DNA of 64,000 nucleotides from Algiphilus aromaticivorans DG1253 (GTDB lineage: Bacteria; Pseudomonadota; Gammaproteobacteria; Nevskiales; Nevskiaceae): positions 3,172,501 to 3,236,500 of the forward strand of contig NZ_JPOG01000001.1 in the NCBI RefSeq assembly GCF_000733765.1, in the 5' to 3' direction. Under the pieces are notes generated by a model that did not search any database, had not been told where the DNA came from, and was given only the letters and a program-made list of their open reading frames with translations. This document shows, in pieces, positions 1-64,000 of this stretch. Within the stretch, counting starts at the first letter, position 1. Each line of letters begins with the position of its first letter. Position numbers and translations under genes: made by a program.

Positions 1-1
1 C

Positions 2-1321
2 ATCGCCCTGGTCGCCCGCCCGGGCGACGCCTCCCGGCACGAACGCATCGAGCTCAGCCCGCCGCGCCTGGCGCCGGTCGGTGTTGGCGGCGCGCCCTCG
101 GGAGGCGCCGTGATGACGGCGCGCACGCAGCGGGACGCACCGGATACCGGAGAGTACGGCCTGGTGCCGGAAGCCGTCACGCCGCCCACCCGTGCCGAGG
201 CTGCCCCTCCGGAGGCAAGGGAATGGCAGTCGGTCGAAATCGCCCCCGGCCAAACCCTGTCCGGGGCTTTCGATGAACTCGGCCTGGGCCCCAGCCAATG
301 GATGCCGCTTCTCGAGATGGATGAGGAGGGCATCAGCCGCCTGCGCCGACCGCGCGCCGGCGACCGCATCGAGGTACAGAGCGAGGATGGCGAGCTGTTG
401 GCGTTGCGCCTGGAGCTCGACGAGTTCCGTACGCTTTCCATCGAGCGCACCGGCGACGGCTTCGAGGCCTGGACCCTTTCGGCGGACGTCGAGCGTCGCC
501 CGGCCTTCGCCTTCGGCCGCATCGAATCCTCGCTGTTTCTCTCCGGCAAGGCAGCCGGCATGTCCGATCGCCTGATTATGTCGATGGTTCAGGTACTGGG
601 CTACGACATCGATTTCGCCCTCGACCTTCGTGAAGGCGACCAGTTCATCGTGCTCTACGAGGAACTCTACCGCGATGGCGAGAAACTGCGCGACGGCGAA
701 ATCCTCGCAGTGGAGTTCGTCAACCGCGGCCGCGAAGTGCATGCCCTGCGCTACGAGGACGAGGGAGGCCACACCAGCTACTACCGACCCGACGGCAAGG
801 CCGTGAAGACGGCCTTCCTGCGCAACCCACTGGATGTCGTGCGTATCAGCTCACACTTCAACCCCAACCGCCGGCATCCGGTGCTGAACACCATTCGCGC
901 CCATCGCGGCACCGACTACGCCGCGCCGCCCGGCACACCGATCAAGAGCACCGGCCAAGGCAAGATCGTGCACGCAGGCCCGAAGGGCGGTTACGGCAAC
1001 GCTGTAATCGTCAAGCACGGCGGCACCTACCGCACGCTATATGCGCACATGTCGCGCATTCGCAGCGGCGTACGAACGGGCAAGCACGTGCGCCAGGGCG
1101 AGGTCATCGGCTACGTCGGCAGCAGTGGCCTGGCCACGGGGCCACATCTGCACTTCGAGTTCCTGGTCAACGGCGTGCACCGCAATCCGCTGACCGTGCC
1201 ATTACCGCGTGCCGAGCCCGTCCCCAAATCGGAAATGGCGCGCTTCGAGTCCCGAGTCAAGCCCTACCTCGCACAGCTGGAAGCGCTGCGCCGCACGCAG
1301 ACCGCCGACGTCAGCAACTGA
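2..1321 (+). CDS. M23 (LytM) peptidoglycan endopeptidase, 5' end outside window
   Basis: Periplasmic or membrane-anchored zinc endopeptidase of the MepM type, expected to cut peptidoglycan cross-links. The C-terminal third carries the M23 signatures: an HRGTDYAAPPG segment (first zinc His and Asp) near 901-945 and the HLHFEF pair near 1145-1160. The middle is an OapA/LysM-like stretch. A GTG/ATG pair at 110-115 could be a start, but the frame is open without a stop back to base 2, and this family normally has an N-terminal membrane anchor that is missing here, so the true start is probably left of the window. It sits 10 bp before anmK, a common pairing that links wall cutting to recycling. 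Confidence 0.85.
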   Translation: MALVARPGDASRHERIELSPPRLAPVGVGGAPSGGAVMTARTQRDAPDTGEYGLVPEAVTPPTRAEAAPPEAREWQSVEIAPGQTLSGAFDELGLGPSQWMPLLEMDEEGISRLRRPRAGDRIEVQSEDGELLALRLELDEFRTLSIERTGDGFEAWTLSADVERRPAFAFGRIESSLFLSGKAAGMSDRLIMSMVQVLGYDIDFALDLREGDQFIVLYEELYRDGEKLRDGEILAVEFVNRGREVHALRYEDEGGHTSYYRPDGKAVKTAFLRNPLDVVRISSHFNPNRRHPVLNTIRAHRGTDYAAPPGTPIKSTGQGKIVHAGPKGGYGNAVIVKHGGTYRTLYAHMSRIRSGVRTGKHVRQGEVIGYVGSSGLATGPHLHFEFLVNGVHRNPLTVPLPRAEPVPKSEMARFESRVKPYLAQLEALRRTQTADVSN

Positions 1322-1331
1322 GCCAGCCCGC

Positions 1332-2450
1332 ATGGCACGTCTAGCCATCGGACTGATGTCCGGAACCAGCGCCGACGGTGTCGATGCCGTCCTGCTGGAG
1401 GCCGGCGGAGCTGGCTATCGCGTGCTCGGGCACTCGCACCACCCCTATCCCGAAACTCTGCGGAGCGCCCTGCTGCGCTGCGGTGAGGAAGACCATCGCA
1501 TCAGCCTTCGCGAGCTGGCCGAGCTCGACGCCGAGGTCGGCGAGGCCCAGGCCGCGGCGGCGATGGCACTGAAGGCAGCTTTCCCGAAAGCAGGCCGTGC
1601 CGAAGTCATCGGCATGCACGGTCAGACCGTCTGCCACATCCCGCCGCGTAACAGCCTGCAAATCGGCGCCCCCGGACCGCTACTCGCGCGGCTGCGGATC
1701 CCGGTGGTCTGCGACCTGCGTCGCGGCGATCTCGCCCTCGGCGGACAAGGCGCCCCGCTGGTCCCCCCCTTCCACGCCGAAGCCTTCGGCGCCGGAAATG
1801 GCTGGCGCGTGGCCATGAATCTCGGCGGCATCGCCAATATCAGCTGGCTGCCGCCCACGAGCGGCGGCGCGCTCACCGGCTACGACACCGGACCGGCCAA
1901 CGGTTTGCTTGATGCCTGGCATGCCCGGCATTGCGATGGCGCTTTCGACACCGACGGCAACTGGGCGGCAAGTGGCGAGGTGCTGCCGGAACTGCTGACG
2001 GCGTGGCTGACACACCCCTACTTCGCCCAGACGCCGCCCAAGAGCACCGGCCGGGGCACTTTCCACCTCCAGGCGCTCTTCGAACTCGCCGCACCCGGCG
2101 CGGATGCCCGCCCGGAGAACGTGCAGCGCACGCTGCTGGAGTTGAGCGCACGGAGTGCGGCCGACGCGCTGCAGCGTGACGGGCGCGACGTCGCAACGGT
2201 GATTATCTGCGGGGGTGGCGCGCGCAATCGCTGCCTAACGCAGCGTCTCGCCGAGCTGCTGGCGCCCGTACCCGTCCAGCACGCCGAGGATTACGGCATC
2301 GGCGCCGATCAGGTGGAGGCCGCGGCCATGGCCTGGCTGGCGCTGCGGCGTCGGGACGGCAAGCCCGCGACGCGGGCCACGGTCACCGGCGCGGCCGGCG
2401 ACGCTGTCTGCGGCGCGCTGCATCTGCCGCCGCAGTCTACGGCGGGCTAA
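1332..2450 (+). CDS. anmK: Anhydro-N-acetylmuramic acid kinase
   Basis: Phosphorylates and opens 1,6-anhydro-MurNAc from peptidoglycan turnover to MurNAc-6-phosphate in the cytoplasm. The 372-residue protein starts at ATG 1332 ([16 protein letters not shown]), 10 bp after the M23 peptidase; an in-frame upstream extension exists but overlaps that gene and lacks family sequence. Family motifs seen: [13 protein letters not shown] near the N-terminus, [28 protein letters not shown] and GYDTGPAN. The stop overlaps the opposing erpA stop (shared bases 2447-2450). The protein ends at the usual length, so it looks intact. Confidence 0.96.
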
Positions 2451-2785
2451 ACCGCGAAGGAGTTGCCGCAGCCGCAGGTCGTGGCGGCGTTGGGGTTGCG
2501 AATGACGAACTGCGCACCTTCGACGTCCTCGCGGTAGTCGATCTCGGCCCCGGTCAGATACTGGGCGCTCATCGGATCGACGACCAGCGTCACACCACAT
2601 CTCTCGATGACGGTGTCATCGTCTTCCTGAGCCTCGTCAAAGGTGAAGCCGTACTGAAAGCCGGAGCAGCCACCGCCCGTCACGAAGACGCGGAGCTTGA
2701 GGGCAGCGTTGTCCTCCTCCTCGAGAAGGCCGCGTACCTTCATGGCTGCGGGTTCGGTGAAGTTGATTGCTTGTGCTGTGCTCAT
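2447..2785 (-). CDS. erpA: Iron-sulfur cluster insertion protein ErpA
   Basis: A-type Fe-S carrier that delivers clusters to apoproteins such as IspG. The 112 residues have the three conserved cysteines at 40 ([10 protein letters not shown]) and 104/106 (TTCGCGNSF), at nearly the same positions as E. coli ErpA. ATG at 2785 (MSTAQAINF) is preferred over a GTG four codons upstream because it gives the family length. It is convergent with anmK and sits just downstream of a bactofilin gene in the same direction, an arrangement seen in other gammaproteobacteria. Confidence 0.93.
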
Positions 2786-2811
2786 GACCTGCGTCACTCC
2801 GAATGCTCGGC

Positions 2812-3303
2812 TTAGACCTGCGTACGGGCGCCGAGGTTCGCCCCATCGTTCGAATCGCCGCCTTCTTCCTGGCGGCGGGCGCTGTCGCCGCGGCTCTCGA
2901 AGGCCGTGACGTTGCCGCGCTCGCTTTCCACCTCGTGGACCATCTGGCCGTTGACGGTCGCGCCGCTGGCCATCTCCATGACCTTATAGTGCACATTGCC
3001 GGTCACACGCGCGCAGCTGTGCAAGGTGAGCTGCCCGAGGGCGTGGACGTCACCGTGGATACTGCCATTGAGAATCACGTTGGCAACGTAGACGTCGCCT
3101 TCGATGACCCCGGACTCGCTCACCGACAGCACAGCCTCCTTGTCGCCGCTGGCACTGACTTTCCCCTTGACGGTGCCGTCGATGTGCAGGCCGCCCGCGA
3201 AAGAGATATCCCCCTGTAGCTCGGTCTGACGACCGACCAGCGTATCGACCGTGCCTCCGGTGCCGCCGTTGCCCTGCGCTGGCTTCTTGCTGCTCTTGAG
3301 CAT
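2812..3303 (-). CDS. Bactofilin (polymer-forming cytoskeletal protein)
   Basis: Small self-assembling beta-helix protein, 163 residues. The core (about residues 20-125) shows the bactofilin repeat pattern of short strands with regular Gly/Val spacing ([55 protein letters not shown]). Polar, disordered flanks are typical. ATG 3303 (MLKSSKK) is chosen because it lies 4 bp after the stop of the upstream membrane gene; a longer in-frame start would overlap that gene. Bactofilins scaffold wall enzymes, and an M23 peptidase and anmK lie nearby. A link to them is inference. Confidence 0.88.
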
Positions 3304-3307
3304 CGGC

Positions 3308-4057
3308 TCAACCCTCCGTTTCGGCAACGACGCGCTGCCATTCGTAGCTCGTATCCACCGGCTCGTCCCCGCCTTCACGGCGCAGCCTGACGCGCACTTG
3401 GCGCGGGCTGAAGCCGTCCGGCATCGTCATGGAGCCGGTGAACTCCTGAAAATGACGATACGAAAATAGCATGTCCGTCTCGCCCTCGGCATTGCTGGCC
3501 TGTAGCGTCTCGGCTTCGCCATCGCGCACGCCCTCAATCTGCAGGCTGAAGCGCCCCCGGACGCGGTCACTCTGATTGCGACCCTGAACCAGCACCATTT
3601 CGTAGCGCAACTGCTGCCCGCGCTGGCGGAAGATGAGATCGTGCACGCGCACGCCGCTGCTCTCATCCTCCGGCGTCACGATGCCCCGATAGAAGGCGAG
3701 TTGCTCCTGCGCGTCGACCAGTCGCGATTGCAGATCGCGCAGCGACTGGCGCAGCTGTTGGCAGGCTTCGCGGTCGATCTGCTGCGACTTTTCCAGATAG
3801 GCCAACCGCTCACGTAGCTCCTCGGATTTTCCCTGCTCCGCGCGCAGACGCTCGGCGAGGTCGCGCCGCAATGCCAGCAGGCGCTCACGGTCCCCGGTTG
3901 CTGCCGCGTAGCGCTCGGAGAGTTCGCCGGTCGTGAAGCTGTAAACCGCGTAACCGGCCGCCAGCAGCAGCACGACGCTGCCGCCAACGATCAGCCATCG
4001 GATCCATTTCGGCCGTTCATCGCCGCCGGTAACGATGCGCGGGCGCTGCCGCGACAT
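3308..4057 (-). CDS. DUF6776-type membrane-anchored coiled-coil protein
   Basis: 249 residues: a short basic N-terminus, one membrane segment (about residues 20-42), a charged coiled coil (about 45-125) and a C-terminal beta-rich domain (about 140-245). This is the layout of the DUF6776 family, commonly found between argC and a bactofilin gene. Function is unknown. Its start codon overlaps the argC stop (TGATG), and the bactofilin follows after 4 bp, so the three are probably co-transcribed. It is a plausible membrane partner for the bactofilin, but that is inference from position. Confidence 0.72.
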   Translation of the reverse strand: MSRQRPRIVTGGDERPKWIRWLIVGGSVVLLLAAGYAVYSFTTGELSERYAAATGDRERLLALRRDLAERLRAEQGKSEELRERLAYLEKSQQIDREACQQLRQSLRDLQSRLVDAQEQLAFYRGIVTPEDESSGVRVHDLIFRQRGQQLRYEMVLVQGRNQSDRVRGRFSLQIEGVRDGEAETLQASNAEGETDMLFSYRHFQEFTGSMTMPDGFSPRQVRVRLRREGGDEPVDTSYEWQRVVAETEG

Positions 4058-5088
4058 CAGGGCCAGAGCGCCGGCTGGGCAAGGCCGGCAGCCTCATCAA
4101 GGCCCAGCATTAGATTCATGTTCTGGATCGCCTGGCCCGAAGCCCCCTTCACCAGATTGTCGATCACCGTACAGACAGTCACTCGCTGCCCGGACTGCGG
4201 CACCACCGCGATCTGACAGCGATTGCTGCCCCGGACATTGCGCGTCTCGGGCAGCACGCCGACCGGAAGCACATCGACGAAGGGCTCGTCCCGGTAGAAA
4301 CCCTCGTAGAGCGCCTGCAGATCCTGGGCTTCATGCAACCGGGCATGCAGCGTGGCATGGATGCCGCGCTGGATGGGCAGCAGATGCGGAGTGAAGATGC
4401 AATCCACGGGCACGCCGGCGATGCGGCTCAGCTCCTGATTGACCTCAACACCGTGGCGGTGCCCGCTGGCGCCGTAGGCGCGGAAGGAATCGTGATTCTC
4501 GCTGAAGAGGCTGCCCGTCTTCGCCTCGCGACCGGCACCAGTCACGCCGGACTTGACGTCGGCCACCATGCTCTCCGGCACAAGCAACCCCTCGGCAAGC
4601 AGAGGTGCAAATCCGAGCTGCACCGCCGTGGGATAGCAGCCGGGATTGGCCACCAGGCGTGCGCCCGCGATCGCCTCGCGCATCAGTTCCGACAGGCCGT
4701 ACACGGACTCGGCCAGCGCCTCGGGTGCCTCGTGCGACATGCCGTACCAGCGTTCGAAGACGGCGGCGTCGCGCAGCCGGAAATCGGCGGACAGGTCGAT
4801 CACGCGCACGCCCGCCTCCAGCAGCGCCGGCGCCGCGCGCATGGCGATACCATGCGGCGTAGCGAAGAAGACGACATCGCAGTCGCGCAGCTCGGGCGTG
4901 TCCGGATCGCCGAAGCGCAGATCGGTAACGCCGCGCAGCGAGGGAAACATCGCGGCCACGGCCTCGCCGCGGTGCTGCCGACTGCTGATGCAGACCAGCT
5001 CCGCACCCGGATGCCCGGCGAGCAGGCGCACCAGCTCCGCACCGGTGTACCCCGTACCTCCCACGATTCCCACGCGCGCCTGGCGCAT
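4057..5088 (-). CDS. argC: N-acetyl-gamma-glutamyl-phosphate reductase
   Basis: NADPH-dependent reductase of arginine synthesis, converting N-acetylglutamyl phosphate to the semialdehyde. 343 residues. The N-terminal Rossmann motif is [13 protein letters not shown] (7-19) and the catalytic cysteine is Cys151 in NPGCYPTA. Full family length with no odd breaks. It is the first gene of the argC-DUF6776-bactofilin-erpA run on the minus strand and is divergent from hemJ across about 70 bp. Confidence 0.97.
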
Positions 5089-5159
5089 CGACGACTCCGC
5101 ACTGCTGGCTGTCAGGCGCGCAATAATAGGGCCTTCACCCCCGTATTTCGAGGAAACGC

Positions 5160-5576
5160 ATGCTCTGGCTGAAAGCTCTGCACCTGATCTTCATGGTCAC
5201 CTGGTTCGCTGGGCTGTTTTATCTGCCGAGGATCTACGTCTATCTCGTTGAGCGTCAGGGCGAAGCGCTGCACGAAACGCTGCAGATCATGGCGCAGCGC
5301 CTCTACGCCATCATGACCATCGGCATGGTGGCGACCTGGGTCTTCGGCATCGCGCTGCTGGTCTGGAACCCCGGCTATCTGTCGCTGGGCTGGCTGCATG
5401 TCAAACTGACGCTGGTGGTCGCGCTGTCCGGCTACCACGGCTGGCTGAAAGTACAGCTCAAGCGCTTCGCAGCCGGCACCCAGAACCACAGCGGCCGCTT
5501 CTGGCGTCTCGCCAACGAAGTGCCTGCCGTGGCGCTGGTCGCGATCGTGCTGCTGGCCGTTCTGCGCCCCTTCTAG
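5160..5576 (+). CDS. hemJ: HemJ-type protoporphyrinogen IX oxidase
   Basis: Four-helix membrane enzyme for the penultimate heme step in bacteria lacking HemY/HemG. 138 residues with helices near 3-20, 50-70, 78-95 and 120-137. The conserved N-terminal [19 protein letters not shown] includes the family His (HL) and FAGLFYLPR; a second conserved region is LHVKLTLVV...GYHGW. It sits beside bfr and bfd, giving a heme and iron neighbourhood. A GC hairpin spans its stop codon. Confidence 0.9.
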
Positions 5577-5581
5577 GGCGC
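5564..5581. terminator. GC hairpin across the hemJ stop codon
   Basis: Perfect 6-bp inverted repeat GCGCCC / GGGCGC with loop CTTCTA between the convergent hemJ and bfr genes. The stop TAG lies at the loop-stem junction. There is no T-run on either side, so intrinsic termination is uncertain; it may only pause polymerase or protect the 3' end. Confidence 0.35.
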
Positions 5582-5597
5582 GCGTCGGCGAACTGCT

Positions 5598-6062
5598 CTA
5601 CAGCTGCGACTGCAAGTAGTTCTGCAGGCCCAGCTGCTCGACCAGCCCGAGCTGCGCTTCGAGATAGTCGATGTGCTCTTCCTCGCTGTGCTGGATCTCG
5701 ACCAGCAGACGGCGCGTGACGTAGTCCTCGGCGCGCTCGCAGATGCCGATCGCCTCCTTGTACATGGGATGGGCTTCCTGCTCCAGCTTCAGGTCGCAGC
5801 GCAGGATCTCGACAACATCCTCGCCGATATAGAGCGCATCCAGGTCCTGCAGATTGGGCAAGCCTTCCAGGAAGAGGATGCGCTCGATGAGACTGTCGGC
5901 GTGCTTCATCTCGTCGATCGACTCGTCGTACTCCTTCTTCGCGAGCTTCTCGTAGCCCCAGTTCTGGAGCATGCGGTAGTGCAGGAAGTACTGGTTGACC
6001 GCGGTCAGTTCGCTCCGCAGCGCCCGATTCAGAATTTCAATGATTTGATTGTCGCCGCGCAT
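5598..6062 (-). CDS. bfr: Bacterioferritin (heme-containing iron store)
   Basis: Forms a 24-subunit shell that oxidises and stores iron. 154 residues. All ferroxidase ligands fall at the E. coli Bfr positions: Glu18, Glu51, His54, Glu94, Glu127 and His130. The heme ligand Met52 is present (DEMKHAD), so this is the heme-binding type. AAGGAG lies just before ATG 6062. The bfd gene lies upstream on the same strand across 116 bp of AT-rich DNA, consistent with a Bfr/Bfd store-and-release pair. Confidence 0.96.
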   Translation of the reverse strand: MRGDNQIIEILNRALRSELTAVNQYFLHYRMLQNWGYEKLAKKEYDESIDEMKHADSLIERILFLEGLPNLQDLDALYIGEDVVEILRCDLKLEQEAHPMYKEAIGICERAEDYVTRRLLVEIQHSEEEHIDYLEAQLGLVEQLGLQNYLQSQL

Positions 6063-6178
6063 GGCCCGACTCCTTGGTATCTGGAGCGACAGAGTAGCGG
6101 ATCAAGGCTGGCCGATCAACGCTATCTGTTTGATTTTTATATAATTTTTAAAGCTTCTGCGTGCGATTCCCAATCGCG
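6063..6178 (-). promoter_or_regulatory. AT-rich upstream region of bfr
   Basis: This 116-bp gap contains the most AT-rich stretch nearby (about 6128-6155, with TTTAAAAATTATATAAAA on the minus strand). It stands out against the GC-rich surroundings and probably holds the bfr promoter. No single -35/-10 pair is convincing, and no clear Fur-box palindrome is visible inside it. Confidence 0.45.
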
Positions 6179-6433
6179 TCAGGCGCTCTCTGCCAGCGCG
6201 GCTTGCTGCCTACCGGCCCAGCGGCGCACCACCGGCAGTAGCTCCGCTTCGGCTTCACGCTCGGCAACCGCGTCCATGACCCGACGCGCGTGTCGCAGGC
6301 AGCGACCGCAGCCGGTGCCCAGGCCCAGCTCACGCACGGCGTCGCCGAGCCTGACAACGCCATCGCTCGTTCTGGCCTCGGCCAGAGCACGTAGCTGAGC
6401 TTCCCGGACTCTCTTGCAACTGCAGACAATCAT
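6179..6433 (-). CDS. bfd: Bacterioferritin-associated ferredoxin
   Basis: [2Fe-2S] ferredoxin that docks on bacterioferritin and reduces its heme to release iron. From ATG 6433 (MIVCSCKRV, preceded by AGGAG) it is 84 residues. The four cluster cysteines are Cys4, Cys6, Cys42 and Cys45 (CSC and CGRC), four residues wider between pairs than in E. coli Bfd. A longer in-frame start at 6460 lacks a ribosome site. The tail after about residue 65 is longer than in the shortest family members. A Fur-like site lies about 45 bp upstream, fitting iron-starvation induction. Confidence 0.93.
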   Translation of the reverse strand: MIVCSCKRVREAQLRALAEARTSDGVVRLGDAVRELGLGTGCGRCLRHARRVMDAVAEREAEAELLPVVRRWAGRQQAALAESA

Positions 6434-6476
6434 GGCGGTCTCCTGATGCGTCGCCGCCATACTAACACGATTTGTT

Positions 6477-6506
6477 TTGAGAATTGTTCCTATTTGTGTT
6501 TATGAT
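6477..6506 (+). promoter_or_regulatory. Sigma-70 promoter reading away from bfd
   Basis: TTGAGA (6477-6482), an 18-bp spacer and TATGAT (6501-6506) make a good housekeeping promoter. No protein gene follows on the plus strand; the predicted start near 6513 leads into a short hairpin-rich stretch ending in a terminator. Confidence 0.7.
6478..6494. promoter_or_regulatory. Fur-box-like operator between bfd and an sRNA promoter
   Basis: TGAGAATTGTTCCTATT matches 13 of 17 bases of the palindromic site upstream of the TonB receptor in this window (from 32304) and follows the Fur pattern TGAGAAT...TTCTCA on its left half. It lies between the -35 and -10 of the plus-strand promoter at 6477-6506, so binding would block that promoter and could also control bfd. 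Confidence 0.65.
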
Positions 6507-6512
6507 AGTCCC

Positions 6513-6606
6513 GCGGTCGGGTGCTGCATCCCGGCACCCTTCCGTCGCAGCCGGTCTTGCTGCGAACGCCTCTAACTGGCGCGGTCTATCGACCGCGCCT
6601 TTTTTA
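6513..6606 (+). ncRNA. Candidate Fur-controlled small RNA, about 95 nt
   Basis: No plus-strand gene lies here, yet the stretch has a promoter, a Fur-like operator and an intrinsic terminator. Three stems are visible: GGGTGC/GCACCC (6519-6524 with 6534-6539), CGCAGC/GCTGCG (6546-6551 with 6559-6564), and the terminator stem GGCGCGGTC/GACCGCGCC (6578-6599) followed by six T. A 13-nt unpaired linker (6565-6577) is a possible seed. Size, position beside bfd and apparent Fur control resemble RyhB/PrrF-type iron sRNAs, but no sequence match to them was recognised. Function is inferred. Confidence 0.62.
6578..6605 (+). terminator. Intrinsic terminator of the candidate sRNA
   Basis: Perfect 9-bp stem GGCGCGGTC / GACCGCGCC, loop TATC, then six T (6600-6605). 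The T-run is only on the plus side, so it ends plus-strand transcription. It abuts the stop codon of the minus-strand gene that ends at 6604. Confidence 0.88.
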
Positions 6607-7233
6607 TGCGCTGCCGCCGGCCAGAGGCTCGGCGCCATGGCGCCGGCTGAGGCGCGCATCCTCGCGGTACAGGGCGCGCTCAGCCGCGCGCAGCGCCTCC
6701 CGCTCGTGCAGGGGCGGATCCCCGAAGCGCTCACGATCGCGCGGCTGTACTGCGCCCACGCGCGCGTACTGCTCGATATCCGCCAGCCGCGCGCGCTGCT
6801 TCGCCAGCGCCTCGCCTTCGGCGTGCACGCGCAGGCCGTCAGCATGCGCCTCGCGTAGCGCGTTGTGCGCTTCGGCTGGGCAAACGTTGCGCCAGGCCTC
6901 GCCCGAGCGACCGCGTGCGTACTGGGCGGCCGTTGTGCAGAAGCCCGCCAGGCCCTCGGCGTGGCCGGCGCGAAATGCCGCCCGCGCCTGCTGCACGCCT
7001 GCGTTCGAACAAGCCTCCAGATGCAGCTCGACGATGCCCAGGCGATGCCCCGCTTGGCCCTGCGCTTCGCCGAATTCCGCCCAGTCGGCCGGGCAACTCT
7101 GCGCCCCCGACTGACGGGCTTCGGGCGGGTGCGCCGCGCATCCCCCCAGCAGAAGTGCCAATGCAACCACCCCGATGCAGCGAGTGCCGGCAAGCCGCAA
7201 CACGCTCAGCCGACCAGGTGCCGGCGCGGCCAT
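6604..7233 (-). CDS. Lipoprotein, DUF2799-like
   Basis: About 209 residues from ATG 7233, or 199 from GTG 7203, which lies 3 bp past the rppH stop; neither has a clear ribosome site. A lipoprotein signal is plain: RLAGTRCIGVVALALLLGGC with the lipobox Cys near residue 32. The mature part is Ala/Arg/Glu-rich, predicted helical, with regularly spaced Cys and the FCTTAAQYARGRSG and VCPAEAHNALREAHADG segments typical of DUF2799 lipoproteins. Function unknown. It overlaps rppH if the ATG is used. Confidence 0.65.
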   Translation of the reverse strand: MAAPAPGRLSVLRLAGTRCIGVVALALLLGGCAAHPPEARQSGAQSCPADWAEFGEAQGQAGHRLGIVELHLEACSNAGVQQARAAFRAGHAEGLAGFCTTAAQYARGRSGEAWRNVCPAEAHNALREAHADGLRVHAEGEALAKQRARLADIEQYARVGAVQPRDRERFGDPPLHEREALRAAERALYREDARLSRRHGAEPLAGGSA

Positions 7234-7739
7234 TGCCGAACAGGGGCACGCCCGCCCGGCGCCTTCGGCGCGAGACCTATCATGGGCCCCAGCTCGCGCA
7301 GCGCCGCGTCGTACACCGGCCGCTTGAAGGCGACCACCTCGCGCGCGGCCTGCGCGCAGGGGACCCAACGGAAGGCGTCGAATTCCGGCCGCGGGCCGCG
7401 ATCGAAGCAGGGTTCGGCCTGCTCGTCGAGCAGGCGCAGCATGAACCACTTCTGCTTCTGGCCGATGCACTGCGGCATCCCGTCGCGAAGAAAGCGCTGC
7501 GGCAAGCGATAGTGCAGCCAGCCGCGCGTGCAGCCGACGATTTCCATCTGGCCGCGCTCGAAGCCCAGCTCCTCGTAGAGCTCGCGCCAGAGGGCGTCCT
7601 GAGGGGACTCGCCCGGGTCGATGCCACCCTGCGGAAACTGCCAGGCGTTGCGGCGGACACGCTTGCCCATGAGCAGCCGGCGGTGCGCATTCACCACCAT
7701 GATGCCCACGTTCAGGCGATAGCCTTCCGCGTCGATCAC
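7206..7739 (-). CDS. rppH: RNA pyrophosphohydrolase (Nudix)
   Basis: Removes pyrophosphate from the 5' end of mRNA and so triggers decay by RNase E. 177 residues. The Nudix box is complete at residues 38-60 (GGIDPGESPQDALWRELYEELG). The N-terminal MIDAEGYRLNVG and the WQFPQGGID segment are typical of RppH/YgdP. Divergent from the HAD phosphatase, as in Pseudomonas, where rppH also neighbours a HAD-IB gene. Confidence 0.94.
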   Translation of the reverse strand: MIDAEGYRLNVGIMVVNAHRRLLMGKRVRRNAWQFPQGGIDPGESPQDALWRELYEELGFERGQMEIVGCTRGWLHYRLPQRFLRDGMPQCIGQKQKWFMLRLLDEQAEPCFDRGPRPEFDAFRWVPCAQAAREVVAFKRPVYDAALRELGPMIGLAPKAPGGRAPVRQWPRRHLVG

Positions 7740-7806
7740 GCCCGGCCTCCGCGTTATCGGGACTCGGCAAATAGACTACCACCCCCGACCGCGAATCCGA
7801 ACCACC

Positions 7807-8475
7807 ATGGCGCTTGCCGTTTTCGACCTCGACCACACCCTTCTGCGCGGCGACAGCGACTATCTCTGGGGAGAATTCCTCATCGCCGCCGGCCTTGTCG
7901 AGGCCGAGCACTATCGCGCGCAGAACCAGGCCTTCATGGCGGCCTACAACGCCGGCACGCTGGATATCCATGCCTTCTGCGCCTTTTCCTTCCAGCCGCT
8001 GGTGCGCTGGGGGCGCGGGCACCTGGAGCCGATGCGCCGGCGCTTCTTGGAAGAGGAGATCGCCCCGCGCGTCGCTCCCGGCGCACGACCGCTGCTCGAC
8101 CGGCACCGTCAGGCGGGCGACCGACTGCTGATCACCACAGCAACCAATCGCTTCGTTACCGAACCCATCGCCGATCTGCTCGGCGTGGCCGACCTGATCG
8201 CCACCGATCCGGAAGAGCGCGACGGCGCATTCACCGGCGCCATTGCCGGCACCCCCAACTTCCGCGAGGGCAAGCCGCAGCGCCTGCGCCAGTGGCTGCG
8301 CGACAACGATGCCGAGGGGGAGACACTGGTCTGCTATAGCGACTCGCGCAACGACGTTCCGCTGCTGGAGATGGCCGACCGGCCGGTGGCGGTGGACCCG
8401 GACGATGCCCTGGCCGCACACGCCCGCGACCGCGGCTGGCCCATCATCTCGCTGGCCGAAGCGGGCGAGAACTGA
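7807..8475 (+). CDS. HAD-IB family phosphatase
   Basis: Cytoplasmic HAD hydrolase of the SerB-like IB subfamily, 222 residues. Motif I is FDLDHT with nucleophile Asp7 and acid/base Asp9; motif II is LLITTATN (Thr-rich strand); motif III/IV is YSDSRNDVPLLE near residues 180-190. A helical cap lies between motifs I and II. The substrate cannot be told from sequence; relatives include phosphoserine and histidinol-phosphate phosphatases. Confidence 0.87.
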   Translation: MALAVFDLDHTLLRGDSDYLWGEFLIAAGLVEAEHYRAQNQAFMAAYNAGTLDIHAFCAFSFQPLVRWGRGHLEPMRRRFLEEEIAPRVAPGARPLLDRHRQAGDRLLITTATNRFVTEPIADLLGVADLIATDPEERDGAFTGAIAGTPNFREGKPQRLRQWLRDNDAEGETLVCYSDSRNDVPLLEMADRPVAVDPDDALAAHARDRGWPIISLAEAGEN

Positions 8476-8481
8476 TCGGGA

Positions 8482-9279
8482 TCAGACCAGCTCGCGCTGC
8501 AACCTGCGGTAGAGCTCGGGGGTCGCCGCAGCCAGCGCGTCGCCGGTCTCCAGCGTCAGCTGGCCACCGTCCAGCTCAGTGAAAACGCCGCCGGCCTCGC
8601 GCACGATCACTGCCAGTGCGGCGATGTCGAGGATGTTGATATCCGATTCCAACACCGCATCGATCTTGGCGCTGGCGAGCAGGTGGTAGTGCAGGAAATC
8701 GCCGTAGCCGCGGATACGCTGCAGCTGCGGAATCACCGAAGCTGCGAAGCGCGCAAAACGCGGCTGGCCAGCCAGCGTCGCGATATTGCCCATCGACAGC
8801 GAGGTCTCCGCATAATTCTCGGCCCGGCTCACCTGCACGCGGCTGGCGGCCGCGGCTTTCGCATCCACACCCTCACAGCGCCAGGCGCCCATGCCGCGTG
8901 CCGCAAAGAAGGTCTCGCCAGCCCCGAAGCAGGGTGCGCAGGACACGCCAACGATCAGCTCACCGCGATGCATCAGCGCGATCTGCGTCGAGAACATCGG
9001 ATAGCCGCGCACGAAGGCCTTGGTGCCGTCGATGGGGTCCACCAGCCAGACATAGTCGGCGTCCGGCCGGTCGATGCCGAACTCCTCGCCGTAAAAGCCG
9101 TGATCCGGGAACAGCGCCGCAAGATGCGCCTTGATGGTCTTCTCGGCCGCTTCGTCGACTTCTGTGACCGGACTGGCGTCGGCCTTGGTGCGCACTTTGA
9201 AGCCACCGGCGTAACCGTCGCGAATCACGCCCGCGGCGGCGGTCGCGGCGCCCAGCGCCGCGTCGAGGAACTGCTGCAT
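8482..9279 (-). CDS. Inositol-monophosphatase-family phosphatase, HisN-like
   Basis: Mg2+-dependent phosphatase, 265 residues from ATG 9279 (MQQFLDAAL). Metal-binding motifs are GEEFG (about 64-68) and WLVDPIDGTKAF (about 79-90), with a second Asp motif NILDIAAL near the C-terminus. Sequence near the motifs is closest to the histidinol-phosphatase (HisN) branch, but IMPase or CysQ activity cannot be ruled out. Convergent with the HAD phosphatase, 6 bp apart. Confidence 0.84.
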   Translation of the reverse strand: MQQFLDAALGAATAAAGVIRDGYAGGFKVRTKADASPVTEVDEAAEKTIKAHLAALFPDHGFYGEEFGIDRPDADYVWLVDPIDGTKAFVRGYPMFSTQIALMHRGELIVGVSCAPCFGAGETFFAARGMGAWRCEGVDAKAAAASRVQVSRAENYAETSLSMGNIATLAGQPRFARFAASVIPQLQRIRGYGDFLHYHLLASAKIDAVLESDINILDIAALAVIVREAGGVFTELDGGQLTLETGDALAAATPELYRRLQRELV

Positions 9280-9382
9280 GTTCTGCCCGTTGCTGAACAA
9301 TGAGGGGGCGCATCTTACCGGAAAGCCTGCTTACCCCCGGCCGGGCCGTTATGATCTGGGCCCCCGAGAAGACAACCAGAGC

Positions 9383-9934
9383 ATGGGAAACCGACTCAGC
9401 AAGATCACTACCCGCACCGGCGACAGCGGCGAGACCGGCCTGGCCACCGGCGAGCGCGTCCCAAAGACCTCGCCGCGCGTCGGCGCCATGGGCGAGATCG
9501 ATGAGCTCAACAGCCTGCTCGGTATCGCACTGGCCGACGGCCTGCCCGAGCCGCTGCCGGGGTTGCTGGCGCCTCTGCAGCATGAGCTCTTCGACCTCGG
9601 CGGTGAACTCGCCATGCCCGGGCACAGCCTCCTCGGCGAAGCGGCCGTCGCGCGCATTGAGGAAGCCAGCGGCCAGATCAACGAACTGCTGCCGCCACTC
9701 AAGGAATTCGTGCTGCCCGGCGGCACTGTCGCGGCTGCACGCCTGCACCTGGCGCGCGCCGTAGCGCGCCGCTGCGAGCGCGCCCTCTGGATCCTGGCCG
9801 CCGACGAGACGGTCACGCCCGAAGCGCTGATGTATTGCAACCGCCTCTCCGACCTGCTCTTCAACGCCGCCCGCCTCGCGGCCCGCGCCGACAGCGACAA
9901 CGAAATCACTTGGCGACGACCCGGCCAACGCTGA
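9383..9934 (+). CDS. Cob(I)alamin adenosyltransferase, PduO-type
   Basis: Transfers the adenosyl group of ATP to cob(I)alamin to make adenosylcobalamin. 183 residues from ATG 9383. Nucleotide-binding N-terminus ITTRTGDSGETGL (about 8-20), then VGAMGEIDELNSLLG, then the helical core ending in RCERALW...ALMYCNRLSDLLFNAARL. An in-frame upstream extension overlaps the divergent phosphatase promoter and has no family sequence. No cobalamin pathway genes are nearby. Confidence 0.93.
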   Translation: MGNRLSKITTRTGDSGETGLATGERVPKTSPRVGAMGEIDELNSLLGIALADGLPEPLPGLLAPLQHELFDLGGELAMPGHSLLGEAAVARIEEASGQINELLPPLKEFVLPGGTVAAARLHLARAVARRCERALWILAADETVTPEALMYCNRLSDLLFNAARLAARADSDNEITWRRPGQR

Positions 9935-9956
9935 GCTGGAACAGCGAAAGCTAGAG

Positions 9957-10530
9957 CCGCAGATTTCGCAAGTCTCCGGGGATAGGTCGACTGACTCAAC
10001 GGGACGCGATGCCGCGAAGCGGCGAGCCGAGTAGTGCGTGCCCTTTGAGGTGTGATGCGCGACCGATTTGCCAGCGGCAAGTCGCAGCGCGCATCACGGC
10101 TGGGCCATGGGTCGATCGCATGTCGATCGACGGGTGCACAAGGATGTGCACCCCGGGCTTCGGGCGGAGCAGGAGTGCGCAGCCCGAAGGCCCAGCCAGG
10201 GTCACTTGGAGCAGTGCGCCGAGGAGGAGGGGCCCCGCGCCAGCGGGGATCCGACCGGCGCATCTGCGACGAGGTCCGGAAAACCGAGCCTAGTGACTGC
10301 GGCGATCTTTGCGCTCCAAGCAAAAGCAGCTATGCGGCAGGAACGTCGCTGCCCCAACTGCCGCTGTCACTAAGCTCGGCTCCTGCCTCGCTGAGTGATC
10401 CGGCCCGGACATCCATGTCCGCGCATTCACCCGCTGCGAATGCCCGCTGGGCATTCGGTCGGGCTCACCCGCACCGCCAGTGACGCTACGACCGGCAGCG
10501 CCAAGCTGACAGGGCGCGGAACCGTCAACA
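9957..10530. repeat. Mosaic palindromic intergenic repeat, copy A
   Basis: The gap 9935-10594 holds no convincing gene. It shares its left end (CCGCAGATTTCGCA at 9957), a middle block (ACGCGATG...GTGCCCTTTGAGG, 10003-10050) and its right end (GCGCCAA...AGGGCGCGGAA, about 10498-10521) with a second copy at 34936-35285. The interior is a chain of inverted repeats: 10011-10023, 10052-10061 with 10088-10097, 10069-10081, 10098-10106 with 10189-10197, 10111-10131, 10132-10153, 10406-10421, 10437-10457, and a long pair about 10283-10303 with 10360-10379. Most internal palindromes differ from copy B. Confidence 0.75.
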
Positions 10531-10594
10531 CGACGGGTTCAATGCCCTCTGCACCAAGTCATTACCGGAAACTGGGGGATTTCGCACCGCCCTC

Positions 10595-11203
10595 CTAACG
10601 CCGATAACGCAACTCCGCCAACAGCCGCTGCCAGTCGAAATGCGGCCCCGGATCGGTCTTGCGCCCCGGCGCAATATCGCTGTGGCCAACGATGCGCGCT
10701 GGCGCGATCCCCGGATAGGCCGCCATCAGAGCGCGCGCAGCGCGCGTCAGGCTGGCGTACTGCGCCTCCGTGAAGCCCTCGGTGTCGCAGCCCTCCAGCT
10801 CGATGCCGACGGAGAAATCGTTGACGCGAGAGCGGTCGCCGAAGCTGGAGGCGCCAGCGTGCCAGGCGCGTGCGTCGAAGCCAACATATTGATGAACACC
10901 GCCGTCGCGGAAGATGCAGCAGTGCGCCGACACTTGCAGGCCGCGCAGTGCAGCGAAATAGGGGTGTGCGTCGCAATCGAGAGCGTCGGTAAAAAGGGCG
11001 TCGATGTGCGCACCGCCGTATTCGCCGGGTGGCAGCGAGATGGCGTGCACCACCAGCGTGTCGATATCGGCGGCGCCGCCCGGCCGCGCGTCCTGATGCG
11101 GGCTCGGGCGCCAATCAGCGGCATCCAGTCGGTGGCTTTGCGCATCGACCGTCCAGGGCTGTGGCAGCAGCGTGTCCGGCAGGCGAGCACGAGGGGTCAT
11201 CAT
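10595..11203 (-). CDS. ampD: 1,6-anhydro-N-acetylmuramyl-L-alanine amidase
   Basis: Cytoplasmic zinc amidase that removes the stem peptide from anhydromuropeptides, feeding wall recycling and lowering AmpR inducer. 202 residues. Zinc ligands match C. freundii AmpD spacing: His53 (VVHAISLP), His174 (VGHSDIAPG) and Asp184 (KTDPGPHF), with the catalytic Glu near 135 (GIELEG) and Lys182. Works with the anmK route encoded at 1332-2450. Divergent from the M16 lipoprotein gene. Confidence 0.94.
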   Translation of the reverse strand: MMTPRARLPDTLLPQPWTVDAQSHRLDAADWRPSPHQDARPGGAADIDTLVVHAISLPPGEYGGAHIDALFTDALDCDAHPYFAALRGLQVSAHCCIFRDGGVHQYVGFDARAWHAGASSFGDRSRVNDFSVGIELEGCDTEGFTEAQYASLTRAARALMAAYPGIAPARIVGHSDIAPGRKTDPGPHFDWQRLLAELRYRR

Positions 11204-11266
11204 GAGGCAGCGAGCTCCCGGCGCCGCGCTACACTCGGTGCCCCCATTGCTTCTAGCCTGAGCTCC

Positions 11267-14044
11267 ATGCCGCGCAACGCATCAATGCTTCGCATCCTGC
11301 CCCTCTGCCTGGGCCTTCTGGCCGGCTGCAGCCTCACCAACGAGCGCCCGGCCACCGCCGATGCGCCGGAGTTGCCACTGCCCACGGTCGACTGGTCGCA
11401 GCATACCCTCGACAACGGCCTGACGCTGCTCGTGCACGAGGACCCGAAGGCGCCAGTGGCGGGCGTCTACGTCTGGTATCGGGTGGGCTCCAAGGACGAG
11501 TCGCCAGGCCGCACGGGCTTCGCGCATCTCTTCGAGCATCTGATGTTCACCGGCACCGAGCACTTCGACGGCGAGTTCTTCGAGCCGCTGATCGCCGTCG
11601 GCGCCACCGGCATGAACGGCACCACCAGCACCGACCGCACGAATTACTACCAGACCGTGCCGGTGCGTGCGCTGGATCGGGCGCTGTGGCTGGAGTCGGA
11701 GCGCATGGGGCATTTCATCGGTGCCGTCACCGAGGACAAGCTCGAGCGCGAGAAAGGCGTCGTGCAGAACGAATACCGCCAGCGCCGCGACCGGCCCTAC
11801 GGCGCGATGTGGGATCACCTCGTCAAGGGCAGCTACCCACAGGGCCATCCCTATTCCTGGCCGACCATCGGCCGCATGGAGGACATCGCCGCAGCCGAGC
11901 TCGACGAAGTGCGCGAATGGTTCAACACGCACTACGGCGCGGCCAACGCCATCCTCGTCGTAGCCGGCGACGTCGAGGCCGAGGCCGTGCGCGAGCGCGT
12001 GGCACATTACTTCGGCGGCATCGATCCGGGCCCCACCCTGCACAAGCCCCAGCGCGACATCGCGCGAATGGACGGCGAGAAGCGAGAGGTCATGGAGGAC
12101 AAGGTTCCGCAGGCGCGCCTGTTGATGGCCTGGAACATTCCGCCCGAATTCGCCCCCGCGACCAACGCCCTGCATCTGGCCGGCGATCTGCTCGCCTCCG
12201 GGCGCGCCAGCCGCTTGCACCGCGAACTGGTCGAAGAGCGCGAGCTGGCGACCCAGGTCTCGGCCGGCGTCTGGGGTAAGAAGCTGGGCTCGCAATTCAT
12301 CGTCGACGCCACCGCCGCCGAGGGCGTGTCGCTGGACGAGCTGGAGGCCGCCATCGACGAGATCCTCTCGCGCTTCAAAGCCGAAGGCCCCTCGGCGGAG
12401 GAGCTGCAGAGGGCGCGGGTTCGGCTCTACGCCTCGACGATCCGCGGCCTGCAGGATGTCGGCGGCAGCGGCAAGGCCGATCTGCTGGCGCGCTCGCTGG
12501 CCCTGGGCGGCAGCCCGGATGCCTGGCGCGAGCAGCTCATGCAGTACCGCGACGCCACCCCCGAGAGCGTGCGCAGTGCTGCCGCAGAGTGGCTGGAGGA
12601 GGGCCGCTACGTGCTGGAAGTGCACCCGCGCGGCAATCTCGCCGCCGGCGAGGACAAGGCCGACCGCAGCAAGATGCCCGAACCGCAGGGCGAGCCCCCG
12701 GCGCTGTCGCTACCCGATCTGCAGCACATGACGCTCTCCAACGGCCTGAAGGTCGCACTGGCCGAGCGCTCGGGCGTGCCGCAGGTGGAGTTCCGCTTCA
12801 TCGCCGATGCCGGCTACGCCACCGACCCGGCACAGCTGCCCGGACTGGCGAGCATGGCCGAAGCGCTGCGCACGCGCGGCACGCCCGAGCGCGACGCCAT
12901 CGCCATCAGCGAGACGACCGACTCGCTTGGCGCCCAATTGTCCGCCAGCGTGACGCGCGATCACGCCATCATCGGCCTGAGCGCGGTACGACCCTTCCTC
13001 GCCGACAGCCTGGCGCTGTTCAGCAATGTGCTGCGCGCGCCCAGCTTCCCGGAGGAGGAACTGGCACGCATGAAGCGCCGGCGCGAAGCGGCCATCACAC
13101 AGGAGAAGGCACAGCCCTCCGGCCTGGTTTCGCGTCATCTGTCGACCCTGCTCTATGGCGAGGGCCACCCCTACGCCCAGCCGCCCAGCGGCACCGGCAC
13201 AACGGAATCTCTGGCAACCATGACGCGCGCCGACCTGCAGGCCTATCAGCGCGACCATATCCGACCCGACAACGCGCAGCTGCTGGTCACCGGCGACATC
13301 GACATCGAGGCACTACGCCCGCTGCTCGAGCAGCACCTCGGCGCGTGGCAGCCGCCCGCGAACGCACTACCGAAGCAGCGCAGTCTGGCCGTGCCCGAAC
13401 GCGACAACGGCCGCGTCTTCCTCATTGATCGCCCCGGCGCCCAGCAGTCCTACGTCGCCGCCGCGCGCACCGCTCCGCCTTCCGGCAGCCCGAACGACGT
13501 CGGCTTCGAGCTCGTCAACGAAGTGCTCGGCGGCAAGTTCACGGCCCGGCTCAACCAGGAGCTGCGCGTGGCGCGGGGCTGGTCCTACGGCATCGGCTCG
13601 GCGCTGACCGAGGCGCTCGGCCCGCGCCCCTTCTACGTCTACGGCGCAGTACAGACCGACCGCACCGCCGACGCAGCCGCGGTCATTCGCGACGAACTGG
13701 CCGCCATCCGCGGCGAACGGCCACCGACGCCCGGAGAGCTGGATGACGCCGCGCGCAGCCTGACGCTGAGCCTGCCCGGCGAGCATCAGACCCTCGGCCA
13801 GGTCACCAGCAGCCTAGGGGAGCTGCTGCGCCTGAATCTCCCCGAAGACTACTTCGCCGACTACGTGCCGGCCGTCAACGCCGCCGGCCCGGAGCAGGTC
13901 GCCGAAGCGGCAGACAAGCTGATTGCACCCGACGCCATGACCTGGCTCGTCGTCGGCGACCGCAGTCGCATCGAGGCGGATCTACGCGAGCTGGGGCTGG
14001 GCGAGCTGACGGTGCTCGACCGCAACGGCCAGCCGGTCGAGTAG
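11267..14044 (+). CDS. Two-domain M16 zinc metalloprotease lipoprotein
   Basis: 925 residues made of two M16 halves. The signal is a lipobox LGLLAGC with Cys21, so the mature protein is probably a lipoprotein facing the periplasm. The first half holds the inverted zinc motif HLFEH (His87, Glu90, His91) inside GFAHLFEHLMFTGTEHF and a downstream ENEY-like region (EKGVVQNEY); the second half (about 480-925) lacks the HxxEH motif, as usual for the non-catalytic partner domain. Start at ATG 11267; ATG 11285 is an alternative. A 5' in-frame extension to 10640 runs antisense to ampD and is rejected. Confidence 0.92.
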   Translation: MPRNASMLRILPLCLGLLAGCSLTNERPATADAPELPLPTVDWSQHTLDNGLTLLVHEDPKAPVAGVYVWYRVGSKDESPGRTGFAHLFEHLMFTGTEHFDGEFFEPLIAVGATGMNGTTSTDRTNYYQTVPVRALDRALWLESERMGHFIGAVTEDKLEREKGVVQNEYRQRRDRPYGAMWDHLVKGSYPQGHPYSWPTIGRMEDIAAAELDEVREWFNTHYGAANAILVVAGDVEAEAVRERVAHYFGGIDPGPTLHKPQRDIARMDGEKREVMEDKVPQARLLMAWNIPPEFAPATNALHLAGDLLASGRASRLHRELVEERELATQVSAGVWGKKLGSQFIVDATAAEGVSLDELEAAIDEILSRFKAEGPSAEELQRARVRLYASTIRGLQDVGGSGKADLLARSLALGGSPDAWREQLMQYRDATPESVRSAAAEWLEEGRYVLEVHPRGNLAAGEDKADRSKMPEPQGEPPALSLPDLQHMTLSNGLKVALAERSGVPQVEFRFIADAGYATDPAQLPGLASMAEALRTRGTPERDAIAISETTDSLGAQLSASVTRDHAIIGLSAVRPFLADSLALFSNVLRAPSFPEEELARMKRRREAAITQEKAQPSGLVSRHLSTLLYGEGHPYAQPPSGTGTTESLATMTRADLQAYQRDHIRPDNAQLLVTGDIDIEALRPLLEQHLGAWQPPANALPKQRSLAVPERDNGRVFLIDRPGAQQSYVAAARTAPPSGSPNDVGFELVNEVLGGKFTARLNQELRVARGWSYGIGSALTEALGPRPFYVYGAVQTDRTADAAAVIRDELAAIRGERPPTPGELDDAARSLTLSLPGEHQTLGQVTSSLGELLRLNLPEDYFADYVPAVNAAGPEQVAEAADKLIAPDAMTWLVVGDRSRIEADLRELGLGELTVLDRNGQPVE

Positions 14045-14061
14045 GGGCGGGACATCGGCTG

Positions 14062-14379
14062 ATGCACGTCGTCTACAAAGCGGCCGACCCGCTGGAGGCC
14101 GCCATCGTGCGCGACCTGCTGCGCGAGGCCGGGCTGAGCGCCGAATGCCTGGACGAGATGGCATGGGGCGCTCAGGGCGAGCTTCCGGCCAACCTTTTTC
14201 CGCGCGTGGCCGTGCGCTGGCAGCAGGAAGTCGCCCGCGCCCGCGAACTGATCCGCGACTATGAGCACAGCCCGCGCCAGTCTGACTGGCGCTGCCGCAG
14301 CTGCGGCGAAACCGTCGACGGCAGCATGGGGCTCTGCTGGAAGTGCGGCGCGCAACCGCCCGGCGAGGGCAGCGCGTGA
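14062..14379 (+). CDS. DUF2007-type protein with C-terminal zinc ribbon
   Basis: 105 residues. The N-terminal 65 or so (MHVVYKAADPLEAAIVRDLLREAGL) fit the DUF2007 signal-transduction-like fold; the C-terminus has two CxxC pairs (CRSCG and CWKCG) that should bind one zinc. Function unknown. It is 17 bp after the M16 gene and overlaps the trmL start by GTGA, so it is probably translated with trmL. Confidence 0.78.
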   Translation: MHVVYKAADPLEAAIVRDLLREAGLSAECLDEMAWGAQGELPANLFPRVAVRWQQEVARARELIRDYEHSPRQSDWRCRSCGETVDGSMGLCWKCGAQPPGEGSA

Positions 14380-14855
14380 GTACCGCCGGCCCGGCGGTGG
14401 TCCTGCTCGAACCGGAGATCCCCGGCAACACCGGCAACATCATCCGTCTCTGCGCCAACGCGGGAGCGGCGCTGCATCTGGTGCGGCCGCTGGGCTTCAG
14501 CCTGGAGGATCGCCTACTCAAACGCGCCGGCCTCGACTACCACGAGTATGTCCGCGTGCAGGTGCACGACGACCTGCAAGCCGCGCGCACGGCGCTGGGC
14601 GAGCGCAGATGGATCGCCTTCTCGGCGCACGGCACGGGCACGCACGCCGATTGGGACTACCGCCCGGACGACGTGCTGCTATTCGGCCCCGAGACGCGCG
14701 GCCTGCCGCCCGCGACACGCGAGGATGCCGCGGCTTGCCTGCGCATCCCGATGCAACCCGACGTGCGCAGCCTGAACCTTTCCAACGCCGCCGCCATCGT
14801 GCTCTTCGAGGCCTGGCGCCAGCAGGCCTTTGCGCCGGACTGGAGGCGCGGCTAG
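14376..14855 (+). CDS. trmL: tRNA (cytidine/uridine-2'-O)-methyltransferase TrmL
   Basis: SPOUT-family enzyme that 2'-O-methylates the wobble base 34 of tRNA-Leu. 159 residues from GTG 14376, which overlaps the previous stop (GTGA). Family motifs: VVLLEPEIPGNTGNIIRLCAN at the N-terminus, LLFGPETRGLP (motif 2) and IPMQPDVRSLNLSNAAAIVLFEA (motif 3, the trefoil knot). Family length is normal. Confidence 0.94.
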   Translation: MSTAGPAVVLLEPEIPGNTGNIIRLCANAGAALHLVRPLGFSLEDRLLKRAGLDYHEYVRVQVHDDLQAARTALGERRWIAFSAHGTGTHADWDYRPDDVLLFGPETRGLPPATREDAAACLRIPMQPDVRSLNLSNAAAIVLFEAWRQQAFAPDWRRG

Positions 14856-14981
14856 GGAAGTTCTGCAAAACGTCGCGCGCGAAAGCAGGTTGTCAGGCAC
14901 ATCCCTGTGCCTGTCCCCTGCGGGGCTAGCGCGCCACCGCCGGCGCTCAAGATGCCAAGCGCAGCAGTCGTGCAGAGCTTC
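14856..14981. other. Intergenic gap with a perfect palindrome
   Basis: Between the convergent trmL and gpsA genes, 126 bp without a gene. It holds the perfect 8-bp inverted repeat CAGGCACA / TGTGCCTG at 14894-14913 with loop TCCC; on the minus strand the centre reads CAGGGATG, shared with palindromes in the larger repeats. No T-run follows. Confidence 0.6.
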
Positions 14982-15998
14982 CTAATCGGTCTCGGCGCGT
15001 GGCGGCCTGGTCGCCAGCCGTCGCAACGCTTCCACCGGCGTCGTCTCGCCGGCGAGGATAGCGACGACCTGCTCGGTGATGGGCATCTCTACGCCGTACC
15101 GCTGGGCGAGCCGCAGCACTTCCGGCGCCACGCGCACGCCCTCGACCACCTGCCGAATCTCGCGCTGAGCCGCTTCCAGCGACTTGCCGTCGGCGAGCGC
15201 CTTGCCCATGCGACGGTTGCGGGAGAGATCGTCGGTGCAGGTCAGCACCAGATCGCCCATGCCGGCCAGCCCCATCAGCGTCTCGCGATTGCCGCCGAGC
15301 GCCTCGCAAAGGCGCATGATTTCGGCGAGCCCGCGCGTAATCAGCGCCGTGCGGGTATTCGCACCCAGGCCGATGCCGTCGGTCATGCCAGTAGCGATGG
15401 CGATGACATTCTTGACCGCGCCGCCCACCTCCACGCCGATGACGTCGTCGTTCCAGTAGGCGCGGAAGGCGCCGTAATGGAATGCACCGACGATCTCCTC
15501 GGCGAAATCCTCTTCCTCGGAGGCGATGGCCACGGCCGTGGGCAGGCCCTGTCCGACTTCGCGCGCGAAGGTCGGGCCGGAAAGCACCGCCAGCCGCGGC
15601 CAGTCGCCGAGCACGGCCTGCGCGACCTCGTGCGGCAGTCGCCCGCTTTCCGGCTCCAGCCCCTTGCAGGCCAGCACCACACCCTGGCCTGCGCGCAAGT
15701 GCGGCTTCATCTGATGCAGCAGTTCGCCCAGGGCGTGACTCGGCACGACCACGAGCACCGGTCCGTCGACAGCCATCGCACGCGCCAGATCCGGCTCCAC
15801 GCGCAGCGTCTGTGGCAGATGGCAACCGGGTAGGTACTCATGATTCTCGCGCTCGGCGTCCATGGCCGCCAGCGCTTCGGCGTCACGCCCCCAGAGCACG
15901 ACCTCGTCGAGATGCTGGGCGAGGTGCGCAGCCAGAGCGGTGCCGAAGGAGCCGGCACCCAGCACGGCCATCGTCCGCACTGCCGGCACCTCGCTCAT
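14982..15998 (-). CDS. gpsA: NAD(P)H-dependent glycerol-3-phosphate dehydrogenase
   Basis: Makes sn-glycerol-3-phosphate from dihydroxyacetone phosphate for phospholipid synthesis. 338 residues. N-terminal nucleotide motif VLGAGSFGTALAAHL (about 13-27); conserved SGPTFAREV, the catalytic Lys region VGGAVKNVIAIATGMTDG, and GANTRTALITRG. Last gene of the yibN-grxC-secB-gpsA operon, 2 bp after secB. Confidence 0.97.
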   Translation of the reverse strand: MSEVPAVRTMAVLGAGSFGTALAAHLAQHLDEVVLWGRDAEALAAMDAERENHEYLPGCHLPQTLRVEPDLARAMAVDGPVLVVVPSHALGELLHQMKPHLRAGQGVVLACKGLEPESGRLPHEVAQAVLGDWPRLAVLSGPTFAREVGQGLPTAVAIASEEEDFAEEIVGAFHYGAFRAYWNDDVIGVEVGGAVKNVIAIATGMTDGIGLGANTRTALITRGLAEIMRLCEALGGNRETLMGLAGMGDLVLTCTDDLSRNRRMGKALADGKSLEAAQREIRQVVEGVRVAPEVLRLAQRYGVEMPITEQVVAILAGETTPVEALRRLATRPPRAETD

Positions 15999-16000
15999 GG

Positions 16001-16465
16001 CTACTGCACCGTTTCCTTGGCACCGGAGCGCTGGCGCTCCAGATGCTCGCGATACAGCGCGTCGAAGTTCACGGGTTGCAGCAGCAGCTGCTGGAAGCCG
16101 CCGCGCTGCGCGAGCTCAGAGACCGCCTCGCGCGTGTAGGGAAAGAGCGCCTGCGGGCAGTGCGTATTGAGCACTTGCGGCAACTCCTGCTCGGAAAAGC
16201 CGGTCAGCAGGAAGAGGCCAGCCTGCTCAACCTCGATGATGAAGGCGGTCTCTTCCTCGAGCTTGGCCGACACCGTCACCTTCAGTGCCACCTGGTAGTA
16301 GCCAGCCTGTTCCAGCGCAGTGGTGGCAGTGCTCAAATTGACATCGACGGAGGGCTTCCAGGTTCTCTGGAAAATCTCGGGCGCCTTCGGAACCTCCAGC
16401 GAGGCGTCCTTGAGGTAGATCTTCTGTAGCGCCAACTGACGCTGCGGCTGCTCGTTTTCCGCCAT
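16001..16465 (-). CDS. secB: Preprotein export chaperone SecB
   Basis: Tetrameric chaperone that keeps outer-membrane and periplasmic precursors unfolded for SecA. 154 residues from ATG 16465 (MAENEQPQRQ). Family landmarks: LQKIYLKDASLEVPKAP, the acidic strand KLEEETAFIIEVEQAGLF, and LNTHCPQALFPYTRE. An in-frame extension to 16555 overlaps grxC and is not family sequence. Same operon position as in E. coli, between grxC and gpsA. Confidence 0.97.
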   Translation of the reverse strand: MAENEQPQRQLALQKIYLKDASLEVPKAPEIFQRTWKPSVDVNLSTATTALEQAGYYQVALKVTVSAKLEEETAFIIEVEQAGLFLLTGFSEQELPQVLNTHCPQALFPYTREAVSELAQRGGFQQLLLQPVNFDALYREHLERQRSGAKETVQ

Positions 16466-16466
16466 T

Positions 16467-16742
16467 TCAGCTCTGCTCATTGATGTAGGGGGCAAGCATG
16501 GCGTCAAGCTTGCCGGCACGGTCCAACGCCGCCAGCTCGTCGAAGCCGCCGACATGCGTCTCGCCGATGAAGATCTGCGGCACCGTGCGCGACGCTGGCG
16601 CGCGCTTCTGCATCTCGGCGCGGGCAGACTCGTCCTGATCGATGCGCAAATCGTCGTAAGCCGCTCCTTTGGCGCTCAGTAGGCGCTTGGCCATGACGCA
16701 GTAGGGGCAGATGCGGGTGCTGTAGACGCTGATTCGGCTCAT
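16467..16742 (-). CDS. grxC: Glutaredoxin 3
   Basis: Dithiol glutaredoxin, 91 residues from ATG 16742 (MSRISVYST). Active site CPYC at residues 12-15, with cis-Pro TVPQIFI and the GSH-binding GGFDEL. Start overlaps the rhodanese stop (ATGA), and secB starts 1 bp after its stop, so translation is coupled along the operon. Confidence 0.95.
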   Translation of the reverse strand: MSRISVYSTRICPYCVMAKRLLSAKGAAYDDLRIDQDESARAEMQKRAPASRTVPQIFIGETHVGGFDELAALDRAGKLDAMLAPYINEQS

Positions 16743-17170
16743 TTCGATGCATTGCTTATGGGTAGGCCGGCTTGCTGCCAAGCGTTGATGCCGCCGCGCA
16801 TGGCGTAGACCTCTTCAACGCCCTGCTTGCGCAGCTTTTCGACGACACCGGGGGCGGTCGCCCCCAGCGCGCAATAGACGACCAGCGGTGCGCTCTTCAA
16901 CTTGCCGAGTTCCTTCTGCGAACTGTCGATCTTGTTCGACGGAATGTTGACCGCACCGATGACGTGCCCACGCTTGAAGTCGGCCGGCGTACGCACATCG
17001 ACAAAGCGCGCGTCGCGGTCGTTGGACAGCCGCACGGCTTCCACCGGCGTCAGTCGACGACCGCCGCGCAGCGTGCCGTGCAGCTCGTTGGCCACGATAA
17101 GGAGGGCGACAACGCCGAGGGCGCTGAAAAGCAGCGGGTTCCGGGCGACGAATGCGAGGAGCTCTTCCAT
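16739..17170 (-). CDS. yibN: Membrane-anchored rhodanese-like protein YibN
   Basis: 143 residues: one N-terminal membrane helix (about 8-28) followed by a single rhodanese domain. The sulfur-accepting Cys100 lies in the loop VVYCALGATA. Substrate unknown; the family is tied to grxC-secB across gammaproteobacteria. ATG 17170 (MEELLAFVARN) is chosen because upstream in-frame sequence has no family match and overlaps the divergent envC gene. First gene of the operon. Confidence 0.9.
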   Translation of the reverse strand: MEELLAFVARNPLLFSALGVVALLIVANELHGTLRGGRRLTPVEAVRLSNDRDARFVDVRTPADFKRGHVIGAVNIPSNKIDSSQKELGKLKSAPLVVYCALGATAPGVVEKLRKQGVEEVYAMRGGINAWQQAGLPISNASK

Positions 17171-17268
17171 GGGATCGGGTCTGGGAATGGGTGCGCGACG
17201 GTCGTGCCGCTTCGCGATGGCATTATCGCACTTCGCGAAGCCGCTCATAGACGCCCGGACCCGCAGCC

Positions 17269-18414
17269 ATGCGCCGCCGCCTCCTCCTTCTGTCGCTGCT
17301 GCTGGCACTTTCGCCAGCAGCCGCAGCCGAGCGCGATTACGCGCAGAGCGCCGAGGCGCTGGAAGAGCTGCGCGACCGCATCGCCGAGATCGACGAGCGC
17401 CTGAGGGAAGCCGGCACGCGCCGCAACCGCCTGCGCGAAGCGCTGGAAGCGGCCGAGCGCGCCGCCTCGAAGGCAACCGCCGAGCTGGCCGAGACCAAGC
17501 AAGAACTACAGCGGCTCGAGGCGCGCGAGGCCAAGGCGCGCCAGCGCGTGCGCGAAGCCGAGACCGCGCTCGCCCGGCACCAGCAGGCCCTTGCCGATCA
17601 GCTGCGCGCAGCCTGGCTGCTCGGTCGTCAACCGCAGACCAAGCTGCTGCTTGAGCAGGATGCTCCGGCACGACTGTCACGCATGCGCGCCTACTTCGCG
17701 CGCATGAGCGCCGCCAGCGCCGATGCGCTGGAGCGCACGCGCCAAGCCCATGCCGAGCAGGAAGCCGCGCTGCAGTCGCTGGCCGAGACCCGGGAAGAAC
17801 TACGCGCCGCGCGCGCCGAACAGGAAGCCTTGGCTGCCGAGCAGCAGCGCCGGCGCGAGCAGCGCGCGCGCACGCTTGCGGCGCTGGGCAAACGCATCGC
17901 CGACGACAAGCAGGCGCTGGCGCAGACGCGGCGCGACGCCGAGGAACTGGAAGCCCTTCTGCGAGGCCTGCGCGAGGCGCTGGCGGACATCCCCGCCGAC
18001 GCGGGCGCCGCCGCCCCTCTCGATCAGCTGCGCGGCGAGCTGCCCTGGCCGCTACGCGGACCGGTGCTGGCCGCCTTCGGGCAGGCACGCGCCAGCGGCC
18101 TGCCCTGGAAGGGCATCTGGATCGCCGCCGACGGCGGCGCGCGTGTCGGCGCCGTTGCTTCAGGGCGTGTGGCCTGGGCTGGCTGGATGCACCGCTACGG
18201 TCTGGTCGTCATCCTCGAGCACGCTGGCGGCTTCTACAGCCTCTACGGCCATGCCGAGCGAAGCCTGCGCCGCGTCGGCGAATGGGTGGAAGCCGGCGCA
18301 GCCATCATCACAGCGGGGGACTCCGGCGGCCAGTCCCGCAGCGGCGTCTATCTGGAGCTGCGCAAGGGCGCCGATGCCCTCGATCCCATCGCCTGGCTCC
18401 GCCCCCGCAACTGA
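17269..18414 (+). CDS. envC: Murein hydrolase activator EnvC
   Basis: Periplasmic activator of septal amidases AmiA/AmiB, acting with FtsEX. 381 residues: signal peptide (about 1-20, ending SPAAAAE), a long coiled coil (about 25-235) and a LytM domain (about 260-380). The LytM domain is degenerate: the HxH zinc motif is replaced (VYLELRKG) and the HxxxD position reads WIAADGG, as expected for an activator. Divergent from yibN; ctpA and a YibQ-type gene follow, a conserved trio. Confidence 0.92.
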   Translation: MRRRLLLLSLLLALSPAAAAERDYAQSAEALEELRDRIAEIDERLREAGTRRNRLREALEAAERAASKATAELAETKQELQRLEAREAKARQRVREAETALARHQQALADQLRAAWLLGRQPQTKLLLEQDAPARLSRMRAYFARMSAASADALERTRQAHAEQEAALQSLAETREELRAARAEQEALAAEQQRRREQRARTLAALGKRIADDKQALAQTRRDAEELEALLRGLREALADIPADAGAAAPLDQLRGELPWPLRGPVLAAFGQARASGLPWKGIWIAADGGARVGAVASGRVAWAGWMHRYGLVVILEHAGGFYSLYGHAERSLRRVGEWVEAGAAIITAGDSGGQSRSGVYLELRKGADALDPIAWLRPRN

Positions 18415-18507
18415 AGCTGCGGGCCGCCCGCGCGCTGTCTGCGCCCCGCCGAGCCAGCGCTGGTGCTGTGCTAGTCTGCGCCGTCAATCGTCACCTCCGC
18501 ACGTGCC

Positions 18508-19920
18508 ATGTCGTCTAAGTCTTCGCTACGCACCCTTCTGGGCATCGCCTTCGGCACCCTGTTCGGTGTTTCCATCGCCATCACGCACGGCGTGCTCGCC
18601 GAGCGAGAGGCACCCATGGCGGACGCGGCCGGCAACGCGGGCATCCCGGTGCAGGATCTGCAGACCTTCGTCGAGGTGCTGACCCGGGTTCAGGACGGCT
18701 ACGTCGAAGAAGTCAGCGACACCGAGCTGCTGGAGCACGCGATTCGCGGCATGCTCAGTGGCCTTGATCCGCATTCGGCCTATCTCGACGCGCAGGAGTT
18801 CGAGGACATCACCGCCTCGACGCAGGGCCAGTTCGGCGGCCTGGGCATTGAGGTACAGATGCAGGATGGCCTGGTGCGTGTGGTTGCGCCCATCGACGAC
18901 ACGCCAGCGGCACGCGCCGGCATTCAGCCCGGCGATCTGGTCGTCAAGATCGACGACACCAACGTCAAGGGCATGACCTTGACCGAGGCCGTGCGCCGCA
19001 TGCGCGGCGAGCCGGGCACCGACATCGAGCTCACCATCGCCCGCGAGGGCGAGGCGCAGCCGGTCGTAGTGGAAATCGAGCGCGCCATCATCAAGGTCTC
19101 CAGCGTAAAGTCACGACCACTGACCGACGACATCGGCTACCTGCGCGTCAGCACCTTTACCAACAACACCGGCAAGAACCTCGTCGAGGAAGTGGGCAAG
19201 CTGCGCGATGCGCTGGATGGTGAGATGCGCGGCATGGTGCTCGACCTGCGCAACAACCCCGGCGGCGTGCTCAACGCCGCGGTGGACGTCAGCGGCGCCT
19301 TCCTTGAGAGCGGCGATGTCGTCTCGATCCGTGGTCGCGCCGAGGGTCAACGCCGCAACTTTTCGGCCGACGCCGGCGACATCCTCGACGGCATGCCCAT
19401 GGTTGTACTGGTCAACGGCGGCTCGGCGTCGGCATCGGAGATCGTCGCCGGCGCGCTGCAGGATCACCGCCGCGCCGTCATTGTTGGCAGCAAGACCTTC
19501 GGCAAGGGCTCGGTACAGACCATCCTGCCGCTATCCAATGAAGGCGCCGTCAAGCTGACCACGGCGCGCTACTACACCCCGGACGGCCGCAGCATCCAGG
19601 CCGAGGGCATCGACCCCGATATCGAGCTGCAGTCTTTCAAGCTGGAACGCGTCGCCGGCGGACTGTCGGTGCGCGAGGCCGATCTCGACAACCGTCTGAG
19701 CAACGGCCAGAAGGACAGCGAGCAGCAGGACGGTGCGCGCGACGAGGCCGTCAAAGCCGCCGAGGGCGACGACGAGGACGGCAAGGACGACGGTGGAAAG
19801 GGCGAGGACGGCAAGCTCAAGTCGCTCGACCAGATCGCCGAGGCGGACTTCGGCCTCTACGAAGCGATCATCGTTCTGCGTGGCCTGATCGTCTCGGATC
19901 GCCACCGCGCCGACGACTGA
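18508..19920 (+). CDS. ctpA: C-terminal processing peptidase (S41, PDZ)
   Basis: Periplasmic serine protease, 470 residues. Signal/anchor at about 8-30, a CtpA N-terminal helical region (to about 100), PDZ domain (about 105-190) and the S41 catalytic domain. The Ser-Lys dyad lies in NGGSASASEIV (Ser at 306-310) and SKTFGKGSVQ (Lys333). The C-terminus (about 400-450) is an acidic Glu/Asp/Lys-rich low-complexity linker. It lies between envC and a YibQ-like gene, suggesting a role in wall hydrolase control, known for CtpA in other bacteria. Confidence 0.94.
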   Translation: MSSKSSLRTLLGIAFGTLFGVSIAITHGVLAEREAPMADAAGNAGIPVQDLQTFVEVLTRVQDGYVEEVSDTELLEHAIRGMLSGLDPHSAYLDAQEFEDITASTQGQFGGLGIEVQMQDGLVRVVAPIDDTPAARAGIQPGDLVVKIDDTNVKGMTLTEAVRRMRGEPGTDIELTIAREGEAQPVVVEIERAIIKVSSVKSRPLTDDIGYLRVSTFTNNTGKNLVEEVGKLRDALDGEMRGMVLDLRNNPGGVLNAAVDVSGAFLESGDVVSIRGRAEGQRRNFSADAGDILDGMPMVVLVNGGSASASEIVAGALQDHRRAVIVGSKTFGKGSVQTILPLSNEGAVKLTTARYYTPDGRSIQAEGIDPDIELQSFKLERVAGGLSVREADLDNRLSNGQKDSEQQDGARDEAVKAAEGDDEDGKDDGGKGEDGKLKSLDQIAEADFGLYEAIIVLRGLIVSDRHRADD

Positions 19921-19930
19921 TTCGGCGCGA

Positions 19931-20719
19931 ATGCGGTCGCTCGTCCGCCGCGTCGTCTCGCTGCTGCTCTGCGGCTGGGTCGGCGCCGCGGCGGCGGGCG
20001 ACGCGCCCAAGCTGGCGCTGATACTCGACGATCTCGGCGAGCAACGCGTCGCCGGCGAGCGCGCCCTGCGCCTGCCTGCCTCAGTGGCGCTGTCCTATCT
20101 GCCGGCAAGCCCGCACACCGCTGCCCAAGCAGCCCGCGGCGCAGCCAATGGCCATGAGATCCTGCTGCATCTGCCGCTGCAGGCCGAGGACCCGCGAGCC
20201 ACTGACGCCCGCGCGCTATCGGTGACAGCCACACCGGCACGTATCGCTCGCACCCTCGGCGTCGCCATGGCGCAGCTGCCGCAGGCCGTGGGGGTCAACA
20301 ACCATCAGGGCAGCCGCTTCACGGCCGACTTCGGCGCCGTCGACGCACTGATGCGGGCGCTGGCCAGCCTGCCGGGCACGCCCTACTTCATCGACAGCCG
20401 CACCACCGCCGCCACGCGCGCCTTTGCCCGCGCCCGCGCGCTCGGCATTCCCGCCGCCGAGCGCCACGTCTTCATCGACGCGCAACGCGGCGAAGCGGCG
20501 GTGCGTCAGGGCTGGCAGCGCTGGCTGGCACACGCGCGCCGCGAAGGCCGTGCGCTGGCCATCGCGCACCCCTATCCGGAAACGCTGGCGCTGCTGGAAG
20601 CCGAGCTGCCGCGCTTGCGCGCACAGGGCTACAAGCTGGTGCCGCCCTCGGAGTTGCTGGAAGGCCGCGGCGCGCTCAGCGCGCGCGCCACCAGCTCCAT
20701 GCACCCAGAGCCGCGCTGA
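19931..20719 (+). CDS. Divergent polysaccharide deacetylase (YibQ-like)
   Basis: 262 residues with a signal peptide ([22 protein letters not shown]) and a NodB-like fold: [19 protein letters not shown] (DD metal pair), [26 protein letters not shown] and [13 protein letters not shown]. The actual substrate of this divergent family is not established. It follows ctpA by 10 bp in the envC-ctpA-yibQ run. Its 3' end overlaps the convergent ubiB gene by 44 bp. Confidence 0.85.
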
Positions 20720-22265
20720 CCATCGCCAGTGCCGGCCCGCCCGGCAGGCCGATACCGGCCGCTTCCATCCCACCGAGGCCGACCGCGGCGAGAATCAATG
20801 TCGCGCCGATGATGCTGCGCCGCGTACGCTGGTTATCCTCGGCAATGCGCGCCTCCAGCTGCGCCAGCCGCGCGGCCGTGCTGCGCACACCGGGCTGCTC
20901 AGCCTCGACCAGCGCGCGCTCGGCGAGCCGCGGCAGCGCCTCGATGACCAGCGGCGCCTGGCGCTGCAGCGCCTTCGAGAGCCGCGCAGGGGACAGGCGG
21001 TCGCGCATCCAGTCCTCCATGATCGGCTTGGCCGTCTTCCAGAGGTCGAGTTCGGGGTCGAGCTGGCGGCCGAGGCCCTCGACCTGCAGCAGCGTCTTCT
21101 GCAGCAGCACGAGCTGCGGCTGCACCTCGTAGCGGAAGCGGCGCGCGATCTGGAAGAGGCGCAGCAGGAAGAAGCCGAAGGAGATGTCCTTGATGGGCTT
21201 GCCGAAGATCGGCTCGCAGACGGTGCGGATGGCCGATTCGAAATCCTCGACGCGGGTGTCGGCCGGAATCCAGCCGCTGTTGACGTGCAGCTCCGCGACG
21301 CGGCGATAGTCCTGGTTGAAGAAGGCGAGGAAGTTCTCGGCCAGATAGCGCTGGTCATCCGGCGTCAGGCTGCCGACGATGCCGAAGTCCACCGCCAGAT
21401 AGCCCGGCTCGGCCGGGTCGGTCGTATCGACGATGATGTTGCCGGGGTGCATGTCGGCGTGGAAGAAGTTGTCGCGGAAGACCTGCTTGAAGAAGATCTC
21501 GACGCCGTGCTCGGAGAGCTTCTTGAAGTCCACGCCCTGAGCGCGCAACGCCTCGAGATCCCGGATGGAGGTGCCGAAGACACGCTCCTGCGTCAGCACC
21601 TCTGGCCGCGTGGCTTCCCATATCACCTGCGGGTGATAGATCAGCGGCGATCCCAGCCAGTTGCGACGCAGCTGGGCGCAGTTGGCGCCCTCGCGCATCA
21701 GATCCAGCTCGTCGAAGAGGATGCGCTCGAACTCGGCGACGATCGCCAGCGGCCGCAGTCGATGGCCTTCCGGATGCAGGCGCTCGATCAGCCCGGCCAG
21801 GGTGTACATCAGCGCGACGTCGCGGGCGATGGCCTCGCGCATGCCGGGACGCAGGATCTTGACGATGACGGCCATGCCGGCGCCGCCGTCGGCCTCGCGC
21901 AGCCGCGCGCCGTGCACCTGGGCGATGGAGGCCGAGGCCATGGGCTCGGCCTCGAAATCGACGTAGACCTCGTCGATGGAGCGGCCCAGCGCGCGCTCGA
22001 TCTCGGCGCGCGCCTCGACTGCCGGGAAGGGCGGCACGCGGTCCTGCAGCCTGGCCAGCTCGGTGGCGATCTCCGGCGGCAGCAGATCCGGACGCGTCGA
22101 AAGCGCCTGCCCGAACTTGACGAAGACCGGGCCGAGTTCCTCCAGCGCCAGCCGCAGGCGCTCGCCCTTGGCCGCGGCATCCACCGTGATATCGCCGCGC
22201 AGCAGCTCGCGCAGGCGGTAACGGCGGGCGACGGCGAGAATGCGCCAGAGGCGGGTGATCTTCAT
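20676..22265 (-). CDS. ubiB: Ubiquinone biosynthesis accessory kinase-like protein UbiB
   Basis: Atypical ABC1/ADCK kinase-fold protein that supports ubiquinone synthesis at the inner membrane. 529 residues. The family KxGQ motif is in [18 protein letters not shown]; nucleotide-site segments include [11 protein letters not shown] and [11 protein letters not shown] with DFGIVG. Two membrane helices close the protein (about 475-525). Start overlaps the ubiJ stop (ATGA). Its 3' end overlaps the convergent YibQ-like gene. Confidence 0.97.
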
Positions 22266-22888
22266 CGGCGGCTCCCGCCGCCGCGGCGCCGCTCCAGGCG
22301 ATCCACGCGAGCGGCGGCGCGGGCGGCGCGATCGCGCAGCGCGTCGACCTCGTCGATGAAGCCCTCGACGCTGTCGCGGTCGGCGATATCGCCGGTCTCG
22401 TACTGCAGGTAGTCGGCGGTCTGCCGGCTCAGCGCATCCAGCGCGCCGCGCCCCCAGGCGAACAGGCCGGTGGCAGCCTCGGCCACGCGCTGGGCGGCGA
22501 CGTCACCCAGCCAGGGCTCGAGAATCTCGGCCGGATCGAAACCGACCTGCATCAGCAAGGCCTGGAAGCGCTGCAGCAGCTCCGGATCGCCCTCGACGCG
22601 CAGTCCGCGCGGCAGCGCGCTACCGCGCGCGAGCTGTTCCTGGAAGAGCCGCGCATAGACCGAGGGCGCGCCGCGCACGACCGCCTCGGGCGTCGCCTCC
22701 GGCTCGGCGGCAACACGCACGCGGTCGCCGATGATCTCGAAGACCAGCTGCCAGCCCGGCGGATCGAAGACGAAGGCCAGCGAGCGGCCGTGCAGCGTGC
22801 GCAGCTCCTCAAGCGCCCGCGCGTCGAGGCCGAGATAGCGGTTCAGCGCGACCTCGACGGCCGCGCACACGGGCGCCGGCGTGCTCAC
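22262..22888 (-). CDS. ubiJ: Ubiquinone biosynthesis accessory factor UbiJ (SCP2 domain)
   Basis: Lipid-binding scaffold of the soluble ubiquinone-synthesis complex. 208 residues from GTG 22888, overlapping the ubiE stop (GTGA). The N-terminal SCP2 fold is visible ([16 protein letters not shown]...[11 protein letters not shown]) and the C-terminus is a charged coiled coil (about 165-205). Both ends overlap neighbours by 4 nt, so ubiE-ubiJ-ubiB are tightly coupled. An upstream in-frame extension is antisense-like and ignored. Confidence 0.92.
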
Positions 22889-23643
22889 AGCCGATAGCCG
22901 CGATGCACCGCGACGACGCCGCCGGTGAGGTTGTAGACCTGCACGCGCGCGAAGCCGGCCGTCTCCATCATGCCCTTCAGCGTGTCCTGATCGGGGTGCT
23001 TGCGGATGGACTCCGCCAGGTAGCGGTAGGCCGCCTCGTCGCGCGCCACATAGCGCCCGAGCAACGGCAGAACGCTGAAGGAATACGCGTCGTAGACACG
23101 CGAGAAGGCCGGGCTCAGCGGCTTGGAGAACTCCAGCACCAGCAGGCGGCCGCCCGGCTTCAGGCAGCGGTACATCGAGGCCAGCGCAGCCGCCTTGTCG
23201 GTGACGTTGCGCAAACCGAAGGCCATGGTGATGCAGTCCAGACTGGAGTCGGCCAGCGGCAGACATTCGGCATTGGCCTGGACATAGTCGATGCTCTCGA
23301 CGACGCCCTCGTCCTGCAGCCGGCGCCGCCCTTCCTCCAGCATCTCGGCATTGATGTCGGAGAGCAGTACAAGACCGTCGCGGCCGACCCGCCGCGCGAA
23401 GTCGCGCGCCAGATCGCCGGTGCCGCCCGCCAGGTCGAGCACCGTTTCGCCGGCGCGCACGTCGGCGAGATCGATCGTGAAGCGCTTCCAGACCCGGTGA
23501 ACGCCCATCGACATCAGATCATTCATGACGTCGTAGTTGGATGCTACCGAGGAGAAGACCGCGCCCACGCGCCGAGCCTTCTCCCTGACGGGGACTTCCT
23601 GGAAGCCGAAATGGATGGTGTCGCTGCGGCCTTGCTCGCTCAT
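22885..23643 (-). CDS. ubiE: Ubiquinone/menaquinone C-methyltransferase UbiE
   Basis: SAM-dependent C-methyltransferase of quinone synthesis. 252 residues from ATG 23643 (MSEQGRSDT). Motif I is [18 protein letters not shown]; family signatures are [17 protein letters not shown] and [15 protein letters not shown]. First gene of ubiE-ubiJ-ubiB. A start 13 codons upstream is possible but adds non-family sequence. Confidence 0.97.
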
Positions 23644-23790
23644 GACGGCAGTGTAGCCGAGCGCCTGCGCTCGTCGCCGCAACGATGCTAAGAGGGCGAC
23701 GGACGGCTTCCTCCAGACTCGATTCCATCAGCCGAGGCGCGCGGAAAGATCGCGGCCTCCGATGCATGCGCGAATGCCCCAATATGACAG

Positions 23791-23820
23791 TTATTGTATT
23801 TGTTCTTGATGCCCTATGAT
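23791..23820 (+). promoter_or_regulatory. Promoter of the TetR-thioredoxin cluster
   Basis: TTATTG (23791-23796), 18 bp, TATGAT (23815-23820). Predicted transcription starts 6-8 bp later, at or beside ATG 23827. The overlapping stretch GACAGTTATTGTATTTGTTC has GACA and TTTGT half-sites like those in the palindrome at 27411-27432, so it may hold an operator for its own regulator. Confidence 0.5.
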
Positions 23821-23826
23821 TGGTGG

Positions 23827-24450
23827 ATGGAAGGCAGTCTCGACTCCCGACTGATCGCACGTCAGCCCCAGCAGGAGCGCTCGCGTCTACGCTTCGAGAA
23901 AATGCTCGATGGCGCGCGCGAGCTACTGATCGAGGGTGGCCTCAACGGCTTCTCGATCCCCGCGCTGGCCGAGCGCGTGGGCTACAGCCGCGCGAGCATC
24001 TACCAGTTCTTCCCAACGCCCTACGCGCTGATCAACGAACTCATGCGCAGCGAACTCGCCGAGCTGGAATCCCTGCTCGAAGGCGAGGCCGAGCATTTGC
24101 TGGGCGTCCCCTGGCAGGACACGATCGCGCATATCGTGACGGTCGCCGGTGACTTCCACAATGCGCACCCGGTGGGTCGCATGCTGATTCTGGGCGGACC
24201 GGTAAGCGACGAGGGGCACCTGGCCCAGAGCCTCACCATTCAGCACCTGGGGCGGCTCGCCCGGGACCTGCTGGCCAACCGTGGCTTCCGGCTACCCGAG
24301 GAACCGGACGTCGCCGTTCTGGCCGTGGACATCGGCACGACCTGCATGCGCCTCTCCTTCCATAAGCACGGCACGGTCACTCCCGCCTATCGCGACGAGG
24401 CCATGCGCGCCATGATCACCTACCTGCTGCAATACGCACCGCAATCATGA
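23827..24450 (+). CDS. TetR/AcrR family regulator
   Basis: About 207 residues from ATG 23827; ATG codons at 23809 and 23794 are alternatives but lie in or before the likely -10 box. Helix-turn-helix at about residues 15-60 (ELLIEGGLNGFSIPALAERVGYSRASIYQFFPTP is the family pattern, given here in part). The C-terminal ligand domain is unlike well-known subgroups. Its stop overlaps the thioredoxin start (ATGA), so it is the first gene of the redox cluster and its likely local regulator. Confidence 0.88.
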   Translation: MEGSLDSRLIARQPQQERSRLRFEKMLDGARELLIEGGLNGFSIPALAERVGYSRASIYQFFPTPYALINELMRSELAELESLLEGEAEHLLGVPWQDTIAHIVTVAGDFHNAHPVGRMLILGGPVSDEGHLAQSLTIQHLGRLARDLLANRGFRLPEEPDVAVLAVDIGTTCMRLSFHKHGTVTPAYRDEAMRAMITYLLQYAPQS

Positions 24451-24947
24451 GAGCGCTGCTCACCGCCGCCTGCTGCCTGCTCGCTGCTACAAGCCCACCC
24501 GTGCAGGCCATATCCGTGGGCGAGACCGCCCCGATCATCGAGGCGCCGGCGGGCGATGGCTCGGAATTCAGCCTCGAGGCATTGCGCGGCGAGGTTGTCT
24601 ATCTCGATTTCTGGGCGTCCTGGTGCCCACCCTGCCGTGCGGCCATGCCGGCGCTGGACGCCTTGCACGAACGACTGGGCGAACGCGGCTTCTCGGTGGT
24701 CGGCATCAATGTCGACCGCAGCCGTGATGCGGCGCTGCGCATGCTCAAGTCGGTGCCCGTCGACTTCCCCATCGTTTTCGATCCGGATGGTCACTGGGCC
24801 GCGCGTTACGCACTGCCCGGCATGCCCAGCGGCTTCCTGGTCGACCGCGAGGGCATCGTGCGTTATCGCCACGAGGGATACAGCGCCGGCGACGTACCAG
24901 CGCTGAAGCAGGAAATCGAGCGTCTACTGGAGGAGGAGGAACAATGA
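24447..24947 (+). CDS. TlpA-like periplasmic thioredoxin
   Basis: 166 residues with a signal peptide (MRALLTAACCLLAATSPPVQA) and a TlpA/ResA fold. Active site WCPPC (Cys60 and Cys63) and cis-Pro loop GMPSGFLVDREG. Likely a periplasmic thiol-disulfide reductase. Both ends overlap neighbours by ATGA, so it is locked into the TetR-TlpA-DUF4266 run and may supply reduced Cys for the DUF4266 tail or the downstream cytochrome; that is inference. Confidence 0.9.
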   Translation: MRALLTAACCLLAATSPPVQAISVGETAPIIEAPAGDGSEFSLEALRGEVVYLDFWASWCPPCRAAMPALDALHERLGERGFSVVGINVDRSRDAALRMLKSVPVDFPIVFDPDGHWAARYALPGMPSGFLVDREGIVRYRHEGYSAGDVPALKQEIERLLEEEEQ

Positions 24948-25180
24948 AATTGAGAACGACGCTGTGCATCAGCGCCTGTGCGCTGCTGCCGGGGCTGCTC
25001 GGCGGCTGCGCCCTGAGCATGGAGCAGGTGCAGCCCTGGGAAATGGACCGCCTGGCGCGCTCCGAGATGGCACTGGAGGTAGACCCGCTGATGGCGGGCT
25101 ATCGGCAGCACACGCAGTTCAGCAAGGAAGCCGCCACCGGCGGCGCCTCCGTCAGCGGCGGCGGCTGCGGCTGCAACTGA
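24944..25180 (+). CDS. DUF4266 lipoprotein
   Basis: 78 residues: lipoprotein signal with lipobox LLGGC (about residue 22), then the family block VQPWEMDRLARSEMALEVDPL and a Gly-rich tail ending SGGGCGCN. The tail with CGC-Asn at the very end is characteristic of DUF4266 and, with DUF3570 and ApbE, marks a recurring cluster. Function unknown; the two tail cysteines may bind metal or be a thioredoxin target. The start overlaps the thioredoxin stop. Confidence 0.88.
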   Translation: MKLRTTLCISACALLPGLLGGCALSMEQVQPWEMDRLARSEMALEVDPLMAGYRQHTQFSKEAATGGASVSGGGCGCN

Positions 25181-25184
25181 GAAC

Positions 25185-25198
25185 GGGCCTTCCGGCCC
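25185..25198 (+). other. Short GC hairpin between DUF4266 and DUF3570
   Basis: GGGCC / GGCCC with loop TTCC, 4 bp after the DUF4266 stop and about 115 bp before DUF3570. No T-run, so it is more likely a 3'-end stabiliser or attenuation element than a terminator. Confidence 0.4.
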
Positions 25199-25260
25199 AG
25201 GCGACGCAGATCGCCGGCCGGCGGTGGTAGCAGACAAGGACAGAAAGACAGGGGGATGAC

Positions 25261-25317
25261 ATGACGACATCGACATCGAGGCTGCGCCCGCGGCGCGGCG
25301 CGCGGGTGCGCGCATGA
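25261..25317 (+). CDS. Possible 18-residue leader peptide upstream of DUF3570
   Basis: ATG 25261 follows a good ribosome site (AGGGGG, 8 bp upstream) and encodes MTTSTSRLRPRRGARVRA, ending at a TGA that overlaps the DUF3570 ATG 25314 (ATGA). The DUF3570 start itself has no clear ribosome site, so this short frame may deliver ribosomes to it. The peptide is very Arg-rich. It could also be an out-of-frame remnant of a longer N-terminus. Confidence 0.4.
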   Translation: MTTSTSRLRPRRGARVRA

Positions 25318-26498
25318 GCGGCTTTCGCAAGCCCTCGCTGGGGGCGCTGACCACCGCGGCGCTCGCGCTGCCGGGCCTGAGCGGCGCGCAATCCGCGCCC
25401 GGCTGGCAAACCGACTATCTCTTCAGCTTCTACAACGAAGGCGATATCTCGGGCAGTCGGACCAGCAGCGGCCAATCCAGCGAGCGCTACGAGATCCAGT
25501 CGCACAGCCTGCGCGCGGTGCGACCCGTCGGCGAGCGCAGCGTCGGTGTCGACGTCATGTACGAGACGCTCAGCGGCGCCTCGCCCTGGTACGTGCTGCC
25601 CGACGGTGAAACCGGCGAGCCCGAGCAGGTCATGAGCGGCCCGACGATTCACGAGGAACGCATCGATGTCTCGCTGTCCGGCGACACACCGATCACGCCG
25701 CAATTGTCGCTCAGCATGTCGGGCGGCATCTCGGACGAGGACGACTACCAGGCGCGCTACGGCACGGCCGAGATCGCCTACGAGCCGCCGCAGCTGCCGG
25801 CGACGCTCACCGCCAGCGTCAGTTACTCCGACGACACCCTCGACCCGACGGAGGGCGCCACGCCGGTGAGCGTGGACTCGGCCGACAAATCCTCGCTGCG
25901 CAGCACTGTCAGCGCCAGCTACGCGCTGAACCGCAATACCCTGGTGCAGGGCGCGGTCGGCTATCAGCGCCATTCCGGCTTCCTCAGCGATCCCTACAAA
26001 GCGGCGTTTATCCGGGACACCGCCAACACCGTGCCCGACGCGCGCCCGCGCGGCCGGCGCGGCGTCCACCTGCTGACGCGGCTGCGGCATTTCGTGGAGT
26101 CATTCTCCGGCGCGCTGCACGCCGACTATCGCTACTACGAGGATGACTGGGACATCCATTCCCACACCGTCGAGCTGACCTGGCACCAGACGCTGAGCGA
26201 GCGTTGGCGCATCTCGCCGGGGGTGCGCTGGTACAGCCAGAGCCAGGCCTTCTTCTACGCGCCCTTCTTCGACACCGCCCCTGATCACGGCTTTGCCTCC
26301 AGCGACTATCGCTTGTCGCCCTTCGGTGCGCTGAGCTTCCGCCTCGACGCCACCCACGCCTGGGACCGGCTCGCCGCCGGCTTCGGCGTGGAGTACTACG
26401 ACGCCAGCGGCAGCTACGCGACCGGCTCGGTGGATGTCGAGGCACCGGGGCTCGTGCGCTACACGGTGTTCACGGCACGGCTCGCCTACAGCTTCTGA
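25314..26498 (+). CDS. DUF3570 outer-membrane-like protein
   Basis: 394 residues: signal peptide (about 1-27, ending LSGAQS), then alternating beta-strand sequence with many aromatic turns and a C-terminal RLAYSF, typical of an outer-membrane barrel ending in Phe. The WQTDYLFSFYNEGDISG opening and the overall length fit DUF3570. Function unknown. It is coupled to ApbE by a TGATG overlap and follows thioredoxin and DUF4266, the recurring context of this family. Confidence 0.86.
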   Translation: MSGFRKPSLGALTTAALALPGLSGAQSAPGWQTDYLFSFYNEGDISGSRTSSGQSSERYEIQSHSLRAVRPVGERSVGVDVMYETLSGASPWYVLPDGETGEPEQVMSGPTIHEERIDVSLSGDTPITPQLSLSMSGGISDEDDYQARYGTAEIAYEPPQLPATLTASVSYSDDTLDPTEGATPVSVDSADKSSLRSTVSASYALNRNTLVQGAVGYQRHSGFLSDPYKAAFIRDTANTVPDARPRGRRGVHLLTRLRHFVESFSGALHADYRYYEDDWDIHSHTVELTWHQTLSERWRISPGVRWYSQSQAFFYAPFFDTAPDHGFASSDYRLSPFGALSFRLDATHAWDRLAAGFGVEYYDASGSYATGSVDVEAPGLVRYTVFTARLAYSF

Positions 26499-27412
26499 TG
26501 CAGCTTCACCGCCAGGCCTTCAGGGCCATGGCCAGCCCCTGCGAGCTGCGCGTCTACGCCCAGCGCGCGTCACAGGCGCAGCATGCAATGTCGGCGGCCG
26601 AAGCCGAGGTGCGGCGCATAGAGGCCAAGTACTCGCGCTATCGCGAGGACAGCGTGGTGTCGCGCATCAACGCCGCGGCCGGCAGCGGCACGGCCGTGGA
26701 AGTCGACACGGAAACCACCGGGCTGCTCGACTACGCCGCCACCGTGCACGCCGAGAGCGAGGGGCTGTTCGACATCACTTCCGGCGTGCTGCGCCGGGTC
26801 TGGGATTTCCGCAGCAGTCGGCTGCCCGAGCCCGGCGCCGTCGAGGCCATCCAGCCGCTGATCGGGTGGCAGCGCGTGGACTGGGTAGCGCCGCGCATCC
26901 ATCTGCCGCTGTCCGGCATGCAGCTGGACTTCGGCGGCTTCGGCAAGGAATACGCCGTCGACCGTGCCGCCACGATACTGCTGGAGATGGGCGTCGGCAG
27001 CGGCATTGTCGATCTGGGTGGCGACATCCGCGTGCTGGGCCCGCACCCGGACGGCAGCCCCTGGCGCGTCGGCATCCGCAACCCGAATGCGCCCGAGCGT
27101 GCCGTCGTGGCGGTGCACCTGGCGGGCGGGGCGATCGCCACCAGCGGCGATTACGAGCGCGCCTTTCTGCTCGACGGCAGGCGTTACTCGCATCTGCTCG
27201 ATCCGCGCAGCGGCTGGCCGATCGCGGGCAGCCCCGCCAGCGCCAGCGTGCTGGCGGACCGCTGCCTGATCGCAGGCAGCGCCGCCACCGTCGCCATGCT
27301 CAACGGTGAGCGGGCGGCCGAATGGCTGCGCGCACTCGGGCTGCCGTGGCTGACGGTGAGCCACGATCTCGCCATCGATGGCGATGCCGTGCACCCCGCA
27401 CCTGCAGGGTAG
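26498..27412 (+). CDS. apbE: ApbE family FAD:protein FMN transferase
   Basis: 304 residues. ApbE enzymes attach FMN to Thr/Ser of target proteins or process FAD. Motifs: FGGFGKEYAVDRAA, VDLGGDIRVLGPH, TSGDYERAF and YSHLLDPRSGWPI. No signal peptide or lipobox is visible: the catalytic fold starts directly at MQLHRQAFRAMASPCELRV, so it looks cytoplasmic, unlike the usual periplasmic lipoprotein form. No clear flavinylation target (DxxSGA[ST]-type) is seen in neighbouring proteins. Confidence 0.88.
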   Translation: MQLHRQAFRAMASPCELRVYAQRASQAQHAMSAAEAEVRRIEAKYSRYREDSVVSRINAAAGSGTAVEVDTETTGLLDYAATVHAESEGLFDITSGVLRRVWDFRSSRLPEPGAVEAIQPLIGWQRVDWVAPRIHLPLSGMQLDFGGFGKEYAVDRAATILLEMGVGSGIVDLGGDIRVLGPHPDGSPWRVGIRNPNAPERAVVAVHLAGGAIATSGDYERAFLLDGRRYSHLLDPRSGWPIAGSPASASVLADRCLIAGSAATVAMLNGERAAEWLRALGLPWLTVSHDLAIDGDAVHPAPAG

Positions 27413-27432
27413 ACAAAAAATTACATTTGTCT
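27411..27432. promoter_or_regulatory. AT-rich palindrome before the cytochrome gene
   Basis: Perfect inverted repeat AGACAAA / TTTGTCT with an 8-bp AT-rich centre, overlapping the apbE stop and 34 bp before the cytochrome ATG. The spacing and AT content suit a repressor operator. Its half-sites resemble those in the promoter of the TetR gene at 23791. Confidence 0.5.
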
Positions 27433-27465
27433 GATACTCCATCAGCACCTAATGGAGACTAGGGC

Positions 27466-29928
27466 ATGATTACGAGAATTCGCATTGCCGCCGCGCTGGC
27501 CGCGGCCCTCGGTTTCGCCGCATGCAGCGGCGAGTACAGCGGCGGCCCCGCCGGCGGTGACGGCAACGGAGGTGATGGGGGTGGCGACACAACACCGCGC
27601 TCGATGGAAAGCTTCTACGAGCAGCGCGTGAGCCAGACATTGAGTTTCTGCCAGACCTGTCACATCCCCGGCGGCCTCGGCGACGTCACAGACGGCGAAG
27701 ACTTCATGCTCAACACCGACGGCCCCCCGGAGTTGGCAGCGCTGCGTTCGAGCTGGGAGCGCCTCGGCGGCAACGACCCGGTCTCGCGCATCCTGCTGAT
27801 GGCCTCCGGGCAGGAGAAGCCGCACGGCGGCGGTGCAGTCTGGCCGCAGGCCAGCGCGAGCTACGCCAACGTCGCGATCATCCTGCAATGCTTCGCGCAA
27901 CCGGACACCTGCCCGGATCTTCTGGGCAGCGGCAGTGACGCGGACGAGGACGATCTGCCGCTGCTAGGCAGCAAGCACGCCGCGCACCGCTGGGCGAGCT
28001 ACTGCAGCGAGCGGCCCGACGACGCCCCACTGCCACCGGACCCCCGCTCGCTGATACAGCCGGGTGCCAACCCCGACCGCGCCGTCTTTTTCAATGCCCA
28101 TTGGGAGAACTGCCACGCAGAGCTACCCGAGGAGAAGCAGCAAGCACAGACCTGCGGCGAGTACCGTGCAATGCGCGACAAGGGCCTGGACTTCCTGAAG
28201 AACAAACTGCCCATGGCGGCGATGTCGGCCGAGGAACTCAACAATAGCTGGCAGACCTGGGGCTTCGACGAACGGCCGGAGAACTTCGACGAGATCTACC
28301 GGCTGCGTTACGGCCTCAACCGCGCCCCCTTCGACAACCCCTACCCGCTACCGGGAGAGGATCCGAACGCCACCGATGGCGGCAGCGGCCAGCTGCCACT
28401 GGGACTGCGCCAGCTGCGCGACGACGACGGCAACTGGAGCGGGGAGATCGGCACCGCCGCCTGCTTCCAGTGCCACGGTGGCAACATCGGCGGGGACGGT
28501 GAGAACCCGCTGGGGCTGGACAACCTCGGGCTCGGCAACAGCAACTATGACGTGCTGCAGGACGCCCAGGACAGCGCGCTCTGGGCCGGCACGCCCTTCG
28601 CAGAGGCGCTGCCGACGCTCGACGTCAACAGCCTGTTCAACATCGGGATCAAGCAGCGCGGGCAGAATAACGCCGTGGGCGCCTTCGAAATCCTGATCAC
28701 GGTGCTCGACCTCGATTCGCTCGGGCTCAACCCGAACCCGCTGAAGACCGTGGTCGGTCAGAGCGGCCTGGCGGACATCGCGCATCCGCTGTCGCACACC
28801 CAGGACACACCACCCTGGTGGAACCTCGGCTCGCGACCGCGCAAGTTCTTCGACGCCGGCGTATCGGCCGACAGCACGCGCATCATCATGGCCGCCGGCC
28901 CCGGTGAGTTCAACGAACTGGTCAGCGCCGACGGCAAGGCCTATCGCGACCGCATCGCCGAATACGATCAGGCACTGGAAGCCTTCTTCCTGTCGCTGGA
29001 GTCACCCGAATACCCGGGCGAAATCGACGAGGCCCTGGCCCGCCAGGGCGCCGTCCTCTTCCACGGCCTCGATCTGTGGTCGAGGCCCGGCAACGACGAC
29101 CATCCGGAGCCGCTGGGCGGCAACGGCTCCTGCGCCAGCTGCCACGGCGCCTATTCGCCGCGCTACGTGCACGACGACAGCTATCTGGAGGACCCGGTCC
29201 TGGAAGGCGTCGCCGGCCACATTTCGCCGCTGGAGGTCATCGATACCGACCACGCGCGCTCGGACATGCTGACGCCCACCCTGCGCGAGCGCTGGGATAC
29301 CACCTACTGGGCCTTCCCCGAGGGCAGCGAGAACTACATCCCGCCCGAGGAGAAGTCGGCCGCGCTGGAAGCCGTCGACGACATGTACCCGACTGCACAG
29401 CGCCCGGACGGGGCCTGCGGCTGGGAGAAAGGCGTGATCGGCTACCAGGCGCCACCGCTCTACGGCATCTGGGCCACGGCGCCCTACTTCCACAACGGCT
29501 CGGTGCCCACCGTCGAGCAAGTGCTGGATTCCTCGCAGCGACCGGCCATCTGGCAGCGCAGGCTGCGCGAGGAAGGCCCCGTCAAGGGCTTCGACCTGCG
29601 CATGGAGACAGCCTACGATTGGCAGCGCCTGGGGTGGAAACACGACGTGCTGAGCTGCACCGACATCCCGGGCAATAACCTCTACAACTGCAACTTCTTC
29701 GACGAAGAGGGCCCATCGCTGATCCAGCTGACCGAGAATCTTCTCAACAACGCGGTGGGCCTGACCGGACTGCTGCCGCTGTCGGATCTGCTGGCGGTCG
29801 GCGCCTTCGACAAGCGCCTGGTCTACGACAGCCGCATCCTGGGCAATGGCACGGGCGGCCACACCTTCACCGACGTGCTGAGCGAGCAGGAGCGCCGTGC
29901 GGTCATCGAATATCTGAAGACGCTGTAG
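27466..29928 (+). CDS. Multiheme c-type cytochrome lipoprotein, RoxA-like
   Basis: 820 residues. Lipoprotein signal with lipobox FAAC (Cys20), a Gly/Asp-rich linker (about 22-45), then three CXXCH motifs: CQTCH 62-66, CFQCH 333-337 and CASCH 556-560. The last two domains resemble the di-heme RoxA/RoxB rubber-oxygenase and cytochrome-peroxidase superfamily (GYQAPPLYGIWATAPYFHNGSVPT near 660). The N-terminal third heme is extra. The substrate is not known; oxygenase, peroxidase or simple electron carrier are all possible. Translated after the palindrome at 27411. Confidence 0.82.
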   Translation: MITRIRIAAALAAALGFAACSGEYSGGPAGGDGNGGDGGGDTTPRSMESFYEQRVSQTLSFCQTCHIPGGLGDVTDGEDFMLNTDGPPELAALRSSWERLGGNDPVSRILLMASGQEKPHGGGAVWPQASASYANVAIILQCFAQPDTCPDLLGSGSDADEDDLPLLGSKHAAHRWASYCSERPDDAPLPPDPRSLIQPGANPDRAVFFNAHWENCHAELPEEKQQAQTCGEYRAMRDKGLDFLKNKLPMAAMSAEELNNSWQTWGFDERPENFDEIYRLRYGLNRAPFDNPYPLPGEDPNATDGGSGQLPLGLRQLRDDDGNWSGEIGTAACFQCHGGNIGGDGENPLGLDNLGLGNSNYDVLQDAQDSALWAGTPFAEALPTLDVNSLFNIGIKQRGQNNAVGAFEILITVLDLDSLGLNPNPLKTVVGQSGLADIAHPLSHTQDTPPWWNLGSRPRKFFDAGVSADSTRIIMAAGPGEFNELVSADGKAYRDRIAEYDQALEAFFLSLESPEYPGEIDEALARQGAVLFHGLDLWSRPGNDDHPEPLGGNGSCASCHGAYSPRYVHDDSYLEDPVLEGVAGHISPLEVIDTDHARSDMLTPTLRERWDTTYWAFPEGSENYIPPEEKSAALEAVDDMYPTAQRPDGACGWEKGVIGYQAPPLYGIWATAPYFHNGSVPTVEQVLDSSQRPAIWQRRLREEGPVKGFDLRMETAYDWQRLGWKHDVLSCTDIPGNNLYNCNFFDEEGPSLIQLTENLLNNAVGLTGLLPLSDLLAVGAFDKRLVYDSRILGNGTGGHTFTDVLSEQERRAVIEYLKTL

Positions 29929-29962
29929 CCCGCGAGCGAAGCGGGGGGCAGCATTGCCACAC

Positions 29963-29998
29963 AAGGCCGGGGCACGCTATCAGCGCGCCCCGGCCTTT
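29963..29998 (+). terminator. Intrinsic terminator after the cytochrome gene
   Basis: Perfect 11-bp stem AAGGCCGGGGC (29963-29973) / GCCCCGGCCTT (29987-29997) with a short T-rich tail (TTTCTC). It lies between the convergent cytochrome and TonB receptor genes; the AA on the left also gives TT on the minus strand, so it may work both ways. Confidence 0.75.
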
Positions 29999-30022
29999 CT
30001 CGTATGACAATCACCACGCGAC

Positions 30023-32239
30023 TCAGAATCGCGCGCGCAGACTCACCGTGGCGGAACGCGGAGCGCCGTAGAAATTCTGGCGGCTGGGCGACGACACCTT
30101 CTCGTAGTACTTCTTGTCGAGCAGGTTCTCGACGACGAGGTTGAGCGCCAGATTCTCGTTCAGGTGGTATCCGAGGCGCGCATTGAGCAGGGTGTAATCA
30201 CCGGAAATGATGCGCCGGTCCTCGTCGCCGGCGAGAAAGGAGGACGCGGAGAAGAACTCGCTGCGATAAGTCGCGCCCGCCCCAACATCCCATCGCGGCA
30301 GACCGATACCGGCGAGATCGTAGCGGGTGAACAGCGTGACCAAGTGTCGCGGCGTGACGGGGCTGAAGATCTCGCCCTGCTGCTCCGGCGGAGCGCGCTT
30401 GAACTCGGTATCAGTGTAGGCGTAGCCGACGACGAGATCCCAGTGCGTGGTGGCGGCACCGCGCAGCTCCAGCTCGAAGCCCTGGCTTTCCACCTCGCCC
30501 CGGGCCACCGAGACCTCGGGATTGTCCAGGTCGGATACCGCACGATTGTCGTCCAGCAGACGGAAGACCGCCGCCTGGGCGAGCAAGCGTTTCTCCAGCA
30601 GCTCGGCCTTGACGCCCAGCTCGACCTGTTCGCCGGTACGTGGCGGCAGGAGCTCGCCCTGCGCGTTGCGGGCGGTCTGCACGACGAAGGTTTCGGCGTA
30701 GCTCGCGTAGGGCGAGATACTGTCGTTGATGTCGTAGATCAGCGCGTAGTTCGGGATGAACTGCCTGCCCGGCTCGCTGCGAGCCGAGATCGATCCATCG
30801 TCGAGCTGCCGCGTACGGACTTCGTTCCAGCTGAGACGACCGCCGGCCAGGACGCGCAAGCGCTGCGTCGCGCGCAGCTGGACCTGGCCGTATAGCGCGT
30901 CCTCTTCGCGCTCGGTGATGCTCTGATAGCCGGGCAAATCGAGGTTCGGGAAGGGAACCCCGTAGTCCGGCTCGAAGATATTGAAATCCAGGTTCTCGCC
31001 AACAGCGAAATTGCCGCCGGTGTTGTCGCCCTCGAAATGGCTGGCGCCGAGCGTGAAGCGGTGCTGCCGGTTCCACAGCAGCACCTGATCCGTATAGAAG
31101 AGATCGTATTTACGGTCCGCGCCCTCCTGGGCGAAGTCCACGGGCTGCAGCTCGGTGTCGCCATCGGCGCTGGCCGGTGTGGCCGAGCGCGCGGCGCGAT
31201 AGAACATTTCGCGATAGACGTCGCGGGCGGAGAACTTGATATAACCGCTGCCTCCGAAGCTGTGCTCCAGCTCCACGAAGCTGTCGCGGAATTCCAGATC
31301 CTGCCGGTTGTCGCTCAGGCCGGCGAAGGTCGAGCGCGGCAGATCGATGAGCGTGCCGTCGGCAAAGGTCGGCAGCCCCTGGTCGAGAACGGACTCGACC
31401 TGCTGGCGGGCAAAGCCAAGGGACAAGGTGGTCTGCGGCAACAGGTCGTATTCCAGCGTGCCGTAGCCCACCGTCTTGTCGGTCCCCAGCTCCGCAACGA
31501 AACTCTCGCGCTGATCCTGCACAGCGACGACGCGGCCACGAAGACGCCCGCCCTCGCTGAGCGGGCCGGTGAGGTCCGCAGTCAGGCGCCGCATATTGTC
31601 CGAGCCCAGCATGAAGCGCGTCTGCAGCGCCTGCTCGCCGCGCGCGCGCTTGCGAGCGAGGTTGATCGTCCCGCCTGGCTCGCTCGCGCCCTGCAGGAAA
31701 CCGGCGGGGCCGCGCAGCACCTCGATGCGGTCGTAGAGAGCCGTATCGAGCGCCGTGGAGTAGTTGCCGCCCTGCACGAGCGGGATGCCATCCAGCTGGA
31801 TGGCGCCAATCTCGAAGCCCCGCGAGCGGATCACATTGAAGTTGCCGGCGCCGTCGAAGCGTTCCACCACCAGGCCCGTGACCTGCTTGGAGATATCCTC
31901 GAGCTTCGTGATGTTGCGATCGTCCAGCTCCTGGCGCGTGACGACGCTGATCGACTGCGGGATATCGCGCAGCGAATCCGCGCCCTTGCCGAGCGTCACG
32001 GCAGCAGAAGCGTAAGCGTTTACGCTCTCGGTCGATTCCGACCGGCCGCGGACGGTCATCGGCGCCAGCTCGGCGCTGTCATCCGCGGGGGCGCCACTAT
32101 TCGCGCTCGCTACATCCTCGTCGCCTTGCGCCAAGGCCGAGGCTGTGCCGAGCGTCAAGGACAGCAAGGCGGCCACCTGCATGGCACGCGCGCAGGCTTT
32201 TAGCCGCGCGATGTGCGGCGATTCTTCAACAAGATGCAT
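30023..32239 (-). CDS. TonB-dependent siderophore receptor (FpvA/FhuE-like)
   Basis: 738 residues from ATG 32239, chosen over an upstream in-frame ATG (32269) because AGGGAG lies 6 bp before it. Signal region to about ALAQGDE, then a TonB-box/plug (PMTVRGRSESTESVN; SLRDIPQSISVVTRQ; VIRSRGFEIGAIQLDG; LRGPAGFLQGASEPGG) and a 22-strand-type barrel ending in VSLRARF (terminal Phe). The plug sequence is that of ferric-siderophore receptors. A Fur box lies about 65 bp upstream. No siderophore synthesis genes are in the window. Confidence 0.94.
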   Translation of the reverse strand: MHLVEESPHIARLKACARAMQVAALLSLTLGTASALAQGDEDVASANSGAPADDSAELAPMTVRGRSESTESVNAYASAAVTLGKGADSLRDIPQSISVVTRQELDDRNITKLEDISKQVTGLVVERFDGAGNFNVIRSRGFEIGAIQLDGIPLVQGGNYSTALDTALYDRIEVLRGPAGFLQGASEPGGTINLARKRARGEQALQTRFMLGSDNMRRLTADLTGPLSEGGRLRGRVVAVQDQRESFVAELGTDKTVGYGTLEYDLLPQTTLSLGFARQQVESVLDQGLPTFADGTLIDLPRSTFAGLSDNRQDLEFRDSFVELEHSFGGSGYIKFSARDVYREMFYRAARSATPASADGDTELQPVDFAQEGADRKYDLFYTDQVLLWNRQHRFTLGASHFEGDNTGGNFAVGENLDFNIFEPDYGVPFPNLDLPGYQSITEREEDALYGQVQLRATQRLRVLAGGRLSWNEVRTRQLDDGSISARSEPGRQFIPNYALIYDINDSISPYASYAETFVVQTARNAQGELLPPRTGEQVELGVKAELLEKRLLAQAAVFRLLDDNRAVSDLDNPEVSVARGEVESQGFELELRGAATTHWDLVVGYAYTDTEFKRAPPEQQGEIFSPVTPRHLVTLFTRYDLAGIGLPRWDVGAGATYRSEFFSASSFLAGDEDRRIISGDYTLLNARLGYHLNENLALNLVVENLLDKKYYEKVSSPSRQNFYGAPRSATVSLRARF

Positions 32240-32300
32240 GCAAGGCTCCCTGTCGTGAACGGCGCGCATGCATGGACAAGCATCACGCGAACACGAGTAT

Positions 32301-32321
32301 TAATGCGAATTGTTCGCATAA
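32301..32321 (-). promoter_or_regulatory. Fur box upstream of the TonB receptor
   Basis: TAATGCGAATTGTTCGCATA contains the perfect palindrome ATGCGAA-TTG-TTCGCAT (32303-32319), close to proteobacterial Fur sites. It lies about 65 bp upstream of the receptor ATG, in an AT-rich stretch suited to a promoter. The remaining gap to 32523 shows no gene. Confidence 0.78.
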
Positions 32322-32523
32322 TATTGCACAAGAGGCAGCTTTGCAATCCGCCGGCGAGCTCTGCCTCGCCCGGTAGCGGTATCAAGGGAAGGCCATGCGC
32401 GAATCCTGACCGACCGGGGACTTTGCCGCCGACAATGACTCGTCACGCATGCGCCGCGCACGCTGACCGCCCGGCGCGTTCGACGGCAGATTTCCGCCTG
32501 CTTAAGGCAGGGAGTTGGCCGCT

Positions 32524-32913
32524 CTAACCCTTCGCCGGATAGTGCAGCGACTTGAGGCTGGCAACGTCGGAGTCGCGCGACATGCCCAGTTCCTCCAGCT
32601 CCGCCAGATACTGCTGCCAGAGCTCGTCCTGGCGGCGGCCGTACTCCTCGAGCAGGTCCCAGGTGTAGAGGCCGGTGTCATGGCCGTCGTCGAAGACGAG
32701 CTTGACCGCATAGTTGCCCACGGGCTCGGCGCGCTCGACGCCGACGTTGCGCTTGCCGGGCACCACCACGGGCCGACCGTGGCCCTGCACTTCGGCGGAA
32801 GGACTATGCACGCGCAGCAGTTCGAAGGGCAGCCGGTCGACCCGGCCCTCCGCCCAGCTGACCTCGAGTACCTTCGAGCCGCGCTTGATCGCGATGCGAG
32901 TCGGTGCCTGCAT
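32524..32913 (-). CDS. DUF971 protein
   Basis: 129 residues from ATG 32913. Matches the DUF971 / gamma-butyrobetaine-hydroxylase-like N-terminal domain: LEVSWAEGRVDRLPFELLRVHSPSAEV, VERAEPVGNYAVKLVFDDGHDTGLYTWDLL. Function in bacteria is uncertain; eukaryotic relatives are fused to dioxygenases and some bind Fe-S or zinc. It follows hslU by 2 bp, a conserved hslV-hslU-DUF971 order also seen in Pseudomonas. Confidence 0.9.
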   Translation of the reverse strand: MQAPTRIAIKRGSKVLEVSWAEGRVDRLPFELLRVHSPSAEVQGHGRPVVVPGKRNVGVERAEPVGNYAVKLVFDDGHDTGLYTWDLLEEYGRRQDELWQQYLAELEELGMSRDSDVASLKSLHYPAKG

Positions 32914-32915
32914 GG

Positions 32916-34289
32916 TTAGAGCACGTAACGCGAAAGGTCTTCGTCGGCCGCGATGTCGGCCAGTCGATCGTCGACATAGGCGGCGTCCACGGTGAGCGGC
33001 GCCTGCTGCGCGTCGGGCGCGTCGAAGGCGGCCTGCTCCATCAAACGCTCCAGCACGGTGTGCAAGCGGCGGGCGCCGATGTTCTCGGTGGACTCGTTGA
33101 CGCGCCACGCCGTCTCGGCCAGGCGCTGGATGCCGTCCTCGGTGAAGGTCACTTCCAGCCCCTCCGTACCCAGCAGCTCGCGGTACTGCTGGGTCAGCGA
33201 ATGGCGCGGCTCGGTGAGGATACGCTTGAAGTCCTCGACCTTGAGCGCCTCCAGCTCAACCCGGATGGGCAGGCGGCCCTGCAGCTCGGGGATCAGATCC
33301 GAGGGCTTGGCGACATGGAAAGCACCGCTGGCAATAAAAAGGATGTGGTCGGTGCGCACCGAGCCGTACTTCGTCGAAACGGTGGAACCCTCCACCAGCG
33401 GCAGCAGGTCGCGCTGCACGCCCTCGCGGGAGACGTCACCGCCGCCCATCTCGCCGCGCTTGCAGACCTTGTCGATCTCGTCGAGGAAGACGATGCCGCT
33501 CTCCTCGGCGCTCTTCAGGGCCTCGGCCTTGATGGCCTCCTCGTCGATGAGGCGACCAGCCTCTTCGTCGACAAGCTGCTTCCAGGCACGGCCGATGGTG
33601 ATCTTGCGCGTCTGCTGGTTCTTACCCTGCATGTTCTGGAACATGGACTGCAGCTGCTGGGTCATTTCCTCCATGCCCGGCGGCCCCATGATCTCCATCT
33701 TCGGGCCGGCCGCGGAGAGATTGAGCTCGACCTCCTTGTCGTTGAGCTTGCCCTCGCGCAACTGCTTGCGGAAGACCTGGCGCGCGGCCTGGCCTTCGGA
33801 GGCACTCTGGTTGCTGCCCGATTCGCTGTGCTGCCTCGCCGGCGGCACGAGCGCGTCGAGGATGCGCTCCTCGGCCGCCTCCTCCGCCTGCACACGCACC
33901 TGCTCCATGGCGTTCTCGCGCGTCTTCTTCATCGAAGCATCGACGAGATCGCGGATGATCGACTCGACATCCTTGCCGACATAGCCCACTTCGGTGAATT
34001 TCGTCGCTTCCACTTTGATGAAGGGCGCACGCGCGAGCTTGGCCAGCCGGCGCGCGATCTCGGTCTTGCCGACGCCGGTGGGCCCGATCATGAGGATGTT
34101 CTTGGGCGTGATCTCGGCGCGGATCTCTTCGTCGAGCTGCTGCCGCCGCCAGCGGTTGCGAAGGGCAATCGCCACCGCACGCTTGGCTTCGGACTGGCCG
34201 ATGATGTGGCGATCCAGCTCGGCGACAATCTGGCGCGGCGTCATCATGGTCTCGCCGCGGCTCTCCTGCTGCATGACTGTGGCTTCCAT
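32916..34289 (-). CDS. hslU: HslU, ATPase subunit of the HslVU protease
   Basis: AAA+ unfoldase that feeds HslV. 457 residues from ATG 34289, 4 bp after hslV and behind AAGGG; a later ATG at 34247 ([10 protein letters not shown]) would give the E. coli-like start. Walker A is [18 protein letters not shown], Walker B is [12 protein letters not shown], sensor regions follow, and the C-terminal SRYVL tail that docks into HslV is present. The I-domain (about 110-240) is normal length. Confidence 0.97.
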
Positions 34290-34293
34290 CGGA

Positions 34294-34845
34294 TCAGCCC
34301 TTGGTGGCGGCCGGCAGCCGCTCGACGGTGAGTGAATGATTGGTATAGATGCAGATGTCGGCGGCGATGTGCATCGCCTTGTCGACGATCTCGTGGGCGG
34401 GCAGCTCCGTGTTGTCGAAGAGCGCCCGCGCAGCGGACTGCGCAAAGGGCCCGCCCGAGCCGATGGCCATGACGCCGTCCTCCGGCTCCATGACGTCGCC
34501 GTTGCCGGTGATCATCAGTGAGGCCTCGGCGTCCGCCACCAGCAGCATGGCCTCCAGACGGCGCAGCATGCGGTCGGTGCGCCAGTCCTTGGCCAGCTCC
34601 ACGGCCGAGCGCAGCAGATTGCCGCCGTGCTGTTCCAGCTTGGCCTCGAAGCGCTCGAAGAGCGTGAAGGCATCAGCCGTGCCGCCGGCGAAGCCGGCCA
34701 GCACCTTCTCGTTGTAGAGCCGCCGCACCTTGCGCGCATTGCCCTTGACGGTGGTGTTGCCCATGCTGACCTGGCCATCGCCGCCGATGGCCACCTCGTC
34801 GGGCCGCCGGACACAGAGAATCGTGGTGCCGTCGAACTGCTGCAT
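34294..34845 (-). CDS. hslV: HslV, peptidase subunit of the HslVU protease
   Basis: Proteasome-beta-like N-terminal Thr hydrolase forming a double hexamer with HslU. 183 residues from ATG 34845 ([14 protein letters not shown]), preceded by AAGGAGC. The catalytic Thr is in GTTILCVRR, so the propeptide (MQQFDG) is a little longer than the single Met of many Hsl[16 protein letters not shown] and the [14 protein letters not shown] segments are typical. First gene of the hslV-hslU-DUF971 operon. Confidence 0.97.
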
Positions 34846-34935
34846 GCGCGGAGCGCTCCTTCGGGTCGGACTCACCAACCTTGGGGCGACAGTGGGTGAA
34901 TCAAGGCTTGCGCCCGTGTGCGGAGAAGCCTGGAA

Positions 34936-35285
34936 CCGCAGATTTCGCAGATTGACGCAGATTCCTGGCTTTGATCACGCGATGTCGCGAAGCGACGAGC
35001 CAGACCGGATCCGTGCCCTTTGAGGGCGGCCGAGGCGGGCGTCGCGCGCAGGCGTCGCTCGGCACGGACGCCGAGCGAGCGCGATCAGGCCAGGGATGGC
35101 CTGTTCGCGCGTGCGCCGAGCACGTCGCCCGGCTCGGGAACCTGCCGCAACGCAGTTGCGGCAGGCCGCCCGGCGGGCACCATGGCTTTGGTTACTTTGG
35201 CCGAAACCAAAGTAACCCGCGCCAAGCGCAAGGCGACAATCGGTAGCGCCAATGTCATAGGGCGCGGAAACGCGTGCATCAAGGG
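34936..35285. repeat. Mosaic palindromic intergenic repeat, copy B
   Basis: Fills most of the gap 34846-35318, which has no convincing gene. It shares left end CCGCAGATTTCGCA (34936-34949), middle block (34977-35025, ending GTGCCCTTTGAGG) and right end (GCGCCAA...AGGGCGCGGAA, about 35245-35270) with copy A at 9957. Internal palindromes: 34984-34996, 35055-35078, CAGGCC/GGCCTG with centre AGGGAT (35086-35103), CCTGCCGCAA/TTGCGGCAGG (35141-35165), and GGTTACTTTGG/CCAAAGTAACC (35190-35217). This copy is shorter, with mostly different palindromes inside. Confidence 0.75.
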
Positions 35286-35318
35286 GGCCGACTGCCACCC
35301 CGGCAACGGCATAGCCGG

Positions 35319-36230
35319 TCAAGCCTTGTCAGGACCACTCCGCCGCGCCCGCGGATGCGCCCCGCGATAGACCTTCGCCAGATGATCGAAATCCAGCTGC
35401 GTATAGATCTGCGTGCTCGACAGGCTGGCGTGCCCCAGCAGCTCCTGCACGGCGCGCAAGTCGCCGGAGCCCTCCAGCATATGCGTGGCGAAGGCGTGCC
35501 GCAGGCGGTGCGGATGCACCGGCACGCCCAGTCCGGCCTCACCGGCACGGCGCGCCAGCCGCTGCTGGATGGCACGCCGCGAAAGGCGCGTGCCGCGCGC
35601 CGACACGAAGAGCGCCGGGCAATCGGCCGCGGCCAATTCGCCGCGCCGCTTCTGCCAAGCGGCCAGAGCCGCACGCGCCTCAGCCCCCACCGGCACTACG
35701 CGCGTCTTGCCACCCTTGCCAAGCACGCGCAGCTCGTCGCCAGCGGCCAGATCCTGGACGTCCAGCGCGGCCAGCTCGGCCAGACGCAGGCCGCTGGAGT
35801 ACAACAACTCGACCACCGCACGGTCGCGCGCGGCCAGCGCATCATCGGCGGCGGGCGCGTGCTCGGCGAGCGCACCGGCCTGCTCGCGGGTGAGCGTGCG
35901 CGGCAGGCGCTTTTCCCCGCGCGGCGCGCGCAGCCCCTGCGCCGGGTTGGCGGCGGCGAGATCCTCGTCCATCAACCAAGCGTAGAAGCTGCGGATGCTG
36001 GAGAGATAGCGCTGGATGCTTGCCGGCTTGTGGCCGGCCTGGCTGCGCTGCGCCACGTAGCGCCGCAGCAGGTGGACATCCACCGCTGCCACCGTCTCGA
36101 CGCCGTACTCGGCCGCGAAGACGCGGAAAGCGTCGAGATCGCGGCGGGCCGCGCTGAGGCTGTGTGGCGAGCCGCGGCGCAGATGCTGCAGGGCCTGCAG
36201 ATAGCGCTCGACGGCCGCGTCGATGCGCAT
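35319..36230 (-). CDS. xerC: Tyrosine recombinase XerC
   Basis: Site-specific recombinase that, with XerD, resolves chromosome dimers at dif. 303 residues. Catalytic set visible: Arg149 (SSGLRLAEL), Lys near 172-175, His241-x-x-Arg244 (HPHRLRHAF), His267 (LLGHASL) and the nucleophile Tyr276 (STQIYTQLD). The SAM-like N-terminal domain spans about 1-90. Start overlaps the DUF484 stop (TGATG) in the dapF-DUF484-xerC operon. Confidence 0.96.
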   Translation of the reverse strand: MRIDAAVERYLQALQHLRRGSPHSLSAARRDLDAFRVFAAEYGVETVAAVDVHLLRRYVAQRSQAGHKPASIQRYLSSIRSFYAWLMDEDLAAANPAQGLRAPRGEKRLPRTLTREQAGALAEHAPAADDALAARDRAVVELLYSSGLRLAELAALDVQDLAAGDELRVLGKGGKTRVVPVGAEARAALAAWQKRRGELAAADCPALFVSARGTRLSRRAIQQRLARRAGEAGLGVPVHPHRLRHAFATHMLEGSGDLRAVQELLGHASLSSTQIYTQLDFDHLAKVYRGAHPRARRSGPDKA

Positions 36231-36946
36231 CAGCTCAGACGCGCGCGCAGGCTACCGGCCAGCAGCTCGGCCAGCATCTCCAGGAAGAGCTTGCCCTGGT
36301 CGGCCGTGAAGCGCTCGGCGTCGGCCGCACCCAGCACCAGCAGGCCGATGGTCTCGCGCTTGTCGACCGGCACCACCGCCGCCGATGCCGGCAGCGGATC
36401 GGCGCGCGGGAAAAGCAGACGCGCGCGCTCGGCGTCCAGCGGCCCGGTCTCGATGAGTCGGGTACGAAAGCTGTTATCGAATGCATGCGCCACTGACCCC
36501 TTGGGGTCGATGCGCGACAGCCCGGCGATATCGCTGCGCCGCAGCTTGGCGCCGAGCACGCCGAGATAGATGGCGTCGAACTCGAACTCCTCGCGCAGCT
36601 GCTTGCGCAGATTGTCCACAAGAACCGCCAGCGTCGGTGCGCGCAGCAGCAGATGTGCGATCTTCAGGATCTTGCGCGCGCGCTCCTCGTTGTCGCGGGC
36701 GGTGTCGGTGAGCTGGCTCATACGCGCTTCCAGTCGCGCATTCTTGGCGCGCAGCCACTCGACCTGCCGCTCGATCAGCGAGCTGGCGTGGCCGCTCTCG
36801 TGCTGCAGATCCACCTGTTCCAACAGCTCGGGGTGCTTCTGCAGGAACTCCGGGTGCGCCAGCAGCCATTCGCGCACGCTATCGGCGTCGAGCCCAGGTG
36901 CATCGTCGGCGGGAGTGGACGCTACCGATTCGGCCATTGCAGACAT
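36230..36946 (-). CDS. DUF484 (GAF-like) protein
   Basis: About 238 residues from ATG 36946 ([10 protein letters not shown]) or 235 from ATG 36937. The N-terminus has the DUF484 pattern (VREWLLAHPEFLQKHPELLEQVDLQH), then a coiled coil (about 60-95), then a GAF-like domain (about 100-235). Function unknown; it is nearly always between dapF and xerC in gammaproteobacteria. It overlaps dapF at its 5' end and xerC at its 3' end. Confidence 0.9.
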   Translation of the reverse strand: MSAMAESVASTPADDAPGLDADSVREWLLAHPEFLQKHPELLEQVDLQHESGHASSLIERQVEWLRAKNARLEARMSQLTDTARDNEERARKILKIAHLLLRAPTLAVLVDNLRKQLREEFEFDAIYLGVLGAKLRRSDIAGLSRIDPKGSVAHAFDNSFRTRLIETGPLDAERARLLFPRADPLPASAAVVPVDKRETIGLLVLGAADAERFTADQGKLFLEMLAELLAGSLRARLS

Positions 36947-37782
36947 CCGTCGTAAACATGAGTGGCCGGTCCGCGCATGCGCACCGGCGATTGCGGCGAG
37001 GATAGCGAACCGGACCAGGCAATGTGCAGGCTGCCACCGCGCAGCTCCAGTGTCACGGCCTCGTCGGCCAGACCGCGCAGCACCGCCGACACGGCGGCCG
37101 CGCAGGCGCCGCTGCCACAGGCCAGTGTCTCGCCGGCGCCGCGCTCGTAGACGCGCAGCCGACCCTCGCCGCGGCCCTGCATCTGCAGGAAACCGACATT
37201 CACCGAGGCCGGAAACAGCGGCAGCGCCTGCAGCGCCGCGCCCAACTCGGCGACCGGCGTGGTATCGACGTCGTCGACCAGCAGCACTGCGTGCGGATTG
37301 CCGAGCTGCACGAGCCCGACGCGCAGAAGGCCGAAGCCGGGCACCTCCAGCTCGTGCTCGGCCGCTGGCGCGGCATCCAGGCGGCTGGGCAACGCCGCCG
37401 GCTCCAGGACCGGCGGCGCCAACTCGACCTCGTAGTCGGCATCGTCGCAGCGCGCGATATGCATGCGCGTATCGCTGGTACGCACGCTCAGGCGATCCTT
37501 GTCGGACAAGCCCTGCCCGTGGATGAACAACCCCAGGCAGCGCGCACCGTTGCCGCACTGGCCGGAGCGGCTGCCATCGGCGTTGTAGATGCGGTAGCCG
37601 AAATCCTCGTCGCCGGCGGGCGGATCAACGACCAGCACCTGGTCGGCGCCGACGCCGAAATGGCGGTCGCAGAGCCAGGCGAGCTGCTCGGTGCTCGGCG
37701 CGAAGGCTTGCCGCGTAGCGTCGACCACGACGAAGTCGTTGCCCAGGCCGTGCATCTTCGAAAAGCGCAGCGCCTCGATCAT
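36922..37782 (-). CDS. dapF: Diaminopimelate epimerase
   Basis: PLP-independent epimerase converting LL- to meso-diaminopimelate for lysine and peptidoglycan. 286 residues. The two catalytic Cys are in GQCGNGARC and [10 protein letters not shown], with [12 protein letters not shown] at the N-terminus and [12 protein letters not shown] in the middle. Its start overlaps the dehalogenase stop (ATGA), so the two should be co-translated. Confidence 0.97.
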
Positions 37783-38684
37783 CGCGCCACCTCGGGCGCG
37801 TCGCGCCGGATCAGCGCAATCATGCGCCGCGCCAGTTCCGGGCCCTGATCCTCCTGGATGAAATGGCCGCCACGCAGGCGGTCATGCGGCTGGCCGGCTG
37901 CGCCCGGCACGTGCCGCTGCAGCGCACGATCGGCCTTGCCCAGAATCGGGTCGCCAGCGCCGAAGAGCGTGACAAAGGGCTTGTGGAAGTTGCCCAGCGC
38001 CTGCCAGGCAGCACGGTTGGCGGGCACGGCCGGGTCCTTCGGGGTCGTCGGAACCAGCGCCGGAAAGGCGCGTGCGCCGGCCTGATAGCGCGCGGCCGGG
38101 AAGGGCGCGTCATAGGCCGCGCGCTCGGCGGGGCTGAGCTTGCGCGCCGAGCCGAAGTCGACGATGCGCCCGGTGGGAAACACCGGGGTGTAGAGCGCGA
38201 AGGCACGCCATAGATGAAAGGCCGCCGGCACACCGTGATCGCCAGTGGGCAGCATGCCGTTGCCGACGACGATGCGCGCGAAGCGTTCCGGATGCTCGCC
38301 GGCCAGCCGCAGGCCGAGCAGCGAGCCCCAGTCCTGGCAGAAGAGCGTGATGTCGCTCAGCCCCTGCTGTTCGACCCAGTGCCACAGCCAGTCGGCGTGA
38401 CGCTGGTAGGAGTAATCGGCCACGCGCGGCAGCTTGTCGCTGCGGCCGAAACCGATCAGATCCGGCGCCAGCACGCGCATGCCGGCCTCGGCCAGCGGCG
38501 GAATCATGTGGCGGTAGAGATAGCTCCAGGTGGGCTCTCCGTGCAGCAGGAGCACGACGGGGCCGTCGGCCGGACCGGCCTCGACGTGCGCCATGCGGAG
38601 GCCGTCGACCTCCGTGTAGCGGGGCTCGAAGGCGAAATCCGGCAGCGCCGCAAAGCGCGCCTCAGGAGTACGCAGGACATCCAT
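37779..38684 (-). CDS. Haloalkane dehalogenase, HLD-I type
   Basis: Alpha/beta hydrolase expected to cleave carbon-halogen bonds of haloalkanes. 301 residues. [11 protein letters not shown] (oxyanion), nucleophile Asp118 in [11 protein letters not shown] with halide-stabilising Trp119 beside it, Trp159 as a candidate second halide-binding Trp, acid Asp245 (FGAGDPI) and base His274 (GGHFIQED). These match the DhlA/DppA (HLD-I) layout. Other alpha/beta hydrolase activity is possible, but the DW pair is telling. Unusually, it heads the dapF-xerC operon. Confidence 0.86.
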
Positions 38685-38781
38685 AAATCGGCACCTGTGG
38701 GCGGTGGCAATGGGCCCGGCGCATTGCCGGGCCGCGAAGCCGCATGATAGAAGGCTTCATCCAATCGCAAGGGGCGGGCGC

Positions 38782-39825
38782 ATGCAAGTGCTGGGACTCG
38801 ATATCGGCTTCGGCTTCACCAAGGTCACCGACGGCCGCAGTCACCAGATCTTCAAGTCGGTGGTGGGCGAAGCCGCCGAGGCCGCCTTCAACAACACCAT
38901 CAACCCCGGTTCGGCGGCACCCTTGGGCCCCCACCGCCAGATCACCATCGGCGAGGAATCCTACTTCGTCGGCGAAACCGCCGAAGCGGAATCGCGCGGC
39001 CGCGGCTTCACGCTCGACCAGCAGCAGCTGCTGTCGCGCTACGCGCGCGTGCTGGCGGCTGCCGCCATCGCCCCCATGGTGCCCTCGGGCGAGCCGCTGC
39101 GCGTGGTCACCGGTCTGCCCATCAGCTTCCTGCGCCGCCACCGCGACGGGCTGACGGCACTGCTGCAGCAACGACAGCAGGTGACGCTGACGCATGCCGA
39201 CGGCAGCACCGAGGACAAACAGATTCACATCGAGAAGGTGCGCGTCATCCCGCAGCCTTTCGGCGCGCTTTTCAACAACATGCTCAATGAGCACGGCAAG
39301 CCCTCGGCGCAACGCTTCGTCACCGAGAAGCTGGGCATCATCGATATCGGCTTCCGCACCGCCGACTACGCGATATCGGACCGCACGCGCTACTCCGAGC
39401 GGGGCTCGCAGTCCTCCGACGCCGGCATCTCGCTGGCCTACACCGCCATCGCCAATTCCCTGACCGAGCAGTCCGGCGTGCAGGTGGAGCTCTACCGGCT
39501 CTACGAGGCCGTCGAGCGCGGCTCGATCAAGATCAAGGGCAAGCGCTACGACCTGACCAAGCTCACCGAGCGCGCTTTCCGCTCGCTGGCCACGCGCGTG
39601 TCCAATGAGGTCAACCGCCTGTGGGCCGACGACTGGGATCTCGACGCCGTCGTGCTCTCCGGCGGGGGCAGCGGCGCGCTACTGCCCTATCTGCAGCCAC
39701 TGCTGGAGCACGAGCTGCTGCCCGTCACCGAGGGCGAGGACCCGCGCCTGCTCAACGTCCGCGGCTATTACAAATACGGCCTGCACCTCTGGCCCCCCGA
39801 GGCGGCACGTCAGTCGACGCGGTAG
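38782..39825 (+). CDS. ParM/StbA-like actin-family ATPase (orphan)
   Basis: 347 residues from ATG 38782, behind AAGGGG. Actin-fold motifs: phosphate 1 LGLDIGFGFTKV (4-15), phosphate 2 GIIDIGFRTADY (185-196), adenosine motif VVLSGGGSGAL (290-300) and the ParM/StbA-type VRGYYKYGL near the C-terminus. Plasmid ParM works with an adaptor ParR and a centromere; neither is visible here, so its role on a chromosome is unknown. Divergent from the dehalogenase. Its 3' end overlaps the convergent wax-ester synthase by 16 bp. Confidence 0.87.
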   Translation: MQVLGLDIGFGFTKVTDGRSHQIFKSVVGEAAEAAFNNTINPGSAAPLGPHRQITIGEESYFVGETAEAESRGRGFTLDQQQLLSRYARVLAAAAIAPMVPSGEPLRVVTGLPISFLRRHRDGLTALLQQRQQVTLTHADGSTEDKQIHIEKVRVIPQPFGALFNNMLNEHGKPSAQRFVTEKLGIIDIGFRTADYAISDRTRYSERGSQSSDAGISLAYTAIANSLTEQSGVQVELYRLYEAVERGSIKIKGKRYDLTKLTERAFRSLATRVSNEVNRLWADDWDLDAVVLSGGGSGALLPYLQPLLEHELLPVTEGEDPRLLNVRGYYKYGLHLWPPEAARQSTR

Positions 39826-41195
39826 AGCGATTTCATCTCCTCCAGCGCCTCACTGGTGAAGACGGCCAGGCGCTGCATGCTGGGCAGCGTGTCGCGGCAG
39901 CCGGTAAAGCCGAAGTTGAGGGTGTCGGCATAGCTGACGCAGGTGATGTTCAGCGCCTGGCCGTGCGCCACCAGCGACACCGGATACATCGCCTCCAGCC
40001 GCGCGCCACCCATGTAGAGCGGCTGCTTCGGGCCGGGGACGTTGGAGATGGCGAGATTGAACATCGGCGCCGTGCGCCCGCCCAGATGCAGCAGCAGCTG
40101 GGCGATATAGGGCCCCATGAGCATCATCGTGTAATGGTCCAGCGCGTCCTTGGGCAGCGACTGCAGGTTCTCCTTGGCACGGCGCGTCGAGCGCTGGATG
40201 GCCTCCATGCGCTTGCGCGGATCAGCGATGTCGGTAGCCAGACTGGCGACGATGAAACTGATGGCCGTGCCCACCGCGACATCATCCTGCGGCCGCACTG
40301 ATACCGGGATACCCGCCGTCAGCGAGCGCCGCGGCATGGCATTCACTTCCTTGAGATAGCGCCGCAGCGAGCTTGCGCACAGACCGAGCACGACATCGTT
40401 GAGGGTGCCCCCCGATGCCTCGGCGACGCGCTTGAGCAGCGGCATGTCGTACTGCTGCGTGGCGAAGCGGCGCTGACCGGAGATGCGCTTGTTGAGTACC
40501 GAGCTGGGCGCGTCGTAGGGGCGCACCAGATCGTCGCCGCTGTGCGAGCCGACGCGATAGGAATCGAAGAGTGCGCGTGCGGCGGTCGGCACGCCGCCGC
40601 CAAAGCGATGCAGCGAGGGCATCGCGAGCTGCGTGCGCGCGGTCGCCGAGGCAGTGCCGCTGCCGCGCGCCTTTTCATAGTCAGCCCCCACGCTCCAGGG
40701 CGGCACGAAGGGCGTCTTCGGGTCGCTGCTCATCGCGCGCTGGACCATGCGCATGCCGCCAACGCCGTCGACCAGCGCGTGATGCATCTTGGTGTAGATG
40801 GCGAAGCGATTGTTCTCCAGCCCCTCGATGAGATGGCATTCCCAAAGTGGGCGCGTGACATCCATGGGATGGCTGTGCAGGCGCGAAATCAGCACGCCCA
40901 GTTCGCGCTCGCCGCCGGGCGCGGGCAGCGCCGAGTGCCGGAAGTGATAGTCGATGTCCAGATCGTCGTCGCGCTCCCAGGCCGGTAGCACACCGCGCAG
41001 CGGCGACGGCTTCAGGCGCAGATTCCAGGGCGGCGCGAAGCTGCGCGACGCGCGCGCCTGCGCGGCGAGGTTGCTCAGAAAATCCCGCGGTGCGCCCTCA
41101 GGCAACGAGAAAATCTGCAGCCCCGCCACATGCATGGGGGTGTGGGGGCTGTCGACATAGAGCCAGGCGGCGTCCATGGGCTTCAGGCGCGTCAT
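39810..41195 (-). CDS. Wax ester synthase / diacylglycerol acyltransferase (WS/DGAT)
   Basis: Joins acyl-CoA with fatty alcohol or diacylglycerol to make storage wax esters or triacylglycerol at the membrane. 461 residues. The catalytic HHxxxDG is at 138-144 (MHHALVDGVGG); other family blocks are MDAAWLYVDSPHTPMHVAGL at the N-terminus, PLWECHLIEGL, and NLAISNVPGPKQPLYMGG. Adjacent to an aldehyde dehydrogenase divergently, which fits fatty aldehyde/alcohol metabolism. Intact. Confidence 0.94.
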   Translation of the reverse strand: MTRLKPMDAAWLYVDSPHTPMHVAGLQIFSLPEGAPRDFLSNLAAQARASRSFAPPWNLRLKPSPLRGVLPAWERDDDLDIDYHFRHSALPAPGGERELGVLISRLHSHPMDVTRPLWECHLIEGLENNRFAIYTKMHHALVDGVGGMRMVQRAMSSDPKTPFVPPWSVGADYEKARGSGTASATARTQLAMPSLHRFGGGVPTAARALFDSYRVGSHSGDDLVRPYDAPSSVLNKRISGQRRFATQQYDMPLLKRVAEASGGTLNDVVLGLCASSLRRYLKEVNAMPRRSLTAGIPVSVRPQDDVAVGTAISFIVASLATDIADPRKRMEAIQRSTRRAKENLQSLPKDALDHYTMMLMGPYIAQLLLHLGGRTAPMFNLAISNVPGPKQPLYMGGARLEAMYPVSLVAHGQALNITCVSYADTLNFGFTGCRDTLPSMQRLAVFTSEALEEMKSLYRVD

Positions 41196-41278
41196 TGCGA
41201 TCTCCCTACTTGCGCACTCGGTGCGGCGTATTTTTCTGGACCTAGTGTAGGGATGTGCACACGATATGTGTTACGGAC

Positions 41279-41307
41279 TTTGGCACGCGCCGCGCCGGTG
41301 GCATACT
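41279..41307 (+). promoter_or_regulatory. Likely promoter of the aldehyde dehydrogenase
   Basis: TTGGCA (41279-41284), 17 bp, CATACT (41302-41307), about 40 bp before the ALDH ATG, which has a strong GGAGGAG ribosome site. It lies in the 151-bp gap shared with the divergent wax-ester synthase. Confidence 0.5.
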
Positions 41308-41346
41308 GATTGAACGAGCGTTAGGCAATTTCCGGAGGAGAGACCG

Positions 41347-42798
41347 ATGAACAAGGCCGCCCAAGCCGTAGAAACCACCGCCGTCGAATCGGCGGACCAT
41401 GAGGAGATCCGTCGTGTCTTCGCCGCCCAGCGCGACACCATGCTGGCCTGGCGCCAGTCCACGGCCGCCGAGCGGCTGGGGCGCATCCAGCGCCTGGTCG
41501 ACGCCGTGCGCGCCCATACCGACGAGATCGTCGAGGCTGGCGCCAAGGACTTCCGCAAGCCGCCCGAGGAGGTCCACCTCACCGAGATCCTGCCCATCTA
41601 CATGGAGGCCAAGGACGCACAGCGCCACCTCAAGAAGTGGATGAAACCGGAGAAGGTGGCGCCGACGCGCATGATGGTGGGCACCAAGGGCTACATCCAG
41701 TACGAGCCCAAGGGCCGGGCGCTGATCATCTCGCCCTGGAACTACCCGCTGAACCTCAGTCTCGGGCCGATGGTGTCGGCGCTGGCCGCCGGCTGCCCCG
41801 TCATCCTCAAGCCCTCCGAGATGACCCCGCACATGAGCGCGCTCATGAGCCGCCTCATCCGTGAGACCTTCGACGAAACCGAGGTCGCGGTCTTCGAAGG
41901 CGAGGTGGATGTCAGCCAGACCCTGCTCGACCTGCCCTTCGATCACATCTTCTTCACCGGTAGCCCGGCCGTCGGCAAGATCGTCATGGGCGCAGCCGCC
42001 AAGAATCTGACCAGCGTGACGCTGGAGCTGGGCGGCAAGTCGCCGACCATCGTCGATGAAACCGCCGACATCAAGGCGGCGGCCCAGACCATCGCCTGGG
42101 GCAAGTACACCAACAACGGCCAGACCTGCATCGCGCCCGACCACATCTACGTGCACAACAAGGTGCGCGAGGACTTCGTGCGCGCCACGGTCGAGGCCCT
42201 GCAGAAGGCCTACGGCGATTCCGCCGACGCGCAACAGGAATCCCCTTTCCTCGCGCGCATCGTCAACGCCAATCACACCGCGCGCATCAAGGGCCTGCTG
42301 GATGACGCCAAGGAGCGCGGCGGCCGCGTTCTCTACGGCGACACAGTGGACGAATCGGATCGCTACATCGCACCGACCCTGCTCACCGACCTGCCCGACG
42401 ACGCCAGGATCATGGAGGAGGAGATCTTCGGTCCGCTGCTGCCCATCATCGGCTACGACTCCCTGGACGAGGTCATCGGCAAGGTCAATGATGCGCCCAA
42501 GCCGCTGGCGCTCTACATCTGGAGCAAGAACGAGAAGAACATCGACGAGGTCATGCACCGCACCAGCTCGGGCGGCGCCTGCATCAACCACGCCGTAGTG
42601 CACTTCCTGCACGGCCACCTGCCCTTTGGCGGCGTCAACAACTCCGGCATCGGCAACGCACACGGCCTATTCGGCTTCAAGGCCTTCTCGCACGAGCGCG
42701 CCGTGGTCCGCACGCGCTTCATGCTGGCGCGGATGTTCTTCCCGCCGTACACGAAGCTCACCAACTTCATCATCAAGATCCTGCCCAAGAGCCTCTGA
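41347..42798 (+). CDS. Class-3-like (coniferyl-type) aldehyde dehydrogenase
   Basis: NAD(P)-dependent aldehyde oxidation, 483 residues. Catalytic Cys261 (NNGQTCIAPDH), general base Glu227 (LELGGKSPTIV) and the cofactor segment FFTGSPAVGK. Sequence and length place it with the ALDH3/coniferyl-aldehyde group, which oxidises long-chain and aromatic aldehydes. Position between wax-ester synthase and a TetR gene suggests a fatty-aldehyde substrate; that is inference. A C-terminal helical extension (FMLARMFFPPYTKLTNFII) could associate with the membrane. Confidence 0.92.
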   Translation: MNKAAQAVETTAVESADHEEIRRVFAAQRDTMLAWRQSTAAERLGRIQRLVDAVRAHTDEIVEAGAKDFRKPPEEVHLTEILPIYMEAKDAQRHLKKWMKPEKVAPTRMMVGTKGYIQYEPKGRALIISPWNYPLNLSLGPMVSALAAGCPVILKPSEMTPHMSALMSRLIRETFDETEVAVFEGEVDVSQTLLDLPFDHIFFTGSPAVGKIVMGAAAKNLTSVTLELGGKSPTIVDETADIKAAAQTIAWGKYTNNGQTCIAPDHIYVHNKVREDFVRATVEALQKAYGDSADAQQESPFLARIVNANHTARIKGLLDDAKERGGRVLYGDTVDESDRYIAPTLLTDLPDDARIMEEEIFGPLLPIIGYDSLDEVIGKVNDAPKPLALYIWSKNEKNIDEVMHRTSSGGACINHAVVHFLHGHLPFGGVNNSGIGNAHGLFGFKAFSHERAVVRTRFMLARMFFPPYTKLTNFIIKILPKSL

Positions 42799-42839
42799 GC
42801 CTCGGGACGGCGGTTCTGGCTGAACATCCGGCCGGCACG

Positions 42840-43436
42840 GTGCCGCCGCCGAGCCGGCGGCGCACCAATACGCGGCTGCGCATCATCAAGGCCGCCGCCG
42901 AGGTCTTCGCCGAATGCGGCGCCGAGGCAGCCACTGTCGCGGCCATCCTGCGGGCGGCCGGTGTGTCGCGCCGCACCTTCTACCAGTTCTTCCGCGACAA
43001 GCAGGATGCGCTGGCCGCCGTCTACGAGCGCTCCACCGAGCATCTGCTGCGCCTGCAGGCACCCGCCGTGGCGCGCGGTGACAGTGGGCTGGCCTGCATC
43101 CTGAACGGGCAGGACACCTACATGCACTTCGTCGCGGCCGCCGGGCCGATCGTGCGCGTGCTCGCCACCGAGTCGCTGCGCCCGGACAGCCCGCTGGCGC
43201 CGCACCGGAGCACGCTGCATCAGCGCATCGCAACACTCTACGGCGACGCCTACGAGCGGGCGGAAGGCCAGCAGCTGGACCCGCTGGTACTGATGAGCGC
43301 CATCCTGCTTGTGGAGAGCGTCAGCATCCACGTCATGAGCCAGCGCGACACGGCGCCCGACAGCGTCGAGCGGGCGATCAGCGTGCTGCGCGAACTGGTC
43401 GCCCGCATGCTGGAACCGCCACCGACCGTCGCCTGA
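42840..43436 (+). CDS. TetR/AcrR family regulator
   Basis: 198 residues from GTG 42840, 41 bp after the ALDH. Helix-turn-helix at about 12-58 (AAEVFAECGAEAATVAAIL...VSRRTFYQFF). The rest is a ligand-binding TetR core without recognisable subgroup. It probably controls the ALDH and the divergent wax-ester synthase. A hairpin overlaps its stop codon. Confidence 0.87.
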   Translation: MPPPSRRRTNTRLRIIKAAAEVFAECGAEAATVAAILRAAGVSRRTFYQFFRDKQDALAAVYERSTEHLLRLQAPAVARGDSGLACILNGQDTYMHFVAAAGPIVRVLATESLRPDSPLAPHRSTLHQRIATLYGDAYERAEGQQLDPLVLMSAILLVESVSIHVMSQRDTAPDSVERAISVLRELVARMLEPPPTVA

Positions 43437-43443
43437 CGGTCGG
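43422..43443. terminator. Hairpin across the TetR stop codon
   Basis: Perfect 9-bp inverted repeat CCGACCGTC / GACGGTCGG with loop GCCT, between the convergent TetR and DUF1329 genes. The stop TGA overlaps the right arm. No T-run, so termination efficiency is unclear. Confidence 0.45.
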
Positions 43444-43462
43444 CGGCGGGGCCGGGCATCCC

Positions 43463-44818
43463 TCAGCGCACGCCCTTGTTGCGCAGTGCGGCGGGCGCGA
43501 AGTCGCTCGGACTGCGGTCGATGGGCTCGTAGAACTTGTCCGATTCGTTGCGCAGCGTCATCGCCAGATAGCGACCCGACTGCAGGTCGTGCTTGACCTC
43601 CAGCGCCGTGCTCAGGAAGGGAACATCGTAGAAGGGCATGGTGTGCAGCTCGTCGACGCGCCAGAGCTCGTCGCGGTTGTCGTACTTGTCCTGCACGTGC
43701 ACGATCCAGCTGTCCTCGTCGAGATACATCGTGCGGCGCTTATAGATGTGCGAGGTGCCCTCCTTGAGGGTGGCCTCCACAACCCAGACGCGGTGCAGCT
43801 CGTAGCGCGTGTGCTCGGGATTGACGTGGCCGGGCCGCAGCACATCGCCGATGGATAGCGCGGTCGAGCTGGCGCGATAGGCGTTGTAGGGGATGTACAT
43901 CTCCTGCTTGCCGACCAGCTTCCAGTTGTAGCGATCCGTCGCGCCGTTGAACATCGCGAAGTCGTCGTTGGTACGCAGGCCGTCGGCGGCCGTGCCAGGA
44001 TTGTCATAGGCGACATTCGGCGCCAAGCGCACGCGGCGCTGGCCGGGGTTGTAGGTCCAGGCCTTGCGCGGCTGGGCGACCTGGTTGGCGTATTCATGCA
44101 CCAACAGGATACTGCCCGACAGCCGCGGCGGCTCCAGCACCATCTGCAGGAAGTAGAAGAGCAGGTTGTCCTGCCGCTCCTCCGGCGCGCGCTGCTGGTT
44201 GCTGTAGTCGAAGTCATACTCGTAGTCGAAGCGCACCAGGTTGTAGTCGCCGCCCTCGGTGACCGCCGCCTGCGCCCAGCTGGTCGAGTACATATCGCCC
44301 TTGTAGGTCGTCAAGTGGTTCCAGATGGCCTCGACGCCGCTCTGCGGAATCGGAAAGGCGAGACCGCCGGAAGCGCCCTCGAAGCCGTTGCCGCCCTCAA
44401 CCAGCGAGACGCGGGTGGCGTTCTGCCGGGTTTCCTCGTAGTAGCCCTCGGGATAGGCAGCGCTGCGATGACTCGGATAGACCGGCATTTCCCAGGTGTC
44501 GTAGCGCTTCAGCAGCGCGATCTGACCCGGGCTGAGCTTGTCCGCGTACTGCTCGTAGTTGTCTCCGTCGATGACGAAGAGCGGCTCCTCGTCAGCGTAG
44601 GGATCCGGATAGGACCCGCCGGGCTCGAAGTCGGGATGCACTTTGGTGAGCCCACCCTCCCAGGCCGGGATGCTGCCGTCGTCGTTGCCGGCGCGCTCGG
44701 CGCCCATGGGCGTGAGCGAATCGCCCAGCTTCTCGGCGGCTTCGGGCGAGACGCCGGCGTGGATGCTGCCCGCGACCATCATCAGGCAGGCGGCGGTAAT
44801 GCTGTGCTTGGCTGTCAT
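43463..44818 (-). CDS. DUF1329 periplasmic protein
   Basis: 451 residues: signal peptide (MTAKHSITAACLMMVAGSIHA) then the DUF1329 domain, which resembles the lipoprotein-carrier (LolA/LolB-like) fold. Typical segments are LGDSLTPMGAERAGNDDGSIPAWEGG and a beta-rich C-terminus. Genes of this family pair with DUF1302 and often sit with hydrocarbon, sterol or aromatic catabolism; the molecular role is not settled. It is 22 bp downstream of the DUF1302 gene on the same strand. Confidence 0.9.
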   Translation of the reverse strand: MTAKHSITAACLMMVAGSIHAGVSPEAAEKLGDSLTPMGAERAGNDDGSIPAWEGGLTKVHPDFEPGGSYPDPYADEEPLFVIDGDNYEQYADKLSPGQIALLKRYDTWEMPVYPSHRSAAYPEGYYEETRQNATRVSLVEGGNGFEGASGGLAFPIPQSGVEAIWNHLTTYKGDMYSTSWAQAAVTEGGDYNLVRFDYEYDFDYSNQQRAPEERQDNLLFYFLQMVLEPPRLSGSILLVHEYANQVAQPRKAWTYNPGQRRVRLAPNVAYDNPGTAADGLRTNDDFAMFNGATDRYNWKLVGKQEMYIPYNAYRASSTALSIGDVLRPGHVNPEHTRYELHRVWVVEATLKEGTSHIYKRRTMYLDEDSWIVHVQDKYDNRDELWRVDELHTMPFYDVPFLSTALEVKHDLQSGRYLAMTLRNESDKFYEPIDRSPSDFAPAALRNKGVR

Positions 44819-44840
44819 GAAGTTCTCCGTGCGGACGCGT

Positions 44841-46808
44841 TCAGAATGCGTACGAGACGCTGATGTTCAGGAAGTCGCGGTCGCCGTTCGGATTGGCGCT
44901 GGTCGCATAGTTCTGAGGCTGGCCTTCGGGCGGGGGCAGCAGATCCGTGCCCGAATAGGTGCGACCACCGAAGAAGCTCGTGTAGGCCACATTCGCCTGC
45001 CAGCGATTCAGATAATTGACCTCCACGCCGGCGGTGAGGGCCATGGTGTCCTCGTTGAAGGTGGCGCTGACGCCGTTGACGTCGTGCGCGAAGACCAGCC
45101 GCGGGCTGATGTTGGCCGCCCCCAGGGCGTTGTCGTAGGTCAGCGCACCCACCAGGCGATAGCCCCAGGAGGTGCGCGTGGCGAAGCCCTCTTCCTGGAT
45201 AGAACCGCCGGAGGCCGCGCCGTCCGCCTGGATCAGCTGGTCGCCGCTCTGGATGGGCAGGCCGGAGCCCGGCGCGGGCAGCGCCACGCCGGGGCCGGCG
45301 TAGAACTGGTCGTCAGGCAGCATCTGCCGGGTAACGCCGACCTCGCCGAGGGTGACCAGCTGATTGGCGCCGAACTGCGGGCCGAAGGACTTGGTGAGCG
45401 TCATCTGCGCCTGGTGCACGCCGACGCGGTCGTAGCCCTGAATGACGGTGCCGGGAGCGGTCAGAATGGCTTCGGGCGCCATATTGCCGCCGCCCACATC
45501 GACGAAACCCTGCCCGGTGACGCTGTTGGAGACGCCCAGCGAGGCCATGACCAACTCCGGGCCGGAGATCTGCACCGGCTGGTTGGGCCGATAGGAGTAT
45601 TCACCCTGGATGGCGATGCCGGCCGGTGCGCTGGTATTGAAGCTGAGGCCGAAGAGATTAATGTTGCCCGGGTAGCTGCCGAAGTAGCTCGCCCGGCAGC
45701 TGGGGGTATCCGCCGCCTCGCTGCAGGTGGGCAGCGCCCCGTTCAGGCTATTGGTGCCACTGCTGCCAGGCGAAGCGTTGTCGCCCTGGATCGTCGACAG
45801 ATGCGGCGTGCGGCTGTGGTAGTGCAGGTAGTAAAGGCCGAACTCGGTGTTGCCCAGCGCCTGCGAGAAGTAGCGGAAGGCCACGCCACCCTGCTTATAG
45901 CCCTCGGGGTCATCGCGAAACTCGCGCGGCAGCCAGACCATGGCCGCGTCGTCCTCCACAGGGCTGGTCAGCGCGCTGTTGTCGTCCTTGCGGCGGCCGA
46001 AGGTCACGACCACCTTGTCGCCGTCGTTGGACAGGGTGTCGTTGGTGGAGAAGAAAGAGCCGCGCGGATCGATCTCGGTCCGGCGGAAGGCCGTGAGCCA
46101 CACGAATTCCATGCTCATGGCGTTGCTGAGCTGCATCGAGCCCCAGAGCATCGGCGTCGGCGTCAGCGCCTCGCGCAGCTCCGAGCCGGGCGCGCGAATG
46201 CGCGCGACATCGATGGGATTGATGCTGTTGATGCTGTTGCGGATGAAGGTGCTTTCGCCCCAGTTCACGACCTGATTGCCGAAGCGCAGCGCAACCGAAC
46301 GGTCGGCGACGCGGAAGCGGCCGAAGACGAAGAGGTCGAGCAGGTCGATGTCGTGCTGCAGGCGTCCGCGCGCGCGCCGACCCAGCTCGTAATTGCCGGG
46401 CTCGCGGTCGCTTACCGGCAGACCGTCGGCGTCGAAGCGCGCCTCGCGGTCGTCGGCGTCCGTGGCGATCTGGTCGTAGAAGTAGCTGAAGCGCGAGAAC
46501 AGGCCGTAGTTGCCGCGGCGCAACTCGAAGTCATGCGTCGCCTTGGCCACCGCCGCGACGACATCGCCGGCCTCGAAGCCGAGGTTGCCATCGTCGCCGT
46601 TGGCGGAACGCGCCAACCCGCCGTTGCTGATACCGATCTGATCGGCATCCGGGTCCTGCGTCCGGAATGTCGCGCCAATCGACAGCGTGGTATCCAGCCG
46701 CGCATCGAATCCCGCGACGTTGAAGCTGTTCGCCGGTGCCACCAGCGGCAGCGCCAGCGCCAGGCCAGCGGCGCCCAGGCGCAAGCGCCCCCCGAGTCTG
46801 CTCTGCAT
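44841..46808 (-). CDS. DUF1302 outer-membrane-like protein
   Basis: 655 residues: signal peptide (about 1-27, LALPLVAPANS), then the DUF1302 pattern NVAGFDARLDTTLSIGATFR and long beta-strand-rich sequence ending ISVSYAF (terminal Phe, barrel-like). Probably an outer-membrane component working with DUF1329, perhaps in uptake or export of hydrophobic molecules. Divergent from an AraC-type regulator across about 200 bp. Confidence 0.9.
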   Translation of the reverse strand: MQSRLGGRLRLGAAGLALALPLVAPANSFNVAGFDARLDTTLSIGATFRTQDPDADQIGISNGGLARSANGDDGNLGFEAGDVVAAVAKATHDFELRRGNYGLFSRFSYFYDQIATDADDREARFDADGLPVSDREPGNYELGRRARGRLQHDIDLLDLFVFGRFRVADRSVALRFGNQVVNWGESTFIRNSINSINPIDVARIRAPGSELREALTPTPMLWGSMQLSNAMSMEFVWLTAFRRTEIDPRGSFFSTNDTLSNDGDKVVVTFGRRKDDNSALTSPVEDDAAMVWLPREFRDDPEGYKQGGVAFRYFSQALGNTEFGLYYLHYHSRTPHLSTIQGDNASPGSSGTNSLNGALPTCSEAADTPSCRASYFGSYPGNINLFGLSFNTSAPAGIAIQGEYSYRPNQPVQISGPELVMASLGVSNSVTGQGFVDVGGGNMAPEAILTAPGTVIQGYDRVGVHQAQMTLTKSFGPQFGANQLVTLGEVGVTRQMLPDDQFYAGPGVALPAPGSGLPIQSGDQLIQADGAASGGSIQEEGFATRTSWGYRLVGALTYDNALGAANISPRLVFAHDVNGVSATFNEDTMALTAGVEVNYLNRWQANVAYTSFFGGRTYSGTDLLPPPEGQPQNYATSANPNGDRDFLNISVSYAF

Positions 46809-46892
46809 TGTCGTCTCCTTCGTCCCGCACCAAAACGGCCGGCCAGAAGCCGGAACCCATCTGCGTGGCGGTACGCGGCAGCGCCCGCCAAC

Positions 46893-46922
46893 TTGTATAT
46901 GCTCTGTTTACATCACTAATAT
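46893..46922 (+). promoter_or_regulatory. Promoter upstream of the AraC gene
   Basis: TTGTAT (46893-46898), 18 bp, TAATAT (46917-46922) in the gap between the divergent DUF1302 and AraC genes. The AraC ATG lies about 80 bp further on. Confidence 0.5.
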
Positions 46923-47004
46923 GCGAGCGGTGGCCAAGGGACACCCGACTCCGGGCGCCAAGCTGGTGACCGGGGGCGACAGCGGCAAGCAAGGGGGACA
47001 AGCG

Positions 47005-48084
47005 ATGCAACGGAGCGCAAGCAGCCTCAGCAGCTGGGCCCTCGCCATCCGGCGGACGCTGGACGACGCCGGGCACGACGGGCTGGCGCTAATGCACCGC
47101 GCCGGTATGGACCCGGCAGCGCTGAGCGACCCCGACGCGCGCTACCCGCTGGCGCAGACCACACGGCTTTGGCGCCTCGCCGTCACCGAGACCGGCGACC
47201 CCTGCATCGGCCTGCGCGTGGCCAGCCGCATCGGCCAGACCACCTTCCACGCGCTGAGCTATGCGCTCATGGCCAGCAGCACGCTGCGTGAATCCTTCGA
47301 GCGGCTGACCCGCTATTGCCGGATGGTCACCGACGCCGTCGACATGGACTTCACGCGCGACGGCAACTGCTACCGCCTCCGGATCCGTGTTCCCGAAGAC
47401 GGTGAACAGCCCGCCTTCGAAGCGCTCGACGCTTTCGTCGCAGCCTATGTCCGCATGTGCCGCTCGGCGCTGGGCCGGCACTACAGCCCGCTGCGCATCG
47501 AGCTGCAGCGGCCGGAGCCGGCCGAGGCCGACTGCTTCCGCCGCATCCTGCGCGCACCGCTGTGCTTCAGCGCGCCGATGACCGAGCTGGTCTTCGACGC
47601 CGCCAGCCTGGAGCAACGCCTGGAAACGGCCAACCCGGAGCTGGCGCGTCACAACGACGCCGTCGTGCTGCACTACCTGGCGCGCTTCGATCGCGAGGAC
47701 ACCGTCGCCCGTGTACGCGCGACGCTGGTCGAACATCTGCCGCGCGGCGAACCCTCGCAGGGCTTCGTCGCCGACCGGCTGGGCCTGAGCGCGCGCAGCC
47801 TGCAGCGCCGGCTCGCCACCTTCGGCGTGACCTACAAGACGGTGGTGGACGAAGCGCGGCGCGAGCTGGCGCTGTCCTATCTGAGCCGCAACCTCACCAG
47901 CGTCACCGAAGTCACCTATCTGCTGGGCTTCTCGGACACCAGCAGCTTCGCGCGCGCTTTCCGGCGCTGGACCGGCGCCACCCCTACGCAATGGCGTCGC
48001 AGCCGGGCAGCACACGGTGTGACTGCGACCACGCGCGTCATCGCGACCGACGCCCAGCCGCTAGGCGCGGCCGGAAGCCCCTAG
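47005..48084 (+). CDS. AraC-family regulator with Arabinose_bd-type N-terminus
   Basis: 359 residues from ATG 47005 (AGGGGG upstream). The N-terminal two-thirds match the Arabinose_bd-type sensor (AGMDPAALSDPDARYPLAQTTRLW; GLRVASRIGQTTFHALSYALMAS). The C-terminal HTH_18 pair spans about 255-345 (LGLSARSLQRRLATFGVTYK; VTEVTYLLGFSDTSSFARAFRRWTG). Relatives (OruR/ArgR-like and hydrocarbon regulators) sense small molecules. Divergent position suggests control of DUF1302/DUF1329. Confidence 0.9.
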   Translation: MQRSASSLSSWALAIRRTLDDAGHDGLALMHRAGMDPAALSDPDARYPLAQTTRLWRLAVTETGDPCIGLRVASRIGQTTFHALSYALMASSTLRESFERLTRYCRMVTDAVDMDFTRDGNCYRLRIRVPEDGEQPAFEALDAFVAAYVRMCRSALGRHYSPLRIELQRPEPAEADCFRRILRAPLCFSAPMTELVFDAASLEQRLETANPELARHNDAVVLHYLARFDREDTVARVRATLVEHLPRGEPSQGFVADRLGLSARSLQRRLATFGVTYKTVVDEARRELALSYLSRNLTSVTEVTYLLGFSDTSSFARAFRRWTGATPTQWRRSRAAHGVTATTRVIATDAQPLGAAGSP

Positions 48085-48171
48085 CGGCCGACACAGTGGC
48101 CACGGCTACACTGGCCGGCCACACCCGTCATCAACGCGCAGCCCGCAAGGCCGCGCGCGCCAGGTCACCCC

Positions 48172-50358
48172 ATGCATCCGCCGCTACGCCGCCTTCTCCG
48201 CCGCACCCGACCGACGCTTGCCACAACGCTCATCGGCGCGCTGCTCGCCGGCGCCGCGCTGCCAGCCACCGACAGCGTCGACACCCGGCGGGGCGAGCAC
48301 GCCGAGACGCTGCACGGCATTCGCGTCGCAGACCCCTACCGCTGGCTGGAGGACACGGCGTCTTCCGAAGTCGGCGACTGGGTGGCGCGCCAGAACCAGC
48401 AGGCGCGCCGTCATCTGGGCGCGCTGCCGCAGCACGAGGCCTTCGTTGAAGGGCTGACCGCTCTCTGGGACTACGAGCGGCGCAGCCTGCCCGGGCTCAG
48501 CGCCAGCGGCGCGCAGGTCTTCGAGGTCAACAGCGGGCTGCAGGAGCAGCCTGTGCTGCACTTCCGGGCCGCCCCCGAAGCCGAGGCGAGGGTGCTGCTC
48601 GACCCCAACGCCATCGACGCCGAGGAACCGCTCTCGGTGGCCGACTACGCGCTGTCGCCGGATGGCGAGCTGCTGGCCTACGCGCTGTCGCGCTCGGGCT
48701 CGGACTGGCGCACCATCCGCGTGCGCCGCACCGCCGGCGGCGAGGACCTGCCAGTGACGATCCGGCGCGTTAAATTCTCGGACATCGCCTGGAGCGCCGA
48801 CAGCGCCGGCTTCTTCTACTCGCGCTACCCGGAGGCCCCCGACACGGCGGACGAGAGCTTCGACCCGCTCGCCCACCAGCAGCTGCGCTTCCACGCCATC
48901 GGCAGCGACCCCGCCAAGGACCCGGTGGTGCGCGCCGATCCCGAGCACCCGCGACGCGGCTTCTCGGCGGAGGTCTCCGACGACGGCGCCTGGCTGTTCC
49001 TCTACGACTGGGAGGGCACGCGCCACAACCGGCTGCACGTCCAACGCCTGTACCGTGACGCCCGCGCCCGCCTCAGCGGCGAGACGGTTCCCGTCGTGCG
49101 CGAGCTGCGCGCGGACTTCGAGGTTGTCGGCAATCACGGCGACACCCTCTATGTGCTGAGCAACGACGCCGCGCGCGGGCGCATCTTCGCCGTCGATCCC
49201 GGCGCACCGCAGGACTGGCGCCCGGTCATCCCCGAAGGCGAGGATGTGCTGCGCGACGCGCGGCTTGTAGGCGGCAAGCTCGTCGTGCACGCGCTGCGCG
49301 ACGCAGCTTCGGTGCTGCGCGTGCACGACCGGCACGGCAAGCTGCTGCGCGAGATCAAGCTTCCCGGTCTGGGAACCATCACGGGCATCCGCGGCCGCGC
49401 CGAGAGCTCGCGGCTCTACTACGGCTTCACCAGCCCGACGCAGCCGACTCGGCTCTACGGCCTCGATCTCCACAGCGATGCCGAGGCCGATCTGCTGCAC
49501 GCACCAGCGGTCGCCTTCGCTGCCGAGGCCTACGTCACGCACCGCGGCTTCGCCAGCTCGCGCGACGGCAGCCGCATCCCGGTGCTGGTGACGCATCGCC
49601 GCAACATCGAGCATGACAGCGACAACTCCACCGTTCTCTACGGCTACGGCGGCTTCAACATCGCGCTGACGCCTCGCTTCTCGGTGCCGGCAGCCGCCTG
49701 GCTGCAGGCCGGCGGCGTCTGGGCCATCGCCAATCTGCGCGGCGGCGGCGAATACGGGCGTGCCTGGCACGAGGCCGGCATCCGCACCAACAAAACCAAT
49801 ACCTTCGACGATGTCATCGCGGCGGCCGCGTGGCTCAAGAACGAGGGGTACTCGAAGCCCGCTCGCATGGCGCTGCACGGCGCCTCCAACGGCGGAATGG
49901 TGGTGGGCGCGGTGCTCAACCGCCGGCCCGATCTCTTCGCCGCGGCCGTGCCCGCCGTCGGCGTCATGGATCTGCTGCGCTTCCACGAGTTCACCATCGG
50001 CTGGGCCTGGATGCCGGACTACGGCGACCCCGGCGACGCCGAGGATTTCGAGACGCTGCACGCGATCTCGCCCTATCACAACATCCGGCCCGATACCGCC
50101 TACCCGGCGACGCTGATCACCACCGCCGACCACGACGACCGCGTCGCCCCCGGGCACAGCTACAAGTACGCCGCCCGCCTGCAGCGCGCTCAGGCCAGCG
50201 ACGCCCCGGTGCTGCTGCGCGTGCAGACGCAGAGCGGCCACGGCACCGGCAAGGGCACGAGCCAGCGCATTGCCGAATGGAGCGACATTCTCGCCTTCAT
50301 CGCTGAGCACACCGGACTGGAGCTGACCGAGAACGAGGTCGCGGACGACGCCCGCTAG
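48172..50358 (+). CDS. S9 prolyl oligopeptidase family protein
   Basis: 728 residues with a signal peptide (about 1-30). The N-terminal beta-propeller is S9A-like (DPYRWLEDTASSEVGDWVARQN). Catalytic Ser572 lies in LHGASNGGMVVG, Asp in TTADHDDRVAPGHS and His in QSGHGTGKG. Predicted periplasmic peptidase cutting after Pro in short peptides. Shares a CTAG stop overlap with the convergent GNAT gene. Confidence 0.93.
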   Translation: MHPPLRRLLRRTRPTLATTLIGALLAGAALPATDSVDTRRGEHAETLHGIRVADPYRWLEDTASSEVGDWVARQNQQARRHLGALPQHEAFVEGLTALWDYERRSLPGLSASGAQVFEVNSGLQEQPVLHFRAAPEAEARVLLDPNAIDAEEPLSVADYALSPDGELLAYALSRSGSDWRTIRVRRTAGGEDLPVTIRRVKFSDIAWSADSAGFFYSRYPEAPDTADESFDPLAHQQLRFHAIGSDPAKDPVVRADPEHPRRGFSAEVSDDGAWLFLYDWEGTRHNRLHVQRLYRDARARLSGETVPVVRELRADFEVVGNHGDTLYVLSNDAARGRIFAVDPGAPQDWRPVIPEGEDVLRDARLVGGKLVVHALRDAASVLRVHDRHGKLLREIKLPGLGTITGIRGRAESSRLYYGFTSPTQPTRLYGLDLHSDAEADLLHAPAVAFAAEAYVTHRGFASSRDGSRIPVLVTHRRNIEHDSDNSTVLYGYGGFNIALTPRFSVPAAAWLQAGGVWAIANLRGGGEYGRAWHEAGIRTNKTNTFDDVIAAAAWLKNEGYSKPARMALHGASNGGMVVGAVLNRRPDLFAAAVPAVGVMDLLRFHEFTIGWAWMPDYGDPGDAEDFETLHAISPYHNIRPDTAYPATLITTADHDDRVAPGHSYKYAARLQRAQASDAPVLLRVQTQSGHGTGKGTSQRIAEWSDILAFIAEHTGLELTENEVADDAR

Positions 50359-50801
50359 GGCGCCAGCTCGCGCTCCAGCCGCAATCCCTCGCCACCGTCC
50401 TCGTAGTAGCCGGGCAGACGCGTGCGCTCGACATAGCCCAGCGCCGCGTAAAGCGCGCGCGCAGCCGCGTTGTCGGCGCGCACTTCCAGGCGCATGCGCA
50501 CACAGCCCCGCCGGCGCGCCTCCTGCTCGAGTGTCGCCACCAGCGTGCGGGCCAGCCCGCGTCCGCGCGCGCCGGGCGCGACCACCAGGCTGTAGATGCG
50601 CCCGACCCGACTACCGACACGCGTCAACAGCACACTGGCACCGGCCAGCCCATCGACGCCGTCGACGACAAGCATGCAGGCCGAAGGCGAGCGCAGCAGC
50701 CGGCGCAGCGAGCGCGCGGACAGACGATCGCCCGGAAACAGCGCCTCCAGCGCAACCAGCGCCGGAAGATCCGCCGCGACGGCCGGGCGCGGCGTCTTCA
50801 C
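50355..50801 (-). CDS. GNAT acetyltransferase of the ATP-grasp cassette
   Basis: 148 residues, GCN5-related N-acetyltransferase. Acetyl-CoA-binding motif A is SLVVAPGARGRGLARTLV, with the motif B region ALGYVERTRLPGYYEDGGEGLRLE. It resembles RimI-like enzymes but has no known target. Its start overlaps the ATP-grasp stop (ATGA), so it is part of the three-gene cassette with the C39 peptidase and the ligase. Confidence 0.86.
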   Translation of the reverse strand: MKTPRPAVAADLPALVALEALFPGDRLSARSLRRLLRSPSACMLVVDGVDGLAGASVLLTRVGSRVGRIYSLVVAPGARGRGLARTLVATLEQEARRRGCVRMRLEVRADNAAARALYAALGYVERTRLPGYYEDGGEGLRLERELAP

Positions 50802-52276
50802 TGCGGCATGCGGCCGTAGCGGCGCGCGTCGAGCTGGGCGCGCATGTGCGCAATGACACGCTCGTAAAGCGCATGCCCCAGCACCTGATCCTCGACGCCG
50901 GCGTCGAGATTGGGGTTGTCGTTGACCTCGATGACCTTGACGCGGCGGCCCGACTGCTTGAGATCGACGCCGTAGAGCCCGTCGCCGATGGCGCGCGCGG
51001 CGGCGACCGCGGCGCGCAGCACCGCACGCGGCGCCTCTTCGACGGGAATCGTCTCGTGCGCACCCTCATCGACACCGCCGGCGCCATCGCGCTTGACGAT
51101 CTGCCAGTGCGCCTTGGCCATGAAATAGCGGCAGGCGTAGAAGGCCTCGCCGCCGATGACGCCGATGCGCCAGTCGTAGTCGGTGGGCTCGAAGGCCTGC
51201 GCAACGATGATATCGGAGCGCTCCAGCATGGCCTGCGCGGCGCGCTTCAGCGCCGCGGCGTCGTCGACCTTGACCACGCCCAGCGAGAAGGCCGAATCGG
51301 GCTGCTTGAGTACGCAGGGCAGTCCCAGCCGGCCGACCACCTCGCCGAGGTTGCGGGCGTGCACGAGCATGGTGGCAGGCGTGGCGATGCGGTGGCGCGT
51401 CATCAGCTCGGCCAGGAAGACCTTGTTGGCGCAGCGCAGGATGGACTCCGGATGATCGATGACCACCAGGCTCTCGCGCGCGGCACGGCGCGCGAAGCGA
51501 TAGGTGTGGTGGTTGACGGCCGTCGTCTCGCGGATGAACAGCGCATCGAACTCGGCGATATGGCCGTAGTCGCTGCGGTCGATGAACTCCACCGCGAAGC
51601 CCTGCGCCTCGGCGGCGCGCTCGAAGTGCTTCAGCGCACGCGCGTTGGAGGGCGGCTGCGCCTCGTCGGGGTTGACCAGGATGGCGAGGTCGTAGGCGTG
51701 CCGGCGGCGGCTGCCGCGGCTGCGCCCGCGCTGGCGGAAGTAGTCGGCGGCAACCTCCGCCAGAAAACCGCGATGCGCCTCCGGCACTTCACCCAGCGCC
51801 AACGCGCGGATGGCCTCCACGCGCCAGTCGTTACCCCGACGCGCCAGACGTATCTCCAGCAGCGGCGCCGGGAAGGCGTTGAATAGTGCCCGCGCCAGCC
51901 GCGCGTGGCGCTGCACCGGGCAGCGGCCAAAGTAGGCGTGCAGAACATGGCGGGGCGACTCCAGCGGAGCCAGCGAGGACTGCAGCAGGCGATCCAGATC
52001 CTCGTTGAGCAGGCGCGGACCGTCGCGCAGCTTGAGGTCCTGGATGGTCGTCACTTCCGGCAGCGGTCGATGGCCGCGCGCGGCCGCCAGCAGCGAAACG
52101 TAGTAGCCCGAGCTCTGGTAGGCGAAGGAACGACAGAGGTTGTAAACGCGCGTGCGCGGCGGCTCGCCGGCTGCCTCGTTGAGATACTCCCAGGCCGTCA
52201 TCACGCGCACGGCCGCGTCGCCCGCAACGGGTGCCGGCCAGTCGGCACGCTGGTCCACCACGACGATGCCGGTCAT
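50798..52276 (-). CDS. RimK-like ATP-grasp ligase with N-terminal RLAN domain
   Basis: 492 residues from ATG 52276. The N-terminal half (about 1-230) matches the RLAN-type domain that precedes ATP-grasp in this family; the C-terminal ATP-grasp (about 290-485) shows RCANKVFLAELM, LPCVLKQPDSAFSLGVVKV, and the Mg-binding KVIEVNDNPNLDAGVED. ATP-grasp ligases join carboxylates to amines; the acceptor here is unknown. Flanked by C39 peptidase and GNAT with ATGA overlaps on both sides. A longer in-frame region to 53419 is rejected. Confidence 0.86.
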   Translation of the reverse strand: MTGIVVVDQRADWPAPVAGDAAVRVMTAWEYLNEAAGEPPRTRVYNLCRSFAYQSSGYYVSLLAAARGHRPLPEVTTIQDLKLRDGPRLLNEDLDRLLQSSLAPLESPRHVLHAYFGRCPVQRHARLARALFNAFPAPLLEIRLARRGNDWRVEAIRALALGEVPEAHRGFLAEVAADYFRQRGRSRGSRRRHAYDLAILVNPDEAQPPSNARALKHFERAAEAQGFAVEFIDRSDYGHIAEFDALFIRETTAVNHHTYRFARRAARESLVVIDHPESILRCANKVFLAELMTRHRIATPATMLVHARNLGEVVGRLGLPCVLKQPDSAFSLGVVKVDDAAALKRAAQAMLERSDIIVAQAFEPTDYDWRIGVIGGEAFYACRYFMAKAHWQIVKRDGAGGVDEGAHETIPVEEAPRAVLRAAVAAARAIGDGLYGVDLKQSGRRVKVIEVNDNPNLDAGVEDQVLGHALYERVIAHMRAQLDARRYGRMPQ

Positions 52277-53004
52277 GCGCTCCCTCCCCCTCCGGTCTTC
52301 GACGGCTCGATAACGAGCAGATTGCAGTCGTAGGACACCACGCCCAGCAGCACGGCCGCGATAAGGCGCTCGATCTTTACCGGGTAGACGCGCGCCTCGC
52401 CGTCGAAGGGATTGCCGGCCCAGGGGTCCGCCACCCATACCTCGCGCTTGCTTCGATCGTAGCCGGAAAGCACGACGAAATGCCCGCCCGGCTCGCCGTG
52501 CAGATCGTCGAACTCGTTGTCCGGGCGCTCGCGCGGCGTGCGGTAGAGCCACGTGGAGGACAGGCCGGTGAGGATCGGAATACCGCGCGTCAGATATTTG
52601 CGCAGCAGCGCGCCGGTGAGGTCTGCCATGCGCAGCTCGCCGCCGGCGCGCAGCACCTCGATGTAGCCCTGCGTCGCCACTGCCAGCTTGGGATGCGCCG
52701 CGCACTTGATCGGCAGCTGCGCTTCCAGCTTGGCGATGAGCGCGGCACGCGACAAACTCACCCAGCTCGGGTCGAAGACGGCGAGATTGTGCAGATAGAT
52801 GCGCGCCCGATAACCACGCGCCAACGCGTGCAGGGCCAGGAAGGCGTCGAGGGTGCCGCCGTCGCGCAGCTCGCGTGTCTGCTCGATAACCGCCTCCAGC
52901 GCGATGTCGTCGCCGTGATAGCGGTAGACCGCGTGCAGGCAGGTCGGCCCGCAGGTGGTGTCGGTGGGCTGGGCGGGGACTTCGAAAGCGAGACGAGTTG
53001 TCAT
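52273..53004 (-). CDS. C39-like papain-fold peptidase
   Basis: 243 residues from ATG 53004. Catalytic Cys18 (TDTTCGPTCLHAVY), His175 (PGGHFVVLSGYD) and Asp193 (VADPWAGNPF) form a C39-type triad. There is no signal peptide and no ABC transporter, unlike bacteriocin C39 exporters, so it probably acts in the cytoplasm. First gene of the C39-ATP-grasp-GNAT cassette; its product could process or release the ligase's peptide. Divergent from the SPOR protein. Confidence 0.86.
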   Translation of the reverse strand: MTTRLAFEVPAQPTDTTCGPTCLHAVYRYHGDDIALEAVIEQTRELRDGGTLDAFLALHALARGYRARIYLHNLAVFDPSWVSLSRAALIAKLEAQLPIKCAAHPKLAVATQGYIEVLRAGGELRMADLTGALLRKYLTRGIPILTGLSSTWLYRTPRERPDNEFDDLHGEPGGHFVVLSGYDRSKREVWVADPWAGNPFDGEARVYPVKIERLIAAVLLGVVSYDCNLLVIEPSKTGGGGSA

Positions 53005-53075
53005 GGGCGGTAGGCGAGCGGCGCGCGCATTCTGCGCCTTGCGGCGCGCCCGCGCATCGCCCAAGATGCCGCTCG

Positions 53076-53996
53076 ATGAGCGCTTCCGCCACTTTCCGAC
53101 GAACGGCCTGCCTGCTGCTGTTGGGCGCGCCCCTGCTCACCCTCGCGGAGGGCGACTGGCGCGCCGAGCGAGTAGGTGGTGAAGTGCTGCGCGATGGGCA
53201 GCAGGCCCTCGCCGACGGCGAGCCGGTGGCGTCCCCGGCACGCCTACAGCTGGCGGAAGGCGCCGCCCTGACCTTGCGCAGGGACGCCTCTCGCCTGCGT
53301 CTGCGCGGCCCGGCAGAGCTGCGCCTACACGAGGAAGGGCCCGACGGTGGCGCGCGGATCGTGCTCAGCAAAGGCGCCATGCGCACCAGCGCCGAGTCGG
53401 GCCCGGCGCTGAAGATCAATGCGGGTGCGCTGCGTCTGCAACTGGACGAGGCTGAGGCCTGGGTGGAGACCGCCGATACTGGCCGCGTCTGCGCGCTGCA
53501 TGGCGAGATCGCCGTGCAACACGCCGAGGCCTACCCCACCTACCGACTGCAGGAAACGGGCGCCTGCCTGGCCGCGGCCTCTGATGGCGTGCTGCTGCAC
53601 GAGTGGCCGGACCGGGCAACGCTCAACGCCCGGCTCGCGCGCGCCGACGGCGGCAGCCGGCCGCTGCCGGCCAACTTCCGCCCGCCGCTGGCGCCGGCGC
53701 GGCCTGCGGATGCGGCACTGCCACGCGAGCCGGCAGACGCACCGACATCCGATGCCACGACGCCCGTGAACGAAGGCGGCTGGTACGTCGTGCTGGGCGC
53801 CTTCTCGACTCAGGAGCGCGCTCAGCGGCAGCTCGACACGGCCGCCGTAGACGGTCAGGTACTACCGGGTACCGCGGACGCAGCACCCTATCGCAGCGTG
53901 GCCGGCCCGCACGCCGACCGCGAAGCCGCCGAAAGCGCGCGGGAAGCACTGCGCGAACGCGTCCCTGGCGCCTGGCTGCTGCAGCACACCCCATAA
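53076..53996 (+). CDS. FecR-like protein with C-terminal SPOR domain
   Basis: 306 residues from ATG 53076, with a signal peptide (about 1-27, LGAPLLTLAEG). The N-terminal half is a FecR-like beta domain (RLQLAEGAALTLRRDASRLRL; LKINAGALRLQL). A Pro/Ala linker leads to a SPOR domain (about 235-306, GGWYVVLGAFSTQERAQRQLD), which usually binds denuded septal peptidoglycan. Likely a periplasmic envelope protein. Function not known. Confidence 0.82.
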   Translation: MSASATFRRTACLLLLGAPLLTLAEGDWRAERVGGEVLRDGQQALADGEPVASPARLQLAEGAALTLRRDASRLRLRGPAELRLHEEGPDGGARIVLSKGAMRTSAESGPALKINAGALRLQLDEAEAWVETADTGRVCALHGEIAVQHAEAYPTYRLQETGACLAAASDGVLLHEWPDRATLNARLARADGGSRPLPANFRPPLAPARPADAALPREPADAPTSDATTPVNEGGWYVVLGAFSTQERAQRQLDTAAVDGQVLPGTADAAPYRSVAGPHADREAAESAREALRERVPGAWLLQHTP

Positions 53997-54061
53997 AAGC
54001 GGGACGGCGCGACATACGCGCGCATGCTACATATTCCCTGTCTTCAATCCGGAATAACGCC

Positions 54062-54718
54062 ATGCACCGTGTCTTTCCCGCCGCCGGCCTTGCCGTGCTG
54101 CTAACACTGACCTCCTTCTCCGCCATCGCCGGAGGCTGGGCGCGCATCGCCTCCGAGGGAGAAAACATGAAACTGGAGTACGGCGACGCAGCGCTGCGCA
54201 TGAGCGTAGGCGGTCAGGGCGAGGACGCCTACCTCCTGATCCGGGACGGCAAGATCTACTCGGTCACCGGCGGGGTGGTGATCGACGCCACCAGCATGAT
54301 GGAGCGCTTCGGTAACAAGACGAAGACGCCGGGCGACTCACTGGCACGCTTCCACGGCCTGGAAGCCACCGGCCGCAATGAGACGGTTGCGGGCATAAGC
54401 GGCGAGGTGCATGTGCTGGATTTCACCGACCACAACGGCCGGCGCCAGCAGAAGGAGGTCGTGCTGTCGGATGACCAGCGCGTGGTCGAAATGCAGCGCG
54501 CCTTCCTGCGCATGACGAAGACGATGGCCGACGCCGCCGGCACCGACACGGCCGGCGCTGCCGACTTCGAGGCGGCGCTGGGCAGCCGCGGCGTGCTGCG
54601 CATGGGCAACGAGATGCGCGTGGCGGAAATCAGCGGCGACGACCCGGGATCCGCCCGTTTGGAGCTGCCCTCGAAGCCGATGAGCTTCGGTGACTTCGGC
54701 GGCGCTTTCGGGAAGTAG
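54062..54718 (+). CDS. Periplasmic hypothetical protein
   Basis: 218 residues from ATG 54062 with a signal peptide (MHRVFPAAGLAVLLTLTSFSAIAGG). The mature part is beta-rich and has a repeated MKLEYGDAALRMSV...YSVTGGVVIDATSMMERFG pattern reminiscent of DUF4412-type proteins, though I cannot assign a family with confidence. The first base after its stop is the last base of the convergent SH3 gene. Longer in-frame start rejected because it overlaps the SPOR gene. Confidence 0.72.
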   Translation: MHRVFPAAGLAVLLTLTSFSAIAGGWARIASEGENMKLEYGDAALRMSVGGQGEDAYLLIRDGKIYSVTGGVVIDATSMMERFGNKTKTPGDSLARFHGLEATGRNETVAGISGEVHVLDFTDHNGRRQQKEVVLSDDQRVVEMQRAFLRMTKTMADAAGTDTAGAADFEAALGSRGVLRMGNEMRVAEISGDDPGSARLELPSKPMSFGDFGGAFGK

Positions 54719-55210
54719 CTAGCGCGCCGGTAAGGCAGCGGCGGCCGGCTCGCGAGCCAGCCAGCCGATGCGGTGGGCCGCGGGCTCGTAGACCTCGCGC
54801 CAGCCGCTGCGCACCGACAGCAGGATCAGCAGGCTGCCGTCTTCCAGCTGCGTGATGGCCTCGCCGTCCGGCGCGTCATGCAGCATGGCGGCCTCGCTCA
54901 AGCGATAGCGCGGCAGATGCGCGCCCACCGTCGCGGCCATGTCGGGGGCGGCGCGCACACGCGTGGCATCCAGCGCGACCAGGGCGCGCAGCGCCCCGGC
55001 CAACGCTTCGGCGTCATCGGTTTCGGCGAGAGCGGCTTCCGCCGGCCCGGCCAGCGCGAAGGTCTCTTCGGCATCCTCGCGCGCGCCCAGGCCCAGACGC
55101 TCCAGCGGAATGAAGAAGGTGCCGCGCTCAGGCGGGCGGTGCGGCTCGCGCGCTTCGGCAACACCGACGAGCAGCAGAAGCGGAAGGCAGCGAATCAGAG
55201 ATTTCGGCAC
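54719..55210 (-). CDS. Small secreted protein with SH3-like C-terminus
   Basis: 163 residues from GTG 55210, preceded by GAGGAG at 7 bp. Signal peptide VPKSLIRCLPLLLLVGVAEA. The C-terminal 50 residues (MLHDAPDGEAITQLEDGSLLILLSVRSGWREV...GWLAREP) look like a bacterial SH3 domain. The middle is Ala-rich helix. Function unknown. An in-frame ATG start at 55360 adds low-complexity sequence that overlaps typA. Confidence 0.7.
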   Translation of the reverse strand: MPKSLIRCLPLLLLVGVAEAREPHRPPERGTFFIPLERLGLGAREDAEETFALAGPAEAALAETDDAEALAGALRALVALDATRVRAAPDMAATVGAHLPRYRLSEAAMLHDAPDGEAITQLEDGSLLILLSVRSGWREVYEPAAHRIGWLAREPAAAALPAR

Positions 55211-55271
55211 GCCGATTCTCCTCGGAACGAGGGACCACCATCCCAGACCGCCGCCGCTGCGGCAAGACGAC

Positions 55272-57101
<1,830 letters not shown>

Positions 57102-57228
57102 GAAATTGGTGCGATGCACAAAATGCGGCAAAAGGCGGCGCATGGTACGCCCTAGCGGCGACCGAAGCGAGCGCGGCGCGCGCTAGCAGCTTCTGTCAAA
57201 GTGGCCCGACCTTTTTTCTGGAGCCTTC

Positions 57229-57981
57229 ATGCGCTACAGCGTGCCTCTCGTCGCTCTGCTGTTGACCCTCGCCACGCCACCGGCCGAGGCGAACTGGTGG
57301 GAACGCCTTTTCGGCAACGCCCCACAGGAAAGCGAGACCAGCGAAGACAGCACCGATTCCGCGCCCACCGCGACCCGGCTGGGCAGCGACACCATCGCGG
57401 ACGGTCTGCGTGCGGCGCTGGATCAGGGCATCTCGCGCGCGGTGGCCGAACTCGGGCGCGAAGACGGCTTCTGGGGCAACCCCGCTGCGCGCGTTCCGCT
57501 GCCGCCCGCGCTGGAAGGCCCCGCCGAGCTCATCCGCCGTGCCGGCGGCGGCGCGGCAGTGGACAGCTTCCGGCGCAGCCTGAACCGCGCTGCTGAGCAG
57601 GCAGTGCCCGAGGCTGCGCAGGTTTTCGGGCAGGTCCTGCAGGCCATGACCCTGCGCGACGTACGCAACATCCTGCAGGGCGCCGAGGACGCGGCCACGC
57701 AGTACTTCCGCACCGAAACGGCCGAGACGCTGCGCGCGCGCTTTCGGCCCGTGGTGGCGCAGAGCATCGACCGCGCCGGCGTCGGCCCCGCCTACGACGC
57801 ACTACTGCGCAACGCGGGTCCCTATGCGGCGCTGGTGGGCGCTCCGGAGAATCTGGAGGGCCACGTCACCGAGCGCGCTCTGGACGCCCTTTTTGCGCGC
57901 ATCGCGACCGAAGAGGCACGCATCCGCAGCGAGACGGCCGCGCGCGGCAGCGAACTTCTGGAGCGCGTCTTCGGCGGCTGA
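57229..57981 (+). CDS. DUF4197 periplasmic protein
   Basis: 250 residues with a signal peptide (about 1-21, TPPAEAN) and the DUF4197 pattern: IADGLRAALDQGISRAVAELGREDGFWGNPAARVPLPPALE, LRDVRNILQGAEDAATQYFR and AGPYAALVGAPENLEGHVTERALDALF. Function unknown. Divergent from typA and convergent with a TPR lipoprotein. Confidence 0.9.
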   Translation: MRYSVPLVALLLTLATPPAEANWWERLFGNAPQESETSEDSTDSAPTATRLGSDTIADGLRAALDQGISRAVAELGREDGFWGNPAARVPLPPALEGPAELIRRAGGGAAVDSFRRSLNRAAEQAVPEAAQVFGQVLQAMTLRDVRNILQGAEDAATQYFRTETAETLRARFRPVVAQSIDRAGVGPAYDALLRNAGPYAALVGAPENLEGHVTERALDALFARIATEEARIRSETAARGSELLERVFGG

Positions 57982-57997
57982 GCCACCGGCGTCGGCT

Positions 57998-58819
57998 TCA
58001 GGCGCCCTCTTCCTCGGCCATCTCCGCGCGCGCCTGGGCGTCCTCGCGCAGGCTGTCGTTGTCGCGCAGATTGGCCTGCGCCATACCGGTCACGGGGTGC
58101 TCGGAACCCAGCGCCTCTTCGAGGATGCCGGCGGCTTCCTTCAGCACTTTCTCGGCGGCATCGAAGTCCTGCTGGATCTGCAGAGCGGTGCCGAGGTTGT
58201 TGAGGGCCACGCCGACATTGGCGTGCGCATCCCCCAGCGCCGCGCGGTAGGCATCCACCGAGGCGCGATACATTTCCAGCGAGGCTTCCATATCGTCGGC
58301 AACCTCGTAGGTCTCTGCCATATCGCCGTAGAGCGCAGCCATGGCTTCGCTTTCCTCGGCGCCGGCATCGCTCAGCAGCGCTTGGGCGCGCTCCAGTCGG
58401 GCCATGCCGGCTTCGGCATCGCCGCCGTTGGTCAGCAGCATGCCGTAGTCGGCCAAGGTACGCGCCAGCGCCCTCGGTTCGGCGTCAACCTGCGCTTCCT
58501 GAAGCCCGACGGCGCGCTGATAGAACTGCTTGGCGTCCTCGTCCTGGCCGCGCATATGAAAAAGCCACGCCGTGTTGGCGACGGCCTGAGCGTATTCGGG
58601 ACTCTGCTCGCTGAACTCGCGGGCATCCTCCAATGCCGACAGGCAGAGTGGATTCGCCGCCTCGATGTCGGCGTTGTCGACCAGCTGCCGGCACTTGTCG
58701 TTGGCGGTGCGCAGCTCGGCCACCTCGCCGGTTTTGCTCTTGCTCTGCCCGGCCTCTTCGGCCGTGCCGCAACCGCTCAGCATGAGTCCCATCGCCGCTG
58801 CCGTGAGAATCGCCTTCAT
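57998..58819 (-). CDS. TPR-repeat lipoprotein
   Basis: 273 residues from ATG 58819. Lipobox LMLSGC gives a lipidated Cys17. The mature protein is helical with about five TPR-like units (CLSALEDAREFSEQSPEYAQAVANTAWLFHMRGQDEDAKQFY; LARTLADYGMLLTNGGDAEAGMARLERA; VGVALNNLGTALQIQQDFDAAEKVL). Probable envelope scaffold; partner unknown. Upstream in-frame sequence to 58906 lacks a signal and is excluded. Confidence 0.83.
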   Translation of the reverse strand: MKAILTAAAMGLMLSGCGTAEEAGQSKSKTGEVAELRTANDKCRQLVDNADIEAANPLCLSALEDAREFSEQSPEYAQAVANTAWLFHMRGQDEDAKQFYQRAVGLQEAQVDAEPRALARTLADYGMLLTNGGDAEAGMARLERAQALLSDAGAEESEAMAALYGDMAETYEVADDMEASLEMYRASVDAYRAALGDAHANVGVALNNLGTALQIQQDFDAAEKVLKEAAGILEEALGSEHPVTGMAQANLRDNDSLREDAQARAEMAEEEGA

Positions 58820-58936
58820 CGGTCTCCCCGCTTCGATGCAAAGCGACGACCTTGCCGGTCGCCATCGCGCAGCGCAAGCACGCCGCAGGCCTGTACACAA
58901 CAGCAACAGCCGTGCGCGCAGCCTTAAACTGCCGTG

Positions 58937-59437
58937 ATGAATCTGCGCCTACCCCAGCGTTTCCGCTATCTACGCGCCCGCGGACATGCGTGGCTGCAGA
59001 CACATCCGCGGACGCTGGACGCACTGGAGTTCACCGGCTGCCTGCGTAAGGGTCCCGAGGCCATTGCGCGCGGCGTCTTCATCGGCATTTTGGTCGGGCT
59101 GACACCCACTGTCGGCGGTCAAACGCTGTTGATGATCCTGGGATGCATGATGCTACGCGGCAATTTTCCCAGCGCCTTCGCGGTGTCGTGGGTCAGCAAC
59201 CCCTTCACCGTCGCACCGCTCTACTGGCTCTTCCACGGCATCGGCAAGGGAGTGTTTCAAAACCTGTCGCTCTTCGACAGCGACGCCTGGTTCGTGCAGG
59301 GCATCGGCGATGACATCGTCTTTGCCGGCCTGGGCAGCCTGCTGTTGGCGCTGCCCGCCGCCTTCGGAAGCTATTTCCTATCGCACCGAATCTCGGCGGC
59401 CCTTCTCGCACGCCGTGCCGCCCGCGTGCGCGCCTAG
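58937..59437 (+). CDS. DUF2062 membrane protein
   Basis: 166 residues from ATG 58937 (a GTG one codon upstream is possible). Basic N-terminus, then the DUF2062 core with three membrane helices (about 46-65, 70-92 and 125-148): AIARGVFIGILVGLTPTVGGQTLLM and SWVSNPFTVAPLYWLFHGIG. Function unknown. The stop is 2 bp from the convergent panE stop. Confidence 0.87.
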   Translation: MNLRLPQRFRYLRARGHAWLQTHPRTLDALEFTGCLRKGPEAIARGVFIGILVGLTPTVGGQTLLMILGCMMLRGNFPSAFAVSWVSNPFTVAPLYWLFHGIGKGVFQNLSLFDSDAWFVQGIGDDIVFAGLGSLLLALPAAFGSYFLSHRISAALLARRAARVRA

Positions 59438-59439
59438 TA

Positions 59440-60465
59440 CTAGTCAGCCACCGAGCGCAGCTCGTCGAGCAGCACCTCGCCGGGCCAATCGCGACGGCCG
59501 TCGGCTTCGGCCTCGCGGATGAGGGCCACCATGCGCGCGTTCACCGGCGCCTGTCGCCCCAGCCGCTCGGCCAGGCGAAGGACCTCGCCGTTGATCCAGT
59601 CGATCTCCGTGCGTCGGCCACGCTCGAGGTCCTCCCACATCGAGGAACGCGCCAGCGGATCGATGGCCAGCATGCGGTTGCCCAGCCGTCGGAACAGCCA
59701 GTCCGGCATGCTCAGCGCGGCGGGCAGCCAGTGCGGCGGCAGCGCCGTGATCTTCGCGGGCCGGATACCGACGGCTTCGAGCAGCGCCAGCGTCTCGCGC
59801 TGAGCCATCGCCACGCAGCGGCGATAAGCGCGCTGGCTCAGCTCGGCCTTGAGCGGAATACCGGAGAGCGCGTTGACGGCGTTGTTCAGATTCAGCAGCA
59901 ATTTCGACCACAGCACGGCGGGCATGTCGACGTGGCGCTGCAAAGGTAGGCCGGCCTTGTCGAACACCGGCTGCCAAAGATCGAGGATGCTGCTGTCAGC
60001 GACCTCGAGATCACCCTCGGAGCCGTGATGAAAGCGCCCCTGCCCCTGATTGACCACGTTGAAGGGCACCATGCCGGCCAGCACCGGCTGATCCGGCAAG
60101 CATTCGGCCAGCACCTCGGCGTTGTGCAGCCCGTTCTGGAAGCTGATCACCGGCACGTCGGAGGCGAGGTGACTGGCCAGCTCGTGGCCGGCGGACTCCG
60201 TCGCGGCGGACTTGACGGTAACCAGCACAAGGCTGGCATCGGCCGCAGCAGCGGCTTCGGTGCGGAAATCCACCGCGCCCGGCGCCAACACAGCGTGGAA
60301 GCCGCGCAAGTCGCTGAGGGTCAGCCCGTGGTCGGCCACTTCCGCGGCGATACCGGCACGACCGATGAAGCGCACCGGCGCCCCCGCGGCGGCGAGCCGG
60401 CCGCCGATATAGCAGCCGACGCTTCCCGCTCCGATGACAACGATGCAGCCGCGGGCTTCCGGCAT
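59440..60465 (-). CDS. panE: 2-dehydropantoate 2-reductase family protein
   Basis: NADPH-dependent reductase of pantothenate synthesis, 341 residues. Nucleotide motif VVIGAGSVGCYIGGRLA (about 9-25), VTVKSAATES, FQNGLHNAEVL and the catalytic Lys region VLWSKLLLNLNNAVNAL. Somewhat longer than E. coli PanE (about 300), so a related ketopantoate-reductase-like activity is possible. Confidence 0.88.
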   Translation of the reverse strand: MPEARGCIVVIGAGSVGCYIGGRLAAAGAPVRFIGRAGIAAEVADHGLTLSDLRGFHAVLAPGAVDFRTEAAAAADASLVLVTVKSAATESAGHELASHLASDVPVISFQNGLHNAEVLAECLPDQPVLAGMVPFNVVNQGQGRFHHGSEGDLEVADSSILDLWQPVFDKAGLPLQRHVDMPAVLWSKLLLNLNNAVNALSGIPLKAELSQRAYRRCVAMAQRETLALLEAVGIRPAKITALPPHWLPAALSMPDWLFRRLGNRMLAIDPLARSSMWEDLERGRRTEIDWINGEVLRLAERLGRQAPVNARMVALIREAEADGRRDWPGEVLLDELRSVAD

Positions 60466-60485
60466 GCGCTTGCTCCTCCTGCCTA

Positions 60486-60908
60486 TCAGTGATCGTCCGG
60501 CGGGCGGCCGCGCAGGCGCTTGCGCGCGCCGCGCTGCTTCTTGGCTTCGAGGCGACGACGCCGGCTGCCCCGTGTCGGCTTGGTGGCGATGCGCGGCCGC
60601 GGCGCGCGGGCTCCCAGGCGCAGCAGGCGCGCCAGCGCCGCAAAGGCGTCGCGCCGGTTCATATCCTGGCTGCGATGCGCCTGCGCCTTGATGACGATGC
60701 GCCCGTCGTCGCTGATACGGCCGTCGGCTAATGCGAGCAGCCGTTGTTTCCAGGCCTCCGGCAACTCGGTATCGGCGAGATCAAGGCGCATATGCACCGC
60801 CGTGGAAACCGCGTTGACGTTCTGCCCACCCGGCCCACCGGCGCGCACGGCGTGCCAGCGCGCCTGCGACAGGGCGCGCTCGATCTCGGCTTCCGGGCTA
60901 GGCTTCAT
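60486..60908 (-). CDS. arfB: Ribosome-rescue hydrolase ArfB
   Basis: Codon-independent peptidyl-tRNA hydrolase that frees ribosomes stalled at mRNA ends. 140 residues. The catalytic GGQ is at 27-29 (RAGGPGGQNVNAV). The C-terminal tail is very rich in Arg/Lys (PRIATKPTRGSRRRRLEAKK...), the part that enters the empty mRNA channel. 20 bp after panE on the same strand. Confidence 0.94.
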   Translation of the reverse strand: MKPSPEAEIERALSQARWHAVRAGGPGGQNVNAVSTAVHMRLDLADTELPEAWKQRLLALADGRISDDGRIVIKAQAHRSQDMNRRDAFAALARLLRLGARAPRPRIATKPTRGSRRRRLEAKKQRGARKRLRGRPPDDH

Positions 60909-61004
60909 GCGTGCAGCCTACCCATACCGCCCCGCTCGCCGCCACAACAACCACCCCGCTTGCCCCGGCCGCGTCCAGTTGCCGACCGGGCGCGTAGGAA
61001 GATC

Positions 61005-62180
61005 ATGCTGCGTACCCCCTGCCTTCTCGCTGGCCTGCTGAGCGCGACGGTTCATGCTGCGCCTTACGAACCCTATGTCCCGGCTACCGGCGAGCAGGTG
61101 CTGCTGCGCGTCGCGCCGGACGACTCGGAGGCCGCATCACGCGTTCGCGCTCTGCGCGAGGCCGCTCGCGCGGCCCCCGGTGATGTCGACGCTGCCGTGC
61201 GCTTCGCGCACGCGGCCATCGAGCGCGCCCGCGCCACCGCCGACCCGCGCTGGTACGGACAGGCCGAGAGCGTGCTCGTGCACTGGGAGGACGCACCGAG
61301 CACACCGGTAGCCATCCGCGTGCTGCGCGCAACCATCGCCCAGCACCGGCATCGCTTCGAGCAGGCACTGGCCGAGCTCGACGCGGTCATCGCCGAGCAG
61401 CCCGGCCATCCGCAGGCGCGCGTCACGCGCGCGGTGATCCACAGCGTGCAGGCGCGCTACCAGCAGGCGCTGCGCGACTGCGCGGCGCTGCTTCGCGTCG
61501 GCGAGCTGCTGACCACGACCTGCATGGCGACGCCGCGCAGCCTCAGCGGTGAGGCAGAAGCTGCGCTGGCACAACTCGACCGCGCGCTGGCGCGCGCGCC
61601 CGGCGACGCCGGCACGCGACTATGGGCGCTGACCGTGGCAGCCGAAATTGCCGATCGCCTGAACCGCGACGATGCCGACGCGCGCTATCAGCGCGCCCTT
61701 GCCGCGGAGGGCGCCGGACGGAATCTCTATCTGAAACTGGCCTACGCCGACTTCCTGCTGCACAACGACCGACCCGACGAGGTCGCGGAGCTGCTGCCGC
61801 CCTACGGCGACACCACTGAGGCGCAGATCCGCATCCTGCGCGCCCGCGCGCAGCAAGGCGAGCCCGTGGATCCCGGCCCGCTACGCGCCCGCCTCGACAC
61901 CATCCGCACGCGCGGCAGTGAGCCGCACTACCGCGAGGAAGCCATGACGGCGCTGCATCTCGAACAGCGCCCGGCCGAAGCGCTGTGGCTGGCGCGCGAG
62001 AACTGGCGGCAGCAGCGCGAACCACTCGACGCGCTGCTGCTGCTGCAGGCGGCCCTCTCCGCCGACGACCCGTCGGCTGCCGCGCCCGTTCGCCGATGGA
62101 TGCGCGACAACGGCGTGCAGGATCACCGGCTGCAGGCGCTGCGCGAGCAGCTCGCCGATACTGAGGAGGCCAGCCTATGA
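61005..62180 (+). CDS. Secreted TPR-like protein upstream of HupE
   Basis: 391 residues from ATG 61005 (AGGAAG before it), signal peptide about 1-18 (LLSATVHA). The rest is Ala/Arg/Leu-rich helical repeat, TPR-like (FEQALAELDAVIAEQPGHPQARVTRAVIHSVQARYQQAL; AEAALAQLDRALARAPGDAGTRLWAL). Function unknown. Its stop overlaps the HupE-like start, so it belongs to that small operon. An upstream in-frame extension runs antisense to arfB and is excluded. Confidence 0.83.
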   Translation: MLRTPCLLAGLLSATVHAAPYEPYVPATGEQVLLRVAPDDSEAASRVRALREAARAAPGDVDAAVRFAHAAIERARATADPRWYGQAESVLVHWEDAPSTPVAIRVLRATIAQHRHRFEQALAELDAVIAEQPGHPQARVTRAVIHSVQARYQQALRDCAALLRVGELLTTTCMATPRSLSGEAEAALAQLDRALARAPGDAGTRLWALTVAAEIADRLNRDDADARYQRALAAEGAGRNLYLKLAYADFLLHNDRPDEVAELLPPYGDTTEAQIRILRARAQQGEPVDPGPLRARLDTIRTRGSEPHYREEAMTALHLEQRPAEALWLARENWRQQREPLDALLLLQAALSADDPSAAAPVRRWMRDNGVQDHRLQALREQLADTEEASL

Positions 62181-63316
62181 GGCCGGTGCTGCTTTCGGCC
62201 TTGCTCTTGGTCGTCGCGGCAACGGCGACGACAGCGGCGCACGCCCACAAGCCCAGCGACAGCTATCTGCGCCTAAGCGTGGCCGGGGACACGCTGACCG
62301 GCCGTTGGGATATCGCGCTGCGTGATCTGCACGAGTTGCTCGATCTCGACACCGACGGCGACGGCGCCATCACCTGGGCCGAGCTGCGCGCCAGTCGGCA
62401 TGCCGTTATCGACACAGCCACGGGCGCGCTGCGAATCGACGGCGACGGCCGCGCCTGCGCGCTCGACTTCGGGCCACTGCGCGTGGTCGATCACAGCGAC
62501 GGGCCCTATGCGGTGCTGGCGCTGCAGGCGCAATGCGCGGCGGCGCCACTGGAGCGCTTGCGCATCGACTACCAGCTGCTCTTCGAGCTGGACGCCAGCC
62601 ATCGCGGGTTGCTGAATCTGCAGTTCGGCGGCACGCACAGCGCGATTTTCGCGAGCAACGCGCGCAGCCGGGAATTCGATCGCACACTGACCAGCGGCTG
62701 GGTGCTGTTCTGGAACTACCTCCACGAAGGCGCCTGGCACATCTGGGTTGGCTTTGATCACCTGCTCTTCCTGCTCTGTCTGCTGCTACCGGCCGTGCTG
62801 CAGCGCAGCCCGGAAGGCTGGGTCGCTGCGCCCAACGGCCGCGCGGCCTTCCTGGGCGTGCTGAGCGTCGTCACCGCCTTCACCGTGGCACACGCGATGT
62901 CGCTTTCGGCAGCCGCGCTCGACTGGCTGCGCCTGCCGACGCGCTGGGTGGAAGCCGCCGTTGCGGCCACCATCATCTTCGCTGCGCTCAACAATCTGCT
63001 GCCCATGGTGCGGCGGCGGCTCTGGCTCGTGGCCTTCGGCTTTGGCCTCGTGCACGGCGCCGGCTACGCCGGCGTGCTGGCCGGCCTCGGCCTGTCAACG
63101 GCGAGCCTGGCGCTGGCGCTGCTCGGCTTCAATCTCGGTGTTGAAGGCGGTCAGATTCTGATCGCGGCAGCTTTCATGCCGCTGGCCTGGTGGGCGAGAC
63201 ACGCGGGCTGGTATCGCCACGGCGTGGTCGTGCCCGGTTCGGTGGCCGCCATCCTGCTCGGTGGCGGCTGGCTGCTGCAGCGGCTTTTTCACATCCGTCT
63301 GGAGGGACTCTGGTGA
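62177..63316 (+). CDS. HupE/UreJ-family membrane protein with periplasmic EF-hand domain
   Basis: 379 residues. Signal (about 1-24), a soluble N-terminal domain (about 25-175) and six or seven membrane helices (about 190-370). The N-terminal part has a complete 12-residue EF-hand loop DTDGDGAITWAE at 58-69, so calcium binding is likely. The membrane part has the HupE/UreJ_2 motif HIWVGFDHLLFLLCL, with further His in THAMS-like and VHGAGYAGVL loops, suggesting metal (nickel/cobalt) transport. Both ends overlap neighbours (ATGA and GTGA). Confidence 0.85.
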   Translation: MRPVLLSALLLVVAATATTAAHAHKPSDSYLRLSVAGDTLTGRWDIALRDLHELLDLDTDGDGAITWAELRASRHAVIDTATGALRIDGDGRACALDFGPLRVVDHSDGPYAVLALQAQCAAAPLERLRIDYQLLFELDASHRGLLNLQFGGTHSAIFASNARSREFDRTLTSGWVLFWNYLHEGAWHIWVGFDHLLFLLCLLLPAVLQRSPEGWVAAPNGRAAFLGVLSVVTAFTVAHAMSLSAAALDWLRLPTRWVEAAVAATIIFAALNNLLPMVRRRLWLVAFGFGLVHGAGYAGVLAGLGLSTASLALALLGFNLGVEGGQILIAAAFMPLAWWARHAGWYRHGVVVPGSVAAILLGGGWLLQRLFHIRLEGLW

Positions 63317-63756
63317 GCTATCGAAACAGTGCCGTCGCACTTCTGCTGCTGACCGCGACCCCGGCCGCCATGCCCCACGGCGCCGGCTACGAGCGCGAAC
63401 CGGAAGCACCGGCCGAAGTCTTGCGCTTCCGCTACGCCGCCGGGGGCGCCATGGACGGGGTGCAGGTGCAGGTATCGCGCCCGGAAGACGGCGGGCTGTT
63501 CCAGGTCGGGCGCACGGACCCGGCCGGTCGCTTCGCCTTCGTGCCGGACGAAACGGGCGAGTGGACAGTGACAGCCGACGACGGCCAGGGCCATCAGTTG
63601 CAGGCGCGCATCGCGGTGGGCGCGGCGACGCAGCAGGAGGCAGCGCAGCGCGTGATGATCCCGCCGCTGGCGCTGCTCGGAGCATTGATCCTCAGCCTGC
63701 TCGTCAACGCCGGGCTGTTCTCGGCCTGGCGCGCACAAAAAAAGCCCCGCCACTAG
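63313..63756 (+). CDS. Small membrane-anchored accessory protein of the HupE operon
   Basis: 147 residues from GTG 63313, overlapping the HupE stop (GTGA). Signal peptide (about 1-20), a periplasmic beta domain like those of carboxypeptidase-regulatory or NikL/NikM-type proteins (GGAMDGVQVQVSRPEDGGLFQVGRTDPAGRFAFVPDETGEWTVTADD) and one C-terminal membrane helix (about 118-138). Perhaps a metal-binding partner of the HupE-like protein. Its last codons form part of a terminator that works for the opposite strand. Confidence 0.75.
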   Translation: MSYRNSAVALLLLTATPAAMPHGAGYEREPEAPAEVLRFRYAAGGAMDGVQVQVSRPEDGGLFQVGRTDPAGRFAFVPDETGEWTVTADDGQGHQLQARIAVGAATQQEAAQRVMIPPLALLGALILSLLVNAGLFSAWRAQKKPRH

Positions 63757-63764
63757 GGCGGGGC
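63737..63764 (-). terminator. Intrinsic terminator for minus-strand transcription
   Basis: Perfect 8-bp stem GCCCCGCC / GGCGGGGC, loop ACTAG, followed on the minus strand by seven T (A-run 63737-63743). It should end the transcript of the minus-strand gene at the right edge. The stop codon of the plus-strand accessory gene (63754-63756) lies in the loop, and the A-run encodes its Lys residues. Confidence 0.85.
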
Positions 63765-63876
63765 CAGAAAGGCCGTGATCGGGCGCAGACCTTGCCCGTC
63801 ACGGCATCGAGATCGATGGGGGTCATATCGATCTCGAATTGGGCTGGCCTCTCGTACTACGAATCGAGAAGCCGGT
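63765..63876 (-). other. Structured 3' untranslated stretch
   Basis: About 110 bp between the terminator and the stop of the partial minus-strand gene. It contains the 10-bp inverted repeat CGAGATCGAT / ATCGATCTCG with a 9-bp centre, an imperfect CCGTGA...TCACGG repeat, and a TCTCG/CGAGA hairpin. It looks like a folded 3' end or a REP-like element. No gene seen. Confidence 0.5.
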
Positions 63877-64000
63877 TCAGAGGCAGTCGGAGGTGAATCC
63901 GCTAGCCCCAAGTAATGCATCCTCGGGTGTGCCAGCGGCGCCGAAACCGACGCCCCCGAGAGGCGCGGAATCCCGCGCCTCCGGAGCCTGCTGGCATTCG
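63877..64000 (-). CDS. C-terminal tail of an unidentified protein, 5' end beyond window
   Basis: The minus-strand frame is open from the window edge to a TGA at 63877-63879, giving about 40 residues: Ala/Gly/Pro-rich, starting ECQQAPEARDSAPLGG and ending ALLGASGFTSDCL. Codon use is like neighbouring genes, and a terminator follows about 110 bp later, so it is probably a real gene end. The family is not recognisable from the tail alone. Confidence 0.45.
   Translation of the reverse strand, partial: ECQQAPEARDSAPLGGVGFGAAGTPEDALLGASGFTSDCL

Follow-up and report, generated by a model that had tools for sequence, protein, structure and literature searches.

The locus lies in a window of 64,000 nt (C1:3172501-3236500) of the genome of the marine bacterium Algiphilus aromaticivorans DG1253, referred to as G000. 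The minus strand carries an rppH-like NUDIX gene and a DUF2799 gene, followed by the iron-storage pair bfd and bfr, and hemJ (UPF0093) runs on the plus strand, ending 0.9 kb upstream of the locus. Domain matches agree with the names bfd, bfr and hemJ that the first-pass annotation gave to the iron- and heme-related neighbors. No plus-strand gene was recognized between hemJ and the terminator described below, where a short RNA divergent from bfd is predicted. Elsewhere in the window, 26498-29928 (plus strand) holds an ApbE-family gene and, after it, a gene whose 820-amino-acid product matches RoxA-like cytochrome c. The features of the locus are as follows.

5598 to 6062, minus strand: bfr, bacterioferritin-like (Pfam Ferritin, 8.3e-35).
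6179 to 6433, minus strand: bfd, bacterioferritin-associated ferredoxin, the divergent neighbor (Pfam Fer2_BFD, 2.6e-08; query 6179-6436).
6476 to 6494, no strand assigned: Fur-box-like palindrome TTTGAGAATTGTTCCTATT, overlapping the -35 element and spacer of the predicted sRNA promoter and lying upstream of bfd on the opposite strand.
6477 to 6506, plus strand: sigma-70 promoter with -35 TTGAGA, 18-nt spacer and -10 TATGAT (10/12 matches).
6513 to 6605, plus strand: predicted sRNA of about 93 nt, its start placed 6 to 8 nt past the -10 element and its end at the U-run; sister locus L003:1500-1607, minus strand.
6514 to 6565, plus strand: stem-loops 1 and 2 of the 5' body, predicted in the window and not conserved.
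6564 to 6577, plus strand: conserved, mostly unpaired tract GAACGCCUCUAACU, the likely pairing region, with GCCUCU at 6568-6573.
6578 to 6605, plus strand: intrinsic terminator GGCGCGGTC-TATC-GACCGCGCC-TTTTTT, with a 9-bp stem (8 GC pairs), a 4-nt loop and U6.
6604 to 7200, minus strand: DUF2799 gene, start uncertain (Pfam DUF2799, 1.4e-17; ORF end at 6604).

The promoter had already been proposed in the first-pass annotation, and it holds up as the sole promoter-like match in the 2 kb from 5500 to 7500 (mean of 0.2 in shuffled sequences). The strong terminator that the same annotation described is likewise present. A loose terminator scan found one match, with 1.4 expected by chance. In a stricter scan of the 64 kb, 6578-6605 was one of two among nine matches to have 8 GC pairs, which places it among the two strongest in the window; five block-shuffled copies gave 5 to 10 matches each under the same scan, a comparison of counts and not of strength. 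The window's other very strong terminator (63744-63764, minus strand; 8 GC pairs, T7) lies near the window end.

A Fur-like site had been placed within the promoter, and several lines of evidence agree with it. The palindrome scores 13/19 against a palindromic Fur consensus, a score reached by two sites in the 64 kb, and its counterpart in the sister species scores 14/19 against the same consensus. With the E. coli-type consensus GATAATGATAATCATTATC, 6476-6494 does not stand out within the 64 kb. We also compiled bfd loci of other genera: 53 of the 85 genomes sampled across the order had a Bfd match, and the 28 other-genus loci with sequence represent ten genera. A Fur box was found at the corresponding bfd position in 22 of the 28 by the regular expression used to collect boxes for a Fur matrix; the other six (L037, L039, L041, L042, L046 and L051) did not enter the matrix, and five of them carry AATGATAATGATTGTCAAT by eye. 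By genus, the box is present in eight according to the regular expression and in two more by eye. The matrix itself, built from 16 distinct bfd Fur boxes, all from other genera, ranks 6476-6494 fourth of 127,964 positions, at 13.9 bits, which is below every one of the training boxes (25 to 38 bits).

A Fur-type pattern was then searched genome-wide with at most one mismatch, using the reversed pattern as a control. It occurs at 10 sites in G000 (13 strand matches; control, 1) and at 8 sites in the sister genome G001 (11 strand matches; control, 0), the locus included in both. Of the nine other G000 sites, five precede TonB receptor genes (four sites, three genes) or a solute-binding protein gene, as do three of the seven others in G001 (two at one TonB receptor gene, one at a solute-binding protein gene). 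Of the remaining four in G000, one precedes a PepSY_TM frame, two fall within genes (at the start of a heme-protein gene and in a LemA gene) and one is next to a transposase-like gene; no evident iron gene accompanies the remaining four in G001. The first of these G000 sites is 390 nt ahead of the frame with the PepSY-associated TM domain (L148:1890-3017; G000 C1:1569430 region). Within the window, a near-perfect palindromic Fur-type box (AATGCGAATTGTTCGCATA, 32302-32320) precedes a TonB-dependent receptor gene (30023-32269, minus strand). Both genomes encode Fur (152 bits in G000, 153 bits in G001) and Hfq (105 and 104 bits). Since the Fur-type pattern also marks TonB receptor and solute-binding protein genes of the genome, Fur control of the locus is likely.

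G001, an Algiphilus metagenome-assembled genome (91% complete), is the only congener in the order-wide sample of 85 genomes. The gene order DUF2799, RNA, bfd is the same there, and the counterpart promoter reads GTGAGA-18-TACAAT (9/12). Identities were taken from one G000/G001 alignment of about 2.6 kb. The promoter and Fur region (6469-6506) is identical at 33 of 38 positions, and the last 46 nt, comprising the unpaired GAACGCCUCUA(A)CU tract and the terminator, at 42 of 46. Within that block, 6560-6577 matches at 16/18 and the terminator (6578-6605) at 26/28, one A-U pair of the stem being G-U in G001. The 5' body (6507-6559; 27/53), bfd (152/258) and DUF2799 (317/590) are all at 51 to 59%, and the stretch between bfd and the promoter is at 16/32. 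With 33/38 and 42/46 against 152/258 and 317/590, the two ends of the RNA are better kept than both adjacent genes. High identity is not unique to the RNA: 142 of 2,606 windows of 46 nt, a count that includes the 3' block, equal or surpass that block in score, 434 of 2,614 windows of 38 nt match or exceed the promoter region, and the best-conserved windows of the aligned region are in rppH (385/534 overall) and bfr (383/465). The bfr-bfd gap is identical at 70 of 116 positions.

The predicted structure is kept in part. In the window, the RNA (6513-6606) folds at -49.9 kcal/mol (z = -5.9), and z is still -3.3 for 6513-6572, from which the terminator has been removed. The G001 RNA without its terminator has a z of 0.05 and lacks stem-loops 1 and 2, and as a whole it folds little better than shuffled sequences (z = -0.7 to -1.2). 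For one choice of start in G001, the best fold swaps the terminator hairpin for long-range pairing; two other lengths keep the hairpin. Of the three stem-loops predicted for the window RNA, the terminator alone persists in G001. The first-pass annotation took conservation of stems and terminator in close relatives as the mark of a genuine RNA, and half of this is seen, because the terminator is kept in G001 and stem-loops 1 and 2 are not. The segment before the terminator is mostly single stranded in both species: the mean unpaired probability of GAACGCCTCTA (tract GAACGCCUCUA) is 0.84 in G000 and 0.76 in G001, where the best fold used lacks the terminator hairpin.

Beyond the two Algiphilus species, the arrangement was not recovered. 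A scan of 350 nt of the strand opposite to bfd finds a promoter together with a terminator at both Algiphilus loci and at none of the 28 loci from other genera. Among the latter, a terminator occurs once (L034), by eye belonging to the next gene, and a promoter three times (L041, L043 and L047), two of these preceding TonB receptor genes. At L041 and L047, which belong to two other genera, bfd and a TonB receptor gene (Pfam Plug) diverge from either side of this Fur box; its two-way use is therefore not peculiar to Algiphilus.

Sequence searches gave a similarly narrow range. A DNA search of 61 genomes with 6470-6612 returned one convincing relative, G001; the strongest of the other short matches, in G004 and G015, are on contigs other than those of their bfd genes. 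The pattern GAACGCCTCTAN{0,2}CTGGCG, run against 369 genomes of the class (G001 not among them), matched G000 and G372. In a collection of 84,980 species, a Bfd protein search found no match, and an 18-base pattern matched 37 stretches. L090, one of these, corresponds to the locus in G001; the remaining 36 come for the most part from distant taxa and were presumed, as a group, to be chance matches. The covariance model R1, weak because it is built on two sequences, retrieved G000, G001 and a 21-bit match in G012 from the 85 order genomes under strict filters. We rejected the G012 match because the half corresponding to the promoter overlaps the opposite-strand start of a biotin carboxylase gene, the terminator has a different stem and the conserved tract is missing. 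A match at L055 (17 bits, 52 nt) was disregarded. The covariance search suggested earlier for related genomes therefore found G001 and, with this two-sequence model, no convincing relative beyond it among the 85; the RNA locus is found in two genomes only.

The RNA also lies outside every sequence family tested and is new in sequence. None of the families in Rfam 15 scores above its threshold at the locus, in agreement with the earlier remark that no sequence match to RyhB or PrrF could be seen. PrrF (RF00444) reaches 17.1 bits against a gathering threshold of 90 and has no match in either genome at E ≤ 1; the 13 matches listed at E ≤ 10 do not include RyhB. The best E-value (0.024) belongs to ncS025 (RF02869), Burkholderia sRNA 25, at 23.6 bits against a gathering threshold of 46; its terminator stem is similar, and the resemblance is mainly confined to the terminator. 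Elsewhere in the window, an Rfam TwoAYGGAY RNA (RF01731) was matched at 35052-35116 (plus strand; 48.9 bits against a gathering threshold of 43; E, 6.5e-05), spanning only model positions 45-113 of 168.

PrrF and RyhB are short intergenic RNAs that end in an intrinsic terminator and act with Hfq. The candidate resembles them in its short, apparently noncoding unit, the Fur-type site in its own putative promoter, its predicted intrinsic terminator and the presence of hfq in the genome; it differs from them in gene neighborhood and in the lack of a sequence or covariance match. In PMC7377471, PrrF1 and PrrF2 of Pseudomonas and RyhB of enterobacteria are described with a Fur site directly before the sRNA. 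BrrF (ncS63) of Burkholderia cenocepacia is presented there as a low-iron sRNA that is dissimilar in sequence to known Fur-regulated sRNAs, not found outside its order and cut from the 3' end of hemP mRNA, with no Fur box directly upstream and with sdhC and sodB among its predicted targets (PMC7377471). The candidate shares with BrrF the lack of similarity to known families, the narrow range and sdhC as a possible target, but appears to have its own Fur-box promoter, divergent from bfd. RusT of Caulobacter crescentus, an alphaproteobacterial 118-nt intergenic RNA, is induced by iron starvation, bound by Hfq and pairs via a conserved tract; it is controlled by NtrYX and not by Fur, and membrane proteins form its largest target class (PMC11005374). 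The candidate is like RusT an intergenic RNA with a conserved tract and unlike it in having a Fur-type site. A limited literature search found neither a Fur-controlled sRNA from Nevskiales nor this RNA by title, and among the Algiphilus papers listed no title deals with an sRNA.

The conserved tract was compared with the start regions of possible targets. Its GCCUCU is complementary to AGAGGC, a hexamer that in both genomes begins nine bases upstream of the main sdhC start codon. AGAGGC falls within 20 bases of 1 of 116 other starts in G000 and 0 of 65 in G001; the starts counted come from the loci retrieved, after a filter on codon-position G+C, and are not a whole-genome sample. Because seven G000 genes and three G001 genes were tested, the sdhC hint stands at the few-per-cent level, and the sdhC sites of the two genomes do not count as independent. 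The seed-duplex energy of the main sdhC is not better than that of shuffled targets (60% and 23%); the second sdhC copy of G000 beats them weakly (9%). Duplex energies show nothing for bfr, hemJ, bfd (start 3 nt off) or the window's TonB receptor in G000 (19 to 64%). For sodB of G001, an internal ATG stands at 1.7% and the likely start at 6.3%, and G000 shows nothing comparable (57%). The target prediction proposed earlier for bfr, sdh and sod mRNAs thus leaves AGAGGC at the sdhC ribosome-binding site, nothing for bfr and nothing common to both genomes for sodB. As to sdh gene content, G000 has two sdhC/sdhD-type pairs, L137 (C1:2076274) and L139 (C1:1092838), one of which was found in G001; AGAGGC is at the ribosome-binding site only in the sdhC copy shared with G001.

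Genome-wide, complements of the tract with at most one mismatch show no enrichment: G000 has 20 such places and G001 has 17, and the reversed control gives 34 and 31. The contexts of 15 of the 20 and 15 of the 17 places, the locus included, revealed no shared gene. A 13-nt exact complement of the tract lies at L101:1500-1512 (G000 C1:277783-277795), 34 nt past the called GTG start of a RES-domain gene; G001 has no exact 13-nt complement outside the sRNA locus. The RES-domain complement is possibly a chance match or a species-specific target.

Several readings of the locus were weighed. We consider it reasonably probable, on the features of the DNA, that it specifies a noncoding RNA of about 93 nt with its own Fur-repressed promoter, a terminator and a pairing tract. 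The main rival to a Fur-repressed sRNA, which we hold to be improbable, is that the bfd Fur box merely serves a two-way promoter and the terminator acts as an insulator, halting antisense transcription into DUF2799 and rppH, with an RNA that has no target. In position, the terminator coincides exactly with the DUF2799 stop codon, which overlaps the end of the U-run, and without a stop the predicted sRNA would read antisense into DUF2799. A 5' body free to diverge, a fold that is not kept and the lack of an established target also fit insulation. However, the tract before the terminator is conserved nearly as well as the terminator itself, which insulation does not need, and 27 of the 28 other-genus bfd loci have no such terminator within 350 nt, although a Fur box can be made out by eye in nearly all of the 28.

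It is less probable still that the hairpin (6578-6599) forms the minus-strand 3' end of the DUF2799 mRNA and that the plus-strand promoter arose by chance. The hairpin does lie within about 10 nt of the DUF2799 stop codon in both species, but in neither genome does a minus-strand U-run follow it, and the plus-strand T6 is present in both. That the plus strand encodes a small protein is very improbable. In both species a frame crosses the conserved block without a stop, with two offsetting single-base indels and weakly similar C-terminal residues. Against this, the terminator stem is itself part of the conserved block, and the transcript (6513-6605) contains no ATG-started ORF of at least 20 amino acids: the GTG frame from 6521 reads through the terminator (197 codons), and the other listed frames begin upstream of the predicted transcript start (TTG 6477, TTG 6484 and a 41-amino-acid GTG frame in G001). 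The first-pass description of a unit of about 95 nt without a plus-strand protein gene is in line with these frames.

The preferred reading is therefore that of a Fur-repressed sRNA. The iron-responsive RNA divergent from bfd that had been proposed keeps its promoter, Fur-type site and terminator in G001, in genomes that both carry fur and hfq; the one hint of a RyhB/PrrF-like function is the 6-nt complementarity to sdhC. Taken together, the locus probably specifies a genus-specific, Fur-repressed, RyhB/PrrF-like sRNA of new sequence. From these elements we infer transcription, binding of Fur and Hfq, and targets. In iron-replete cells, Fur-Fe at 6476-6494 would block the sRNA and probably also bfd on the opposite strand, and iron shortage would release both. 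The RNA would end at the intrinsic terminator, whose U tail would suit Hfq, and the single-stranded tract beside it may pair with the ribosome-binding sites of iron-protein mRNAs, sdhC being the best candidate.

A more specific scenario, which we put forward tentatively and regard as doubtful, is that a RyhB/PrrF analogue was born within one genus when an old bfd Fur box gained an outward promoter and a terminator. The 14-nt unpaired tract would be its only conserved active part, blocking the sdhC ribosome-binding site, and the 5' body would drift freely. If this is true, a single Fur box would jointly switch the release of bacterioferritin iron (through bfd) and the sparing of iron (through the sRNA). 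It seems that sRNAs under Fur control have emerged on several occasions with no sequence in common, and since ten other genera keep the bfd Fur box but show no such RNA, this locus may show the birth of an iron sRNA.
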